In this document: positions 1-41,722 of the stretch, one piece after another
Numbering within the stretch: position 1 is the first letter of the stretch
Layout: every line of letters starts with the position of its first letter
Assembly: GCA_016933785.1 (NCBI GenBank)
Contig: JAFGAG010000010.1
Coordinates: forward strand, 1-41,722
DNA length: 41,722 nucleotides
Source of the DNA: Coriobacteriia bacterium
GTDB taxonomy: Bacteria > Actinomycetota > Coriobacteriia > Anaerosomatales > Anaerosomataceae
Reading direction: 5' to 3'
Position numbers and translations under genes: made by a program
Notes under the pieces: model-generated
Seen by the model: only the letters and a program-made list of their open reading frames with translations
Database searches by the model: none
What the model was told of the DNA's origin: nothing

Positions 1-2
1 CG

Positions 3-314
3 GGCGCCGCCGTGCCAGCGAAGTCACGTGAGGTGAAGCGGGCCGAGGCCGAGGAGCGCAACCGGCTCTATCGCGGCACCAAGGACGCCCGCCGACGGTT
101 GCAGTCGATCGACCGCGAGCTCGTCACCGTGCAGGGCCGCCACGACGAGCTGCTCGCGGTGCTCGGCGACCAGTCTATCTACGAGGACAAAGCCGCGTTC
201 GACGCCGCCCTGGCCGAGTACGCGACCGTGAAGCAGCGCCTCGGAACCCTCGAAGCCGAGTGGTTGGAGGTCTCCGAACGGATCGAGGCTCTGGAGGCCG
301 AGCGGGGGGCGTAG
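3..314 (+). CDS. ABC-F family ATPase, C-terminal fragment (cut by window start)
   Basis: Only the last ~104 residues are in the window. The frame stays open to the left edge, so the GTG at 12 is internal rather than a start. The peptide is highly charged and alpha-helical: two coiled-coil arms with a conserved bend around Q-S-I-Y-E-D, then E-Y-x-x-V-K-Q-R-L and E-W-L-E. This is the pattern of the C-terminal domain of Uup/EttA-like ABC-F proteins, in which a coiled coil follows the second nucleotide-binding domain. ABC-F proteins act on the ribosome in translation and antibiotic tolerance; no ATPase motif is inside the window. Assignment to a particular ABC-F subgroup is not possible from this tail. 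Confidence 0.75.
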   Translation, partial: GAAVPAKSREVKRAEAEERNRLYRGTKDARRRLQSIDRELVTVQGRHDELLAVLGDQSIYEDKAAFDAALAEYATVKQRLGTLEAEWLEVSERIEALEAERGA

Positions 315-361
315 CCGGGGGCGCTGTACGGCGAGTATTGTGAATTTTCCTGATGATGTTC

Positions 362-391
362 TTGCATAAGAGCCGCTGCGATGGCTATAAT
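362..391 (+). promoter_or_regulatory. Sigma-70-type promoter for a short transcript
   Basis: TTGCAT at 362-367 and a perfect TATAAT at 386-391 are separated by 18 bp. The predicted transcription start is near 398, a few bases before a small hairpin and about 30 bases before a strong terminator. No open reading frame starts at a sensible distance, so the promoter seems to serve a short untranslated RNA or an attenuated leader. Confidence 0.65.
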
Positions 392-397
392 GCCTTC

Positions 398-465
398 AGA
401 GTTGCTTCGGCAACCCCTTACCCCTGAGCCTCAAGGTGCCGGCCTTGAGGCTCTCCCTTTTCTCG
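398..465 (+). ncRNA. Candidate C-rich small RNA
   Basis: This is the segment between the promoter at 362-391 and the terminator. It contains a hairpin GTTGC-TTCG-GCAAC (401-414), capped by a UUCG tetraloop. A single-stranded C-rich linker follows (CCCCTTACCCCT, 414-425), then the 11-bp terminator stem. Two stable hairpins joined by a C-rich linker is the layout of several small RNAs that pair with purine-rich ribosome binding sites. The alternative is a leader with premature termination upstream of the FlgM-like gene. No family was recognised. Confidence 0.45.
426..461 (+). terminator. Rho-independent terminator
   Basis: There is a perfect 11-bp stem, GAGCCTCAAGG (426-436) with CCTTGAGGCTC (443-453), a 6-base loop and a pyrimidine tract ending in TTTT (458-461). 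It lies 112 bp after the ABC-F stop and directly after the candidate small RNA. It probably ends both transcripts. Confidence 0.75.
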
Positions 466-570
466 GGCCTTTCGCGCGCGTCATCTCCACGACACCGTTC
501 GGCAGCTACTGTATCAGCCGTGGTAGCCGTCACATGCCGACCGTCCATCGATTTCTACCGTTTGCACCCT

Positions 571-597
571 TAAGGATGCTGGGTGACCGGACGATAG
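571..597 (+). promoter_or_regulatory. Sigma-28 (FliA/SigD)-like promoter candidate
   Basis: TAAG (571-574), a 15-bp spacer and GACGATAG (590-597) resemble the flagellar sigma-28 consensus TAAA-N15-GCCGATAA. The predicted start point is about 604, at the first codon of the FlgM-like gene. Either the message is leaderless or the real control lies elsewhere. The match and its position before an anti-sigma-28-like gene support each other, but no flagellar gene is visible in the window. Confidence 0.4.
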
Positions 598-604
598 AGA
601 GTGC

Positions 605-862
605 ATGATGATCTCAGACGAACAGGTGCGACGCGTCGCCGAATGCCTCAAGGCCGATCGGGCTTCCGGTGCCGTGCCAGCTCCCCACACACGACCCGAT
701 CCCTCGCTCGTCGCCGGTATCGTCGACATGCTTCGCGACGTGCCGGAGCTCCGGCCTGACCGCATGGAGCACGCCCGGCAGATGATCGACGGAAACATGC
801 CCGATTCCGGCGCGCTCGCCTCCAAGCTCGTGGGTCGGGTGCTCTCCGACTCGCTCCGCTAG
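605..862 (+). CDS. flgM: FlgM-like anti-sigma factor (small protein)
   Basis: An 85-residue protein. Its C-terminal half (R-x-x-x-A-R-Q-M-I-D-G, then A-S-K-L-V-G-R-V-L-S-D-S-L) matches the arrangement in FlgM, in which two short helices bind flagellar sigma-28. The N-terminus is polar and low in complexity, as expected of a largely unfolded anti-sigma factor. FlgM normally holds sigma-28 inactive until the hook is finished and is then exported. A sigma-28-like promoter directly abuts the start. ATG at 605 and ATG at 608 are both possible starts; the AGAGAG upstream is a weak ribosome site. No other flagellar gene is near, so the assignment rests on the C-terminal pattern. Confidence 0.55.
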   Translation: MMISDEQVRRVAECLKADRASGAVPAPHTRPDPSLVAGIVDMLRDVPELRPDRMEHARQMIDGNMPDSGALASKLVGRVLSDSLR

Positions 863-888
863 GGGCACCCGCCCACACCGTACCGCAG

Positions 889-920
889 GCGCGGAGCCCC
901 ACGAGGGGCCCCGCGCTTCT
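889..920 (+). terminator. Terminator-like hairpin after the FlgM-like gene
   Basis: GCGCGG (889-894) pairs with CCGCGC (911-916) and an inner CCCC (897-900) pairs with GGGG (905-908). TTCT follows. The stem is very GC-rich and the U tract is short, so termination may be partial. Confidence 0.5.
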
Positions 921-985
921 GCTACGATTGGCGGTGCGTCTCGTGAGGCGCGCGGGTGTCTGCAACGACGCGCGAAAGGGTCCCT

Positions 986-2656
986 GTGGAGTACAAGCGG
1001 GAACGTCTCGGTGAGGTCCTCGTGCGCTCGGGAGTACTCACCTCCGAGCAGCTGGCGGAGGCGCTCGAGAGTCAGGCCACGCACGGCGGCAAGCTCGGGG
1101 AGATCCTCGTCAAGGACGACTTCGCCGACGCGGAGACCATCGCCCGGTCGCTCGCCGAGCAGAAGGGTCTCGACTACATCAGTCTGCTCACCTACCCGGT
1201 GGACCGCGACGCCGCGTCCTACCTGTCCGAGCGTGTCGCCCGGCGACTGCAGGCGATCCCGATCGGCTTCATCGATGGTGAGGTCGTCCTGGCGATGGCC
1301 GATCCGCTCGACATCGAAGCCATCGACGACGTTCGGCTGCGTACGGGGCGGCAGGTCGTGCCGGTGGTCACCACGCCGGCACAGATCGAGTACGCGATCG
1401 ACAAGTTCGTCACCTCGGCAGATGCCTTCGAGGACCTCTCCGAGATCGTCACCGACAGCGGGCAGGAGGAGGTCGTCCCGGTCGGCGACGAGGATGTCCC
1501 GGTGGTGCGCCTCGTCAACCAGCTGATCCGCGAGGCCGTCCACGACCATGCCAGCGACATCCACATCGAACCCGGTCCGCACAGCGTGCGCGTCCGCTTC
1601 CGCGTGGACGGCGTGCTGCACGAGGTCGTGTCGGTGCCCGTCTCGGCACGCGCCGGACTTCTGAGCCGTGTGAAGGTCATGGCCGAGATGGATATCGCCG
1701 AGCGACGCCGCCCGCAAGACGGCCGCATCGGCCTGCTCGTGGACGGCCGCGTCGTGGACATGCGCGTGGCCACCCTTCCCACGCCGTTTGGCGAGACGAT
1801 CGTCATCCGGCTGCTCAACCACGAGGAGGAGCAGCCGACGGTCGAGGACCTCGGTATGCGCGAGGAGCATCGCAAGCAGCTGGAGCGGTTCCTCGCACGT
1901 CCCTACGGCGAGATCCTCGTGTCCGGTCCCACCGGTTCGGGCAAGTCGACCACGCTGTACGCATGCCTGATGCAGATCAACTCTCCCGAACGGAAGATCA
2001 TCACGATCGAGGATCCGATCGAGCTGCAGATCGAGGGCATCACACAGATGGCGGTGAACGCTCACATCGGGCTCACCTTCGCCACACTGCTGCGCACCGT
2101 CCTGCGCGCCGACCCGGATGTCGTGATGGTCGGCGAGATCCGCGATGCCGAGACCGCACAGATCGCCACGCGTGCGGCGCTCACGGGGCACCTGGTGCTC
2201 TCCTCCATCCACACCAACGACGCTCCCTCGGCGCTCACACGGCTCTCCGACATGGAGGTGGCGCCGTTCATCGCCTCGAGTGCGCTGATCGGCGTGGTCG
2301 CTCAGCGGCTCGTGCGCAAGCTGTGCCCCGCATGCAAGGAGCAGAAGCGTGTCACCAAAGACATGCTGGCCGCATTCGACCTCACCGCCGACGAGCTCAA
2401 GGCCAAGACGATCAGCGTGGCGCATCCCGGCGGCTGCGACGAGTGCTATGGCACGGGTTACCGCGGGAGGACGGGAATCTTCGAGGTGATGGAGATGGAC
2501 GACGAGCTCGAGCGGTTGTTCCTGGCCGAGGCGCCGTCAGAGGCGATCCGGGCCGCGGCGCTCGAGGCCGGAATGCAGACGCTCCGCCAGGATGCGCTCA
2601 TCAAGGTGTCCGAGGGCGTGACGTCGCTCGAGGAGGTCATGCGGGTCATCGTGTAG
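986..2656 (+). CDS. pilB: Type IV pilus / type II secretion assembly ATPase (GspE/PilB)
   Basis: A hexameric cytoplasmic ATPase that drives pilin assembly. The N-terminus carries two MshEN motifs: R-L-G-E-V-L-V-x-x-G ending in L-E-S-Q, then K-L-G-E-I-L-V ending in L-A-E-Q. This type of domain binds cyclic di-GMP. The core has Walker A GPTGSGKST (residue 314 on) and the Walker B region D-P-D-V-V-M-V-G-E-I-R-D (around 376). A four-cysteine zinc site follows, with CPAC at 447 and CDEC at 484. GTG at 986 is preferred because AAAGGG lies 5 bases upstream; GTG at 956 would add ten residues. No pilC, pilT or pilin gene is adjacent, and deoB follows 19 bp on. Confidence 0.93.
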   Translation: MEYKRERLGEVLVRSGVLTSEQLAEALESQATHGGKLGEILVKDDFADAETIARSLAEQKGLDYISLLTYPVDRDAASYLSERVARRLQAIPIGFIDGEVVLAMADPLDIEAIDDVRLRTGRQVVPVVTTPAQIEYAIDKFVTSADAFEDLSEIVTDSGQEEVVPVGDEDVPVVRLVNQLIREAVHDHASDIHIEPGPHSVRVRFRVDGVLHEVVSVPVSARAGLLSRVKVMAEMDIAERRRPQDGRIGLLVDGRVVDMRVATLPTPFGETIVIRLLNHEEEQPTVEDLGMREEHRKQLERFLARPYGEILVSGPTGSGKSTTLYACLMQINSPERKIITIEDPIELQIEGITQMAVNAHIGLTFATLLRTVLRADPDVVMVGEIRDAETAQIATRAALTGHLVLSSIHTNDAPSALTRLSDMEVAPFIASSALIGVVAQRLVRKLCPACKEQKRVTKDMLAAFDLTADELKAKTISVAHPGGCDECYGTGYRGRTGIFEVMEMDDELERLFLAEAPSEAIRAAALEAGMQTLRQDALIKVSEGVTSLEEVMRVIV

Positions 2657-2675
2657 CCGGTCGAGTGGAGGCGCC

Positions 2676-3881
2676 ATGACAGGGACCGTGCGGGATCCGA
2701 GGGCGATCGTGCTCGTGCTCGACAGCGTGGGAGCCGGGGAGCTCCCTGACGCTGCGGAGTACGGTGACGTGGGATCCAACACGCTCGGCAACACGGCGGC
2801 CGCCGTGGGCGGGCTTGCGATGCCCAACCTCGGCGCGATGGGCCTCGGCAACATCACGGACATCCTCGGCGTGTCGCCACGGGTTGATACGGTCGGGTCC
2901 TGGGGCAAGAACGCCGAGCGCTCCGCGGGAAAGGACACCACCACCGGCCACTGGGAGATGATGGGAGTGGTGCTCGAGCACGCGTTCCCCACCTACCCGC
3001 AGGGGTTCCCGGACGACGTGATCGCCGAGTTCTGCCGGCTGACGGGCTACGAAGGTGTGCTCGGCAACACCGTGGCCAGCGGCACCGTCATCATCAACGA
3101 GCTCGGCGACGAGCATATGGCCAGCGGCCTGCCCATCGTGTACACCTCGGCAGACTCGGTGTTCCAGATCGCGGCCCACGAAGAGCGTTTCGGGCTGGAC
3201 GAGCTCTATCGCGTGAGCGAGATCGCCCGGGAGATGCTGGTGGGCGAGCACCATGTGGGGCGTGTGATCGCACGGCCGTTCGTGGGGCCGGACGAGAGCG
3301 GTACCTACACGCGCACGCACCGGCGGCGCGACTATGCGGTCAAGCCGTTCGAGCCGACGGTGCTCGACCTGCTGCAGGACGGCGGCGTGCCGGTCTTCGG
3401 CGTGGGCAAGATCGGCGACATCTTCGCATGGCAGGGAATCACGTCCTCGCCGCACGTGACCGACAACATGGACGGATTCGACAAGCTGCTCGCCGAGGTC
3501 CGCCGCCCCGAGCGGGGATTCGTCTTCTGCAACCTCGTGGACTTCGACATGCTGTGGGGTCACCGCAACGACGCGCAGTCCTACGCGGCCGGGCTCGAGG
3601 CGGTCGACCGGCGCATGCCCGAGCTGCTGGACGCGATGGTCGACGGTGACTTGCTCATCATCACCGCGGATCACGGCTGCGACCCCACCACCGAGTGGTC
3701 CACCGACCACAGCCGCGAGTACACGCCACTCATCGTGAAGGTGAAGGGCGTGGACGCCGGTGTGGATCTGGGCATACGTGAGACCTTCGGCGACATCGGG
3801 GAGACGGTGCTCGACTTCTACGGCCTGCGTGACCGGTGCGGCCGGGGAACGTCGTTCCTCAGGGAGGTGCGCGGACGGTGA
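2676..3881 (+). CDS. deoB: Phosphopentomutase
   Basis: Interconverts ribose or deoxyribose 1-phosphate and 5-phosphate, linking nucleoside breakdown to the pentose phosphate pathway. The 401-residue length fits the family. It belongs to the alkaline phosphatase fold: an N-terminal metal site V-L-D-S-V-G-A-G-E, the phosphorylated threonine segment G-K-D-T-T-T-G-H-W-E (around 85-94), and the C-terminal metal site I-T-A-D-H-G-C-D-P-T with T-D-H-S-R-E-Y-T-P. GGAGG precedes the ATG. The stop overlaps the GTG of the pyrimidine-nucleoside phosphorylase gene, so the two are translationally coupled and work in sequence: phosphorylase makes the pentose 1-phosphate that this enzyme uses. Confidence 0.96.
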   Translation: MTGTVRDPRAIVLVLDSVGAGELPDAAEYGDVGSNTLGNTAAAVGGLAMPNLGAMGLGNITDILGVSPRVDTVGSWGKNAERSAGKDTTTGHWEMMGVVLEHAFPTYPQGFPDDVIAEFCRLTGYEGVLGNTVASGTVIINELGDEHMASGLPIVYTSADSVFQIAAHEERFGLDELYRVSEIAREMLVGEHHVGRVIARPFVGPDESGTYTRTHRRRDYAVKPFEPTVLDLLQDGGVPVFGVGKIGDIFAWQGITSSPHVTDNMDGFDKLLAEVRRPERGFVFCNLVDFDMLWGHRNDAQSYAAGLEAVDRRMPELLDAMVDGDLLIITADHGCDPTTEWSTDHSREYTPLIVKVKGVDAGVDLGIRETFGDIGETVLDFYGLRDRCGRGTSFLREVRGR

Positions 3882-5179
3882 AGTCGCTCGAGGAGCTGAT
3901 CGAGATCAAGCGAGACGGCGGGACGCACAGCGCGCAGGAGCTGCAGCGGCTCGTGTCGGCGTTCGTCTCAGGTGAAATGCCCGACTACCAGATGGCGGCG
4001 TGGCTTATGGCCGCATTCATCCGCGGGCTCGACAGTGCCGAGACGGCCGCGCTCACCGAGGCGATGGCGCGCTCGGGCAGGATGGTCGACCTCTCGAGCA
4101 TCCCGGGCATCAAGGTGGACAAGCACTCGACCGGCGGGGTAGGCGACACGACCACCCTCGTGCTGGCGCCGCTCGTGGCGAGCTGCGGCGTGCCCGTGGC
4201 CAAGATGAGCGGACGCGGTCTGGGCTTCACCGGGGGCACGCTCGACAAGCTGGAGTCGATCCCGGGCTTCAAGGTCACGCTCGAGCCCGAGGACTTCCTC
4301 CGGCAGGTGCGCGACGTGGGGCTCGCGGTCATCGGTCAGAGCCCCGATGTGGACCCGGCCGACAAGAAGATGTACGCGCTCCGTGACGTGACGGCCACGG
4401 TGCCCTCGGTGCCACTGATCGTTGGTTCGATCATCTCGAAGAAGGTGGCAGGCGGCGCCGACGCCATTGTGCTCGACGTGAAGGTGGGCTCCGGTGCATT
4501 CATGAAGACCGAGGCCGACGCCCGAGTGCTCGCCGCCGAACTCGCGCGTGTGGGCGAGCTGCTCGGCCGTCAGGTCGTCTGCATCCTCACCGACATGGAT
4601 CAGCCGCTGGGGCGCGCCGTGGGCAACGCGCTCGAGGTCCGGGAGGCGATCGCAACGCTCAAGGGCGAGGGCCCGGCCGACCTGACCGAGCTCTGCCTCG
4701 TGTTCGCGTCCAAGATGCTGGTGCTCGGTGCGCGAGCCGCCGACGAGCGCGAAGCGCGCGACCTGCTGCTCGACTCCATCGCCACCGGCAGCGCGATCGA
4801 TTCATTCCGCGCCTGGGTACACGCGCAGGGTGGGGACGAGCGGGTGGCCGACGACGTGTCGCTGCTGCCGATCGGTGCGCATACGCGCGAGGTGCTCGCG
4901 GAGCGTGGCGGGTGGGTCGCGGGATTCGACGCCGAGGGCGTTGGCCGCGCCGCGATGGCCACGGGCGCGGGACGCGTCCGTAAGGAAGACGATATCGATC
5001 CGGGCGCCGGACTCGAGCTTGCGGTGAAGACGGGGGAGCGCGTCGAGGCTGGAGTGGTGCTCGCCACGCTCTACACCTCGGATCCGGGGACGCTCGATGA
5101 GGCCGAGGCGCGCCTGCGAGAAGCGATCCGCATCGGCGATGACGAGGTCGAGCCGCCGCCGCTGTTCCTGGAGGCGTAG
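3878..5179 (+). CDS. pdp: Pyrimidine-nucleoside (thymidine) phosphorylase
   Basis: Splits uridine or thymidine with phosphate to give the free base and pentose 1-phosphate. The family signature around D-K-H-S-T-G-G-V-G-D (near residue 82) binds phosphate. S-G-R-G-L-G-F-T-G-G-T-L-D-K-L-E and L-D-V-K-V-G-S-G-A-F-M follow in the usual order. The C-terminal barrel-sandwich part ends near residue 433. The chosen start is GTG 3878 (overlapping the deoB stop, with AGGGAGG about 10 bases upstream), not the ATG at 3836. Both deoA and pdp families share these motifs; Gram-positive enzymes usually accept both thymidine and uridine. Confidence 0.94.
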   Translation: MKSLEELIEIKRDGGTHSAQELQRLVSAFVSGEMPDYQMAAWLMAAFIRGLDSAETAALTEAMARSGRMVDLSSIPGIKVDKHSTGGVGDTTTLVLAPLVASCGVPVAKMSGRGLGFTGGTLDKLESIPGFKVTLEPEDFLRQVRDVGLAVIGQSPDVDPADKKMYALRDVTATVPSVPLIVGSIISKKVAGGADAIVLDVKVGSGAFMKTEADARVLAAELARVGELLGRQVVCILTDMDQPLGRAVGNALEVREAIATLKGEGPADLTELCLVFASKMLVLGARAADEREARDLLLDSIATGSAIDSFRAWVHAQGGDERVADDVSLLPIGAHTREVLAERGGWVAGFDAEGVGRAAMATGAGRVRKEDDIDPGAGLELAVKTGERVEAGVVLATLYTSDPGTLDEAEARLREAIRIGDDEVEPPPLFLEA

Positions 5180-5222
5180 TCGCTATGGTGCGCGCAGCGG
5201 CCGCCGCGGCAGGCGGCGCGTG

Positions 5223-7868
5223 ATGAGCCGCCGGACCGGACGGCCGCCCGCGCCGGTGACCGGGCTTGCGGTGGGGCACGCCAACCCCGACTTCGACGCG
5301 TACGCCGCGATGGTGGCGGCGACCAAGCTCTACGAGGGGACGCGTGCGGTCTACCTCGGCAGCCAGAACGCCAACGTGCGCGAGTTCCACAACCTGCACG
5401 AGGAGTTCGTGCCGTTCGTGGACCTGAGGTCGATCGAGTTCGACTTGGTCGAACGCGTGATCATGGTCGACACGCGCGATCCGGGCCGGATCGGCGAGAT
5501 CGGTGCGGTGGTGACGCGTCCGGGCGTGGAGGTCATCGTCTACGACCACCACCCACGTCAGGCGGACGACATCGAACCCGCCGAGGACCGGTCGATGATG
5601 GTGGGAGCCACGACCTCGATCCTCACCCACGAGATCCACGACCGTGGCATCGCGCTCACACCGCTCGAGGCCACCGTGCTGCTGCTGGGCATCCACGAGG
5701 ACACCGGGTCGCTCACGTACCCGGGGACGACCGCGTACGACGTCCAGGCCGCCGCGTACCTGATGGAGGCGGGCGCCGAGATCGAGGTGCTCAACCAGTT
5801 CCTGTCACGTTCGCTCGACGCGCAGCAGCGTGGCGTGCTCGATCAGCTGCTCGACACGCTCAGCGTGTGGGAGGTCAACGGTCAGGAGATCGCGGTCTGC
5901 ACCGCGCGTGTGGGTGAGTACGTGGACTCAGCGGCGGTGCTCACCCACTACATTTGCGAGGACCTCGGCTACCGGGTGGCGATCGCGCTGATCGAGATGC
6001 CGGAGCGACTGCAGGTGGTGGGTCGCAGCCGGCTCGCATCGGTGGACATCGCGGCAGTCTTCAAACATATCGGTGGCGGCGGGCACCCGCAGGCCGCCTC
6101 CGCCGCGGTCCGGGATGGCTCACTCGACGAGCTTCTCGTGCGGCTGCGGGACGCCCTCTTCCTCGAGGTGCAGCCGCCACTGACCGCGCTCGAGATCGCG
6201 TCGGCGCCCGTGCGGTCGATATCCCCCGGTCAGTCGATGGCCGAGGCGGGGGCGATCATGGCCCGCTGGGGTCATGGCGGGCTGCCGGTGATCGAGGACG
6301 GCCGCCTCGTGGGCATGGTCACGCGCAAGGACGTGGACAAGGCCGCCCGGCACGGACTTGGCCATGCTCCCGCCACGGGTTTCATGGCCCGCGAGCCGCG
6401 CACGGTGGGGCCGGAGGCCGACATCGCCGAGCTCGAACGGCTGCTGGTGCGCACGGGCATCGGGCGGCTGCCGGTGGTGGAGGGCGAGCGTGTGGTGGGT
6501 ATCGTGACCCGCAAGGACCTCTTGCGGGCCCAGCACGGGGAGACGTATCTCGACTACAAGCAGAACCGTCGGCACCAGGAGGCCACGCGCACGGTGCTCG
6601 CTTCCATCGATCGCCTGCCGGCCGACGCGCGCGATGCCGTAAGCACCCTCGGCCGGCATGCCGCCGCGGCAGGGGTGCGCGCACACGCGGTCGGCGGGTT
6701 CGTGCGCGACATGCTGCTGGGACGCGAGAACCTCGACATCGACATCGTGGTAGAAGGGGACGGCCTCGAGTTCGCGCGCGAGGCGGGCGAGCGGCTCGGC
6801 AAGCGCGTGAAGGTGCACAGGCGCTTCGGCACGGCTGTACTCGTGTGGTCCAAGACGCTGCATGTGGATATCACGAGCGCGCGCACCGAGTACTACCAAC
6901 GGCCGGGTGCGCTACCCACCGTGGAGCGCTCGTCGCTCCGGCAGGACCTCTTCCGGCGCGACTTCTCGATCAACGCGATGGCCGTCGACATCGACCCCGG
7001 GCGGTTCGGTCGCATCGCCGACCCCTTCGGCGGCCTGCACGACCTCGAGCACGGCGTGATCCGCTCGCTCCACTCGCTCTCCTTCGTGGAGGATCCCACA
7101 CGCGTGCTGCGAGCGCTCCGCTTCGAGCAGAAGTTCGGCTTCCGCATCGACCCGTCGACCGACGCGCTCATGCGCCAAGCCGTCGACATGGGCATGCTCG
7201 AGGAGGTGAGCGGCGCCCGGTTGCGCGAGGAACTGCTCGACATCATCGACGAGGAGGGCGTCGCCGCGATCCTCGGCCGGTGTCAGGATGTGGGCGTGCT
7301 CGGGTCGCTCGGCCCGGAGGGTGCCCCCAGCGAGCGCGTGATCGCCGACGTGGCAGCGTGCGCGGCAGCGTATGACGAGGTCGCCGCTACGTGGGTCCTG
7401 CCGCCACGCCGCCGCACGCTGCTGGTGACGGCGCTTGTCGCCTCAGCCGGCAAGACCGCCGCCGACCGCTGGTGCCGCCGCATGCGTTTCGGACGCGAGT
7501 ACACCGTGCCAGCTGTGCTCACTGCAGAGCGTGCCGGGGCGCTCTCGACGAGGCTGCGCGATGGCCGCAAGATGCGTCCGAGTCGGCTGTACTACTCGCT
7601 CGACGGACTGCCCGCCGAGACGCTCGCGTACCTGTGGGCCACCGCGGCGCCGCGCGTACGGGAGCGTGTCGCCACGTACGTGCACCAGCTCTCGGCGGTC
7701 CGCCCGGCCGTGAGCGGCGAGGACCTCATCGCACTCGGGGTGGAGCCGGGCCCGGCGTTTGCTGGTATCCTTGCCCAGGCCCGTGCCGACCGGCTCGATG
7801 AGAAGGCCGTGGGGCGCGCGGCAGAACTCGCCAATCTGGAGCGGCTCGCCAAACGCGGGGCGCGTTAA
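5223..7868 (+). CDS. DHH phosphoesterase - CBS pair - CCA-adding/poly(A) polymerase fusion
   Basis: About 881 residues in three modules. Residues 1-310 are a DHH/DHHA1 phosphoesterase (H-A-N-P-D-F-D, D-H-H-P-R-Q, G-I-H-E-D-T-G-S, G-G-G-H-P-Q-A-A). Residues ~325-440 hold two CBS domains, which commonly sense adenine nucleotides. Residues ~485-880 are a class II nucleotidyltransferase (G-G-F-V-R-D-M-L-L-G-R, catalytic D-I-D-I, then R-R-D-F-S-I-N-A-M-A and E-D-P-T-R-V-L-R). The last module adds CCA to tRNA 3' ends or tails RNA; the first resembles nanoRNases and exopolyphosphatases. This architecture is known in several deep-branching lineages. ATG 5223 follows an in-frame GTG at 5220; either may start. 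Confidence 0.92.
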   Translation: MSRRTGRPPAPVTGLAVGHANPDFDAYAAMVAATKLYEGTRAVYLGSQNANVREFHNLHEEFVPFVDLRSIEFDLVERVIMVDTRDPGRIGEIGAVVTRPGVEVIVYDHHPRQADDIEPAEDRSMMVGATTSILTHEIHDRGIALTPLEATVLLLGIHEDTGSLTYPGTTAYDVQAAAYLMEAGAEIEVLNQFLSRSLDAQQRGVLDQLLDTLSVWEVNGQEIAVCTARVGEYVDSAAVLTHYICEDLGYRVAIALIEMPERLQVVGRSRLASVDIAAVFKHIGGGGHPQAASAAVRDGSLDELLVRLRDALFLEVQPPLTALEIASAPVRSISPGQSMAEAGAIMARWGHGGLPVIEDGRLVGMVTRKDVDKAARHGLGHAPATGFMAREPRTVGPEADIAELERLLVRTGIGRLPVVEGERVVGIVTRKDLLRAQHGETYLDYKQNRRHQEATRTVLASIDRLPADARDAVSTLGRHAAAAGVRAHAVGGFVRDMLLGRENLDIDIVVEGDGLEFAREAGERLGKRVKVHRRFGTAVLVWSKTLHVDITSARTEYYQRPGALPTVERSSLRQDLFRRDFSINAMAVDIDPGRFGRIADPFGGLHDLEHGVIRSLHSLSFVEDPTRVLRALRFEQKFGFRIDPSTDALMRQAVDMGMLEEVSGARLREELLDIIDEEGVAAILGRCQDVGVLGSLGPEGAPSERVIADVAACAAAYDEVAATWVLPPRRRTLLVTALVASAGKTAADRWCRRMRFGREYTVPAVLTAERAGALSTRLRDGRKMRPSRLYYSLDGLPAETLAYLWATAAPRVRERVATYVHQLSAVRPAVSGEDLIALGVEPGPAFAGILAQARADRLDEKAVGRAAELANLERLAKRGAR

Positions 7869-7880
7869 GGGGTCTCACGT

Positions 7881-8564
7881 ATGTCTGAATGGACGTTCCG
7901 CATCCTGGAGCTCGCCATGTTCATCCCGGCGATCGTGCTCCACGAGGTCTCGCACGGCTACGTGTCGTACCGGTTGGGTGATCCGACGGCCAAGATGAAG
8001 GGCCGTCTGAGCCTCAACCCGATCAAGCACATGGACCCGTTCGGCACGGTGATCCTGCCGCTCCTGCTGTGGGCGTCGGGGGCGCCGGTCTTCGGTTACG
8101 CCAAACCGGTGCCGATCAACCCCAACTACTACAAGGACTACCGCAAGGGCATGCTGCTTACGGGGCTCGCCGGACCGACCACCAACCTCACCCTCGCCGT
8201 GCTGGCGGGCCTGCTGGTACGGATGCTCATCCCGCTCGGCGATCTGGCCACGGGCTCTCAACTCGACGCGAGCTTCACGCTGCTCGGGTGGGTGGTCTAC
8301 GCGCTGTACTTCTTCGCGCAGATCAACCTCGTGCTCATGTTCTTCAACCTCATCCCGATCCCGCCGCTGGACGGGTCGCGCGTGCTGCCGATCTTCCTCT
8401 CGGACAAGGCGCTCATGAAGTACCACCAGGTGGAGCAGTACGGCATCCTGATCTTCTTCGGCCTGCTCCTGCTGCTGCCCCGGATCCTCGGGTTCTCGCC
8501 GATCAGCGCGTACTTCAACGTCACGGTGTATCCGATACTCTCGCTGCTGACCGGTATCGGCTAG
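7881..8564 (+). CDS. Site-2-type metalloprotease, M50 family (small)
   Basis: A 227-residue polytopic membrane protein with the zinc motif H-E-V-S-H at 21-25 in its first transmembrane segment. The second motif, N-L-I-P-I-P-P-L-D-G near residue 155-165, supplies the third zinc ligand. This is the compact YwhC-like branch of the site-2 protease family. It lacks the PDZ domain of RseP, so a role in sigma-factor release is not implied. A conserved G-Y-A-K-P-V-P-I-N-P segment lies between the motifs. It starts 12 bp after the fusion gene and is probably co-transcribed. Its substrate is unknown. Confidence 0.88.
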   Translation: MSEWTFRILELAMFIPAIVLHEVSHGYVSYRLGDPTAKMKGRLSLNPIKHMDPFGTVILPLLLWASGAPVFGYAKPVPINPNYYKDYRKGMLLTGLAGPTTNLTLAVLAGLLVRMLIPLGDLATGSQLDASFTLLGWVVYALYFFAQINLVLMFFNLIPIPPLDGSRVLPIFLSDKALMKYHQVEQYGILIFFGLLLLLPRILGFSPISAYFNVTVYPILSLLTGIG

Positions 8565-8650
8565 ACGGCGGGCGCGCGGCTCCGGCCGCCAGGACGCCGC
8601 TGCGGTAGAATACGCCCATCTCAGGTTGGGTCCGAAGAGAAGGAAGCTCC

Positions 8651-9655
8651 ATGACCTCCAAGAAGCGCGTGCTGACCGGCTACCGTCCCACCGGGCGTCT
8701 CACCCTCGGTCACTGGTTCGGCAACCTGCTGAACATGCGGGAGATGCAGGAGGACTACGAGGCGTTCTACTTTGTGGCCGACTGGCATGCGCTCACGAGC
8801 GACTGGCAGGACACGCACGCCATCCGCCAGTACACCGAGGAGATGGTGCTCGACTGGCTCGCCGCGGGCATCGACCCCGCCAAGGCCGTCGTCTACCGCC
8901 AGAGCGATGTGCCCGAGGTGGCCGAGCTCTCCATGTACCTCTCGATGGTCACGCCGATGACGTGGCTGGAGCGCGTGCCGAGCTACAAGGAGCAGCGCGA
9001 GCAGATCACGGAGAAGGACCTCGGGAACGTCGGGTTCTTCCTCTATCCGCTGCTCATGTCGGCCGACATCCTCATCTGCCGCGCGGATGTGGTGCCCGTG
9101 GGCGAGGACCAGCTGCCGCATCTGGAGCTGACGCGCGAGATCACGCGGCGCTTCAACAACCAGTACGGCGAGCTGTTGATCGAGCCCAAGGGCGTCATCG
9201 CCAAGGAGGGCGCGCGCGTGCCGGGCACCGATGGCCGCAAGATGTCCAAGAGCTACGGCAACGCGATCTACCTCTCGGAGACCGAGGACGAGACCCGCGC
9301 CAAGGTGATGGGCATGATGACCGACCCGGCGCGCAAGCTCAAGACCGACCCGGGCGACCCCGACATCTGCCCGCTCCATCAGATCCACAGACTTGTGGCT
9401 CCGGACCCTTCGGCCATCGCCGAGTGGGACCGGTGCTGCCGATCGGCCGAGTGCGGCTGCGTGGCGCACAAGAAGCAGCTCGTGGAGGACCTGAACGCCT
9501 ACCTGCGCGACTTCCGCACCCGACGGTCGGAACTGGCGGCCGAGCCCGGGTACGCCTGGGAGGTGCTCACCGCTGGCGCCGAGCGCGTGCGACCCGAGGT
9601 GGAGTCGCTCATGACCGACGTGCGCCGCGCGATGCACGTGGACGCGGGGCGCTAG
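8651..9655 (+). CDS. trpS: Tryptophanyl-tRNA synthetase with Fe-S type cysteine motif
   Basis: Class I synthetase charging tRNA-Trp. The HIGH-like motif is T-L-G-H-W-F-G-N (H21) and the KMSKS loop is G-R-K-M-S-K-S near residues 196-202; 334 residues is normal. The unusual part is a cysteine cluster: C240, C262, C263, C268, C270 and H273. C240, C263 and C270 reproduce the spacing C-x22-C-x6-C of the [4Fe-4S] motif described for Thermotoga TrpRS, whose last ligand is a cysteine two residues further on. Here that position is His273. AAGGA precedes the ATG. The 86-bp gap upstream is too short for a T-box; it holds GGTAGAAT, a possible -10 region. Confidence 0.96.
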   Translation: MTSKKRVLTGYRPTGRLTLGHWFGNLLNMREMQEDYEAFYFVADWHALTSDWQDTHAIRQYTEEMVLDWLAAGIDPAKAVVYRQSDVPEVAELSMYLSMVTPMTWLERVPSYKEQREQITEKDLGNVGFFLYPLLMSADILICRADVVPVGEDQLPHLELTREITRRFNNQYGELLIEPKGVIAKEGARVPGTDGRKMSKSYGNAIYLSETEDETRAKVMGMMTDPARKLKTDPGDPDICPLHQIHRLVAPDPSAIAEWDRCCRSAECGCVAHKKQLVEDLNAYLRDFRTRRSELAAEPGYAWEVLTAGAERVRPEVESLMTDVRRAMHVDAGR

Positions 9656-9658
9656 GGC

Positions 9659-10402
9659 GTGTCGTACCGGGTCAAGACAGAGGGGTTCGAGGGACCGTTC
9701 GACCTGCTCCTGCAGCTGGTCGCCAGGCAGAAGGTCGACATCGCCGGGCTTTCGATCACGCAGATCACCGACCAGTACCTGGCCGAGGTCGATCGGATGC
9801 AGGACCTCGACCTTGATGTGGCGAGCGACTTCCTCGTAGTGGCGGCCACGCTGCTCGAGCTGAAGGCCGCGGCGCTGCTCCCGCGCGACGAGCCGGTCGA
9901 CATGCTGGAGTTCGACGACCTGACCCCCGAGCAGGCACGGGAGCTCCTGATCGCGCGTCTGCTCGCGTACAAGCAGTTCAAGAACGCCGCGGCCGAGCTT
10001 GCGGGCCGTCATGAGGCCGAGGCGCTCATGCATCCCCGCGCGGCCGGACTCGAGGAGCCGTTCCTGAAGCTCATGCCGGACTACCTCGAAGGCGTGACCC
10101 TGCACGGCCTGGCGGTCCTGTGCGCCGATCTCCTGCACAAGCGTGAAGTCTTCCTGCTCGAGGCCGACCATGTGGCCTCGGCGCCGATCTCGCTCGAGCT
10201 ACACGTAGAGAGCGTGGCGCGGATCATGCGCAACAGGCGGCGCTCGTCGTTCCGGGAGCTCGTATCGGGTGACGCCTCAGTAGAGGAGCTCGTCGTGACC
10301 TTCCTCGCGATACTCGAGCTCTACAAGCGCGGGCTCGTGAAGCTGGAGCAGAACGACCTGTTCGAGGACATCGAGATAGTAGGGATCGGTGATGAGGCGT
10401 GA
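9659..10402 (+). CDS. scpA: Segregation and condensation protein A
   Basis: Kleisin subunit that bridges the SMC ATPase heads, with ScpB, in chromosome condensation and segregation. The 247 residues open with F-E-G-P-F-D-L-L-L-Q-L-V, the conserved N-terminal helix that contacts the SMC neck. V-D-I-A-G-L-S-I-x-Q-I-T-D-Q-Y and the D-F-L-V-V-A-A-T-L-L-E-L-K-A helix follow. The C-terminal winged helix (F-L-A-I-L-E-L-Y-K-R-G) binds the SMC cap. It begins with GTG three bases after trpS and overlaps scpB by four. Conservation of the scpA-scpB pair makes the call secure; smc itself is not in the window. Confidence 0.95.
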   Translation: MSYRVKTEGFEGPFDLLLQLVARQKVDIAGLSITQITDQYLAEVDRMQDLDLDVASDFLVVAATLLELKAAALLPRDEPVDMLEFDDLTPEQARELLIARLLAYKQFKNAAAELAGRHEAEALMHPRAAGLEEPFLKLMPDYLEGVTLHGLAVLCADLLHKREVFLLEADHVASAPISLELHVESVARIMRNRRRSSFRELVSGDASVEELVVTFLAILELYKRGLVKLEQNDLFEDIEIVGIGDEA

Positions 10403-11118
10403 GCCGGGACAACTCGGGCATCAGAGGCGCACTTGAGGCGCTCCTGTTCGTATCGGACGAGCCGGTTCCCTCTTCTCGGCTCAGCAAGATCCTCGAAGTC
10501 GCGACCGCCGAGGTCGACGACACCCTGCACTCGCTTGCCGCCGAATTCGCCAACGAGGAGCGGGGCTTTCAGCTCCGCGAGGTGGCGGGCGGCTGGCGGA
10601 TGTACACGCATCCCGCGTACCACCAGCAGGTGGAGGAGTACGTGCTCTCGTGGGACACCCGGCGCCTCTCGCAGGCCGCTCTGGAGGCGCTCGCGGTCGT
10701 CGCATACCACCAACCCGTTACCCGTCAGGGCGTGAACGCCGTCCGCGGCGTCAACAGCGAGGCCGTGATCTCGTCGCTCATCGAGAAGGGTCTCGTGCGT
10801 GAGGCCGGGCGCGACAAGAACGCCGGCAACGCGATCCTGTACGGCACCACGCGCACGTTCCTGGAGCGTTTCGGCCTGAAGGACCTTGCTGAGTTGCCGC
10901 CGCTTGCGGAGTTCGCGCCCGATCCGGAGACCGAGCGGGCGATCCGCGAGCGGCTCAACGCGCTCGACGGCAGCCTGCTCGACGTGGACGACGATCTTGA
11001 GGCGGACGACGATCTTGAGGCGGACGACGAACGGGACTCGGACGACGGGCAGGAGACAGACGAGACCCTCGGCGACGCAGGTGAGGAGCATGGTGACGAC
11101 CCCGCAGACGCCGAGTGA
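10399..11118 (+). CDS. scpB: Segregation and condensation protein B
   Basis: Partner of ScpA in the SMC complex. Two winged-helix domains are visible: I-R-G-A-L-E-A-L-L-F-V-S-D-E-P at the start and L-S-Q-A-A-L-E-A-L-A-V-V-A-Y-H-Q-P-V-T-R near residue 95, the family signature. The fold ends near residue 185 with T-T-R-T-F-L-E-R-F-G-L. The remaining ~45 residues are an acidic tail with an in-frame 18-bp duplication. It begins with GTG overlapping scpA and overlaps the pseudouridine synthase gene by 29 bp. Confidence 0.95.
   Translation: MSRDNSGIRGALEALLFVSDEPVPSSRLSKILEVATAEVDDTLHSLAAEFANEERGFQLREVAGGWRMYTHPAYHQQVEEYVLSWDTRRLSQAALEALAVVAYHQPVTRQGVNAVRGVNSEAVISSLIEKGLVREAGRDKNAGNAILYGTTRTFLERFGLKDLAELPPLAEFAPDPETERAIRERLNALDGSLLDVDDDLEADDDLEADDERDSDDGQETDETLGDAGEEHGDDPADAE
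10987..11030 (+). repeat. Tandem 18-bp duplication inside the scpB acidic tail
   Basis: The unit GACGACGATCTTGAGGCG occurs at 10987-11004 and 11005-11022, followed by a partial third copy to 11030. It encodes a repeated D-D-D-L-E-A. Being a multiple of three, it keeps the frame and lengthens a disordered acidic tail, a likely site of length variation by slippage. Confidence 0.9.
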
Positions 11119-11854
11119 GCGCGAAGGAGCCGAGCGGATCGCGAAGTTCCTTGCTCGCGCGGGCATCGCGTCCCGGCGTGCGTCCGAGGAAATCGTGGCT
11201 GCCGGGCGTGTGAGCGTGAACGGCGAGGTGGTGACCTCCCCAGGGACCAAGATCGTAGCGGGTACCGATGAGGTGCGCCTGGACGGCGCCGTGGTGGAAC
11301 CACCCGCCGAGCTCGTCTACCTGATGCTCAACAAGCCGATGGGCGTCATGACCACCCTCGACGATCCACAGGGCCGCCCCACGGTAGCCGATTACATCCC
11401 CCCGGGCATGCCGCGCGTGTTCCCGGTGGGTCGGCTCGACTACACCACGACGGGACTGCTGCTGCTCACCAACGACGGCGAGCTGGCGCAGCTGATGATG
11501 CACCCGCGCCATCACGTGCCCAAGCTCTACTACGCGGTGGTGGACGGGATCCCCGATGCGGGCGACCTCACACAGCTGCGGAAGGGCGTGCTGCTCGATG
11601 ACGGCCTGACATCGCCCGCCGGCGCGCGGGTCGTGCAGGTGCGCGAACGGACCGCGGCGGTGGAGCTTACCCTTCGCGAGGGGCGGAAGCGCCAGGTGCG
11701 GCGGATGCTCTCGGCCATCGGCCACCCCGTGATCGCGCTTTCACGCATCGAGTACGGGCCGCTCACGCTTGGTGATCTGCCCGAGGGCGCGGTGCGGCTG
11801 CTCGAACCGCACGAAGTGGAGGCGCTTCGCGCCTCGGCCAGCGGAGGTGTCTGA
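11090..11854 (+). CDS. rluB: Ribosomal pseudouridine synthase, RluB/RsuA type
   Basis: Converts a uridine in ribosomal RNA to pseudouridine. An N-terminal S4 RNA-binding domain (A-K-F-L-A-R-A-G-I-A-S-R-R-A-S-E) is followed by the RsuA-type catalytic domain. The nucleophile is Asp117 in G-R-L-D-Y-T-T-T-G-L-L-L-L-T-N-D-G; R-K-R-Q-V-R-R-M-L is the later RNA-contact motif. The 254-residue length is that of RluB of Gram-positives, where the gene regularly follows scpB. The start is ATG 11090 or GTG 11093; GAGG at 11083-11086 suits the second slightly better. Distinguishing RluB from RsuA is by neighbourhood, not by a diagnostic residue. Confidence 0.9.
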   Translation: MVTTPQTPSEREGAERIAKFLARAGIASRRASEEIVAAGRVSVNGEVVTSPGTKIVAGTDEVRLDGAVVEPPAELVYLMLNKPMGVMTTLDDPQGRPTVADYIPPGMPRVFPVGRLDYTTTGLLLLTNDGELAQLMMHPRHHVPKLYYAVVDGIPDAGDLTQLRKGVLLDDGLTSPAGARVVQVRERTAAVELTLREGRKRQVRRMLSAIGHPVIALSRIEYGPLTLGDLPEGAVRLLEPHEVEALRASASGGV

Positions 11855-12420
11855 TGCTTGCAGTGGTGACCGGACCGGTTCGGAGCGGCAAGTCTCGCGT
11901 TGCGCTCGATCTTGCGCTGCAGACCGGAAGCGAGATCGTGATCGCGGTCGGTGGCAGGGCCGATGACGAGGAGATGGCGCGCCGCATCGCCGCACATCAG
12001 GCCGATCGGCCTGCTAGCATCCGCGTGCTCGAAGTGGGCGATGACTCCGCGTGGGTGGCGGGAGTCTCAGCCGATGCGTGCTTGCTCGTGGACTGCCTTG
12101 GCACGCTGCTCGGTCTCGGGCTGGCGGACCTCGTGCCCGATGACGCCGATCTCGCTACCGCCGTGGTGGAGCGCACCGCCGGCGCACGAGCCGACGCGTT
12201 GGTCTCGGCGCTCCTGCTGCGCGGGGGCGACACGGTCATCGTCGGCAACGAGACAGGTTGGGGAGTGGTGCCGGCGACACCGCTGGGGCGCCTCTTCAGG
12301 GACGTGATGGGCCGCTCGCTGCGGATGCTCGTCGACTCGGCGGACGTCGCGGTCTGCGTTGTGGCCGGCAGGTGCATCGATCTGACGTCATTACCACGGG
12401 AGGCACGATGGGAGAGGTGA
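11854..12420 (+). CDS. cobU: Adenosylcobinamide kinase / guanylyltransferase
   Basis: Phosphorylates adenosylcobinamide and then adds GMP, giving the activated ring for nucleotide-loop assembly of cobalamin. The P-loop G-P-V-R-S-G-K-S is at residues 7-14. R-R-I-A-A-H-Q-A-D-R-P contains the histidine expected to carry GMP. V-G-N-E-T-G-W-G-V-V-P-A-T-P-L-G-R-L-F-R-D is the CobU/CobP signature. The 188-residue length is typical. The ATG shares its A with the TGA of the upstream gene and CGGAGG lies before it. It forms an operon with cobT and cobS. No cobalamin riboswitch fits, because there is no leader space. Confidence 0.95.
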   Translation: MLAVVTGPVRSGKSRVALDLALQTGSEIVIAVGGRADDEEMARRIAAHQADRPASIRVLEVGDDSAWVAGVSADACLLVDCLGTLLGLGLADLVPDDADLATAVVERTAGARADALVSALLLRGGDTVIVGNETGWGVVPATPLGRLFRDVMGRSLRMLVDSADVAVCVVAGRCIDLTSLPREARWER

Positions 12421-13511
12421 CCGCGCAGGTTCCCGGACCACGGGAGCGCGCGCTTCAGGAGAGCTGCTGTAGCATCGGACTGCCGGATGCCGACTACGAG
12501 CGGCGTGCGTGGACGCGGTTGGATTCGCTTACCAAGCCGCCGAGGAGCCTCGGGCAGCTCGAGGAGATCGCCGCGCGGATGGCTGCGGTGCAACGCAGCG
12601 AGCGGCCGACAGCGTCACCGGCGGCAGTGACGCTGTTCGCGGGCGATCACGGTGTGGTGGCCGAGGGTGTCTCGGCGTGGCCGTCGGAGGTCACGTACCA
12701 GATGATGGCCAACTTCGTCGCCGGCGGCGCCGCCATCAACCAGATCGCCTCCTTCGTGGGCGCGAAGCTCGTGCTCACGGACGTGGGCGTGGCATCGGAC
12801 ACCTCGGGTCTTCCGGGTGTCGTGCAGGCGAAGGTGCGTCCCGGTACCCGAAACATGGCGCTCGAGCAGGCGATGACTCGTGAGGAGGCCGCCGAGGCCG
12901 TGCTCGTAGGTATCGATACCGTACGGCGGCTCGCCGCCGAGGGAATCAAGGTCATCGCCGTCGGTGAGATGGGTATCGGCAACTCGACTGCGGCGGCCGC
13001 ACTCGCGGCAGCATACACCGGCGTTCCGGTGAGCCGCGTGATCGGCCCCGGGACCGGGTTGGACGATGCGGGCATGACGCGCAAGTCGGCCGTGGTGGAC
13101 CGCGCGATCCGGCTGCACCGCCCGCTGGCCGACGATGCGCTCGGCACGCTCGCCGCCCTCGGCGGGCTCGAGATCGCGGCGATGGCCGGGGTCTTCCTCG
13201 GCTGCGCCGCCGAGCACGTCTGCGGTGTCGCCGACGGCTTCATCTCGGCCGCCGCGTCGCTTGTCGCCGCGAACCTCTGTCCCGAATCGCTCGCATCGGT
13301 CTTCGGCTCGCATCTCTCTGACGAGCCCGGCCACAGTGTCGCGCTCGTGCCCCTCGAGCTGGACCCGTTCCTGCACCTGCACATGCGCCTGGGCGAGGGT
13401 ACCGGCGCCGCGTTGGCCATCCCCGTGATGGGTGCCGCGTGTGCCGTCCTGAACGGTATGGCCACCTTCGGCGAGGCCGGTGTTACCGAGCGTCCGGAGG
13501 ACGACCGGTGA
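12408..13511 (+). CDS. cobT: Nicotinate-nucleotide--dimethylbenzimidazole phosphoribosyltransferase
   Basis: Makes alpha-ribazole phosphate, the lower ligand precursor of cobalamin. It carries L-T-K-P-P-R-S-L-G-Q-L-E-E (near residue 40), F-A-G-D-H-G-V-V-A-E-G-V-S, G-E-M-G-I-G-N-S-T-A-A-A-A and, near the C-terminus, M-R-L-G-E-G-T-G-A-A-L, which includes the catalytic glutamate. At 367 residues it is full length. The ATG at 12408 has GGGAGG at a good distance and overlaps cobU by 13 bp. Base specificity (dimethylbenzimidazole or another lower ligand) cannot be told from the sequence. Confidence 0.96.
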   Translation: MGEVTAQVPGPRERALQESCCSIGLPDADYERRAWTRLDSLTKPPRSLGQLEEIAARMAAVQRSERPTASPAAVTLFAGDHGVVAEGVSAWPSEVTYQMMANFVAGGAAINQIASFVGAKLVLTDVGVASDTSGLPGVVQAKVRPGTRNMALEQAMTREEAAEAVLVGIDTVRRLAAEGIKVIAVGEMGIGNSTAAAALAAAYTGVPVSRVIGPGTGLDDAGMTRKSAVVDRAIRLHRPLADDALGTLAALGGLEIAAMAGVFLGCAAEHVCGVADGFISAAASLVAANLCPESLASVFGSHLSDEPGHSVALVPLELDPFLHLHMRLGEGTGAALAIPVMGAACAVLNGMATFGEAGVTERPEDDR

Positions 13512-14257
13512 TAGCAGGGCTGCTGGGCGCCGTCCGCCTGCTCACGGTCATCCCGGCCGGTGGTGCCGAGGGCGGCAGGCCCGTGCGGTTCTTCCCGCTT
13601 GTGGGGTGGCTGTTCGCGGGACTGTGGCTGCTGCTTGCGCAGGCCGCCGAGGTGATCGGGGCAAACGCGGGGGCGGGGGCGCTTCTGAGTGCCGCGCTGA
13701 TGGTGCTCGCAAGCGGGCTGCTCTCCGGCTTCCTGCACTGGGATGGTCTGGCCGACTGTGCAGACGGTCTCGGCGTGCGGGGCGATGCGGCACGTCGGCT
13801 GGAGGTCATGCGCTCGAGCACGGTCGGTGCGTTCGGGGTGGCCGCGATCGTCTTTGCCGCACTGGTGCAGACAGCCGCGATCGCGGTGATCCTCGAGAGT
13901 GGGACGCTGTGGGGCCTTGCGGCCGCACCGGTGCTCGGGCGCCTGGGCGCCACGCTCGCGCTCGGCCTGCGCGATCCCGCCCGGCCCGACGGCCTCGGGG
14001 CGCGCTACGCCTCCAGGCTTCCCGTGACCGCCGTGCTGGCGGCCGCGCTTCTCGTATTGCCGCTCCTCGGATGGCGGCCGGAGTCGTATCCGACGCTTGC
14101 GGTCGCCACTGCCGCCGGGTTGGCGGTAGCGCTCTTCGCGCCAGAACCCTTCGTCCGGCGGCTGGGTGGAGTGACCGGCGACGTCGCCGGCGCCACGATC
14201 CTCCTGACCGAGACTGCCGTGCTCGTCATGGCGGCGTTCGCCGGAGGCCCGCTGTGA
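13508..14257 (+). CDS. cobS: Adenosylcobinamide-GDP ribazoletransferase (cobalamin synthase)
   Basis: Integral membrane enzyme that joins adenosylcobinamide-GDP with alpha-ribazole (phosphate), completing cobalamin. The family marks are R-F-F-P-L-V-G-W near the N-terminus and H-W-D-G-L-A-D-C-A-D-G-L, a metal-binding aspartate cluster. The rest is strongly hydrophobic with several membrane spans, ending in a G-D-V-x-G-A segment (V-T-G-D-V-A-G-A-T). The 249-residue length fits. It starts with GTG overlapping the cobT stop, with GGAGG upstream. A possible phosphatase partner follows immediately. Confidence 0.94.
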   Translation: MIAGLLGAVRLLTVIPAGGAEGGRPVRFFPLVGWLFAGLWLLLAQAAEVIGANAGAGALLSAALMVLASGLLSGFLHWDGLADCADGLGVRGDAARRLEVMRSSTVGAFGVAAIVFAALVQTAAIAVILESGTLWGLAAAPVLGRLGATLALGLRDPARPDGLGARYASRLPVTAVLAAALLVLPLLGWRPESYPTLAVATAAGLAVALFAPEPFVRRLGGVTGDVAGATILLTETAVLVMAAFAGGPL

Positions 14258-14841
14258 GCATGGGGCGTGAGATCATGCTGGTCCGCCACCCTGAGACAGT
14301 CGCCAACGCTGCGCGCCGCCTGTGTGGCACAACCGCCTCCGCGCTGACGGCGCGTGGTGAGCGCCAGGCTGCCGCACTGGGGGTCGCGATCGCGCGGTGG
14401 ACGCCCGAGGTGCTCTACACCTCGCCCAGCGACCGCACGCGCGCGGTGGCAGCTCTTGCGGATCCGCACGGTGAGCGCACGGTGGTAGTCGATGACGCGC
14501 GGGAGATCGACTTCGGGCGTGCCGAGGGGCTCACCTACGACGAGCTCGACACCCATGGGATCGCGCTGGACTTCACGGGCGGGGGTCCGGTGGCGCCCGG
14601 TGGCGAGGAGGGCGCGGCCTTCGATGCGCGGGTGGGCCGGACCGCCTCGGTGCTGCTCTCCGGGGCGCCGCGTGTGGCTCTCATCACGCACGGTGGCGTG
14701 CTGCGCCTACTGCTGTCGCATCTCGTGGGGTTTCCCGCAGAGCTCGCCTGGCGTATCGACCTGCCCAACGCCGCGATCGCCGTCGTGAGGTTCACGGACG
14801 GGTACGGGATGCTGAGCGAGCTTCGCCGCCCACCGGAGTAG
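14254..14841 (+). CDS. Histidine phosphatase, CobC-like
   Basis: A 195-residue branch-1 histidine phosphatase. The catalytic loop is L-V-R-H-P-E-T; the usual RHG is RHP here, a variant found in this superfamily. L-Y-T-S-P-S-D-R-T-R, E-I-D-F-G-R-A-E-G-L-T-Y and I-T-H-G-G-V-L-R follow in the usual order. Position after cobU-cobT-cobS, with a GTG overlapping the cobS stop, suggests it removes phosphate from alpha-ribazole phosphate or adenosylcobalamin phosphate. Sequence alone does not separate this from other small phosphatases. ATG 14260 is an alternative start, but GGAGG at 14243-14247 favours GTG 14254. Confidence 0.8.
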   Translation: MSMGREIMLVRHPETVANAARRLCGTTASALTARGERQAAALGVAIARWTPEVLYTSPSDRTRAVAALADPHGERTVVVDDAREIDFGRAEGLTYDELDTHGIALDFTGGGPVAPGGEEGAAFDARVGRTASVLLSGAPRVALITHGGVLRLLLSHLVGFPAELAWRIDLPNAAIAVVRFTDGYGMLSELRRPPE

Positions 14842-14934
14842 TCCGCCGCCGACGGGACGCGCCGCGCGCCGTGCTTGCATCCGGTACACTCGCTGCGCGA
14901 CAATGCTCCCCACGTCGACCAGGGAGGACCATCC

Positions 14935-16035
14935 GTGGACTGGGACCAGATGATTCGCGCCGAACTCGAGGGACTCGTGCCGTACGCGCCGGGTCTGCGC
15001 GAGGAGGAGGTCCGCGACCGGTCGGGCCGCGAGGACATCTGCAAGCTGTCGAGCAACGAGAGCCCGTACGGCCCCTTCCCGGCGGCCATCGAGGCGATGC
15101 GCGCCGAGCTTCACGGCCTCAACAGGTATCCAGAGGGAGCGAGCGTCACGCTCCATGAGAAGCTCTCGGCCCGTCACGGAGTGCCTACCGAGCGGATCAT
15201 CGTCGGCAACGGCAGCAACGAGCTCCTGCGGCTGATCGCCCAGGCCGTTCTGCGGCCGGGTGACGAGGTCGTCTACCCGTGGCCGTCGTTCGTCGTGTAC
15301 CCCACCGTCACGCGGATGTTCGGGGCCACCGCCGTGCCCGTACCGCTCGTGGACGGCGTGCATTACGACCTCGACGCGATGTTCGCCGCGGTGACCGAAC
15401 GTACGCGGCTGCTGTTCCTGTGCAACCCCAACAACCCGACGGGCACCATCTACACACGCGATGCGTTCGAGCAGTTCCTCGAGCGCTTGCCGGCGCACGT
15501 GCTGCTCGTGCTCGATGAGGCGTACTTCGAGTTCGTCACTGACCCGGCGTACCCGGACGGGCTCACGTACTTCGACGGCGAGCGCCCGATCGTCGTGCTC
15601 CGCACGTTCTCCAAGATCTACTCGCTTGCCGGGCTGCGTGTCGGCTATGGCTTCGCCCCGGAGCCGCTCAGGCACGCGCTCGACTGCATCCGCGAGCCGT
15701 TCAACGTGAACTCCGTGGCACAGGCCGGAGCTGTCGCCTCGCTCGACGACGATGACGAGGTTCAGCGCCGCCGGGATGAGAACCAAGAACAGAAGACCTA
15801 CCTCTATTCGGGCTTCGACCGGCTCGGCATCCAGTGGGTGCCGTCGGAGACGAACTTCGTCTGGATCAAGACGGAGCGGCCGGTCGAAGTGTTCGAGGGC
15901 CTCCTTGAGGAGGGGGTGATCGTGCGCGCGTTCGGCCCGACCCCCGCGCTCCGCGTGGGTGTTGGGACACCCGAGGAGTCACGTCGCACGATCGAAGCGT
16001 TCGAAGCGGTCATCGCCCGCCTCGGCAGCGTCTGA
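14935..16035 (+). CDS. hisC: Histidinol-phosphate aminotransferase
   Basis: PLP enzyme transferring an amino group between glutamate and imidazole acetol phosphate in histidine synthesis. It carries K-L-S-S-N-E-S-P-Y-G-P, G-N-G-S-N-E-L-L, N-P-N-N-P-T-G, L-D-E-A-Y-F-E-F, and the Schiff-base lysine in R-T-F-S-K-I-Y-S-L-A-G-L-R (about residue 227). The GTG at 14935 is chosen because AGGGAGGA precedes it; the ATG at 14875 would add 20 unrelated residues. The enzyme stands next to aroF-tyrA-aroA, so it may also act on aromatic keto acids, as some HisC homologues do. The 93-bp gap before it shows TTGCAT at about 14875 but no good -10. Confidence 0.93.
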   Translation: MDWDQMIRAELEGLVPYAPGLREEEVRDRSGREDICKLSSNESPYGPFPAAIEAMRAELHGLNRYPEGASVTLHEKLSARHGVPTERIIVGNGSNELLRLIAQAVLRPGDEVVYPWPSFVVYPTVTRMFGATAVPVPLVDGVHYDLDAMFAAVTERTRLLFLCNPNNPTGTIYTRDAFEQFLERLPAHVLLVLDEAYFEFVTDPAYPDGLTYFDGERPIVVLRTFSKIYSLAGLRVGYGFAPEPLRHALDCIREPFNVNSVAQAGAVASLDDDDEVQRRRDENQEQKTYLYSGFDRLGIQWVPSETNFVWIKTERPVEVFEGLLEEGVIVRAFGPTPALRVGVGTPEESRRTIEAFEAVIARLGSV

Positions 16036-16052
16036 GAGACGCCGCGGGGCAT

Positions 16053-16097
16053 GTGACGGCCGCGGAGACGACCGTCACGACACGCGCACCTGTGCGC
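16053..16097 (+). other. Two hairpins in the hisC-aroF gap
   Basis: GTGACGG (16053-16059) pairs with CCGTCAC (16072-16078), and GCGCA (16084-16088) pairs with TGCGC (16093-16097), followed by TT. They occupy most of the 82-bp gap before aroF. Neither has a proper U tract. They may be a weak terminator, a processing site or a leader element. Confidence 0.4.
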
Positions 16098-16117
16098 TTA
16101 TGAAGGGGTGATGCGAC

Positions 16118-17139
<1,022 letters not shown>

Positions 17140-17143
<4 letters not shown>

Positions 17144-18276
17144 GCGTCACCCGGCTCACCGTGATCGGGCTCGGCCTCATCGGCGGCTCGGTCGCACTGG
17201 CAGCGCGACGCGCGATGCCCGGGCTCGCGATCCGTGCGATCGATACGGACGAGCAGGCCCTGACCTACGCACTCGAGGAGGGCGTGGTCGATGAGGCGCT
17301 GCCATTGGCGGCCGCGCGGGAGGCCGGGTGGTTCGCCGGCGGCCGGAACGATCTCATCGTGCTGGGCGCGCCGCCCGCTGAGGCCGCCGGGTGGCTCGGC
17401 AGGCTCGCCGAGCTCGGATACGACGGGATCGTGACCGACGTGTCGTCGACGAAGCGGCTGGTCGTCGATGCGGCCCGTGCCGCCAGGGACGCCGGGGCGC
17501 GATACCGCTTCGTGGGAGGACACCCGATGGCCGGCTCGGAGCGCAGCGGCGTGACCGCGGCCTCCGAGGCGCTCTTCGACGGCGCCTACTACGTGCTCAC
17601 GCCCACGGACGCGACCGATATGGACGCATACCGCACCGTCCACGAGTTCGTGACCGCGCTCGGCGCGAGGGTGCTCTCGATCGACGCGCACCAGCACGAC
17701 GAGGCCGTGGCGGTCGTCAGCCACGTGCCGCACGTCACGGCCGCGGCGCTGGTAGATCTTGCGGTCACCCGGGCGGGTGAGATGGGCGCCGATCTTCTGC
17801 GTCTGGGGGCCGGCGGTTTCAAGGACATGACGCGCATCGCGGCGGGTGACCCGGACCTATGGACGGGCATCTGCCTCGGCAACTCGGAGGCGCTGTCCCG
17901 GGGCGTGCGCGACCTCGGCGGCGTGCTCGAACGCTTCGCCGCGGCGCTCGACGAGGGAGATGTCGCGGCGGTGCGTGCCTGGCTCGCCGGTCCGGCGGAT
18001 GTGCGCCGGGCGCTGCCCGCACGCTGGGTGCCGGCGACCGCGAGCCTGCGGGAGCTCACGGTCGCGGTGAACGACCGTCCTGGCGTGGTGGGCATCGTGA
18101 CCACCGCCGTGAGTCGGGCCGGATGCAATATCGAGGACATCGAGATCGACCACCAGTCCGAGGACAGCGCCGTGCTGCGTCTCGTGCTGACCGATGAAGG
18201 TGACGCCGAGGCGCTCGTGGCGGACCTGCGCGATCGCGGGTTCGAGCCACAGGTCGCCCCATTGGAGGAAGTGTGA
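17140..18276 (+). CDS. tyrA: Prephenate dehydrogenase with C-terminal ACT domain
   Basis: Oxidative decarboxylation of prephenate (or arogenate) toward tyrosine. The Rossmann motif V-I-G-L-G-L-I-G-G-S is at residues 6-15. T-D-V-S-S-T-K, G-G-H-P-M-A-G-S-E-x-S-G and H-Q-H-D-E-A-V-A-V-V-S-H-V-P-H are family signatures, the last including catalytic histidine positions. From about residue 305 there is an ACT domain (L-T-V-A-V-N-D-R-P-G-V-V-G-I-V), a likely site for amino acid feedback. The ATG overlaps the aroF stop (ATGA); the stop overlaps the aroA GTG. Confidence 0.94.
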
Positions 18277-19598
18277 GCATGAGCGACGTGATCCTGGAAC
18301 ACGCTGGTGCCGGTCTGGTCGGCGAGCTGCGGCTTCCGACCGACAAATCGATCTCCCACCGGGCGGTGCTGTTGGCTGCCCAGGCCGAGGGTGAGTCGTT
18401 CCTCATCGGCGTGCTTGATAGCGCCGACGTCCGCTCAACGATGGCGGCGGTCGAAGCGCTCGGCGCCTCGATCAACAGGGTGCATGGCGACGAGCGGGGC
18501 ATGCAGCTGAAGGTACGCGGCTGGGGCGAGGCCGGTCCCGCGCAGCCCGCCGGGCCGATCGACTGCGGCAACTCGGGCACCACGGCGCGGCTGCTCGCCG
18601 GCGTGCTCGCAGGGTGGCCGGTCGACGTGACGCTCACGGGGGACGGGTCGCTTTCACAGCGTCCGATGGAGCGCGTAGCCGCTCCGCTCCGGCTGATGGG
18701 TGCGCACGTCGAGACGTCGGCTGCAGGTACGCTCCCCATGCGAATCCGTGGGGGCGGTCTCACCGCGATCACCTACGAGTCGCCTGTGGCGAGCGCGCAG
18801 GTCAAGTCGGCCGTGCTGCTTGCGGGGGTGCGTGCCGATGGCGTCACGAGCGTGATCGAGCCGCGGACGAGCCGCGATCACACCGAGCGGATGCTCCCGG
18901 TGTTCGGGGCGCCCGTGGAGCGGGACGGTCTCACCGCGTCGGTGACCGGTCCCGCGCCGCTGAAGGCGGCCCAGGTCATCGTCCCCGCCGACCCTTCCTC
19001 GGCCGCGTTCATCATGGCCGCCGCCACCGTACTGCCGGGCAGCAAGGTACTCCTGCCCAACGTCGGGCTCAATCCGACGCGCATCGGCTTCGTCGACGTG
19101 CTCAAGGAGATGGGTGCGCGCATCACGCTCAAGGACCTGCCAGCGATGGGGAACGAGTCTGTGGGCACGATCGTCGTGCAGACCGCGCAGCAGCTCACCG
19201 GCGTCACCGTCCCCGCCGCGGCGGTGCCCGCGCTCATCGACGAGGTGCCGGTGCTGGCGCTCGTGGCCACCCAGGCGAGCGGGAGGACGCGGTTCGAGGG
19301 CGTAGGGGAGCTGCGGGTCAAGGAGTCCGACCGGCTCGAAGCGGTTCGTGCAGGCCTGGAGGCGCTCGGAGCCCCCGTGGAGGCTGGCGAAGACTGGCTC
19401 GAGGTCCACGGCCCCACCACCCTCACGGGCGCGACGCTGCATTCGGCCGACGACCACCGGCTCGCCATGACGTGGGCGGTAGCCGGTCTGATCGCCTCGG
19501 GCGAGACGTGCGTGGAGGGCTTCGATGCCGTAGACGTGTCGTACCCAGCGTTCCACACCGACCTGACAGGGCTGCTCGGAGGCGGTGCCGAAGGCTGA
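18273..19598 (+). CDS. aroA: 3-phosphoshikimate 1-carboxyvinyltransferase (EPSP synthase)
   Basis: Adds the enolpyruvyl group to shikimate 3-phosphate. It contains L-P-T-D-K-S-I-S-H-R-A-V-L (substrate-binding lysine), G-N-S-G-T-T-A-R-L-L-A-G, V-K-E-S-D-R-L and D-D-H-R-L-A-M in the normal order. The length is about 440. GTG 18273 overlaps the tyrA stop and ATG 18279 is six bases further on; GGAGG at 18264-18268 fits the ATG slightly better. Glyphosate class I or II cannot be stated with certainty from these motifs. Confidence 0.95.
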   Translation: MSMSDVILEHAGAGLVGELRLPTDKSISHRAVLLAAQAEGESFLIGVLDSADVRSTMAAVEALGASINRVHGDERGMQLKVRGWGEAGPAQPAGPIDCGNSGTTARLLAGVLAGWPVDVTLTGDGSLSQRPMERVAAPLRLMGAHVETSAAGTLPMRIRGGGLTAITYESPVASAQVKSAVLLAGVRADGVTSVIEPRTSRDHTERMLPVFGAPVERDGLTASVTGPAPLKAAQVIVPADPSSAAFIMAAATVLPGSKVLLPNVGLNPTRIGFVDVLKEMGARITLKDLPAMGNESVGTIVVQTAQQLTGVTVPAAAVPALIDEVPVLALVATQASGRTRFEGVGELRVKESDRLEAVRAGLEALGAPVEAGEDWLEVHGPTTLTGATLHSADDHRLAMTWAVAGLIASGETCVEGFDAVDVSYPAFHTDLTGLLGGGAEG

Positions 19599-19646
19599 CG
19601 CGTGGTAGAATCCGCGTTGCCCGTACACCTGTTCCGGAGGCCCCCC

Positions 19647-20315
19647 GTGATCATCGCTATCGACGGCCCAGCGGCCAGCGGCAAGTCGACGGTGGCTAAG
19701 GCCGTGGCGCGGCGCCTCGGCATCAGGCATCTCGACACCGGCGCCATGTACCGCGCGGTCACCTGGCTCGCGCTGCACGAAGGCGTCGCGACTGACGACG
19801 AGGTCGCGCTTGCCGGGCTGGCCCGGACGCATCCCGTCGAGTTCGACTATGCCGACGGTGCGAGTATCGCAACGGCGGTCCGCATCGGCACGCACGATGT
19901 CACCGCAGCGGTGCGCTTCCCGGAGGTCGACGCGGCGGTGAGCGCGGTCTCTGCGGTCGCCGGGGTCCGTGCCGCGCTTGTGGAACGCCAGCGCGAGTTG
20001 GCGGGGGCGCAGGACACGGTGGCCGAAGGGCGCGACATCGGCACCGTCGTCTTCCCGTCCGCCAAGGTGAAGGTCTATCTCACCGCATCGGCCGAGGAGC
20101 GTGCCCGCCGGAGGAAGCTCGATCTGGCCGCACAGGGGCACGCGGTGGAGCAGGACGAGGTGCAGGCACGGCTGGAGCGCCGTGACACCTACGACTCCAC
20201 ACGCGCGATCAGCCCGCTCGAGGCGGCCGCCGACGCGACCTTGCTCGATACCACCGGACTCAGCGTGGAGCAGGTCGTGGATGCGATCGTCGCGCTCTCG
20301 AGGGCCGCGCTGTGA
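19647..20315 (+). CDS. cmk: Cytidylate kinase
   Basis: Phosphorylates CMP and dCMP. The P-loop I-D-G-P-A-A-S-G-K-S-T is at residues 5-15; H-L-D-T-G-A-M-Y-R-A and G-R-D-I-G-T-V-V-F-P are the CMP-site signatures, and a lid region rich in arginine follows. The length of 222 residues is typical. The GTG at 19647 is chosen because CCGGAGG lies seven bases upstream; the ORF could extend to 19602. TGGTAGAAT at about 19607-19615 looks like an extended -10 box, so cmk may have its own promoter within the aro-plsC operon. Confidence 0.94.
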   Translation: MIIAIDGPAASGKSTVAKAVARRLGIRHLDTGAMYRAVTWLALHEGVATDDEVALAGLARTHPVEFDYADGASIATAVRIGTHDVTAAVRFPEVDAAVSAVSAVAGVRAALVERQRELAGAQDTVAEGRDIGTVVFPSAKVKVYLTASAEERARRRKLDLAAQGHAVEQDEVQARLERRDTYDSTRAISPLEAAADATLLDTTGLSVEQVVDAIVALSRAAL

Positions 20316-20953
20316 GCGATCTGTTTCCACGGGCCGTGCGCGCGACCTTCGGGCGACTGGTGCCGCTCGCGTTCAGGACGCGCATCGTGGGAGCGGAGCG
20401 GATACCCGTCGACGGGGCGCTGCTCGCGGGCAACCACGTCTCGTATCTGGATCCCGTGCTGTTGTGGTGCATGTCGCCACGCCCGGTGCACTTCATGGCC
20501 AAGAGCGAGCTCTTCGGCAAGGGCTTCATCGGGTGGTTGCTGCCGCGGTTGTGGGCCTTCCCGGTCAACCGCGGCGAGCCGGATCGCACGGCCATCGTTA
20601 CCGCCTCGGAGTTGTTGCGCTCAGGAGAGCTTGTTGGCGTGTTCCCCGAGGGGAGCAGGCGTGGAGCGGAGACGGACGCCGCGGTGGGAGCGGCCCACGG
20701 CGGTGCGGCGTTCATCGCGCTCAGGGCCGGGGTGCCCATCGTCCCGATCGCGTTCGTGGGTACCGATCGCGCCATGCCGCGCGGGGCGTCTCTGCCCCGG
20801 CTCGTGCGCGTGACGATCCACGTCGGGGAGCCCATAGATCTCGCGCGGATCGCGCCGGACGCGGGTCGCAAGGAACGGGTCGCTGCCGTGACGCAGCGTA
20901 TGATGGAGGAGATCGGCGCACTGTTGCGCTCGGCAGTGGGAGGTACCCGATGA
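20312..20953 (+). CDS. plsC: 1-acyl-sn-glycerol-3-phosphate acyltransferase
   Basis: Adds the second acyl chain to lysophosphatidic acid, forming phosphatidic acid at the membrane. The catalytic N-H-V-S-Y-L-D (Hx4D) lies near residue 45, and F-P-E-G-S-R-R near residue 110 is the glycerophosphate-binding motif. V-P-I-V-P-I-A-F-V-G is motif IV. The 213-residue size is normal. GTG overlaps the cmk stop; a cmk-plsC-ispH order is widespread in Gram-positive anaerobes. It works with plsY and gpsA found 4 kb downstream. Confidence 0.92.
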   Translation: MSDLFPRAVRATFGRLVPLAFRTRIVGAERIPVDGALLAGNHVSYLDPVLLWCMSPRPVHFMAKSELFGKGFIGWLLPRLWAFPVNRGEPDRTAIVTASELLRSGELVGVFPEGSRRGAETDAAVGAAHGGAAFIALRAGVPIVPIAFVGTDRAMPRGASLPRLVRVTIHVGEPIDLARIAPDAGRKERVAAVTQRMMEEIGALLRSAVGGTR

Positions 20954-21789
20954 AGGTGATCGTCGCACGGGCCGCGGGCGTATGCTACGGCGTCGAGCGG
21001 GCGCTGAAGCTCGCGACGGAGGCCGCCACGACAGGGGACCGCGTCTCGACGCTCGGCCCCCTCATCCACAACCCGCAGGCCGTCGCGGCGCTGCAGCAGC
21101 GTGGCGTGGGCGTTGCCTCCTCGCTCGACGACATCGACGATGGCACCGTGGTCATCAGGTCCCACGGCGTGGATCCCGCAGTGATCGTGGAGGCGGAGAA
21201 GCGCGGTCTCTCGGTCGTGGACGCCACGTGTCCGTTCGTGCGTGCGGCGCACACTTGTGCGGCCGAGCTGGCAGCGGCGGGCTACGGCGTCGTGATCGTC
21301 GGCGAGTCGGACCACCCGGAGGTCGAGGGGATCCTGGCACACGCCGGCGGTGAGGCGGTCATCGTCGAACACGCGTCGGATCTCCCGGCAAAGCTTCCTC
21401 GTCGCATCGGTGTGGTCGTTCAGACCACCCAGCAGCTTTCGACCCTCCGCGAGGTCGTCGACGATCTACTCCCGCGTACGGCCGAGCTCCGTGTCTGTAA
21501 CACCATCTGCAGCGCCACCGCCAAACGGCAGACGGCCGCCGCCGAACTCGCCGATGAAGTGGACGTGATCGTGGTCGTCGGTGGGCACAACTCGGGCAAC
21601 ACGACACGGCTCACCGAGATCTGCCGGGCGCGCAATCCCCGGACGCACCATGTGGAGACCGCAGCCGAACTGCGAAGCGAATGGTTCGCAGACGCCACCA
21701 CTGTGGGTGTGACCGCAGGGGCGTCCACGCCGGACGAGCAGATCCAGGGGGTCATCGCCGCGATCGAGTCCATGCCCGGCGATGAGTGA
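20950..21789 (+). CDS. ispH: 4-hydroxy-3-methylbut-2-enyl diphosphate reductase
   Basis: Last step of the methylerythritol phosphate isoprenoid pathway. The three cysteines that hold the iron-sulfur cluster are C12 (A-G-V-C-Y-G-V-E-R-A), C94 (D-A-T-C-P-F-V) and C187 (T-I-C-S-A-T). Substrate histidines appear in L-I-H-N-P-Q, R-S-H-G-V and E-S-D-H-P-E-V-E-G. The 279-residue length is typical. ATG overlaps the plsC stop, and the tail overlaps the next gene by 8 bp. The enzyme is oxygen-sensitive, in keeping with an anaerobic lifestyle. Confidence 0.96.
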   Translation: MKVIVARAAGVCYGVERALKLATEAATTGDRVSTLGPLIHNPQAVAALQQRGVGVASSLDDIDDGTVVIRSHGVDPAVIVEAEKRGLSVVDATCPFVRAAHTCAAELAAAGYGVVIVGESDHPEVEGILAHAGGEAVIVEHASDLPAKLPRRIGVVVQTTQQLSTLREVVDDLLPRTAELRVCNTICSATAKRQTAAAELADEVDVIVVVGGHNSGNTTRLTEICRARNPRTHHVETAAELRSEWFADATTVGVTAGASTPDEQIQGVIAAIESMPGDE

Positions 21790-23134
21790 CCGGACGGTCT
21801 CCACGCAGGAGTACCCGGGGCGGAGCGAGGGGGCGGGAAGCGTCTCTGCCGTTGAACGAGGTGACGCCTACCGGGCCGGTCTGCGTGCCGGAGACGTGGT
21901 CGTCTCCGTCGACGGCGCTCCAGTGCGCGACGTCATCGACTGGCTCTGGCTGACGGATGGCCCCGTCTTCGATGTCTGCGTCGAGCGAGAGGGACGACCG
22001 CTCGTCCTGACCGTACGCAGGAGCAGCGCCGGACCGCTCGGTGTGTCGTTCGACTCGCCACTCTTCGACGCGATCCGCGAGTGCGACAACGCGTGCGCCT
22101 TCTGCTTCATCTCACAGCTGCCGCCGGGACTGCGCCCCTCGCTCTACGTGCGCGACGACGATTACCGGCTCTCGTTCCTCTCGGGCAACTTCGTGACCCT
22201 CACCAACCTTACCGACGATGACGTCGCGCGCATCACCGTGCAGCACCTCTCACCACTGCACGTCTCCGTGCACGCTGTCGACCCGGATGTCCGCGGGCGG
22301 CTCATCTGCCCGACGGTCGAAGACCGCGCGCTGGAGCTGCTCGATACGTTGCTCGACACGGGTATCGAGGTACACGTGCAGATCGTCCTCGTGCCGGGTG
22401 TGAACGACGGTGACGTGCTGGACGAGACGCTCGGCTACCTCGCCGAACGGCCGGGCGTCGTCTCGGTCGGGTGTGTGCCGATGGGGTTCACCGGCCACCA
22501 GCGGCGGTTCTCCGCCTCGTTCGATCGCTCGCTCGCGTGCTCCTCGCTCACGAGGATCCACGCCTGGCAGCAGCGGATGCGTGCCGGGCGGGGCATCGGG
22601 TGGGTCTATGCCGCCGACGAACTCTACCTGCTTGCAGATGACGCACTCCCCGGGGTGGACGACTATGACGACTTCCCGCAGTACGAGAACGGCGTCGGCA
22701 TGGTGTCGGCGTTCAAGGCCGAGTTCGCTGAGGTTGCGGGCGCTCGGGCGGACACCGGCGCCGACACGTCCGCCCGGCAGCCGGTCACCGCGGTGAGCGG
22801 CACGCTCTTCGCTCCGGTACTGCGTGAGGTGCTCGACGCGGCAGGGTTCGGCTCCGTCCGCGTGCTTCCGGTCCGCAACAGCCTCTTCGGGGGCAACGTC
22901 TCCGTCACGGGTCTCCTGGGCGGACGTGATATCGCCGCCGCGGTAGCTCGGGACGGGTCAGCGGGTACGTACCTCATACCTGAGGTTGTAGTAAACTCCG
23001 ACGGGCTGTTGCTCGATGACGTACCGGCGTCCTCGCTTGGCGGACTATCCGGCGGCGACGTACGGCTGATCGGCAGTGACGGAGCCGCTTTGGCCCGGGC
23101 ACTGACGACTCCAACAGGACGGACACGCACATGA
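21782..23134 (+). CDS. PDZ - radical SAM - DUF512 protein
   Basis: A 450-residue protein of unknown function. The N-terminus is PDZ-like (G-D-A-Y-R-A-G-L-R-A-G-D-V-V-V-S-V-D-G). A radical SAM-type centre follows, with C101, C105 and C108 in C-D-N-A-C-A-F-C. The C-terminal half is the DUF512 domain, including Y-D-D-F-P-Q-Y-E-N-G-V-G-M and V-S-G-T-L-F-A-P-V-L near residue 340. The family is frequent in anaerobic Firmicutes and Actinobacteria, often beside der (engA). Here it lies between ispH and der, overlapping both. The substrate is not known; a role in ribosome or tRNA modification is a guess from context. Confidence 0.9.
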   Translation: MSDRTVSTQEYPGRSEGAGSVSAVERGDAYRAGLRAGDVVVSVDGAPVRDVIDWLWLTDGPVFDVCVEREGRPLVLTVRRSSAGPLGVSFDSPLFDAIRECDNACAFCFISQLPPGLRPSLYVRDDDYRLSFLSGNFVTLTNLTDDDVARITVQHLSPLHVSVHAVDPDVRGRLICPTVEDRALELLDTLLDTGIEVHVQIVLVPGVNDGDVLDETLGYLAERPGVVSVGCVPMGFTGHQRRFSASFDRSLACSSLTRIHAWQQRMRAGRGIGWVYAADELYLLADDALPGVDDYDDFPQYENGVGMVSAFKAEFAEVAGARADTGADTSARQPVTAVSGTLFAPVLREVLDAAGFGSVRVLPVRNSLFGGNVSVTGLLGGRDIAAAVARDGSAGTYLIPEVVVNSDGLLLDDVPASSLGGLSGGDVRLIGSDGAALARALTTPTGRTRT

Positions 23135-24438
23135 CACTACCCATCGTCGCGGTGGTCGGACGGCCGAACGTCGGCAAGTCCACCTTCGTGAACCGGCTCA
23201 TCCAGACCCAGGACGCCATCGTGCACCCAGCGAGCGGCGTCACCCGCGATCGCAGCTACCATCGGACTGACTGGAACGGTCGCGAGTTCATGCTCGTGGA
23301 CACCGGCGGTATCGAGTTCACGACCGATGACCGCTTCGGCGACTCGATCCGCGAGCAGGCCGTCGTAGCGGCCCAGGAAGCCGACGTGGTCGTCTTCCTC
23401 GTCGACGGCTCCGTGGGCATCGCAACAGGTGATGCCGAGGTGGCCGAACTGCTCCGCCGCCAGAAGACACCTGTGTTCCTGGCGGTCAACAAGCTCGACA
23501 CCCCGGGCCGTGAAGAGGCCATCCACGAGTTCTGGAATCTCGGACTCGACCAGCCCTGGGCGGTCTCGGCAATACACGGACATGGCACCGGCGATCTGCT
23601 CGACGCCATCGTGGAGGCGCTTCCCGAGGTTGAGGCCGAGCCGGAGACGGAAGCCATCGGCGTCGCCATCATCGGCAAGCCCAACGCCGGGAAGTCGTCG
23701 CTGTACAACAAGCTGCTTGGCGTGGAGCGCGCGATCGTCTCGGAGGTTGCGGGTACGACGCGTGACGCGATCGACACCGTGCTCGAGCGCGAGGGGCGCA
23801 CCTACCGGCTCGTTGACACGGCTGGCCTGCGTCGAAAGTCGCAGATCGACGAGTCCGTCGAGTACTACGGCTTCGTGCGCGCGATGCGCGCGATCGACCG
23901 GGCCGACGTGGCGCTTCTGGTGATCGACGTCGAGACCGGTGTGACCGATCAGGACCAGCGTATCGCACGGTTCGCCGAGGAGCGCGGTTGCGGCATGCTC
24001 ATCGTGCTCAATAAATGGGATCTGTTGGAGACGCCGGAGGAGAAGACCGAGCTCGTCGCCCGGCTCCCCGACAAACTCGGGTTCGTCGGTTTCGCCCCGG
24101 TGGTGCGCGTGAGCGCGCTCAAGGGGACCGGCGTGCACAAGATCCTACCGATGATCTCCACCATCCACGATGCGTACTCGCAGGAGATCTCCACGAGTGC
24201 GCTCAACCGCCTGCTCACCGATCTGCGCGCCACGGGCCACACGATCTCCAAGGGCGGCAAACATCTGCGCATGAAGTACGTGACGCAGACCGGGACCCGA
24301 CCACCTGTCCTGACCTTCTTCGCGAACCATCCACGGATGGTGGACGCGAACTACGAGCGCTACCTCGAGAACCGCCTGCGCGAGACGTTCGACTTCTCGG
24401 GCACTCCCATCAAGCTGCGATTCCGCCAGAAGAACTGA
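23131..24438 (+). CDS. der: Ribosome assembly GTPase Der (EngA)
   Basis: Tandem-GTPase needed to finish the large ribosomal subunit. The first G domain begins G-R-P-N-V-G-K-S-T-F with D-T-G-G-I and N-K-L-D. The second begins G-K-P-N-A-G-K-S-S-L near residue 181 with D-T-A-G-L-R-R-K and N-K-W-D. A KH-like domain ends the protein (G-T-R-P-P-V-L-T-F-F-A-N, then I-K-L-R-F-R). It is full length at 435 residues. ATG overlaps the stop of the DUF512 gene. Confidence 0.97.
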   Translation: MTLPIVAVVGRPNVGKSTFVNRLIQTQDAIVHPASGVTRDRSYHRTDWNGREFMLVDTGGIEFTTDDRFGDSIREQAVVAAQEADVVVFLVDGSVGIATGDAEVAELLRRQKTPVFLAVNKLDTPGREEAIHEFWNLGLDQPWAVSAIHGHGTGDLLDAIVEALPEVEAEPETEAIGVAIIGKPNAGKSSLYNKLLGVERAIVSEVAGTTRDAIDTVLEREGRTYRLVDTAGLRRKSQIDESVEYYGFVRAMRAIDRADVALLVIDVETGVTDQDQRIARFAEERGCGMLIVLNKWDLLETPEEKTELVARLPDKLGFVGFAPVVRVSALKGTGVHKILPMISTIHDAYSQEISTSALNRLLTDLRATGHTISKGGKHLRMKYVTQTGTRPPVLTFFANHPRMVDANYERYLENRLRETFDFSGTPIKLRFRQKN

Positions 24439-24439
24439 C

Positions 24440-25120
24440 GTGAGCGAGGCACTCAGGATACTCGGGACGACGTTTGGCGCGTACCTCGTCGGTTCGATTC
24501 CGTTCGCCGTCATCGTGGTGCGCCTGTTCTGGAAGCAGGACATCCGCGACTTCGGCAGCGGGAACACCGGCGCCACCAACGTGCTCAGGGTCTTCGGCGC
24601 CGTGCCGGGATTGAGCGTCTACGCGCTCGATGCGCTCAAGGGCGCCGCGGGTGTGTGGCTCGGCATCCTGCTCGTTCCGGAGGCCTGGGGCGCGACCGGC
24701 CGTGACTGGTTCATCGTACTCGGTGCCGCGGCCGCTATCGCCGGCCACACGCTGTCACCCTTCCTCGGGTTCAGAGGCGGTAAGGGCGTGGCCACCGCGT
24801 CGGGTGCCATCATGGTCGCCGCTCCGCGCGTCGCCCTCGTGATGGTGGCCCTGTTCGTAGTCATCGTCGCGATCTGGAAGTACGTCTCTCTCGGGTCGAT
24901 CGTCATCGCGGTCGCCTTTCCCGTTGTATGCTTGGTGGCGTACCCGGGGCGGTACGCGCTTGCCGTGTTCGCGGTGCTGGTGGCCGCGTACGTGATCTGG
25001 AAGCACCGGACCAACATCGGCCGGATCAGGCGCGGAGAGGAGCATCGCATCTCCTTCAAGCGGCGGATGTGGGACGAGATGAGGCCGGACTCCAAGACCG
25101 AAGGACGTGAGGAACGATGA
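24440..25120 (+). CDS. plsY: Glycerol-3-phosphate acyltransferase (acyl-phosphate type)
   Basis: Membrane enzyme that places the first acyl chain on glycerol 3-phosphate, using acyl phosphate. The motifs are G-S-I-P-F-A, G-S-G-N-T-G-A-T-N-V-L-R and G-H-T-L-S-P-F-L-G-F-R-G-G-K-G-V-A-T, as in PlsY. Five hydrophobic segments are followed by a basic cytosolic tail (W-K-H-R-T-N-I-G-R-I-R-R-G-E-E). The 226 residues include a tail slightly longer than usual. GTG begins one base after the der stop; the end overlaps gpsA, which makes its substrate. Confidence 0.95.
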   Translation: MSEALRILGTTFGAYLVGSIPFAVIVVRLFWKQDIRDFGSGNTGATNVLRVFGAVPGLSVYALDALKGAAGVWLGILLVPEAWGATGRDWFIVLGAAAAIAGHTLSPFLGFRGGKGVATASGAIMVAAPRVALVMVALFVVIVAIWKYVSLGSIVIAVAFPVVCLVAYPGRYALAVFAVLVAAYVIWKHRTNIGRIRRGEEHRISFKRRMWDEMRPDSKTEGREER

Positions 25121-26133
25121 AGGTCGCCGTCATCGGTGCTGGCTCGTGGGGCACGGCTGTCGCATGGCTGCTGGGCGAGAAGGCCTACGACGTGAACGTC
25201 TGGGCGCGTGAGCCCGAGATCGCAGAGGGCATCAACGCCGAGGGCCGGAACCCGATGTTCCTCCCGGATGTCCAGCTCGGGCCGGGCGTCCGCTCCACGT
25301 CTGAGATCGGTGAGGCGGTGGAGGGTGCCACGGCCGTCGTGGTCGTCACGCCGAGCCACGGGGTCCGCGGAGTGGCCGAGGCGATGAGCGAGCACCTGCC
25401 CACCTCCGTGCCGGTCATCAACCTTGCCAAGGGCGTCGAGCAGAACACCCTCATGCGGATGACGCAGATCCTGGAAGAGGTGCTCGGGAACAAGGCCCGC
25501 CTGGCGGCGCTCTCCGGTCCCAACCACGCAGAAGAGGTCTCGAAGGGTGTGCCGTCGGCGACGGTCGTCGCGGCCTACGAGAACGAGGTCGCTCGCATGT
25601 TCCAGGACCTCTTCATCGCGCCGACCTTCCGCGTGTACACCAATCCCGACGTCGTTGGCGTGGAGCTCTGCGGCGCGTCGAAGAACGTGGTCGCCGTCGC
25701 GGCGGGTATGGTCGATGGGCTGGGCTACGGCGACAACACCAAGGCCACGCTCATGACACGGGGACTGGCCGAGATGAGTCGCCTGGGCACGCACCTGGGC
25801 GCGAACCCGATGACGTACATGGGTCTCGCCGGTATGGGCGACCTCATCGTCACGTGCACCTCCCGCCACAGCCGCAACCGGGGCCTGGGCGAGTGGATCG
25901 CAGGTGGCGGCACGGTGGAGAGCTACTCGGCGGAGACGCACATGGTCGCGGAGGGTGCGAAGAGCGCGGTGTCGCTCGACGACCTCGCCGCCAAGCTCGA
26001 TATCGAGATGCCGATCACGCGCCAGGTCCGCGCGATCCTCTACGAAGGACACGTGCCCGGAGAGGCCGCCACGATCCTGATGGGCCGGGCCGCCGTCGAT
26101 GAGTTCCACGGTATGGGACTCATAGAGGACTGA
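25117..26133 (+). CDS. gpsA: Glycerol-3-phosphate dehydrogenase (NAD(P)+)
   Basis: Reduces dihydroxyacetone phosphate to glycerol 3-phosphate for phospholipids. The Rossmann motif is G-A-G-S-W-G-T-A-V-A (residues 7-16). A-L-S-G-P-N-H-A-E-E-V and the catalytic lysine region C-G-A-S-K-N-V-V-A-V-A-A-G, with N-T-K-A-T-L-M-T-R-G, follow. The length is 338 residues. ATG overlaps the plsY stop, so the plsY-gpsA pair supplies and uses the same intermediate. Confidence 0.96.
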   Translation: MKVAVIGAGSWGTAVAWLLGEKAYDVNVWAREPEIAEGINAEGRNPMFLPDVQLGPGVRSTSEIGEAVEGATAVVVVTPSHGVRGVAEAMSEHLPTSVPVINLAKGVEQNTLMRMTQILEEVLGNKARLAALSGPNHAEEVSKGVPSATVVAAYENEVARMFQDLFIAPTFRVYTNPDVVGVELCGASKNVVAVAAGMVDGLGYGDNTKATLMTRGLAEMSRLGTHLGANPMTYMGLAGMGDLIVTCTSRHSRNRGLGEWIAGGGTVESYSAETHMVAEGAKSAVSLDDLAAKLDIEMPITRQVRAILYEGHVPGEAATILMGRAAVDEFHGMGLIED

Positions 26134-26184
26134 GCGTAGCGGCACGAGGCCTCGCGGATACGACGCTGAAGGAGCGTGGAACCA

Positions 26185-26859
26185 GTGGCACATGAGCTCA
26201 CGATCGCACCGTCGATACTCTCGGCGGACTTCACGCGTCTTGCCGAGGCGATCGCGCTCGTAGAAGATGCGGGTGCCGACTTCATCCACGTGGATGTCAT
26301 GGACGGCCACTTCGTCCCCAACCTCACCATCGGCCCGCCGGTCGTCAAGGCGCTCAAGCGCGTGGCGCGCAGGCCGCTCGATGTGCACCTCATGGTCTCG
26401 GACCCGGACCGCACGGCGCAGTGGTACGTGGATGCGGGCGCCGACATCGTGACCATTCATATCGAGGCGGCTGTACATGCGCATCGCACGCTGGCGGCGA
26501 TCCGGGACGGCGGTGCGCAGGCGGGCATCACGCTCAACCCCGGGACACCGGCGTCAGCGCTTGCCGAAGTGCTACCGTACGTCGACCAGGTGCTCGTGAT
26601 GAGCGTGAACCCCGGATTCGCCGCGCAGTCCTTCATCGAGGCATCGGTCGCCAAGGTGGCTGACATCGCACGGATGTGCCGGGAGGCGGGTGTGACTCCT
26701 CGCATCGAGGTCGACGGTGGTATCGACGCCGCCACTGCACCGCGCGTGGTCGCGGCCGGCGCCGACATGCTCGTCGCCGGCAACGCGATCTTCGGTGCCG
26801 ACGATCCCGCGGCAGCACTGAAGGCCCTCAGGAGCAGCGCGCTCTCGCGGATGGTGTAG
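26185..26859 (+). CDS. rpe: Ribulose-phosphate 3-epimerase
   Basis: Interconverts ribulose 5-phosphate and xylulose 5-phosphate. The barrel motifs are I-A-P-S-I-L-S-A-D-F, H-V-D-V-M-D-G-H-F-V-P-N (metal and catalytic residues), V-M-S-V-N-P-G-F-A-A-Q-S-F and E-V-D-G-G-I-D. The GTG at 26185 is preferred because AAGGAG at 26169-26174 sits ten bases upstream; the GTG at 26176 is too close to that site. It lies 51 bp after gpsA and 54 bp before ribE. Confidence 0.95.
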   Translation: MAHELTIAPSILSADFTRLAEAIALVEDAGADFIHVDVMDGHFVPNLTIGPPVVKALKRVARRPLDVHLMVSDPDRTAQWYVDAGADIVTIHIEAAVHAHRTLAAIRDGGAQAGITLNPGTPASALAEVLPYVDQVLVMSVNPGFAAQSFIEASVAKVADIARMCREAGVTPRIEVDGGIDAATAPRVVAAGADMLVAGNAIFGADDPAAALKALRSSALSRMV

Positions 26860-26913
26860 ACTCCGTATCGCGTCCACGACCCCTGTCGTGTGGCCCCGGA
26901 AGGAGCACAGCGG

Positions 26914-27579
26914 ATGTTCACTGGTCTGATCGAGTGCGAGGGTGTCATCACGCGTGCCGACCGGTCTCCCGGCGGTATGCGGATGGAAGTCTACGCTCCC
27001 GAGTTCGGGCGTGACATGCAGATCGGCGACGCGATCGCCGTGAACGGCGTCCGGGTCACCGTCGTCAAGTTCATCCGGGGTGCGTTCCTCGCCGATGTGA
27101 GCCCTGACATGCTCGAGACCTCCACGCTCGGTGCGCTCACACAGGGGCAGAAGGTCAACCTCGAGCGTGCGCTGCGGCTCTCCGACCGGCTGGCGGGACA
27201 TCTGATGAGCGGTGTCGCGGACGGTATCGGCCATCTTGAGCTCCGGCAGCACGCGGGAAAGTTCTCGGTCTACCAGTTCCAGGCGCCGTCGCATGTGATG
27301 CGTTACGTGGTCGAGAACGGGCCGGTGGCGGTCGACGGCGTGTCGCTGATCGTGGCGAAGGTCGCGCCGCAGGGGTTCACCGTGGCCGTCGACCCCCAGA
27401 CCGAATCCGGCACCACGCTCAAGGTCAAGGCGATCGGCGAACCGGTGAATCTCGAAGTGGACATGCTCGCGAAGTACGTCGAGCGCTTCATGGGGGTCCC
27501 TGAGGACGGGGAGCCTGTCCCCGCCGAGCGTCGTGGCCTGGGCGGCCTGTTGCGCGATCTCGCTGACGGCGGGCGCTGA
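26914..27579 (+). CDS. ribE: Riboflavin synthase, alpha subunit (divergent)
   Basis: Dismutates 6,7-dimethyl-8-ribityllumazine to riboflavin. It starts with the diagnostic M-F-T-G-L-I-E and has two lumazine-binding barrels: G-D-A-I-A-V-N-G-V-R-V-T-V in the first, V-A-V-D-G-V-S-L-I-V and N-L-E-V-D-M-L-A-K-Y-V-E-R in the second. Two positions differ from the usual pattern: N-G-V-R-V instead of N-G-V-C-L, and H-L-M-S-G-V-A-D-G where H-L-V-S-G-H-V-D-G is common. ATG 26914 follows GGAAGGAG. No ribD, ribBA or ribH lies nearby. The 54-bp leader is too short for an FMN riboswitch. Confidence 0.85.
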   Translation: MFTGLIECEGVITRADRSPGGMRMEVYAPEFGRDMQIGDAIAVNGVRVTVVKFIRGAFLADVSPDMLETSTLGALTQGQKVNLERALRLSDRLAGHLMSGVADGIGHLELRQHAGKFSVYQFQAPSHVMRYVVENGPVAVDGVSLIVAKVAPQGFTVAVDPQTESGTTLKVKAIGEPVNLEVDMLAKYVERFMGVPEDGEPVPAERRGLGGLLRDLADGGR

Positions 27580-27648
27580 GCGCCAGTCGGCCGTTATGCG
27601 GCTCCTGTCGCGCACGGCGGCCCATGTCCGGAGGGTCGGGAGAGAAGA

Positions 27649-27845
27649 GAACGCCCGGCCACCGTCTCCGGTACCGGGCGTTCCGCGGGGCTATCCAGCG
27701 GGTTCTCGCCACCCTGTGGCTATCAACCATGGATCACCTGACCTGGGTTCATCCCGGAGCGAATCCGGGAGGGAAAGTCACCATAGCAAAGGGTCCGTGG
27801 CCGGACAAGCGACGGTGTGTTCGATTCGACGAACGGTCGTCCGGC
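27649..27845 (+). ncRNA. Hairpin-rich segment in a 359-bp gene gap; structured RNA candidate
   Basis: The gap 27580-27938 lacks a convincing gene. It holds a strong stem-loop 27649-27683 (GAACGCCCGG with CCGGGCGTTC plus an inner ACCG-TCTC-CGGT). A 7-bp hairpin lies at 27752-27770 (TCCCGGA, loop GCGAA, TCCGGGA). A nested pair lies at 27800-27845 (GCCGGAC with GTCCGGC, enclosing GTTCG with CGAAC). GCTAT (27719-27723) also matches ATAGC (27783-27787). None has a U tract. The strand is uncertain and no known riboswitch or RNA family was recognised. A terminator and processing region after ribE is the simplest alternative. Confidence 0.35.
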
Positions 27846-27871
27846 GAGAGCGGGCGGCGGTCTTCCTGCCA

Positions 27872-27900
27872 TTCGGCACGGTTCCTGCGTGCGGTAGGAT
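27872..27900 (+). promoter_or_regulatory. Promoter candidate for the unknown gene at 27939
   Basis: TTCGGC (27872-27877), 17 bp, TAGGAT (27895-27900). The -35 match is weak and the -10 match fair. The expected transcript start near 27907 leaves a 32-base leader before the GTG at 27939. Confidence 0.4.
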
Positions 27901-27938
27901 AGAGTGCCTCTATCCGCCGCTCGGAAAGGACCGCTCCG

Positions 27939-28505
27939 GTGAGCGATCGCACACCCAAAGAGACGGACTTTGCGCGCCCCGTCGACCGCTGGGCGTTGGC
28001 CGAGGCCGTGCCCGACACGATCATCAGCCTTCCCACGCCACGCACCCACGAAGAAGAACGGGTCCGCAGGGAGTTCAGGGGCCGGGTGCGCGCTGCAGGG
28101 GCGACGCTCGGCTTCGAGTCAGGGCCGGAGGGGGTGTGGCGCTCGTCTACCGGCGTCACGATTAGCACGCGTCTGAGCGAACGCCCGGTCACTCCCGCCG
28201 CTGCCGTGCACTTCGTGACGCAGATCGTGCGCGCGGCGCAGGAGGGGAGCGCGCCGCGGGCCGTGCTCTTCGTGGTAGCGCATCCGGAGGCCGCCGTCTC
28301 ATTCACCGTGGCGATCCGGCACTGCGATGTCTACGATCTTGTGCGGACGATAACGGTCGATGACCTCGAACTGCTCGCGGTCCTGGTGGGCGAGGGGCGG
28401 GTCACCCATGAAGATGCCGTCAGCGTGCTTGCCCCCGTCGCGGGGATCGATGCCGGCGCTCTCGTGAACGCCGTGGCTCGCGCATGTGTGCGGGGGAGTG
28501 AGTGA
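27939..28505 (+). CDS. Hypothetical protein upstream of cysteine desulfurase
   Basis: A 188-residue soluble protein not recognised as any family. It has no signal peptide, no membrane segment and only one cysteine pair (H-C-D-V and A-C-V-R). A central region looks like an alpha/beta fold (A-V-L-F-V-V-A-H-P-E-A-A-V-S-F-T-V-A-I). The C-terminal 60 residues (V-D-D-L-E-L-L-A-V-L-V-G to the end) look helical. GTG 27939 is preceded by GGAAAGGA. The stop overlaps the start of the cysteine desulfurase, so it is translated with the tRNA-thiolation genes and might be an accessory factor; that is inference from position only. Confidence 0.75.
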   Translation: MSDRTPKETDFARPVDRWALAEAVPDTIISLPTPRTHEEERVRREFRGRVRAAGATLGFESGPEGVWRSSTGVTISTRLSERPVTPAAAVHFVTQIVRAAQEGSAPRAVLFVVAHPEAAVSFTVAIRHCDVYDLVRTITVDDLELLAVLVGEGRVTHEDAVSVLAPVAGIDAGALVNAVARACVRGSE

Positions 28506-29656
28506 CCGTGACCCGCGTTTACCTGGACTACGCGGCCACCACGCCGGTCGACCCGGCCGTCGCTGACGTGATGCGCGCGGCGCTGCTCGCATTTCCGGGC
28601 AACCCGAGTTCGCTCTACGAAGAGGGGCGTGCGGCACGCAGCGCGCTCGAGGGCGCACGGAGCGACATCGCACGGCGCATCGGCGCGCACCCCGAGGAGA
28701 TCGTGTTCTGCGGCTCGGGAACCGAGTCCGATGTCGCAGCGGTCCTCGGCATCGCCCGGCAGGCCGCGGCGACGGGCCGGAGCCGCCACGTCGTGATCAG
28801 CGCGTTCGAACACCATGCGGTCCTCGAGGCTGCGGTGGTCCTCGAGCGCGAAGGGTTCGAGGTCGAGCGGGTCGGCCCCGACAACACAGGCCGGATCGAC
28901 CCGGAGGCGGTCGGCCAGGCGCTCAACGACCGCACTGCGCTCGTGTCGATCATGCACGCCAACAACGAGATCGGTACCGTGCAGGACGTCTCGGCGATCG
29001 CGCACCTCGCGCACGCACGCGGCGCGTACGTGCACACCGATGCGGCACAGTCGCTCGGCAAGCTCGACATCGATGTCGACGCGCTGGGCGTTGACGCGCT
29101 GTCGGCCGCCGGTCACAAGATCTACGCGCCCAAGGGCACGGGCATACTCTTCCTGCGCAGCGGCACGCCGTTCGAGCCGCTGCTACGGGGCGGCGGGCAG
29201 GAGTCCGGACGCAGAAGCGGCACCGAGAGCGTCGCAGGCGCGATCGCCCTGGCCCGCGCGCTCGAGTTGATGGACGACGAGCGCCCCGACGGGATGACGC
29301 GGCTGGGCGTGCTCCGGGATTCGATCGAACGCGGGCTTTCGGCGACCGCGTCTCCGGTGGTCGTGCACGGAGCCGGGGCGCAGCGCCTGCCACACCTCAG
29401 CAACATCGGGATACCAGGCTGTGAGGGCGGCTCGCTGCTCATGCTCCTGGACGAGGCCGGCTTCTCGGTCTCGGCCGGAAGCGCGTGCGCATCGGGAAGC
29501 GGTCGTGCGAGCCACGTCCTGCAGGCGATCGGGGCGGGGCGTGATCCGCATGAGGCTTCGCTCAGGGTGACCGTGGGGCGCTGGACCAGCACCGCGGACG
29601 TGGAGCGGTTCGTCGACGCGGCGGCACACGCGATCGCGCGGCTGCGTGGCCGATGA
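28502..29656 (+). CDS. Cysteine desulfurase (NifS/IscS family)
   Basis: PLP enzyme that takes sulfur from cysteine and holds it as a persulfide. The N-terminus Y-L-D-Y-A-A-T-T-P-V is the family start. The PLP lysine lies in S-A-A-G-H-K-I-Y-A-P-K-G-T-G (near residue 206), and the sulfur-carrying cysteine is C329 in G-S-A-C-A-S-G-S. G-G-G-Q-E-S-G-R-R-S-G-T-E-S is the conserved active-site loop. The 384-residue length is normal. GTG starts inside the stop of the preceding unknown gene and the stop overlaps mnmA. This suggests a dedicated sulfur donor for tRNA 2-thiouridine, like the YrvO-MnmA pair of Bacillus. Confidence 0.93.
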   Translation: MTVTRVYLDYAATTPVDPAVADVMRAALLAFPGNPSSLYEEGRAARSALEGARSDIARRIGAHPEEIVFCGSGTESDVAAVLGIARQAAATGRSRHVVISAFEHHAVLEAAVVLEREGFEVERVGPDNTGRIDPEAVGQALNDRTALVSIMHANNEIGTVQDVSAIAHLAHARGAYVHTDAAQSLGKLDIDVDALGVDALSAAGHKIYAPKGTGILFLRSGTPFEPLLRGGGQESGRRSGTESVAGAIALARALELMDDERPDGMTRLGVLRDSIERGLSATASPVVVHGAGAQRLPHLSNIGIPGCEGGSLLMLLDEAGFSVSAGSACASGSGRASHVLQAIGAGRDPHEASLRVTVGRWTSTADVERFVDAAAHAIARLRGR

Positions 29657-30678
29657 GCGGCGATCGAGTCTGGGTGGCACTTTCGGGCGGTGTGGACTCC
29701 GCCGTCGCCGCGGCATACGCGCTGGAGGGTGCGACTGAGGTCACAGGGGTCACGCTCGACTTCGGGATCGACGGGCATTCGTTGGAGGCCGCTGCCGAGG
29801 TGGCCGCATCGCTGGGTATCCCGCACCGCGTGATCGACGTGCGGGCCGCATTCGAAGATCACGTGATCGGTCCGTTCGTGCGGGCATACGCCGAAGGCAG
29901 CACTCCCAACCCGTGCATCGTCTGCAATGAGCACATCAAGTTGGGTTTGCTGCTTGCGACGGCCCGCGCTGAGGGTGCGGATCGGCTGGTCACGGGACAC
30001 TACGCACGTATCGTCCGGACGCCGGGCGGACTGGCGATCGCGCGCGCGACAGACGCGTTCAAGGACCAGTCGTACTTCCTGTACCGCGTCGATGCGAACT
30101 CGCTGGAGTACATCGACTTCCCTCTCGGCACGTTCTCCAAGGGCGAGGTCCGAGCCCGGGCGGCCCGGCTCGGCCTACCGGCGGCCGAACGTGCGGACAG
30201 CCAGGACGTCTGCTTCCTCGCCGGCACGACGGCGGGGGCGTTCGTGTCCGCGCGTATGCCGGAGGCATGTGTGCCCGGTCCGATCGTGGATGCAGAAGGG
30301 CGGCGGATCGGGACGCATCAGGGGGTCTGTCACTACACCGTGGGCCAGCGCAAGGGACTTCCGGGAGGTCGGGGACCGCTGTTCGTGAGCGAGGTCGATC
30401 CCGTGCACGACACGGTGCGCGCCGGGAGTCGCGCCGAATGCGAGACCACGCAGGTCGTGGCGCTTGATGCGGTGTGGGGCGGGGCGGACGAGGGCGGGGC
30501 GCAGGTGTGCGTGCGCGCCCGGAGCGCGGCCGTCCCGGCCCGCGTGGTACGCTCGGGTCCACGGCTCGACATCACGCTCGACGAGGCGGTATGCGCGGCA
30601 CCGGGCCAGGCTGCGGTGTGCTATGACGGGGACGTCGTCGTCGGTGGCGGCATGATCGTGAAGGAGCGCATCGGGTGA
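29653..30678 (+). CDS. mnmA: tRNA-specific 2-thiouridylase
   Basis: Places sulfur on uridine 34 of tRNA-Lys, -Glu and -Gln. The PP-loop motif A-L-S-G-G-V-D-S is near residues 9-16. The catalytic cysteines are in N-P-C-I-V-C-N-E-H-I-K (C88, C91) and D-S-Q-D-V-C-F-L-A-G (C187). G-H-Y-A-R-I and K-D-Q-S-Y-F-L-Y are further signatures. The length of 341 is slightly short, mainly in the C-terminal beta domain. ATG overlaps the cysteine desulfurase stop. Confidence 0.96.
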   Translation: MSGDRVWVALSGGVDSAVAAAYALEGATEVTGVTLDFGIDGHSLEAAAEVAASLGIPHRVIDVRAAFEDHVIGPFVRAYAEGSTPNPCIVCNEHIKLGLLLATARAEGADRLVTGHYARIVRTPGGLAIARATDAFKDQSYFLYRVDANSLEYIDFPLGTFSKGEVRARAARLGLPAAERADSQDVCFLAGTTAGAFVSARMPEACVPGPIVDAEGRRIGTHQGVCHYTVGQRKGLPGGRGPLFVSEVDPVHDTVRAGSRAECETTQVVALDAVWGGADEGGAQVCVRARSAAVPARVVRSGPRLDITLDEAVCAAPGQAAVCYDGDVVVGGGMIVKERIG

Positions 30679-31496
30679 TCGACTGTCACGTGCACACATG
30701 GCGGTGCAGGCATGCCACCGGCACGCCTGTCGAGTACGTCCGTGCCGCCGCGGAGCGGGGCATCTCGGTTCTCACGTTCACCGAGCATCTGCCCCTCGCG
30801 CCGGATCTCGCGGACCGTGTGCCCGGGGCGGCCCGATACGCGATGCCCGAATCCGAGTTGCCCCTCTACATCGCCGAGATCGCCGAGGCGGCCACGCTCG
30901 GGAGTTCGCTCGGCGTCGAGGTGCTGTGCGGTATCGAGGTCGACGCGGTGCCGATCGCGCGCCCGTACGCGCGGGAGATGCTCGCGCAGCACAGCTTCGA
31001 CGTGGTGCTCGGTTCGGTGCACTTCATCGATGACTGGGCCTTCGACGACCCTTCCCTGCGCGACGGCTACGACGTGTGGAGCCCCGACGCGCTCTGGGAG
31101 CGGTACTTCGGTGATGTGCTCGATGCGGCGCGAGCCGGACTCGCCGACGTCATGGCGCACGTGGATCTCGTCAAGAAGTTCGGCGTGTGGCCCTCGGGAC
31201 CTGCGGACGGCATGTACCGCGAGACCGCGTCTGCGCTCGCGGAGGCCGGGGTGGCGGTCGAGGTCAACACCGCCGGGCTCCGGAAGCCGTGCCAGGAGAT
31301 ATATCCGGGCGCTGCGCTACTGCGGGCGCTTCGGGAGGCGGGTGTTCCCGTGACGATCGGGTCGGATGCCCATACGCCCGACGAGGTCGGTGCGGGCGGT
31401 GCAGAAGCGCTTGCGGCGCTCGGGGACGCGGGATTCCGCTCGGTCGTCGTGTTCAGCGGGCGCGAGATGCGGGAGGTGCGTCTCGATGAGCTCTGA
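30675..31496 (+). CDS. hisJ: Histidinol-phosphatase, PHP family
   Basis: PHP-type phosphoesterase, probably removing phosphate from histidinol phosphate. Metal ligands appear in D-C-H-V-H-T-W (H4, H6), F-T-E-H-L-P-L, E-V-D (after L-C-G-I), G-S-V-H-F-I-D-D, M-A-H-V-D-L-V-K and G-S-D-A-H. The 273-residue size fits HisJ/HisK. GTG overlaps the mnmA stop. hisC is 15 kb upstream, so the histidine genes are scattered; other PHP phosphatases cannot be excluded by motifs alone. Confidence 0.85.
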   Translation: MIDCHVHTWRCRHATGTPVEYVRAAAERGISVLTFTEHLPLAPDLADRVPGAARYAMPESELPLYIAEIAEAATLGSSLGVEVLCGIEVDAVPIARPYAREMLAQHSFDVVLGSVHFIDDWAFDDPSLRDGYDVWSPDALWERYFGDVLDAARAGLADVMAHVDLVKKFGVWPSGPADGMYRETASALAEAGVAVEVNTAGLRKPCQEIYPGAALLRALREAGVPVTIGSDAHTPDEVGAGGAEALAALGDAGFRSVVVFSGREMREVRLDEL

Positions 31497-32604
31497 GCAC
31501 ACGCTCGAGGTGCGTGACATCGTCACTGCGCTCGAAACCGCGTTCCCGTCCCGTTTTGCCGAGGAATGGGATCGCGTCGGGTTGATCGCGGGTGCACCGG
31601 AGACCGTGGTCACGGGCGTGCTCGTGACGCTCGACGCCACCGCGGAAGCGGTCGGCCGGGCGCAGCGGGCCGGCGCGAACCTCCTGGTGACGCACCACCC
31701 GCCGTTCCTCGAGATGCCCGAGCGCGTGGAGCACGGTCCGGGGCCTGCCGGGACACTGGCCGCCGCACTCTCCTCAGGCGTGGCCGTGGCAAGCTTCCAT
31801 ACCAGCCTGGATCGCGCACCCGCGGGAGCGGACGCGCTGTGTGATGTCCTCGGTCTCTCCATCATCGGACCGCTCGAGAGTGGTTCGGAACCGGTCAGCG
31901 TCATCATCGTCTACGTGCCGGAAGACGCCGTGGGGCGGGTCCGCGCGGCCATGGCGGCTGCGGGCGCCGGCCGGATCGGCGCGTACGAGGGCTGCTCGTT
32001 CGAGAATCCAGGCATCGGCCGTTTCGCCGCTCTCGGCGGCGCGGATCCGGTGGTCCGCGATGTGGGGGAGGGTGTCGGCGAGGTGAGGATCGAGATGGTC
32101 GCGCCCCGTCCGGCCACCGGTCGTGTGCTGGCAGCGGCACGCGACGCGCACCCGTACGAGGAGCCGGTCGTGCTCGCCACCGAGGCGCAACGGGCACGAG
32201 GTGTCGCCCGTCTGGGGCGGGTCTGCTCCTACGGGGGTGCCGATGTCGGCTCGCTCGCTGCACACGTGGGCGCTCGGCTCGGCGTCCGGCCGCGGATCTG
32301 GGGTGACCTCACGGGTCCGGCTGCACGTGTGGCCATTGCGGGCGGCTCGGCAGGCTCGCTCCTCGGCGACGCGCGGGCGGCAGCGGATGTACTGGTAGCG
32401 GGGGAGGTGCGCTATCATGACGCCCTGGACGCCGCGGCGCGTGGCCTGGCGATCATCGAGGTCGGCCACGACGCATCGGAATGGCCGCTCGTGCGTGTGC
32501 TGGCCGAGGAAGTCAGGCGATACGCCGGCCCTGATCTGCCCGTGATCGCAGAGACGCCACGCCTCGCGTGGCAGACGCTGGAGGATGCGCATGACCGAGG
32601 GTGA
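31486..32604 (+). CDS. Nif3-like dinuclear metal protein (DUF34)
   Basis: A 372-residue member of the Nif3/YqfO family, annotated in databases as GTP cyclohydrolase type 2-like without firm biochemical proof. Metal-binding motifs flank the ends: V-T-H-H-P-P-F-L and H-T-S-L-D in the first third, and G-E-V-R-Y-H-D and E-V-G-H-D-A-S-E near the C-terminus. The inserted middle part (about residues 125-240) is the YqfO/CutA-like domain found in the long form. The ATG at 31486 lies inside the hisJ end with GGGAGG upstream. In Gram-positives this gene is often followed by the coiled-coil zinc-ribbon gene, as here. Confidence 0.9.
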   Translation: MSSEHTLEVRDIVTALETAFPSRFAEEWDRVGLIAGAPETVVTGVLVTLDATAEAVGRAQRAGANLLVTHHPPFLEMPERVEHGPGPAGTLAAALSSGVAVASFHTSLDRAPAGADALCDVLGLSIIGPLESGSEPVSVIIVYVPEDAVGRVRAAMAAAGAGRIGAYEGCSFENPGIGRFAALGGADPVVRDVGEGVGEVRIEMVAPRPATGRVLAAARDAHPYEEPVVLATEAQRARGVARLGRVCSYGGADVGSLAAHVGARLGVRPRIWGDLTGPAARVAIAGGSAGSLLGDARAAADVLVAGEVRYHDALDAAARGLAIIEVGHDASEWPLVRVLAEEVRRYAGPDLPVIAETPRLAWQTLEDAHDRG

Positions 32605-33313
32605 GATGCTCATCGCGTTGATGGAGCAGGACCGAACACTCGACCGGGCCATCAAGACGCTCGATGAGCTGCCCGAGAAGCAGGCGATCCTGAAGTTGCG
32701 CCACCGGCTCAAGGAGATCGAGGGTGTGGCCGACAAGGCCCGAGCCTACCTGAAGAGTGCGAACGCGATGGTCGCCCGCGCGGCCGACGAGGTCGCCACG
32801 GTCCAGGCCAAGATCGATGCCGAGCAGGCCAAGGTGCTCTCGGGCAGGGTCACCGATCCCAAGGAGCTCCAGAACCTGACGCGTGAGATCGACTCGCTCG
32901 CCCGGCGGAAGGACCAGCTCGAACGCGAGGAGCTGAACCTGATGGAGAAGGCCGAGGCAGGTGAGGCACAGGTGGCGCGGATCGAAGCCACGCTTGCGGA
33001 GGGCCGCGCCCGGGAGGCCTCGCTCATCGAGGAGTTCAAGGCGCACGGTGGAGAGATGCAGACCGAGATCGCCCGGTTGAAGGCAGGCCGCGAGGCGATG
33101 GCCGCCAGGTTCGACCCGCGGTTGCTCGCCCGGTACGAGAGACTCAGGGAGACCAAGCGCGGCGTGGCGGTCGGCATCTTGCAGGGCGCGCTCTGCAGCG
33201 CTTGCAGGACCGAGATCCCGGCAGGCCAGTGCCAGGTGCTCCTGGCCGGTCCCGAGGTCGGAGAATGCCCCAACTGCAAGCGGATGATCATCGTCCGCCC
33301 GGAGGGCTCGTGA
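32591..33313 (+). CDS. Coiled-coil protein with C4 zinc ribbon
   Basis: A 240-residue protein: a long charged coiled coil (residues ~10-170) followed by a C-terminal zinc ribbon of four cysteines, C-S-A-C and C-P-N-C. A fifth cysteine is in G-Q-C-Q-V. It resembles the widespread CT398/zf-RING_7 family. Helical-hairpin proteins of this kind are thought to contact nucleic acid or other proteins; the function is unknown. ATG 32591 is preferred to ATG 32585 because GGAGG at 32580-32584 sits six bases before it. It overlaps the Nif3 gene by 14 bp and the RNase H gene by 4 bp, so the three are coupled. Confidence 0.9.
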   Translation: MTEGEMLIALMEQDRTLDRAIKTLDELPEKQAILKLRHRLKEIEGVADKARAYLKSANAMVARAADEVATVQAKIDAEQAKVLSGRVTDPKELQNLTREIDSLARRKDQLEREELNLMEKAEAGEAQVARIEATLAEGRAREASLIEEFKAHGGEMQTEIARLKAGREAMAARFDPRLLARYERLRETKRGVAVGILQGALCSACRTEIPAGQCQVLLAGPEVGECPNCKRMIIVRPEGS

Positions 33314-33780
33314 GCGGGGTCTGGACGGTCAACAGCGACGGCGGCTCGCGGGGCAATCCCGGGCCCGGTGCGGCCGGGATCGTCGTGCGCGACGCGTCCG
33401 GCCAGATCGTCGCGCGTGGTGGGAGTTACCTCGGCGAGGTCACCAACAACGTCGCCGAGTACGAGGGCGTCCTGTGGGGGATGCGCGCCGCACGGGCCCT
33501 CGGTGCGGAGTCGGTGCGGATGCGTGCCGATAGCGAACTCGTCGTTAAGCAGATGCGTGGCGAGTATCGTGTCAAGAACGAAGGGCTCAAGCCGCTGTTC
33601 CTGCAGGCGCAGGCGCTCGTACGCGCGTTCGCGCACGTGGAGTTCGAGCACGTGCGCCGCGAGGCGAACGTCGAGGCGGACGCCCTGGCGAACGAGGCCA
33701 TGGATGCGCGGAGCGACGTGGGCGACGCGCCTGAGGCGCCTGGTGCGTGCACGGGCACGCTCTTCGGCCGGGAGGTCTAG
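33310..33780 (+). CDS. RNase H-like protein (RNase HI family)
   Basis: A 156-residue RNase H fold. The acidic catalytic set is visible: Asp in N-S-D-G-G-S-R-G-N-P-G, Glu in N-N-V-A-E-Y-E-G, Asp in R-A-D-S-E-L-V-V, and a final Asp in V-E-A-D-A-L-A-N. This matches the short actinobacterial/clostridial RNase HI type, which cuts RNA in RNA-DNA hybrids. It lacks the basic handle region of the E. coli enzyme. About 20 extra residues (to G-R-E-V) follow the fold. GTG overlaps the zinc-ribbon stop, with GGAGGG upstream. The neighbour's zinc ribbon may act in the same process, an inference from coupling. Confidence 0.9.
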   Translation: MSGVWTVNSDGGSRGNPGPGAAGIVVRDASGQIVARGGSYLGEVTNNVAEYEGVLWGMRAARALGAESVRMRADSELVVKQMRGEYRVKNEGLKPLFLQAQALVRAFAHVEFEHVRREANVEADALANEAMDARSDVGDAPEAPGACTGTLFGREV

Positions 33781-33782
33781 CG

Positions 33783-34154
33783 ATGTACGACCTGATGATC
33801 CGCGGACACTTCGACGCTGCGCATGCGCTCCACGGCTACCCGGGCGAGTGCTGCAAGCTCCACGGCCACACCTGGGACATCGAAGTCGTCGTACGCGGAT
33901 CCGAGCTCGACGAGGTGGGCATCGTCTACGACTTCAAGACGCTCAAGGCCGACCTGGCCGGGGTGCTCGAACCTCTCGATCACGCGTATCTCAACGATGT
34001 GCCGCCGTTCAACGAGCTGAACCCGACGGCGGAGAACCTCTCGCGGTTCATCTTCGAGTCGCTTGCCGAGACGGTGGGAGAGGCCGTGACGGTCGTGGAG
34101 GTCGCCGTGTGGGAGTCGCCGATCGCCAAGATCACCTATCGGCCCGAGGTGTAG
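33783..34154 (+). CDS. queD: 6-carboxy-5,6,7,8-tetrahydropterin synthase (QueD / PTPS family)
   Basis: A 123-residue PTPS-family enzyme. The zinc histidines are in H-F-D-A-A-H-A-L and K-L-H-G-H-T-W. The catalytic cysteine is in E-C-C-K-L-H-G-H, and the C-terminal glutamate in V-W-E-S-P. QueD makes the second intermediate of queuosine synthesis from dihydroneopterin triphosphate; related enzymes serve folate or biopterin synthesis. No queC, queE or queF lies in the window, so the pathway is inferred from family alone. ATG 33783 follows GGAGG. Confidence 0.9.
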   Translation: MYDLMIRGHFDAAHALHGYPGECCKLHGHTWDIEVVVRGSELDEVGIVYDFKTLKADLAGVLEPLDHAYLNDVPPFNELNPTAENLSRFIFESLAETVGEAVTVVEVAVWESPIAKITYRPEV

Positions 34155-34179
34155 TCTCCGGACGCGAGGATGGTCCTGG

Positions 34180-34361
34180 AAACAGAGGTGTCCCGAGAAA
34201 CCCGGCCAGCCTCATCCGTAGTCCTCAGCTTCCCGTTTCTTACCATCGTAGAACCCGCCCGGCACGGTCCCGCTTGCGCTTGACCCACCTTCGAGGCTCC
34301 CGTCAGGCAGCTACTGGTACGCTGACTTTCCGGTTCCGCTCGGCCCGACCTCTCGGGACAC
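34180..34361 (-). ncRNA. Structured non-coding RNA gene candidate, about 180 nt
   Basis: On the minus strand an 11-bp perfect closing helix joins GTGTCCCGAGA (34361-34351) to TCTCGGGACAC (34198-34188), with CTCTGTTT after it. The interior holds a hairpin GTCAG/CTGAC, a GGTC...GACC hairpin capped by a GCAA tetraloop, and purine-rich unpaired stretches such as GGTAAGAAACGGGAAGC, typical of conserved RNA cores. A consensus-like promoter ends six bases before the helix. No coding ORF is credible on either strand. Size and architecture recall large ornate bacterial RNAs such as the raiA motif, but I cannot confirm a family; 6S RNA is a less likely option. Confidence 0.6.
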
Positions 34362-34366
34362 GACTC

Positions 34367-34395
34367 ACTGTACGAGTCACCTGACACGGGGTCAA
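34367..34395 (-). promoter_or_regulatory. Promoter of the minus-strand RNA
   Basis: Read on the minus strand: TTGACC (34395-34390), exactly 17 bp, TACAGT (34372-34367). The predicted start, 6-8 bases on, falls at 34361-34359, the first bases of the 11-bp closing helix. The coincidence of promoter spacing and helix end is the main support for a dedicated RNA gene. Confidence 0.65.
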
Positions 34396-34440
34396 GGCTT
34401 TCTCCGACAAAGTTCATGGGAGCTGATGAGCGGTATGAGG

Positions 34441-34514
34441 TGCCCGCTGGGCGGACCCATATGCGTGATGAACGGTCTTCGGATGGACCTGACCGAAGAT
34501 GGGCGGCCCACATG
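34441..34514 (+). other. Hairpins and imperfect direct repeat between the RNA gene and the iron regulator
   Basis: A small hairpin GCCC-gct-GGGC (34442-34452) and a 7-bp stem TCTTCGG/CCGAAGA (34476-34482 with 34493-34499) are bracketed by near-copies. These are GGGCGGACCCATATG (34449-34463) and GGGCGGCCCACATG (34501-34514). The segment is upstream of both divergent promoters, so it may bind a regulator or encode a further small RNA. No gene is seen in 34396-34627. Confidence 0.35.
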
Positions 34515-34564
34515 GTCAACGTCGGCCGGCGGGACGTCATCGGTCACTCTTAGCCTTTATTAAC

Positions 34565-34584
34565 CACGTCTCGACGTGTATACT
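34565..34584 (+). promoter_or_regulatory. Promoter and inverted repeat ahead of the DtxR-type regulator
   Basis: TATACT (34579-34584) is a good -10 box; no clear -35 is present 17 bp upstream (TTTATT). A perfect inverted repeat CACGT-CTCG-ACGTG (34565-34578) touches the -10 box and would block RNA polymerase if bound. A second, looser dyad TTAGCCTTTATTAA lies at 34550-34563. Either could be the operator for metal-dependent autoregulation. Neither matches the full DtxR consensus. Confidence 0.5.
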
Positions 34585-34627
34585 CACGCGAACGATGACG
34601 CCCGTTGAACGGTGATGAGGTGACTGT

Positions 34628-35317
34628 ATGCCCAGCGCGACACTCGAGGAGTACCTGGAGGCCATCTACAAGCTCGCGGAGCGCGCTGCCGTGCGTCCGG
34701 GTCAGATCGCCGATGCCATGGGTGTCTCCGCACCGACCGTAACCGCGACGCTCGGACGGCTCCAAGCGCGCGGACTCATCAACCGTTCCGGGGATGGTGC
34801 CGTCGAACTCACGCTGAGCGGTCGTCAGGGTGCACTGGACATCATCCGCCGTCATCGCCTCGCGGAACGGTTCCTCGTCGACGTTCTGGGTCTGTCGTGG
34901 GACGAGGTGCATGACGAGGCTTGCGAGCTCGAGCATGCGCTCTCCCCGAAGGTCCAGGAGGCGCTCGAACGGTTCATGGACAACCCGGACGTGTGTCCTC
35001 ACGGCCATCCCATCCCGAGCGCGGACGGTGCGATCGCGGTGCAGGAGGGTGGTCCCCTGTGCCAGATCGGTGCGGGCGAAGAGGTGCGGATCGTACGCAT
35101 CGAGGATGAGGACGGTGAGCTGCTGTCGTATCTCTCGTCACTCGGCATGTTCCCGGGCACGTCGGTCCGGGTCTGCGATGTCGCGCCCTTCAAGGGACCG
35201 CTGATGGTGGAGGTCGGCGACGCGCGCTACGCGCTCGGACGCGAGGTGGCCGAGAAGATCGTGGTAGAGGGCGAGGGTGGACACCGGAGACGCGGTAAGC
35301 GCGGCGGGCGCCGGTGA
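34628..35317 (+). CDS. DtxR/MntR-type metal-dependent repressor with FeoA-like C-terminus
   Basis: A 229-residue regulator. Residues 5-65 form the winged helix (E-E-Y-L-E-A-I-Y-K-L, then G-V-S-A-P-T-V-T-A-T-L). Residues 66-125 are the dimer domain with metal-ligand candidates in R-R-H-R-L-A-E and E-A-C-E-L-E-H-A-L-S. P-H-G-H-P-I-P closes it, and residues ~145-215 are an SH3-like FeoA-type domain (L-G-M-F-P-G-T-S-V-R-V). The basic tail R-R-R-G-K-R-G-G-R-R is unusual. A strong ribosome site, GAGGTGA, precedes the ATG. It overlaps feoB by 4 bp and no separate feoA exists here. It probably represses feoB when Fe2+ (or Mn2+) is plentiful. Confidence 0.9.
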   Translation: MPSATLEEYLEAIYKLAERAAVRPGQIADAMGVSAPTVTATLGRLQARGLINRSGDGAVELTLSGRQGALDIIRRHRLAERFLVDVLGLSWDEVHDEACELEHALSPKVQEALERFMDNPDVCPHGHPIPSADGAIAVQEGGPLCQIGAGEEVRIVRIEDEDGELLSYLSSLGMFPGTSVRVCDVAPFKGPLMVEVGDARYALGREVAEKIVVEGEGGHRRRGKRGGRR

Positions 35318-37320
35318 GTGCGCCATGCCACGACGGTCGCGAGGCGTTCATGGGGCGGCCGGACGCCGAACTGGTGATTGCGCTCGCGGGTAACCCGAAC
35401 GTCGGCAAGTCGAGCCTGTTCAACGCGCTGACCGGCCTCGGGGTCGAGACGGCGCACTATCCCGGCACCACGCGCGAGGTCTTCACCGGTATCGCGCGTG
35501 CCGGTGAGCGTTCGGTCGGTGTCATAGACCTCCCGGGCAGCTACGGGTTCACCGGTGTCGCCGAGGAGGATGTTGTTGCGCTGAGGGCGCTGGAGGACCT
35601 CGAGCCCGACGTGGTCGTCGTGGTCGTTGACCCCACCACACTCGGCCGCACACTCTATCTCGCGCTCGAAGCCATCGACCTCGGCTATCGTGTCGTGCTC
35701 GCGGTGAACCTGGTCGACGAGGCGCGCCGCTCGGGTCTGGAAGTCGACAGCGGAGCGCTTGCCACGGCACTCGGCATCCCGGTGATCCCGACGGTCGCGA
35801 CGCAGGGTATAGGCGTGAGCGATGTGGTCGATGCGTGCTTCCGCGTGGCGGAGGGGCCCGTCCCCGAGCCCCCGGGCTACGGTCCTGACTTCGAGGCGTT
35901 GCTCGAGCCGCTCGTCTCTGCCTGCAGCGAGGCTGTGTGCCTCCCGTGCGGGCGGAGTGCGCGCGGAGCAGCACTCGAGATGCTGAGCGTTCCCGGCGGC
36001 CCAGAGCAGGAGCGTCCGGCAGGGATCGATGCCGCGCTCAGGCAGGTCCGGAGCTCCATGCGGTCGCACTTCGGGGAGAGTGGGGCGACGCACCTGGCGC
36101 GCGAACGTCACGGTCTGGCAGGGCTCCTGGGTGAGGAGGCGGTGCGGCGAAAGGAGCGGCACTGGCTACCTCGTGACGCGTGGTCTCTCACGACGTGGCC
36201 GTGGACGGGCGTGCCGCTCGTGGTGCTCGTGGCGGCCGGTATCTTCGGGTTCCTCTTCTTCTTCGGCGATCTACTTGCTCGTGGATTCTCCAGCCTTTGG
36301 GGGGCGTTCGCCTCACCGGCGATCACCTCGACCATCACGTCGCTCGTGGGCGAGGGTGTGCTCTCGCGCGTGCTGCTCTGGGGTTTTGACGCGGGTATCG
36401 AGGCGTCGCTCTCGATCGGCCTGCCGTACATCCTCACGTTCTACTTCCTGATCGGCTTCCTCGAGGACACTGGCTATCTCAACTCGCTCGCATTCCTCAC
36501 GGATCGCCTGATGCACCGCTTCGGCCTGCACGGGCGGGCCATCGTGCCGATGGTCGCCTCGGCCGGCTGCAACGTGCCGGCGCTCATGGCGGCGGGTCAG
36601 CTGCCGAGCAAGCGCGAGCGCGTGATCGCCTCCACGCTCGTGCTCTTCGTGCCGTGCAGCGCGCGGACCGCCGTGATCCTCGGTGCGGTCGGTCACTACC
36701 TTGGCTGGCAGCCGACGCTGCTCGTGCTCGGCATCCTGGTGGCCGTGTGGCTCGGCGTGGGCCTGAGCCTTCAGAAGATGGTCCCCGGGACGTCGCGCGG
36801 GCTCGTCATGGAGATGTTCCCGTTCCGCCGTCCGTCGGTCAAGCGAGTCGCGGCCAAGGCGTGGGGGCAGTTCAAGGAGTTCCTGTTCATAGCCACGCCG
36901 ATCGTGATCGTCGGCAGCCTGGTGCTGGGCGGTCTGTATGAGACCGGCTGGCTGGTGAAGCTTAGCGATCCACTCGCGCCGGTCGTCGAGGGATGGCTCG
37001 GGCTGCCAGCTATCGCTGGCCTTACGCTGCTTCTCGGATTCCTGCGCAAGGAGCTCTCGCTGCAGCTGCTCGTGGCGCTTGCGGTGGCCACGGCGGGGTT
37101 TGCCGGCGCCGAGCTGACCGAGCTCATGAGCGCGACGGACATCGTGGTGTTCGCGGTGGTGAACGCGATCATGCTGCCGTGCATATCCACCATGACCGTG
37201 TACTGGAGGCGCAACGGCCTGCCGACCACGGCGATCGCGCTGGGGGCGACGGTCGTCATCGCACTCGTGGTGGGCGGCGTTCTCGCCCGCGTGCTGCCGC
37301 TTATCGGGATGGGCGCGTAG
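35314..37320 (+). CDS. feoB: Ferrous iron transporter FeoB
   Basis: GTP-dependent Fe2+ importer in the inner membrane, 668 residues. The G domain has G-N-P-N-V-G-K-S-S (G1, near residue 27), D-L-P-G-S-Y-G (G3) and N-L-V-D (G4). The membrane half begins near residue 295 and contains A-S-A-G-C-N-V-P-A-L-M-A-A, F-V-P-C-S-A-R-T-A-V and a late P-C-I-S-T-M, the gate motifs with cysteines. It is shorter than the ~770 residues of E. coli FeoB because loops and tail are reduced. GTG 35314 overlaps the regulator stop; ATG 35350 (M-G-R-P-D) is an alternative that removes a 12-residue leader. Ferrous uptake fits anoxic conditions. Confidence 0.94.
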   Translation: MSAPCHDGREAFMGRPDAELVIALAGNPNVGKSSLFNALTGLGVETAHYPGTTREVFTGIARAGERSVGVIDLPGSYGFTGVAEEDVVALRALEDLEPDVVVVVVDPTTLGRTLYLALEAIDLGYRVVLAVNLVDEARRSGLEVDSGALATALGIPVIPTVATQGIGVSDVVDACFRVAEGPVPEPPGYGPDFEALLEPLVSACSEAVCLPCGRSARGAALEMLSVPGGPEQERPAGIDAALRQVRSSMRSHFGESGATHLARERHGLAGLLGEEAVRRKERHWLPRDAWSLTTWPWTGVPLVVLVAAGIFGFLFFFGDLLARGFSSLWGAFASPAITSTITSLVGEGVLSRVLLWGFDAGIEASLSIGLPYILTFYFLIGFLEDTGYLNSLAFLTDRLMHRFGLHGRAIVPMVASAGCNVPALMAAGQLPSKRERVIASTLVLFVPCSARTAVILGAVGHYLGWQPTLLVLGILVAVWLGVGLSLQKMVPGTSRGLVMEMFPFRRPSVKRVAAKAWGQFKEFLFIATPIVIVGSLVLGGLYETGWLVKLSDPLAPVVEGWLGLPAIAGLTLLLGFLRKELSLQLLVALAVATAGFAGAELTELMSATDIVVFAVVNAIMLPCISTMTVYWRRNGLPTTAIALGATVVIALVVGGVLARVLPLIGMGA

Positions 37321-37344
37321 CGCGCATCGCCCGAGCTGGCTGGA

Positions 37345-38268
37345 TCACGCGTCCCCGGCCGTCTCCGTGGCGGCCTTCGAGCCGAAGCGGTACGTCCACG
37401 CGCGCGTCATCTCGGCGCCGAGCAGGACGATCTGTGCGCTGTAGTTGAGCCACACGAGGAAGACCACCACCGAGCCTGCGGCCCCGAAAGCGGTGCCGAT
37501 CGACGAACTCGAGAGGTACAGGCCGAGGAGCCAGCGTCCGAACGTGAAGAGTCCGGCGGTCATCGCGGCACCGACGGCGACGTCGCTCCAGCCCAGACGC
37601 AGGCGGGGAAGCACCAGATAGACGGCGGCGAAGAGCGCCCAGAGCACGATGAGTGAGATGAGGATGTCGAGCGCCTGGACGGTCCGGGCGGAGAGGTCGA
37701 CGCCGATCCACTCCGAGGTGATCGCTACCGCAAGCGCGTTGAGCGCGAGGGTGGCGATGAGCAGCACGCCCACGACGATCACCATCAGGAACGCGCGGAG
37801 GTTGTGGACGGCGAAGGCGCGGAGCGTGAAGCGTACGCCGTCCCAGAACGAGGTGCCCTCGGCGCGCTCGGGCGGTGTGTCCCAGATGCGGTCGAAGGCA
37901 CTTCGCATGGCACCGAACAGGCGCATGGCGCCGAAGATCGCGAGGACGACCGCGATGCCGCTCAGAAGCGTGCCGGTGCTCGGCAGAGATGCCGAAGCGA
38001 GCAGCTCTTCGACGATCGACGTGCCGAGTTCGCCGGCGAGCCGGTCGGCGGCGGTGAGGAGTTCAGCGGTGGCTGCTCGCGTGCTCACGAAGCGTCCTGC
38101 GATGGTGACCACGACGAGTAGGAGCGGTGCCACGGAGAGCAGTGCGTAGTAGGAGAGGGCAGCGGCGATCTGCGGGGCCCCATGGTCGGCCCATCCCTTG
38201 GCGGCGTCGCCGAGCACGCCTTCTACGGCGCGTATGAAGCGTTTGACCGGTTCTCGTGGCGCTGACAC
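37345..38268 (-). CDS. YihY/BrkB-family inner membrane protein
   Basis: A 307-residue multi-span protein of the UPF0761 (YihY) family, once mislabelled ribonuclease BN. It carries A-L-S-Y-Y-A-L-L-S-V-A-P-L-L-L near the N-terminus and F-G-A-A-G-S-V-V-V-F-L-V-W-L-N-Y-S-A-Q-I near the C-terminus, where the family normally has W-x-Y-Y-S-A-x-I. The function is unknown. The start at 38268 (GTG, GGAG seven bases upstream) is preferred. The longer ORF to 38334 would begin directly against the TAGACT box. It converges on feoB with a 24-bp gap and is the only clear protein gene on this strand. Confidence 0.88.
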   Translation of the reverse strand: MSAPREPVKRFIRAVEGVLGDAAKGWADHGAPQIAAALSYYALLSVAPLLLVVVTIAGRFVSTRAATAELLTAADRLAGELGTSIVEELLASASLPSTGTLLSGIAVVLAIFGAMRLFGAMRSAFDRIWDTPPERAEGTSFWDGVRFTLRAFAVHNLRAFLMVIVVGVLLIATLALNALAVAITSEWIGVDLSARTVQALDILISLIVLWALFAAVYLVLPRLRLGWSDVAVGAAMTAGLFTFGRWLLGLYLSSSSIGTAFGAAGSVVVFLVWLNYSAQIVLLGAEMTRAWTYRFGSKAATETAGDA

Positions 38269-38334
38269 ACGATCACTCCGTCCGATGACACGGACTATCA
38301 GGGTCGTCCGCGGGGCGGTGGGTCCCTGCTCCAC

Positions 38335-38340
38335 AGTCTA
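38335..38340 (-). promoter_or_regulatory. -10 box candidate for the YihY-family gene
   Basis: TAGACT read on the minus strand, with a weak -35. It would start transcription near 38328, 60 bases before the chosen GTG, and lies 34 bp from the divergent SOS promoter. No other function is seen between 38269 and 38373. Confidence 0.35.
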
Positions 38341-38373
38341 CCCGAGTAGGCATCGCCCGATGTCAGAGGCGTC

Positions 38374-38402
38374 TTGTATACCGAACATGTGTTCGATATA
38401 CT
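38374..38402 (+). promoter_or_regulatory. SOS promoter with LexA box
   Basis: TTGTAT (38374-38379), 17 bp, TATACT (38397-38402). The spacer holds CGAACATGTGTTCG (38382-38395), a perfect palindrome that meets the Gram-positive LexA consensus CGAAC-RNRY-GTTCG in full. Bound LexA would cover both promoter elements. It drives the DUF6504 gene and, through it, the DnaE2-type polymerase gene. Confidence 0.88.
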
Positions 38403-38408
38403 GAACAC

Positions 38409-38446
38409 GCCGGGTGTGGACCCCTGAAGCTCCTTCCACACCCGGC
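38409..38446 (+). other. 12-bp hairpin at the 5' end of the SOS transcript
   Basis: GCCGGGTGTGGA (38409-38420) and TCCACACCCGGC (38435-38446) form a perfect 12-bp stem with a 14-base loop. The first base is where transcription should begin. No U tract follows, so it is not a terminator. It may protect the 5' end or set mRNA stability; the ribosome site AAAGGA lies ten bases beyond it. Confidence 0.6.
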
Positions 38447-38469
38447 ACCTCTCTCAAAGGACGTCTCCC

Positions 38470-38886
38470 ATGGGCCGTAACCGCGCGATCAGACAGTACG
38501 ATCCCCGCACGACGGGGCAACCGCTCGATCTGTTCACCGCCAGTGACACGCGCGCCCCGGTGATCCTGGAGCTCTTGAGGAGCCCATGGATCGTGCGGGG
38601 ATCCGATCTTGGCGGCGGCGTCTCAGGCCTTGCGGGCAAACGGCGAGAGCACGAGATCGAGGTCGTCTGGGATGCGTCACGCGGTGCGCCACGCTCGTTC
38701 GTGGCTGGCACCCGGCGGTACACGGTCGACGCGGTGGTGCAGTCATGGGCGGTCGAGCGCGCCTGGTGGGACCCGCGCAAGCGCTTGAGCCGTCGCTGCT
38801 ACCGCGTGCTCGCACGTGGCGGCCTCTATGACCTTGCCTACGACCGCATCGCCGATTGCTGGTTGCTCACCGGCATCGTCGATTAG
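38470..38886 (+). CDS. DUF6504 family protein, SOS-regulated
   Basis: A 138-residue protein of unknown function. The C-terminal half (A-G-T-R-R-Y-T-V-D-A-V-V-Q-S-W, W-W-D-P-R-K, C-Y-R-V-L-A-R-G-G-L-Y-D-L, then W-L-L-T-G-I-V-D) matches DUF6504. In actinobacteria this family sits in or beside imuA-imuB-dnaE2 mutagenesis cassettes. The first 65 residues are specific to this branch. It is the first gene behind the LexA-box promoter and ends seven bases before the dnaE2-type gene. An accessory role in damage-tolerant synthesis is inferred from context. Confidence 0.82.
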   Translation: MGRNRAIRQYDPRTTGQPLDLFTASDTRAPVILELLRSPWIVRGSDLGGGVSGLAGKRREHEIEVVWDASRGAPRSFVAGTRRYTVDAVVQSWAVERAWWDPRKRLSRRCYRVLARGGLYDLAYDRIADCWLLTGIVD

Positions 38887-38893
38887 AGCAGCC

Positions 38894-41722
38894 ATGTCCG
38901 GATTCGTGCATCTTCACGTGCATTCGCACTTCAGCTTCATGGACGGTGTCGCGTCGCCCGCGGCGCTCCTCGAGCGCGGTGCGGGCTACGGTATGGCCGC
39001 CCTTGCGCTCACCGACCACCAGGGACTCTACGGCGCCATCCGTTTCTACCGGGCGGCGCTCGAGGCGGGTATCAAACCGATCATCGGTACGGAGGTCGTG
39101 ATCGAGGCGGCCGGACTCGAGGGTCCCGCTATCATCGAGGGCGACCTGCCACCGGATGGCCGGTTGCCGCTCTCGCCACCCGTGGGCTTCGGCCGGGCCG
39201 CGGGCGCGGGGTTCCATCTCACGCTCCTCGCGAAGGACATCACCGGCTACCGCAACCTCTGCCGGCTGCTCTCGCGTACGCACGTCCGCACGGGGGACGA
39301 CCCCTCGGTGGTCGTCCTCACCGACCTTGAGCGGTGCACCGAGGGGCTCATCGGGCTGTCGGGTTGTCCCAACGGCGAGGCTGGCGCCGCCGTGCTCGCG
39401 GGCCTCGGCGCGCGGGCCGAGCGGGCGCTGCTGCGCCTTTCGCGCTGCTTTGCTCCCGGTGACTTCTACGTGGAGCTCATGCACCTCATGACGCCCGACT
39501 CCCCGCGGTATGTCGCGACGCTCGTGGCGCTCGCGGAGCGTTGCGGGCTTCCGGTTGTGGCCACCAACGATGTCCACTATGCCGAGCGACGTGACTTCCG
39601 CATCCACGACGTGCTCGCCTCGGCGGGAGCACGCACCACGCTCCCCGGCCCGTACGACCGCCCCAACGCCGAGCTGTGGCTGAAGCCCGCAGGCGAGATG
39701 CGGCGGCTGTTCGCCGACGTGCCGCAGGCGTGCGACGCCACGCTCGAGATCGCGGAGCGGTGCACGCTCGACCTGGGTCTCGGCTCGTTCCACTTCCCGT
39801 CGGCCGATGTGCCGAAAGGCGAGACCGCATACTCGGTGCTCTCCAAGGCAGCCTGGCGGGGGCTGGAGGAGCGCTACCGGCCGGTCACACCCGAGGCGGT
39901 ACGGCGCCTGCAGTACGAGCTCTCGGTGATCCAGGACCTCGGCTTCCCGGAGTACTTCCTTACGGTGAAGGACATCGTGGACTTCGCAAAGCGCGAAGGC
40001 ATCCGTTGCAGCGGGCGGGGGAGCGCGGGAGACTCGATCGTCACCTACCTGCTCGGTATCACCGACGCCGACCCCATCGCGCACGACCTGCTCTTCGAGC
40101 GGTTCTTGAACCCCGAGCGCCGGCAGATGCCCGATATCGACGTGGACTTTGACTCGCGTCGTCGCGACGAGGTGATCGCCTACATCTACGACCGCTTCGG
40201 GCACGACCATGTGGCGATGGTGGCCACGGTCAACACGATGACCGCCAGAAGCGCCGTGCGCACCGCGGCCAAGGCGCTCGGGCACTCACCCGATGAGATC
40301 AACGCGTTCTCGCGCTACCTGCCATGGGTGAGCGCGCACCGGCTTCCCGAGGTACTCGCCACGTATCCCGAGTGTCGCGACCACCCGCTGCTCAAGCCTG
40401 AGCATGCGCTGGTTGTGGAGCTCGCCACCGAACTCGATCACACACCCATGCACCTCGGTACGCACCTCGGCGGCTTCATCATCACGCGTGAGCCCATCGA
40501 GGCGTGGATGCCGCTCCAGTGGGCGGCCAAGGGCGTGGTGGTCTCGCAGTACGACAAGGACGACGTCGAGGCGCTCGGCCTGGTGAAGATGGACATCCTG
40601 GGGCTGCGCACCCACTCGGCGATCAGCGATACCGTGCGCATGGCGAGAGAGCGGGTGGGGGAGGCGGCAGTGCCCGAGCCATTCGACCTGCCGCACGACG
40701 ACCCTCGCGTGTACGCCACGATCGCCGCGGCCGACACCGTGGGGATGTTCCAGCTCGAGAGCAGCGGCCAGCGCAACCTCGCGCTCCGCCTTAAGGAACG
40801 CGACTTCGAAGACATCATCGCCGCGATCTCACTCTTCCGTCCCGGACCGCTCGAGGCTGAGATGATCACACCCTTCATCCGCCGTCGGCACGGCCTGGAG
40901 CCGGTCATCGTGCCGCATCCCGCGATGGGCGAGATCCTGCGCTCGAGCTACGGCGTCATCGTCTACCAGGAGCAGGTCCTGCAGGTCGCCAAGGCTGTGG
41001 CGGGCTTCACACTCGCCGAGGCCGACAGCCTGCGTCGCGCGATGACCAAGGGCCGCAGCCGCGAGGCGATGGAGGCCATCAAGGCGCACTTCGTGGAGCG
41101 CGCATGCGGCCTTGGCGTGGAGTGCGTCGTTGCCGAAGAGGTCTTCCGGCAGCTCGAGGGGTTCGCCGCCTACGGGTTCTGCAAGGCGCACGCGGCGTGC
41201 TTCGCGGTGGTCTCCTACGCCACCGCCTGGCTCAAGACGTACTATCCGGCCGAGTTCGCGGCCTCGATCCTCAACAACGAGCCGATGGGCTTCTACAGCC
41301 CGCGCCTCGTGCTCGACGACGTGCGGCGTCACGGCATCGCGGTGCTGCCGCCGCACATCAACGCCTCTTCGGCGGAGTTCACGGTGGAGCGGGACGGGGG
41401 CGCCGTGCGCGTCGGCCTCGGGAGCCTGCTCTCCATGACCTCGCGCCTGCTATCTGTGCTGGAAGCCGAGCGAGCGGTGCGCCCCTTTGCCGACCTCGCC
41501 GACTTCCTCAAGCGGACGCGCGCCGAAGAGCCGGCCGCACGGAGCCTCATTCGCGTGGGGGCTCTCGACGGTCTGGGGGTGACCGATGCCCGACGCCCGC
41601 CAACGCGCGACGAGATGCTCGCGCTGTTGCCGGAACTCAAGGCGGTCATCGCCAGGCAGGGCGTGGCCGGTGACGACACGCTGCTGATCGCACCTGCGCG
41701 TGCGCGGGGGCCTGTCGACACC
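38894..41722 (+). CDS. dnaE2: DNA polymerase III alpha subunit, DnaE2-type (3' end beyond window)
   Basis: 943 residues are in frame to the window edge with no stop. The N-terminal PHP domain begins H-L-H-V-H-S-H-F-S-F-M-D-G; S-F-S-F is closer to DnaE2 than to the replicative DnaE1. The polymerase core has G-R-G-S-A-G-D-S and catalytic P-D-I-D-V-D-F-D (near residue 414), then T-A-R-S-A-V-R. H-L-G-G-F-I-I-T-R-E-P-I and V-S-Q-Y-D-K-D-D-V-E-A-L-G-L-V-K-M-D-I-L-G-L follow, with fingers F-R-P-G-P-L-E-A. These favour the error-prone class. LexA control and DUF6504 next door agree. imuA and imuB are not visible. ATG 38894 has only a weak ribosome site, suggesting coupling to the preceding gene. Confidence 0.9.
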   Translation, partial: MSGFVHLHVHSHFSFMDGVASPAALLERGAGYGMAALALTDHQGLYGAIRFYRAALEAGIKPIIGTEVVIEAAGLEGPAIIEGDLPPDGRLPLSPPVGFGRAAGAGFHLTLLAKDITGYRNLCRLLSRTHVRTGDDPSVVVLTDLERCTEGLIGLSGCPNGEAGAAVLAGLGARAERALLRLSRCFAPGDFYVELMHLMTPDSPRYVATLVALAERCGLPVVATNDVHYAERRDFRIHDVLASAGARTTLPGPYDRPNAELWLKPAGEMRRLFADVPQACDATLEIAERCTLDLGLGSFHFPSADVPKGETAYSVLSKAAWRGLEERYRPVTPEAVRRLQYELSVIQDLGFPEYFLTVKDIVDFAKREGIRCSGRGSAGDSIVTYLLGITDADPIAHDLLFERFLNPERRQMPDIDVDFDSRRRDEVIAYIYDRFGHDHVAMVATVNTMTARSAVRTAAKALGHSPDEINAFSRYLPWVSAHRLPEVLATYPECRDHPLLKPEHALVVELATELDHTPMHLGTHLGGFIITREPIEAWMPLQWAAKGVVVSQYDKDDVEALGLVKMDILGLRTHSAISDTVRMARERVGEAAVPEPFDLPHDDPRVYATIAAADTVGMFQLESSGQRNLALRLKERDFEDIIAAISLFRPGPLEAEMITPFIRRRHGLEPVIVPHPAMGEILRSSYGVIVYQEQVLQVAKAVAGFTLAEADSLRRAMTKGRSREAMEAIKAHFVERACGLGVECVVAEEVFRQLEGFAAYGFCKAHAACFAVVSYATAWLKTYYPAEFAASILNNEPMGFYSPRLVLDDVRRHGIAVLPPHINASSAEFTVERDGGAVRVGLGSLLSMTSRLLSVLEAERAVRPFADLADFLKRTRAEEPAARSLIRVGALDGLGVTDARRPPTRDEMLALLPELKAVIARQGVAGDDTLLIAPARARGPVDT

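Follow-up and report, generated by a model that had tools for sequence, protein, structure and literature searches.

Genes, promoter and extent of the RNA at the locus

The sequence analysed, referred to here as the window, is a 41,722-nt stretch of a contig from a Coriobacteriia bacterium of the order Anaerosomatales. In the gap between a gene for PTPS/QueD and a gene for a DtxR/MntR-like iron-dependent repressor, a covariance model match on the minus strand (34178-34361) located a structured noncoding RNA of about 184 nt, with its 5' end predicted at 34361-34359. The match covered model positions 1-184 with 159.6 bits and E 5e-41, a score to be read with the window copy being among the sequences used to build that model; E-values of the covariance models R1 and R2 are in general rough. 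A first-pass annotation of the same DNA had placed RNA and promoter at 34180-34395; the RNA reaches two bases beyond the lower end, to about 34178. The neighbour described there as an iron regulator is indeed a DtxR/MntR-like repressor, to be amended in that it is fused to FeoA and followed by FeoB. With its C-terminal FeoA domain and FeoB directly next to it (34628-37320), it makes up a self-contained iron regulator-transporter unit.

The minus-strand promoter proposed earlier was present, and its placement was the same in relatives. It is of the sigma-70 type and consists of a -35 box TTGACC (34395-34390), a 17-nt spacer and a -10 box TACAGT (34372-34367), spanning 34367-34395. It was the sole promoter match within 1.1 kb (0.1 expected from shuffled sequences), the pattern TTGAC-N16..18-TANNNT occurred only once on either strand of the whole window, and an RNA-sized stretch with pairing ends begins 6 nt past TACAGT. 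As shown by the alignment of 62 homologs, TTG and TA..(G)T are retained at equal 17-nt spacing, and the sequence between them varies freely. When 96 homologs were compared, a T-rich stretch at -52 to -49 and an A-rich stretch at -45 to -42 upstream of the -35 box exceeded background, and the conserved block began with these A/T tracts (-52 to -42), took in the promoter and ended sharply 12 nt past the closing helix. In the window copy, the corresponding UP-like A/T element (34399-34411) comprises a distal TTT at -52 to -50 (34411-34409) and an AAA (34401-34399) lying 2-3 bases closer to the -35 box. Homologs from a second Actinomycetota class carry TTGACA-N17-TANNNT at unchanged distance, together with a conspicuous upstream A/T tract. 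The UP-like element suggests that the housekeeping RNA polymerase would transcribe the RNA gene strongly and constitutively.

A rod-shaped fold with covarying helices and a GNRA-capped tip

The perfect 11-bp helix and the GCAA tetraloop claimed by the first-pass annotation were both found. GTGTCCCGAGA (34361-34351) pairs perfectly with TCTCGGGACAC (34198-34188), and 152 nt are enclosed. The conserved closing helix P1 exceeds these 11 bp, as it pairs 34359-34347 with 34202-34190, to which the window adds two flanking pairs; its 5' strand thus occupies 34347-34361 and its 3' strand 34188-34202, 99.5% of cells are paired over the two classes, and it contains two tandem G-U wobbles. The helix alone was unremarkable, since the window holds seven 11-mer inverted-repeat pairs at a separation of 100-220 nt. 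The minus strand folded at -84.5 kcal/mol (z -3.05), with 2 of 200 shuffled sequences folding equally well, and the plus strand gave a z of -1.15. By itself, the window evidence is therefore only suggestive of an RNA gene; what proves the gene is the conservation in relatives.

Inside P1, the RNA forms a rod of covarying helices with purine-rich internal loops between them. P1 is followed by the short helices P2-P4 (5' strands within 34331-34343, at 34343-34342, 34339-34337 and 34334-34331; partners 34207-34206, 34211-34209 and 34218-34215), a GAAAG / ANUA internal loop that seems to resemble the loop-E (bulged-G) motif, helix P5h (34321-34325 with 34229-34225) and a GUA/GAA loop. Beyond it come an invariant CC/GG step, a UAG/AAA loop, helix P7h (34306-34310 with 34244-34239), a variable arm and the GNRA tip. 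The core internal loops contain the near-invariant GUACCAG (34314-34320), in which the GUA loop is found in 62 of 66 homologs opposite GAA or AAA and CC and G are invariant. Their 3' side is the conserved GAAACGGGAAG (34229-34239), with AAA in 66/66 and GG and AA invariant. Most invariant bases lie in the internal loops, and none of them forms an unpaired seed. The upper arm (34248-34302; 34302-34298 with 34252-34248, and 34284-34282 with 34269-34267) covaries despite low sequence conservation and ends in the apical hairpin GC-GCAA-GC (34279-34272), whose tetraloop is GNRA in nearly all of the 66 homologs. At four loci (L080, L081, L082 and L060), one or two hairpins were inserted past the invariant core GAAA, a lineage-specific expansion site; structured RNAs accept such insertions at tolerated sites.

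P1 is followed by a pyrimidine- and U-rich tail (34178-34189), which from its composition across homologs is a probable self-terminator. Over 12 nt the tail has 43% T vs 18% further on; by genome type, it is 42% U in high-GC genomes and 63% U in the lower-GC second class, for example UCUUUAUUUUU. P1 together with this tail would end the RNA's own transcription by intrinsic termination, and termination at the tail is supported by the tail being U-richer in the AT-richer genomes. At some loci another hairpin lies downstream of the RNA.

Covariation supports the structure across two classes

The structure was evaluated on an alignment of 66 sequences from both groups (A4), which was aligned with the structure model and so favours that structure of 45 pairs. 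Paired cells amounted to 90.7% compared with 75.6% after shuffling and 31-52% in slid controls; both sides had changed in 470 cells vs 157 in shuffled alignments, with slid controls far lower, and such double changes occurred in 33 of the 45 pairs. The covariation score was 0.498 vs 0.223 in the control.

We further applied a tree-aware null modelled on R-scape, though not R-scape itself, in which substitutions were re-dealt along the tree. The 13 top-scoring of all column pairs were all proposed pairs, and 8 of them had E<0.05. The significant pairs included 8-268 in P1 (G-C 34, A-U 30 and C-G 2), 48-229, 49-228 and 50-227 in the core helix P5h, 67-181 and 70-176 in P7h and 111-143 in the apical stem. 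Pair 67-181 ranked third though it was absent from the initial model, and 35-242, 37-241 and 38-240 (P2-P4) ranked within the 13 best. With the order-only alignment just 2 pairs passed the tree-aware null, and the signal became strong when the second class was added. The closing helix, on whose conservation and covariation in relatives the first-pass annotation had staked its proposal, thus displays both, and comparative sequence evidence supports the proposed undescribed structured RNA gene with its own minus-strand promoter.

Distribution of the RNA in Actinomycetota

A blastn-type search found the element in 52 of 61 related genomes, typically in two copies each, and most full-length matches had 65-88% identity. 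With covariance model R1, homologs were identified in 64/69 sampled Anaerosomatales/OPB41 (Coriobacteriia) genomes, usually two per genome, and in 0/179 sampled genomes of other Coriobacteriia, giving 64 positive genomes out of 248 for the class sample. A phylum-wide search with R1 revealed full-length homologs of 55-108 bits in further families. These second-class homologs have 40-54% GC and retain the closing helix, GUACCAG, GAAA, GGRAA, the GNRA tip and the tail. Model R2, built on Anaerosomatales and second-class sequences, detected the RNA in 29/36 genomes of the second Actinomycetota class (24/26 good ones), with 1-4 copies. Confinement of the RNA to Anaerosomatales, considered before the phylum-wide model search found the second class, was consequently wrong. 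The term lineage-specific RNA, offered by the first-pass annotation as one option, is apt in kind and too narrow in extent, as the family spans Anaerosomatales and the second class. The family is older than one order.

An exact-core-pattern scan of 84,980 species, by which alone other phyla were covered, returned 73 matches, all in records titled actinobacteria. No viral contig contained the exact core pattern, and a viral origin was rejected on this basis. Public MAG records titled Slackia (L120, L183, L164) and Aeromicrobium (L125, L172) also carry the RNA; their titles look misassigned.

Genomic context, paralogs and short relatives

Across the order, 56 copies lie between queD (convergent) and the DtxR/MntR-like gene (divergent), and a monophyletic second copy group occupies unlinked loci, with gatB among the genes nearby. 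Second-class copies, too, have queD, cobO or rnhA in their vicinity, and the flanks across copies further include ubiD and others. A small number of copies sit between queD and mntR in reversed orientation; at L089, L102 and L105, the RNA gene shares the strand of these two genes. The earlier description of the RNA as antisense to everything around it therefore fits the window, with the corrections that it overlaps no gene there and that other copies differ in context and orientation. A leader or local antisense role is disfavoured by the unlinked and inverted copies. The RNA has been passed on by vertical descent, located 3' of a queD or rnhA gene cluster, with duplication to unlinked sites; its position is inherited, and its function is presumably independent of position. 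In several Anaerosomatales genomes (G004:C14, G027:C26 and others), the RNase P RNA gene is situated some 14 kb away from the queD-linked copy.

The window's own genome has a second paralog (G000:C5:709-889, L002), which belongs to group B and has a TTGC-type -35 box instead of TTGAC. In genome G008, two near-identical copies (L043:1981-2161 and 3585-3765) lie 1.6 kb apart, a recent duplication. Shortened paralogs of 47-188 nt (L213, L222-L230) keep the closing helix and the U-rich tail and have the upper domain replaced, and genomes with them hold up to four copies. In the 97-nt L213 the base is kept and a GUAA loop replaces all above the core helix; L222, L223 and L225 retain P1 and portions of the base; the 47-68-nt versions consist of P1 and tail only. 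Outside the two groups the short versions are weak and partly promoterless, so that their kinship is tentative, and weak P1-only matches in families f43, f54, f59 and f69 may be chance terminators.

Comparison with known RNA families

The Rfam search proposed in the first-pass annotation (raiA RF03072 and 6S) returned no match at the locus. At gathering thresholds Rfam 15 had no match in the window; with relaxed settings (to E 10) there were two chance matches near E 2-6, both outside the RNA. At E 1, nothing was found at 14 Anaerosomatales loci, and 13 loci of other families gave only one chance lncRNA match (0.37). Among papers on OPB41/Anaerosomatales and structured-RNA surveys, none is recognisable by title or abstract as describing the RNA. 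By sequence comparison, the RNA founds a family that is not in Rfam 15. What is new here is the RNA family; stand-alone structured RNAs in general were known before.

Canonical raiA (RF03072) was a separate single-copy gene in 54/61 relatives, with 149-171 bits against a gathering threshold of 101.3, and the raiA model had no match at the window locus to E 10 or at homologous loci to E 1. 6S RNA (RF00013), whose model did not match here, was likewise found over or near threshold at a separate locus in 54/61 relatives, including the window's assembly (G000:C41:3259-3429). RNase P (RF00010) and SRP (RF00169) RNAs did not match here and were separate genes in 18/21 and 12/13 genomes. Model R2 in turn did not match any raiA, 6S or RNase P locus. 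Since the known RNAs are encoded separately in the same genomes, the RNA is none of raiA, 6S, RNase P or SRP.

Assignments to tRNA or tmRNA, to leaders and to Y RNA were rejected as well. ARAGORN found no tRNA or tmRNA in the window. A riboswitch or mRNA leader was dismissed because no constant gene follows on the same strand, the window's downstream queD being antisense. Y RNAs share the conserved closing stem, pyrimidine tail and variable upper domain, but their partner protein Ro/Rsr (TROVE) was encoded in 0/61 genomes, with the positive control found. Ms1 RNA is flanked by HAD hydrolase and oxidoreductase genes (PMC9130861), whereas the flanks here are queD, dtxR-feoA or others.

Discussion

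Comparative evidence makes it almost certain that the locus holds a stand-alone gene for a structured noncoding RNA of about 184 nt with its own promoter, and that a family of such RNAs exists. A DNA element without any RNA, such as a MITE-like repeat or a palindromic terminator, would account for the long inverted repeat and the several copies per genome; it is nevertheless most improbable, because an inverted DNA repeat would not preserve G-U pairs and the tandem wobbles in P1 are kept over 66 sequences, one pair being G-U in 64/66. Promoter placement, vertical synteny and low copy number also speak against it. A divergent raiA/ModT RNA, suggested by the first-pass annotation, can be set aside with similar assurance. 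Both are stand-alone structured RNAs of about 200 nt with their own promoter in Actinomycetota, yet they are similar neither in sequence nor by covariance model, each model fails to match the loci of the other and the two coexist in nearly all these genomes, which at the level of sequence refutes raiA homology. A second RNA of the 6S/Ms1 type, a DNA mimic binding RNA polymerase, deserves somewhat more consideration and remains improbable. The fitting length of about 180 nt, the long rod, the strong promoter and the two copies per genome (6S, too, has two paralogs in some species) agree with it; Ms1 is another stand-alone Actinomycetota RNA with a long-range closing helix, binds the RNA polymerase core (PMC4191392, PMC9130861) and takes the place of 6S in Actinomycetes (PMC9130861). 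But these genomes have a separate 6S gene, and the new RNA has no large central bubble: the region matching the open 6S bubble holds covarying helices 2-4, with 82-87% of cells paired, and conserved core-loop sequence and a GNRA tip distinguish it further from 6S. Ms1 is moreover longer and differs in synteny.

Two regulatory readings were also considered. The RNA could be a trans-encoded antisense sRNA whose unpaired, pyrimidine-rich tail (CACCUCU...) pairs with the purine-rich Shine-Dalgarno sequences of target mRNAs and blocks translation, with the rod as a stabilising scaffold, and the tail is indeed conserved, C/U-rich and anti-SD-like in many Anaerosomatales copies. We regard this as unlikely, if slightly less so than the polymerase-binding alternative: the tail varies (CCUG, CUUG, CUCU) and is a plain, terminator-like U-run in the second class, for which reasons a terminator is favoured over an anti-SD tail, and the most strictly conserved positions belong to internal loops and helices. 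Comparably doubtful as the 6S/Ms1 reading is a local regulator, by which the convergent/divergent transcript would control queD and/or DtxR-FeoA/FeoB through antisense pairing or transcriptional interference. The 56 copies between queD and mntR across the order, and the proximity to queD or rnhA among second-class copies, are in its favour; however, the RNA stays clear of both coding sequences, a clade of paralogs is located elsewhere and some copies are inverted in place. The conserved feature is structure, not complementarity, and the linkage fits vertical inheritance.

We favour a new family of self-terminating RNAs that act in trans as RNP-type RNAs, an explanation that as a whole we hold to be reasonably probable. 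The RNA-protein part of it, drawn from anatomy and analogy, has about an even chance of being right. Acting in trans, the RNA would use its conserved base and core loops to bind a protein or another large partner, and the upper arm would be free to vary or be replaced; trans action as an RNP is inferred because the invariant positions lie in internal loops, with no free seed. The paralog clade at unlinked loci, the copies inverted between queD and mntR and the changing downstream gene on the same strand also speak for a trans role. RNP-type function is known or presumed for raiA/ModT, 6S and Ms1. The best functional analogy, without homology, would be raiA/ModT: this RNA reaches the abundance of rRNA, works in trans and may have proteins bound to it (PMC11706538). 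An abundant RNA in an RNA-protein complex is the most likely reading.

The RNA is kept in nearly every genome of the order and of the second class, is often duplicated and has a promoter with an UP-like element, suggesting that it is probably important to the cells. Widespread bacterial RNAs of unknown function are few (raiA, OLE, GOLLD, ROOL), and the present family adds to them from subsurface lineages whose first isolates were described only recently. A bolder reading, which we put forward tentatively and as rather less likely than the RNP role itself, is that of an RNP RNA, ancient and highly expressed, in anaerobic Actinomycetota that branched early, with a constant base (the closing helix with its two tandem G-U wobbles, the GAAAG/AGUA loop and the U-rich tail) and exchangeable upper domains. 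In some lineages its members, 47-188 nt long and as many as four to a genome, would have diversified, and gut Coriobacteriia would have lost it. If this were true, such a modular RNA system would rival 6S or raiA in importance while being unrelated to both.
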